Below are positions 1 to 6,523 of a stretch of 6,523 nucleotides of DNA, piece after piece (position 1 is the stretch's first letter; each line of letters opens with the position of its first letter). Position numbers and translations under genes: made by a program. The notes below the pieces were generated by a model that made no database searches, was not told the origin of the DNA, and saw nothing but the letters and a program-made list of their open reading frames with translations. Source of the stretch: Anaerolineales bacterium (GTDB lineage: Bacteria; Chloroflexota; Anaerolineae; 4572-78; J111); assembly GCA_012032575.1 (NCBI GenBank), contig JAAUSP010000442.1, positions 1 through 6,523 of the forward strand. Direction: 5' to 3'.

Positions 1-279
1 CACCCGCCGCTACCACCAAACCGGCTGCGCCTGCGCCCGCCGCTGCTGCCGGGTCGGGCGGGCGACGGGGGTGGCAGCGACCGCGTCCGAATTCGTCTGG
101 GCGACATGCCGCTGGTGGTCAGCGGGGGCGAGTTTCAAGCTATCCTGGCCCTGGTCAAAAGCATTCCGGGCCGGCGTTTTAACGGTGAGGCGCGGGTCTG
201 GGAACTGCCCGATACGGTGGGTTTAGAGTCACTGGGCCAGCGTGTCGCAGCAGCGGGCTTTGTTTTGGAACAAGAATAG
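1..279 (+). CDS. Unrecognised protein, C-terminal fragment (5' end outside window)
   Basis: An open frame runs from the left edge to a TAG stop at 277-279. The last ~60 residues look like a compact domain: GDMPLVVSGGEF, then a helix-like stretch (QAILALVKSIPGRRF), then EARVWELP and a closing AAAGFVLEQE. The pattern 'sIPGRRF...g..rvWeLP' resembles small DNA-binding modules appended to helicase-like proteins (HARP-like), but that is a weak impression, not an assignment. The N-terminal ~25 residues in this frame (HPPLPPNRLRLRP...) are implausible. The frame two bases over (from position 3) gives an Ala/Pro linker (PAATTKPAAPAPAAAAGSGG), so the real protein probably switches frame near 58-66, by a sequencing error or a true frameshift. 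The gene converges on lipA across a 46-bp gap filled by a repeat. The C-terminal domain frame is fairly sure; the function is unknown. Confidence 0.6.
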   Translation, partial: HPPLPPNRLRLRPPLLPGRAGDGGGSDRVRIRLGDMPLVVSGGEFQAILALVKSIPGRRFNGEARVWELPDTVGLESLGQRVAAAGFVLEQE

Positions 280-330
280 GTTGAAGGTTAAACGTTCAAA
301 CGGTTGAACGTTTAACCTTCAACATTTAAC
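280..330. repeat. Heptad-periodic inverted repeat between convergent genes; possible bidirectional terminator
   Basis: Arms 280-299 and 304-323 are perfectly complementary (20 of 20 bp) around a 4-base loop (acgg, 300-303). The sequence also reads as successive 7-mers: gttgaag, gttaaac, gttcaaa, then after the centre variants of the same units on the complementary strand, ending with atttaac at 324-330. The element begins one base after the TAG stop of the left gene and runs into the lipA stop codon (326-328), so it occupies the whole convergent gap. A transcript from either side would form a long AT-rich hairpin. No U-tract follows on either strand, so a terminator role is inferred from position and structure only. 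The 7-nt periodicity is like the short tandem repeats (STRR type) described in cyanobacteria, and a second heptad locus occurs at 4655-4697. Confidence 0.85.
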
Positions 331-1243
331 GCGCCGGGATGGCTAAGGCCTGGGCCTGGCCTTCGGCGTGGTAGCTGCTGCGTACCAGCGGCCCGCTCTC
401 CACCCAGCGAAAGCCCAACGCCATGCCCACGTCGTGGAATTCCTGGAATTCGCTGGGGTGAACATAGCGATAAATTGGTAAATGCAGGGGTGAAGGGCGC
501 AAATATTGGCCAATGGTCAAAATATCAACCCCATGCTCCCGCAAATCGCGCAAAACCGCCAGTACTTCCTCTTTGGTTTCACCCAAGCCCACCATAATCC
601 CCGTTTTTGTGGTTGTGCCCGGGTCCAGCACTTTGGCGTTCGAGAGCACCTTGAGCGTTTGTTGATAGTTAGCCTGCGGGCGCACCGTCCGGTAAAGCCG
701 GGGCACGGTTTCGGTGTTGTGATTCAATATTTCGGGGCGGGCGTCCATCACCTCTTGCAGCGCTGCCAGGTTGCCCTTAAAATCAGGAATCAGCACTTCA
801 ATGGTGCAGTGGGGCAGCCGCTGGCGAATCCCGCGGATGGTGTTGGCAAAAATATGCGCGCCGCCGTTGGGCAGTTCATCGCGGTTGACCGAAGTGAGTA
901 CACAATGGCTCAAATTCATGGCCAGCACACTTTCGGCAACCCGGCGCGGCTCATCCTCGTCGAGCGCCTGGGGGCGGCCTGTTTTAATATGGCAAAAGCC
1001 GCAGGAGCGAGTGCAGGTATCACCCATCAATAAAAATGTAGCCGTGCCCCGGTTCCAGCACTCGCCAATATTAGGGCACATGGCTTCTTCGCACACCGTG
1101 TGCAGCCCCTGTTCGCGCATCAAATTTTTGAGGTGGCTGTAATTATTGCCGGCCGGCAGCCGGACTTTAAGCCACTCCGGTTTGCGTTGGGGCAGTTCCT
1201 TTTGCAAGCCGATGCTGTTGGGATCAATTAAATTTCTAATCAT
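326..1243 (-). CDS. lipA: Lipoyl synthase (radical SAM)
   Basis: LipA inserts two sulfur atoms at C6 and C8 of octanoyl groups bound to lipoyl domains (pyruvate and 2-oxoglutarate dehydrogenase E2, GcvH) in the cytoplasm. The 305-residue length is normal. The auxiliary-cluster motif CX4CX5C is at C51, C56 and C62. The radical-SAM motif CX3CX2C is at C77, C81 and C84. The C-terminal RSSYHA motif at 288-293 carries the serine that ligates the auxiliary cluster. Also present are [14 protein letters not shown] (commonly RDDLPDGG), [16 protein letters not shown] and [14 protein letters not shown]. The ATG start fits the family N-terminus. Its own Shine-Dalgarno is poor (agga only two bases upstream), which suggests translation tied to lipB, whose stop lies 42 nt upstream on the same strand. 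The stop codon sits inside the flanking repeat. Assignment is secure. Confidence 0.97.
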
Positions 1244-1260
1244 TATCCTATCATCGTTGG

Positions 1261-1280
1261 CCCGCCGCAGCCCCGGCGGG
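1261..1280 (-). other. GC-rich hairpin between lipB and lipA
   Basis: Seven complementary base pairs, cccgccg at 1261-1267 with cggcggg at 1274-1280, enclose a 6-base loop in the 42-nt lipB-lipA gap. The hairpin would form in the shared transcript about 17 nt before the lipA start. There is no U-tract, so it is not a clear terminator. It could stabilise a processed end or tune lipA translation; this is inference from position. Confidence 0.4.
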
Positions 1281-1285
1281 TTACG

Positions 1286-2041
1286 TTATGCCGGTACTGC
1301 GGCTGAATTAAAAAATAAATTTGCTGGAATGGTCTCGACAAGCACCGGTTCCATTTCAAAAACTTCACAAAAGGATTGTATCACAGGCTCCAGGACAGAA
1401 CCAATTTCAATCGGCTTCTTCAACGCTTCCGTAAGCGAAGTCACCCGGCAGCCGTTCAGCCCACGCGGCACAATCAAATCGAAAAAGCTGAGATCGGGGT
1501 TGATATTGATAAAAAAGCCGTGACTGGTAACGTTATTCTGGTCAAGCTTGATCCCGATGGCGGCAATCTGGGCAATATTGCTGTCGGGGGGCAGCCATTC
1601 GGAACTGTGGGGGATGGTGTTGTCAATGTAGACCCACACGCCCGGCTGACCGCGCTGGCGAAATGCCCGCACTCCCAAAGTAGCCAGCGCCCGAATAATA
1701 ACGCTCTCCAGCATTTTGAGGTAGCGGTGATAATCCAGTCCTTGCTCTTTGAGATTGAGGATGGGATAGCAAACCAACTGGCCCGGCCCATGATAAGCGA
1801 CCGGTCCTCCCCGACTCACCCGATGATAAGCCACCTTGAGCCGGGCGAGTTCTTCCTGATTCACCAGCAAATGCTCCCGATGACCTTCATTTCCTATGGT
1901 GTAGGTATGGGGATGTTCCATTAACAAAAGGGTGTTGGGGATTTGTTGAGCGGCTTTTTGAGCGGCTAAATCTTTCTGCAAGCTTAGCGCTGCTTCATAT
2001 TCTACCTGACCAAACCACTGCGGATGACAAATATTGAGCAT
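1286..2041 (-). CDS. lipB: LipB-family octanoyltransferase with both catalytic residues apparently replaced
   Basis: LipB normally moves octanoate from octanoyl-ACP to lipoyl-domain lysines through a Cys thioester intermediate, with a Lys partner (Cys176/Lys142 in the Mycobacterium tuberculosis enzyme). Family features seen: LMEHPHTYTIG at 40-50, RGGPVAYHGPGQLVCYPI from 77, PGVWV at 133-137, IAAIGIK at 159-165, VTSHGFFININPDLSFFDLIVP from 171, and VTSL at 200-203. Odd points: the usual K before I-A-A-I-G is Gln158 (codon cag, 1568-1570). The usual P-C-G catalytic Cys is Arg193 (P-R-G, codon cgt, 1463-1465). A Cys lies five residues on (C198). About 20 residues separate GVWV from IAAIG, where most homologues have only a few, partly explaining the 251-residue length (commonly ~210-240). 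The ATG start has a strong aaggagg five bases upstream. Family membership is secure; activity is doubtful. Confidence 0.9.
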   Translation of the reverse strand: MLNICHPQWFGQVEYEAALSLQKDLAAQKAAQQIPNTLLLMEHPHTYTIGNEGHREHLLVNQEELARLKVAYHRVSRGGPVAYHGPGQLVCYPILNLKEQGLDYHRYLKMLESVIIRALATLGVRAFRQRGQPGVWVYIDNTIPHSSEWLPPDSNIAQIAAIGIKLDQNNVTSHGFFININPDLSFFDLIVPRGLNGCRVTSLTEALKKPIEIGSVLEPVIQSFCEVFEMEPVLVETIPANLFFNSAAVPA

Positions 2042-2046
2042 GTGGG

Positions 2047-2053
2047 CCTCCTT
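2047..2053 (-). promoter_or_regulatory. Strong Shine-Dalgarno site of lipB
   Basis: On the minus strand aaggagg ends five bases before the ATG at 2041-2039. It fixes the lipB start and suggests efficient translation of a protein whose active site looks altered. Confidence 0.85.
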
Positions 2054-2279
2054 TTTTAGAGCAATAATTCTGGCTGCAACTTCAGGGTTTGATTAATGCA
2101 GCATAAAACAGAGAACCGAGGCGTTTGTTCCGGCCAGACGCTGGATGTGTAAAATCTGGCGCACGGAGCAGACCATGGAGCACCCCAACTCGCTAAAAAT
2201 ATCCCCCCTTGGATGTCCGTAGTCGAGCTATAGATTTTTGGAAACTTCGGCGTAAAAATAGGATGGCTGTGCTAACTAC

Positions 2280-2318
2280 TCAAATGATCCACTCAGAACT
2301 ACGCCAGGATTCATTTGA
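2280..2318 (-). terminator. Imperfect inverted repeat just downstream of the 236-residue ORF; possible weak terminator
   Basis: tcaaatgatcc at 2280-2290 pairs with ggattcatttga at 2307-2318, leaving one bulged base and a 16-base loop. It begins about 15 bases past the stop codon (2333-2335) of the minus-strand gene. The stem is AT-rich and no U-tract follows, so the terminator reading is tentative. Confidence 0.3.
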
Positions 2319-2332
2319 ACCGAAAAGTGGTC

Positions 2333-3043
2333 TCATACAATTTCCAATTCGACCAGCGCTTCTTCCAACTGCCAGATTACCTCGTCAACAAAAGGCAGAG
2401 GTCTTTCCAGCTTGTCGAGGGCCGTATCCAGAGCCGCCATCAGGGCCGGCTGGCTCTGTTGAGCCGCTCTAACCCGGGCCAGGCGCAGCCGGCGAATCGC
2501 TTCGTTGATGCGGGGCGTTTGATAGAGCTGATCCAACGCGCTGGTGACAAGCCGGCCCAATTCCTCAGGCAGCGGCTCAGCCGGAGCCGGTTGAGGCCCC
2601 GAATGCATCCGCCTGGCTACGGGTGTACTTTCCGTCCAACCCAAGCCATAACTGGCCTGCATCGTTTCGAAACTGCCGTTAAAATAGATGTAAAGGTGCT
2701 GGTTCCACAATACGGCATTGGCCGCATCGTAAACTTCATCGGGGTTCAGGCTGTGGGCGATCAATTTACCATGCAGCGGCTCGAACTCTTCATCTTCCGC
2801 TGGTGAAATGATAAAGGCCAGCCACTCGTTGGGGAAGATACGGGCGATATCTTCGATCAACGGCAGGCGCTCCACTTCGGTCATGGTGTTGTAAGGACAG
2901 CCGCAGTTGCAATCGCCGCCGCATTGGCCCGGCGTTTTGCAGCCGGTGCGTTTGGTAAAAGGCTCAGTGTACCAGTTTTCCGGTTCCTGGGTTCGGCCCG
3001 GCAGAACCGGCGCGAGGTCTAGCAGTTCAATTTTTGCCAACAA
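2333..3043 (-). CDS. Unrecognised protein with five-cysteine cluster
   Basis: The frame is 236 residues. A TAA lies directly before the TTG at 3043-3041, so translation must begin at this TTG or the next one; aggaaa at 3050-3055 is well placed. Residues 35-49 hold five cysteines, C35-X5-C41-X3-C45-X-C47-X-C49, a spacing that could bind zinc or an iron-sulfur cluster. Residues ~71-120 (PNEWLAFIIS...HGKLIAHSLNPDEVYDAA) recall small 'PgeWvA...gkviAhg.d.eev...a' domains such as DUF5678, only as a resemblance. A Pro-rich stretch (~149-160) leads to a Leu/Ala/Arg-rich, probably helical tail (160-236). There is no signal peptide or membrane segment. A good promoter at 3082-3109 supports expression as a single gene. 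Function is unknown. Confidence 0.8.
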   Translation of the reverse strand: MLAKIELLDLAPVLPGRTQEPENWYTEPFTKRTGCKTPGQCGGDCNCGCPYNTMTEVERLPLIEDIARIFPNEWLAFIISPAEDEEFEPLHGKLIAHSLNPDEVYDAANAVLWNQHLYIYFNGSFETMQASYGLGWTESTPVARRMHSGPQPAPAEPLPEELGRLVTSALDQLYQTPRINEAIRRLRLARVRAAQQSQPALMAALDTALDKLERPLPFVDEVIWQLEEALVELEIV

Positions 3044-3081
3044 TTATTTTTCCTGACAGCTTTAAAGAATTTGGTAGCTCT

Positions 3082-3109
3082 ATTATAAGTTGCACCGATA
3101 ATTAATCAA
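3082..3109 (-). promoter_or_regulatory. Sigma70-type promoter for the 236-residue Cys-cluster gene
   Basis: Read on the minus strand, TTGATT (3109-3104, 4 of 6 matches) is followed after 16 bases by a perfect TATAAT (3087-3082). The predicted transcript start near 3075 leaves a leader of about 30 nt carrying aggaaa before the TTG start at 3043. Spacing and order fit well. Confidence 0.65.
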
Positions 3110-3262
3110 GATGGCTGCCAGAAAACCTGACTGCCAGCACGTCCCTCGATTGATGGTGGATTCAGTTGTTTTTTGGAAAACGGCGGTGATGGTACAATAA
3201 TAAATAACCCGACGCTGCTGACAAGTAGACCCGAATGGGTTGTAAGGCTCACTATTCGGCTC

Positions 3263-3274
3263 TGTTACGTAACA
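3263..3274. promoter_or_regulatory. Perfect 12-bp palindrome, candidate operator
   Basis: TGTTACGTAACA is fully self-complementary and lies in the divergent gap, 131 bp before the aminotransferase start. Its length and symmetry suit a dimeric helix-turn-helix regulator, but no regulator gene is nearby and I cannot name a family. One 12-bp palindrome could also occur by chance. Confidence 0.3.
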
Positions 3275-3405
3275 TTCTACCACAAATTGATTGATTTGTA
3301 AACTACGGCTGCTCTACGACCTTTGAATAAGTTCGACAGATAAACTGATTTGTCCGGCAGTTGACCACCCCAGGCAACCTCTGACGTTTGAAAGGATAAT
3401 TCGGC

Positions 3406-4569
3406 ATGACCTATCTGGCGGAGCGTGTCCGCAATTTTGGCACGACGATTTTTTTTGAAATGACCAGCCTGGCCAACCAGCACGGCGCGGTCAACCTGGG
3501 CCAGGGCTTTCCCGATTTTCCCGGCCCCGAATTTTTGAAGGAGGCCGCCATCGCGGCCATCCGGGCCGACATCAATCAGTACGCCCCCGGCAGCGGCCGG
3601 CCCGCCCTGCGCGAGGCCATCGCCGCCAAAATGGCCCGCCATTACAATCTGGCGGTCAACCCGGCCACCGACATCGTCGTGACCAGCGGCGCAACCGAGG
3701 CCATTTTTGCTACTATCATGGGCCTGGTCAACCCCGGCGACGAGGTCATCCTGTTTGAACCCTATTACGACTCCTATCTGCCCTCGGTCCAGATGGCTGG
3801 CGGTGTGCCCCGTTTTTACACCCTCCGTCCGCCCGACTGGCGCATTGATCCCGCCGAATTGGCCGCGCTCTTCTCGCCCAAAACCAAACTGATCCTGGTC
3901 AACACCCCCCACAACCCCACCGGCAAAGTCTACAGCGAGGCCGAATTGAGCCTGATCGCCGGGTTGTGCCGGCAGCACGATGTCATCGCCGTAGTGGATG
4001 AGGTATACGAGCATATCATCTTCGACGGCCTCAGACACGTCTCGTTGGCCGGGCTGCCCGGTATGGCCGAGCGGACCATCACCATTTCCAGCAGCGGCAA
4101 AACCTTCAGTATGACCGGCTGGAAAGTCGGCTGGGCCGTGGCTCCGGCGGAGCTGAGTCAGGCCGTTTTTCGGGTCCACCAGTTTGTCACCTACTCTGTG
4201 GCCGCGCCGCTGCAAGAGGGTGTCGTCGCCGCCCTGCAAAGCAGCGACGATTACTACGCCGAACTGGCCGCCATGTACCAGGCCAACCGCGATTTCCTGG
4301 CCGGGGCGCTGGCCGAAGCCGGCCTGGAGCCGATCATTCCCCAGGGGACTTATTTTATCATGGTAGACATCAGCCACCTCGGTTTTCCCGACGATGTAGC
4401 CTTCTGCCGCACTCTGACCACCGACATCGGCGTGGCCGCCATCCCTCCCAGCGCCTTCTATTTCAACCCCGCCGACGGAGCCGGCCTGGCCCGCTTCGCC
4501 TTCTGCAAAAGCCGGGCCACGTTGGCAGAAGCGGCGCGGCGGCTGTTGAAATTGAAAAGAAAACTTTAG
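3406..4569 (+). CDS. Class I PLP-dependent aminotransferase (kynurenine/methionine/glutamine-K type)
   Basis: This is a 387-residue fold-type I aminotransferase that would move an amino group between an amino acid and a 2-oxo acid in the cytoplasm. Motifs in order: NLGQGFPDFPGP (30-41), QYAPGSGRPALRE (58-70), TSGATEAI (93-100), the stacking-aromatic region EPYYDSY (118-124), NTPHNPTGK (166-174, N170), VVDEVYEHI (196-204, D198 to the PLP pyridine nitrogen, Y201), SSSGKTFSMTGWKVGW (228-243, Schiff-base Lys232), and LARFAFCK near the end (Arg363, substrate carboxylate). The GQGFPDF form and the overall pattern fit the YbdL / kynurenine aminotransferase / glutamine transaminase K branch rather than AspC proper; the exact substrate cannot be read. 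The ATG is preceded by aaagga (3391-3396) at nine bases. The next plus-strand gene, osmC-like, has its own promoter. Confidence 0.93.
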   Translation: MTYLAERVRNFGTTIFFEMTSLANQHGAVNLGQGFPDFPGPEFLKEAAIAAIRADINQYAPGSGRPALREAIAAKMARHYNLAVNPATDIVVTSGATEAIFATIMGLVNPGDEVILFEPYYDSYLPSVQMAGGVPRFYTLRPPDWRIDPAELAALFSPKTKLILVNTPHNPTGKVYSEAELSLIAGLCRQHDVIAVVDEVYEHIIFDGLRHVSLAGLPGMAERTITISSSGKTFSMTGWKVGWAVAPAELSQAVFRVHQFVTYSVAAPLQEGVVAALQSSDDYYAELAAMYQANRDFLAGALAEAGLEPIIPQGTYFIMVDISHLGFPDDVAFCRTLTTDIGVAAIPPSAFYFNPADGAGLARFAFCKSRATLAEAARRLLKLKRKL

Positions 4570-4618
4570 CCGACCTGACCCGCCCCTGTCGTCCCAGATA
4601 GCTTAAAACCCTCTCTTT

Positions 4619-4627
4619 TGCTATAAT
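4619..4627 (+). promoter_or_regulatory. Extended -10 promoter for the OsmC-family gene
   Basis: TGCTATAAT is a perfect extended -10 (TG-n-TATAAT) 50 bases after the aminotransferase stop. The region 17 bases upstream (tagctt) is a poor -35, as is usual for extended -10 promoters. Predicted initiation near 4634-4637 falls at a run of eight G (4637-4644), giving a leader of about 100 nt that contains the heptad repeat. Confidence 0.6.
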
Positions 4628-4654
4628 CCCTCTGTCGGGGGGGGCGGGTATCAA

Positions 4655-4697
4655 GTGTCAGGTGTCAGGTGTCACGCACCACGCACCACGCACCACG
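4655..4697. repeat. Double heptad tandem repeat in the osmC leader
   Basis: Three 7-mers gtgtcag, gtgtcag, gtgtcac (4655-4675) run straight into three exact copies of acgcacc (4674-4694) plus acg. The ggtg of the first set is complementary to the cacc of the second in each period, so the RNA could fold as a hairpin with regular mismatches. The layout, heptads then roughly complementary heptads, matches the element at 280-330 although the sequence differs. It lies between promoter and ribosome site, so it would be transcribed. Confidence 0.85.
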
Positions 4698-4720
4698 TCT
4701 CACAAATCCAAATTACCTTC

Positions 4721-4727
4721 AAAGGAG
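4721..4727 (+). promoter_or_regulatory. Shine-Dalgarno site that decides the OsmC start
   Basis: aaaggag lies six bases before the ATG at 4734. An in-frame GTG at 4662 would lengthen the protein by 24 residues, but those residues would be translated heptad repeat and that GTG has no ribosome site. The ATG is therefore preferred. Confidence 0.85.
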
Positions 4728-4733
4728 AAACTT

Positions 4734-5135
4734 ATGGGCACTGTCAATGCTTCGGCTCGCTGGACAGGCGAGCAGATGAACTTTATCGGGACCAGCTACA
4801 AGGGCCACCAAATTCCAATGGGCGGGGAGAATGTCTCGCCGTCGCAGTTGCTGCTGCTGGGGCTGGCCGGCTGCACCGGCATGGATGTGATCAGTATTTT
4901 GCAGAAAAAACGGCTGAACCTCCACTCGGTAGAAGTCTTTATTGCCGCTCACCAGCCCAACGACTACCCCAAACCGTATCAGACCATCGAAATCAAATAT
5001 GTCATCAAAGGCGACAACATTGACCCTGCCGCCGTGCAGCGGGCCATTGATCTGTCGCAGGACAAATATTGCATCGTCAGCCAGACGTTGCAGCACGAAG
5101 TTAAAATTCAGACTTCGTTTGAGATCGAGGCGTAA
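4734..5135 (+). CDS. OsmC/Ohr-family peroxiredoxin-like protein
   Basis: From ATG 4734 the protein has 133 residues, normal for short OsmC-type proteins. The family reduces organic or fatty-acid hydroperoxides, or acts on other thiol chemistry, with two cysteines in a homodimer in the cytoplasm. Seen here: ARWTGEQMNFIGTS near the N-terminus, GGENVSPSQLLLLGLAGCTGMDV (30-52) with the peroxidatic Cys47 at the start of the central helix, and DKYCIVSQTL (110-119) with the second Cys113. The 'LAGCTGMDV' and 'KYCiVS' signatures are those of the OsmC/YhfA group more than classical Ohr, so the substrate is open. It has its own promoter and leader and is followed by an 80-bp palindrome, so it is probably a single-gene unit. 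Confidence 0.93.
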   Translation: MGTVNASARWTGEQMNFIGTSYKGHQIPMGGENVSPSQLLLLGLAGCTGMDVISILQKKRLNLHSVEVFIAAHQPNDYPKPYQTIEIKYVIKGDNIDPAAVQRAIDLSQDKYCIVSQTLQHEVKIQTSFEIEA

Positions 5136-5152
5136 CAGGCCGGCCGATGAGC

Positions 5153-5232
5153 TGTCATTGCGAGGCCGTAAGGCCGAAGCAATCTCTGCTCCGAGGTGGG
5201 AGACTGCTTCGACCTACGGTCTCGCAGTGACA
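5153..5232. repeat. 80-bp imperfect palindromic intergenic repeat
   Basis: The ends tgtcattgcgag (5153-5164) and ctcgcagtgaca (5221-5232) pair at 11 of 12 positions. Inner parts gaagcaatctc (5176-5186) and gagactgcttc (5200-5210) also pair with one mismatch, around a central loop of about 13 bases. The sequence matches, from memory, a palindromic repeat type (gtcattgcgag...gaagcaatctc) common in intergenic DNA of many bacterial phyla. It is probably a small mobile, non-autonomous repeat. It occupies most of the 127-bp gap between the OsmC gene and pepA and would form a strong RNA hairpin, so it may separate their transcripts. Confidence 0.85.
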
Positions 5233-5251
5233 TGAACCAAACTATTTTCTT

Positions 5252-5257
5252 AGGAGA
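5252..5257 (+). promoter_or_regulatory. Shine-Dalgarno site that selects the TTG start of pepA
   Basis: aggaga lies five bases before TTG 5263. The nearby ATG at 5232 overlaps the end of the palindromic repeat and is in another frame, so the TTG is the start. Confidence 0.8.
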
Positions 5258-5262
5258 CTCTT

Positions 5263-6459
5263 TTGAACATCACCATCCAACAAGGCGGCATCCAGGCGGT
5301 GGCCGCCGATGCGATTATTGTCAATCTGTTTCAAGGTGTGACCGCGCCCAGCGGGGCGACCGGCGCAGTGGATCAGGCCCTCGGCGGGGCCATTAGCGAG
5401 TTGATTGCGGCGGGCGATGTGCGCGGCAAGGCCGGCGAGACGGTGGTGCTCTATCCGCGCGGGGCTGTTCCGGCCCGGCGGGTGATTGTGGTCGGCCTGG
5501 GCAAGCCCGACAAGTTTGACCTGGAAGCGGTGCGCGAGGCTGCCGGAGCCGCCATCAAACAGGCCCAAAAGGTCGGCGCGGCTACGGTGGCGACAGTGGT
5601 TCACGGCGGCGGCGCGGGCGGGCTGGATTTGACCGAGGCCGCCCAGGCCGTGGTCGAGGGGAGTTTGCGGCTCTCTACCGTTACGACGCGCCCTGCGCCA
5701 AGAAAGACGACGACGAAACGGCCGGTGGACTCGCTGATTCTGGTCGAGTTTGACCCGGCCAAAATCGGCGCGGTGGAAGCCGGGGCCAAAGCGGGCCAAA
5801 TCATCGCCAAGAGCGTCGCTCTGGCCCGGACGCTGGTCAACCAGCCCAGCAATGTTGCCACCCCGACGGCGCTGGCTCAAGCGGCTGAGGCCGTGTGCGC
5901 CGAGACCGGCCTGATCTGCCGGGTGCTGGACGAGCCGGACCTGCGAGCCGAAGGTATGGGCGCACTGCTGGCCGTTACTCAGGGGTCGGACCAGCCGGCC
6001 AAATTTGTAGTTATGGAACACTGCCCCGAAAGCTGTCTGACCCAGCCGCCGGTAGTGCTGGTGGGCAAAGGCGTGGCCTTTGATACCGGCGGCTACTCGA
6101 TCAAACCGGCGGACAGCATGCTGGGCATGAAAGCAGATATGGCCGGGGCTGCCGCCGTGATCGGGGCGATGCGGGCGGTCGCTTTGCTGCAACTGCCCCT
6201 GCGGGTGATCGGCCTGACCCCGCTGGTCGAAAATATGATCAGCGCTACGGCCTACAAGCCCGCCGACGTGTTCACCGCCAAAAACGGTCTGACCATCGAG
6301 ATTGCCAACACCGACGCCGAGGGCCGGCTCATCCTGGCCGACGCGCTGTGCTACGCCGGCGAACTCAAGCCGGCGGCGGTGATTGACATCGCCACGCTGA
6401 CCGGGGCCAAAAGGGGTGGCCCTGGGGTCGCGACACCAACGCCCCTCTTCTGCGGATGA
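5263..6459 (+). CDS. pepA: M17 leucyl aminopeptidase, 3' end frame-broken and cut by window edge
   Basis: M17 enzymes are hexameric di-metal exopeptidases that remove N-terminal residues, often Leu, in the cytoplasm. The N-terminal macro-like domain occupies about 1-165, followed by the catalytic domain. Metal and catalytic residues align with E. coli PepA: GKGVAFDTGGYSIKP gives Lys269, Asp274 and Lys281; MKADMAGAAAV gives Asp292; NTDAEGRLILADAL gives Asp351, Glu353 and Arg355. VIDIATLTGA ends the reliable part at about residue 382. The frame then reads KRGGPGVATPTPLFCG and stops at 6457-6459, whereas family members continue for roughly a hundred residues. Dropping one base from the A-run at 6409-6412 restores GVALG, and further family-like pieces follow in other frames to 6523. 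The start is TTG with a good ribosome site. Identity is secure; the stop is almost certainly an artefact. Confidence 0.93.
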   Translation: MNITIQQGGIQAVAADAIIVNLFQGVTAPSGATGAVDQALGGAISELIAAGDVRGKAGETVVLYPRGAVPARRVIVVGLGKPDKFDLEAVREAAGAAIKQAQKVGAATVATVVHGGGAGGLDLTEAAQAVVEGSLRLSTVTTRPAPRKTTTKRPVDSLILVEFDPAKIGAVEAGAKAGQIIAKSVALARTLVNQPSNVATPTALAQAAEAVCAETGLICRVLDEPDLRAEGMGALLAVTQGSDQPAKFVVMEHCPESCLTQPPVVLVGKGVAFDTGGYSIKPADSMLGMKADMAGAAAVIGAMRAVALLQLPLRVIGLTPLVENMISATAYKPADVFTAKNGLTIEIANTDAEGRLILADALCYAGELKPAAVIDIATLTGAKRGGPGVATPTPLFCG

Positions 6460-6523
6460 CGACGCTTTTGTGTGAGGCGCTGCTGGCCGCCGGCCAAAAC
6501 CGGCGAAACCGCTGTGGCGTATG
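6409..6523 (+). other. Frame-scrambled continuation of pepA at the window edge
   Basis: Pieces expected after the TLTGA motif appear in changing frames: GVALG (6413-6427), RDTNA (6429-6443), ADDDAFV (6452-6472), EALLAAGQ (6474-6497), TGETA (6499-6513) and WRM (6515-6523). That is six frame changes in about 110 bases, some beside homopolymers. The amino-acid content is well kept, which argues for sequence error at a contig end rather than an old pseudogene. Confidence 0.75.

Follow-up and report, generated by a model that had tools for sequence, protein, structure and literature searches.

The LipB-like protein encoded in the window (the whole 6523-bp stretch of DNA analysed here) provokes a question: what purpose does a LipB serve once both of its catalytic residues have been replaced? 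LipB is described as acting through a Cys/Lys dyad, Cys176/Lys142 in M. tuberculosis and Cys169/Lys135 in E. coli (excerpts of PMC9307952). The original prediction placed Gln and Arg at these two sites, in a gene that otherwise appeared to be in good order.

The window locus and its catalytic sites

The genes for a conserved Cys-rich protein, the lipB-like protein and LipA follow one another in this order on the minus strand, and the last two are separated by 42 nt (Table 1). The intact frame, strong ribosome site and canonical lipA neighbour noted in the original prediction were all found: the ORF begins with ATG, the strong Shine-Dalgarno sequence AAGGAGG precedes it, and the LipA protein passes TIGR00510. 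The closest relative on a long contig (JABTUK010000003.1, Anaerolineales bacterium H5_CFX5; locus L001 of genome G001) encodes a LipB that is 86% identical and has the same neighbour order.

Table 1. Features of the variant lipB locus and of the encoded protein, in window positions
Feature	Position	Strand	Detail or basis
Variant LipB gene	1286..2041	-	251 aa plus stop, ATG start
lipA, canonical lipoyl synthase, next gene downstream of variant lipB	326..1243	-	TIGR00510, 405.7 bits (cut-off 310.25)
Conserved Cys-rich protein, family unassigned, upstream of lipB	2333..3043	-	ORF
Codon 158, CAG: Gln at the catalytic Lys site	1568..1570	-	Precedes IAAIG
Codon 193, CGT: Arg at the nucleophile Cys site	1463..1465	-	P-C-G reads P-R-G
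Codon 198, TGC: Cys198, candidate replacement nucleophile	1448..1450	-	Codon read
Codon 165, AAG: Lys165	1547..1549	-	Codon read
Codon 91, TGC: Cys91, goes with Gln158	1769..1771	-	Co-occurrence across rows
Acyl-binding loop R77-G-G-P80-V-A-Y-H84-G85-P-G-Q88; canonical Asp80 is Pro	1778..1813	-	Alignment

The replacement of both catalytic residues was confirmed by the codons, which bound the stretch 1463..1570 named in the original prediction, and by a profile alignment to solved LipBs, in which Arg193 and Gln158 fall on Cys176 and Lys142 of the M. tuberculosis enzyme (1w66). The flanking residues leave little doubt about the alignment of either site: among the matches listed, P192 is present in 89/89 rows of the clade described below and G194 in 84/89, and I159 to G163 anchor the other site. 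Each of the two codons is one base from a canonical codon. Even so, the contention that one sequencing error would not suffice is upheld, because both changes recur in other rows: 11 of the 89 have Gln158 with Arg193, namely the window, P0001, P0002, P0003, P0005, P0007, P0019, P0020, P0023, P0036 and P0048. P0001, which is 99% identical to the window LipB, is listed with its own source. A pair of states common to so many rows is not an isolated error.

The window protein also carries A82, K109 and F177 where canonical LipBs have T82, R109 and A177, and it retains the RGG and HGPGQ elements of the acyl-binding loop (R77-G-G, H84-GPGQ). Its scores against family models are those of a LipB (PF21948, 138 bits; TIGR00214, 131 against a cut-off of 83.55; NF010925, 164.3 against 155), with three other LipB models matching under their cut-offs. 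The predicted model keeps the LipB fold, with the Cys-site loop less well predicted than in the canonical P0073 (block mean 64 vs. 80; residues 194-196 poor). Compared with LipB proper (EC 2.3.1.181; 2qhs, 1w66), then, the protein is a homologue as judged by sequence models and predicted fold, but one in which the Cys nucleophile, the Lys and Asp80 are replaced, so that it fails the defining catalytic pair. We infer that it is inactive as a LipB; annotation as a working lipoyl(octanoyl) transferase is unwarranted without a test, as the pair is absent. The window protein lacks the VCFDxPS and KKxxGSAQ motifs of the octanoyltransferase LipM, which belongs to the same superfamily, and matches LipB models instead. 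The lipoate-protein ligase LplA has a catalytic Lys and a small C-terminal domain (excerpts of PMC9307952), whereas the window protein has no accessory domain (251 aa, one domain matched) and has Gln158 in place of the Lys.

A clade of LipB relatives without the Lys/Cys pair

Two protein searches (best 120 of 6229 and best 120 of 6994 matches) yielded 153 different relatives. Five short rows were left out (P0070 QRC, P0076 QSC, P0077 KRC, P0085 KPC and P0141 KGR at sites 158-193-198; none combines K158 with C193), and the tree of the remaining 149 rows, the window and 148 relatives, has a split, with an SH-aLRT value of 100, between the 60 canonical rows and the other 89, among them the window. 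The clade's outer edge is that set by the best 120 matches; the scores of longer rows drop there from 336 to 279 bits. Among the matches listed, K158 with C193 is found in 60/60 canonical rows and 0/89 clade rows, so the loss of the catalytic pair is common to a clade. Within it, site 158 is Q in 41 rows, K in 34, R in 13 and I in 1, and site 193 is R in 27, C in 21, S and G in 11 each, T in 9, H in 5, P in 3, and D and A in 1 each, whereas the listed canonical rows have K and C throughout (60/60 each). The 158/193 pairs are QC (21 rows), RR (12), QR (11), KG (10), KT (9), QS (5), KS (5), KR (4), KH (3), QH (2), KP (2), and QG, QD, RP, KA and IS (one each). Parsimony reconstructs Q158, C193 and C198 as the ancestral states of the clade; one reading of C193 has an early loss followed by four regains, and repeated loss is an equal reading.

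The clade gene is rare: in a class sample of 396 genomes it occurs in five, which belong to a single family of 12. In the class search, K and C are found at every one of the 25 loci that come next. Among 37 other LipB loci from genome contigs that cover both sites (L039, in which the sites were not covered, is outside this count), 35 have both residues and two, L033 and L037, have the Lys with the Cys site gapped. These two, from Acidobacteria and Pyrinomonadaceae records, have a shorter Cys loop, AC[ED]GEPVTSM, with the Cys nearer the following helix. A literature search, which covered titles and abstract openings and had most subscription journals outside its scope, returned no report of a LipB lineage without the catalytic pair.

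Relaxation in the clade is concentrated at certain positions. Of 50 sites fixed in canonical LipB, those with the most parsimony changes are 193 (27), 82 (26), 161 and 177 (21 each), 109 (20) and 80 (15); site 158 is middling, with 11 changes, which equals the figure for site 41 and falls one short of that for site 18. Residue 82 is a pocket residue (excerpts of PMC9307952). Sites 161, 177 and 80 adjoin the catalytic motifs in sequence and would be expected to lie close to them in space. Asp80 is present in 60/60 canonical rows and 1/89 clade rows among the matches listed. At the other extreme, sites 22, 39, 79, 86, 87, 176, 192, 224 and 228 never change in the clade, the acyl-binding loop is largely retained (R77 97%, G79 100%, H84 94%, Q88 99%), and N179 is also kept. 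The clade has newly fixed sites of its own, W9, Y104, F127, Q132, P219, S223 and C225, which are far from 193 in sequence.

The suggestion that simple decay is unlikely is supported by dN/dS, which for lipB against L001 is 0.090, much as for its neighbours; these give 0.037 (lipA), 0.125 (Cys-rich protein), 0.103 (aminotransferase) and 0.087 (OsmC) in the same comparison. Against L178, the lipB value is 0.149, and other comparisons were saturated. The clade gene is free of internal stops in 5/5 class-sample genomes that carry it, and even members of the clade with as little as about 45% identity can be aligned over the greater part of their length.

Two replacement residues had been proposed, Cys198 and Lys165. 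As a candidate, Cys198 stands in part: among the matches listed it is present in 72/89 clade rows vs. 2/60 canonical rows, including 21/21 clade rows that have C193. The 17 rows without it (one of them a gap) rule it out as a clade-wide nucleophile, and it is kept no better (81%) than Cys5 (87%) and Cys225 (88%), which lie outside the canonical motifs. Lys165 shows nothing special and was rejected as a replacement base: Lys stands at this position in 88% of the clade, and it also predominates among canonical LipBs (70%).

The rows that lack both C193 and C198 likewise number 17, and 15 of them combine K158 with a Cys (13 rows) or Ser (2 rows) at position 85, which is Gly in 60/60 canonical rows. 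Eight further rows combine C198 with C/S85. The C/S85 state has a single origin, in a monophyletic subclade of 23 rows that all have K158, and a Cys at 193, 198 or 85 is found in 85/89 clade rows; C193, C198 and C/S85 are all missing from P0126 and P0041. Traced through the tree, every new Cys is already present when its predecessor disappears. C198 was lost four times, twice inside the C/S85 subclade (22.7% of branch length) and twice outside it, which makes the event count weak evidence. Cys91 occurs in 34/41 rows with Q158 vs. 3/48 others, an association confounded by shared ancestry. In a separate observation, four of the 37 genome-contig LipBs (L002, L011, L014 and L026) have a Cys at the 198 position together with both canonical residues, possibly a forerunner state.

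Genomic context and LipM-like genes

The variant lipB is directly upstream of lipA in the window and in 5/5 genomes with the clade gene. Five other members of the family of 12 have lipA and its Cys-rich upstream neighbour with no lipB between them (L182-L186), and a lipA search of the last two gave no match.

The search for LipM that had been proposed was positive: LipM-like proteins with the Cys of VCFDTP and the Lys of KKL[IV]GSAQ are encoded in 10/12 family genomes, including 4/5 with the clade gene. The label rests on the VCFDxPS Cys and the KKxxGSAQ Lys, which we take to be LipM motifs; they were found in L041 and nine more loci, and the motif Cys and Lys are fixed in 120/120 relatives among the matches listed. 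None of the NCBIfam LipM models matched L041, and the source names of its relatives, where given, are mostly lipoate ligase. G144 has a clade protein, encoded on a 4.4-kb contig, and gave no LipM-like match. In the class sample of 396 genomes, LipM-like proteins were counted in 237 (by profile at E 1e-60, a count that may include other ligase-family proteins), LipBs outside the variant clade in 134, and both in 49. The two genes tend to exclude one another (odds ratio 0.23), yet their co-occurrence (49/134, itself a profile count) is less rare than the "very rare" of the excerpts of PMC10332631. The nine LipBs read from such double genomes (G095, G108, G123, G176, G182, G299, G308, G333 and G340) all keep K and C. 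The presence of LipM is therefore insufficient as a full explanation: it does not by itself free LipB and is permissive at most.

Nor was a lipoyl-protein partner found that sets the clade genomes apart. GcvH is encoded in 5/5 genomes with the clade gene and in 5/7 family genomes without it, and PF00364, whose matches do not tell biotin from lipoyl domains, is matched in 12/12.

Possible roles of the variant LipB

The variant LipB has probably taken on a function other than that of LipB. The explanation we put first, tentatively and at just under an even chance, is that it is a pseudo-octanoyltransferase, a LipB fold without Cys/Lys acyl-transfer chemistry that is kept as a binding partner. 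Octanoyl transfer from ACP, the first step, would most likely be carried out by the LipM-like enzyme encoded elsewhere in the genome. The variant LipB, with its fold and most of the acyl loop retained, would be kept for binding: it would probably dock either octanoyl-ACP or a lipoyl domain (GcvH or E2, in the apo or the octanoylated form), and might present this ligand to LipA or LipM. Its possible place between LipM and LipA is like that of LipL, the GcvH-to-E2 octanoyl amidotransferase of Bacillus (excerpts of PMC6067878 and PMC10332631), a proposed likeness of role. A LipB without the pair can bind, as the E. coli K135A/C169A protein still binds C8-CoA (excerpts of PMC9307952). The trypanosome AdoMetDC prozyme (excerpts of PMC6221367) offers a parallel as an inactive relative kept as a partner, though the protein is unrelated and the partner here is hypothetical. 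A pseudo-octanoyltransferase is the plainest fit to the absence of the pair from every row seen, the relaxation around it, the kept fold, purifying selection, lipA linkage and the LipM-like gene; clade-wide loss of catalytic residues, a retained (predicted) fold and purifying selection are the marks of a pseudoenzyme. Several results count against it. Drift needs no Cys, yet nearly every row has one at 193, 198 or 85; four regains of C193, should that reading hold, would be odd for a dead site, though C193 may instead have been lost repeatedly; site 158 varies no more than moderately; and G144 has the protein with no LipM-like match. The role, whatever it is, is dispensable, since five sister genomes have no lipB at the same place.

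The main rival holds that the enzyme has been rewired, its nucleophile having moved from Cys193 to Cys198 (the state of the window) and then, within a single subclade that has Lys158, to Cys/Ser85. Such an enzyme may be an octanoyl amidotransferase acting from GcvH to E2 domains, as LipL does, or an octanoyltransferase. We regard rewiring as possible, if doubtful. The basal Q158, C193 and C198, the presence of C198 in every C193 row, the C/S85 with K158 in most rows without either, the single origin of that state and the retention of R77, G79, H84, Q88 and N179 all favour it, as does the existence of LipM organisms without LipL, for which broader LipM specificity or unknown amidotransferases have been offered (excerpts of PMC10332631). 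That same single origin is but one event, however; the losses of C198 fall evenly inside and outside the subclade; P0126 and P0041 have no candidate nucleophile among the three; the conservation of Cys5 and Cys225 indicates that Cys retention is not special to the loop; Cys198 need not be new, given the four K+C LipBs that already carry it; and residues 194-196 are poorly predicted. Its fullest form, in which the acyl-carrying Cys migrated stepwise from 193 to 198 to 85 as Lys became Gln and then Lys again, and in which the protein is an amidotransferase that, where LipL is lacking, passes LipM-made octanoyl groups on from GcvH to the remaining lipoyl domains, is unlikely. Slow decay of a LipB made redundant by LipM is improbable: five of the seven family genomes without the gene have lipA at the same locus, suggesting that lipB was lost there, and several canonical-fixed sites are relaxed, but the low dN/dS, the absence of internal stops, the alignment of distant members, the newly fixed sites and the strong ribosome site all oppose it. 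An ordinary LipB reaction through unrecognised residues agrees with the LipB equivalog scores and the lipA linkage; it is very improbable, since Asp80 has been lost along with the catalytic pair and no one substitute pair is conserved clade-wide. Least credible, to the point of being negligible, is an artefact of sequencing, assembly or alignment: the window sequence may hold errors, as its ORF at 5263-6459 leaves its relative's frame early, but the states at issue are common to many database rows and their flanks are unambiguous.

Under either a pseudo-octanoyltransferase or a moving nucleophile, the clade is a natural set of LipBs in which the catalytic pair has dissociated while the scaffold stays fixed. 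It bears on a question raised in the excerpts of PMC10332631: where LipM is present but LipL is not, how are lipoyl domains besides GcvH supplied? LipB models annotate octanoyl transfer, yet 6/6 clade proteins tested pass TIGR00214 without the pair, which makes pathway calls unsafe.

Three neighbours of the locus are also of note. A protein of the 2333-3043 type adjoins lipB-lipA or lipA in 10/10 fetched loci (L001, L178-L186), including those without lipB. It has the N-terminal motif C-x5-C-x3-C-x-C-x-CPYNTM (the L180 copy is without two of the cysteines), and a Pfam and NCBIfam search at 1e-3 matched no family; one guess is a metal or Fe-S protein associated with LipA. The leucyl aminopeptidase ORF at 5263-6459 (plus strand) departs from the frame of its 507-aa L001 counterpart after about residue 383 and ends at 398 aa, either a true change or a sequence error. 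Finally, lipA is flanked at 1-279 (plus strand) by the end of a protein that has repeated HARP-like domains and occurs also at L178:4576-5484; Pfam HARP scores 34.9 bits in L178, whereas the window fragment, at 11.6 bits, does not reach the cut-off (25).
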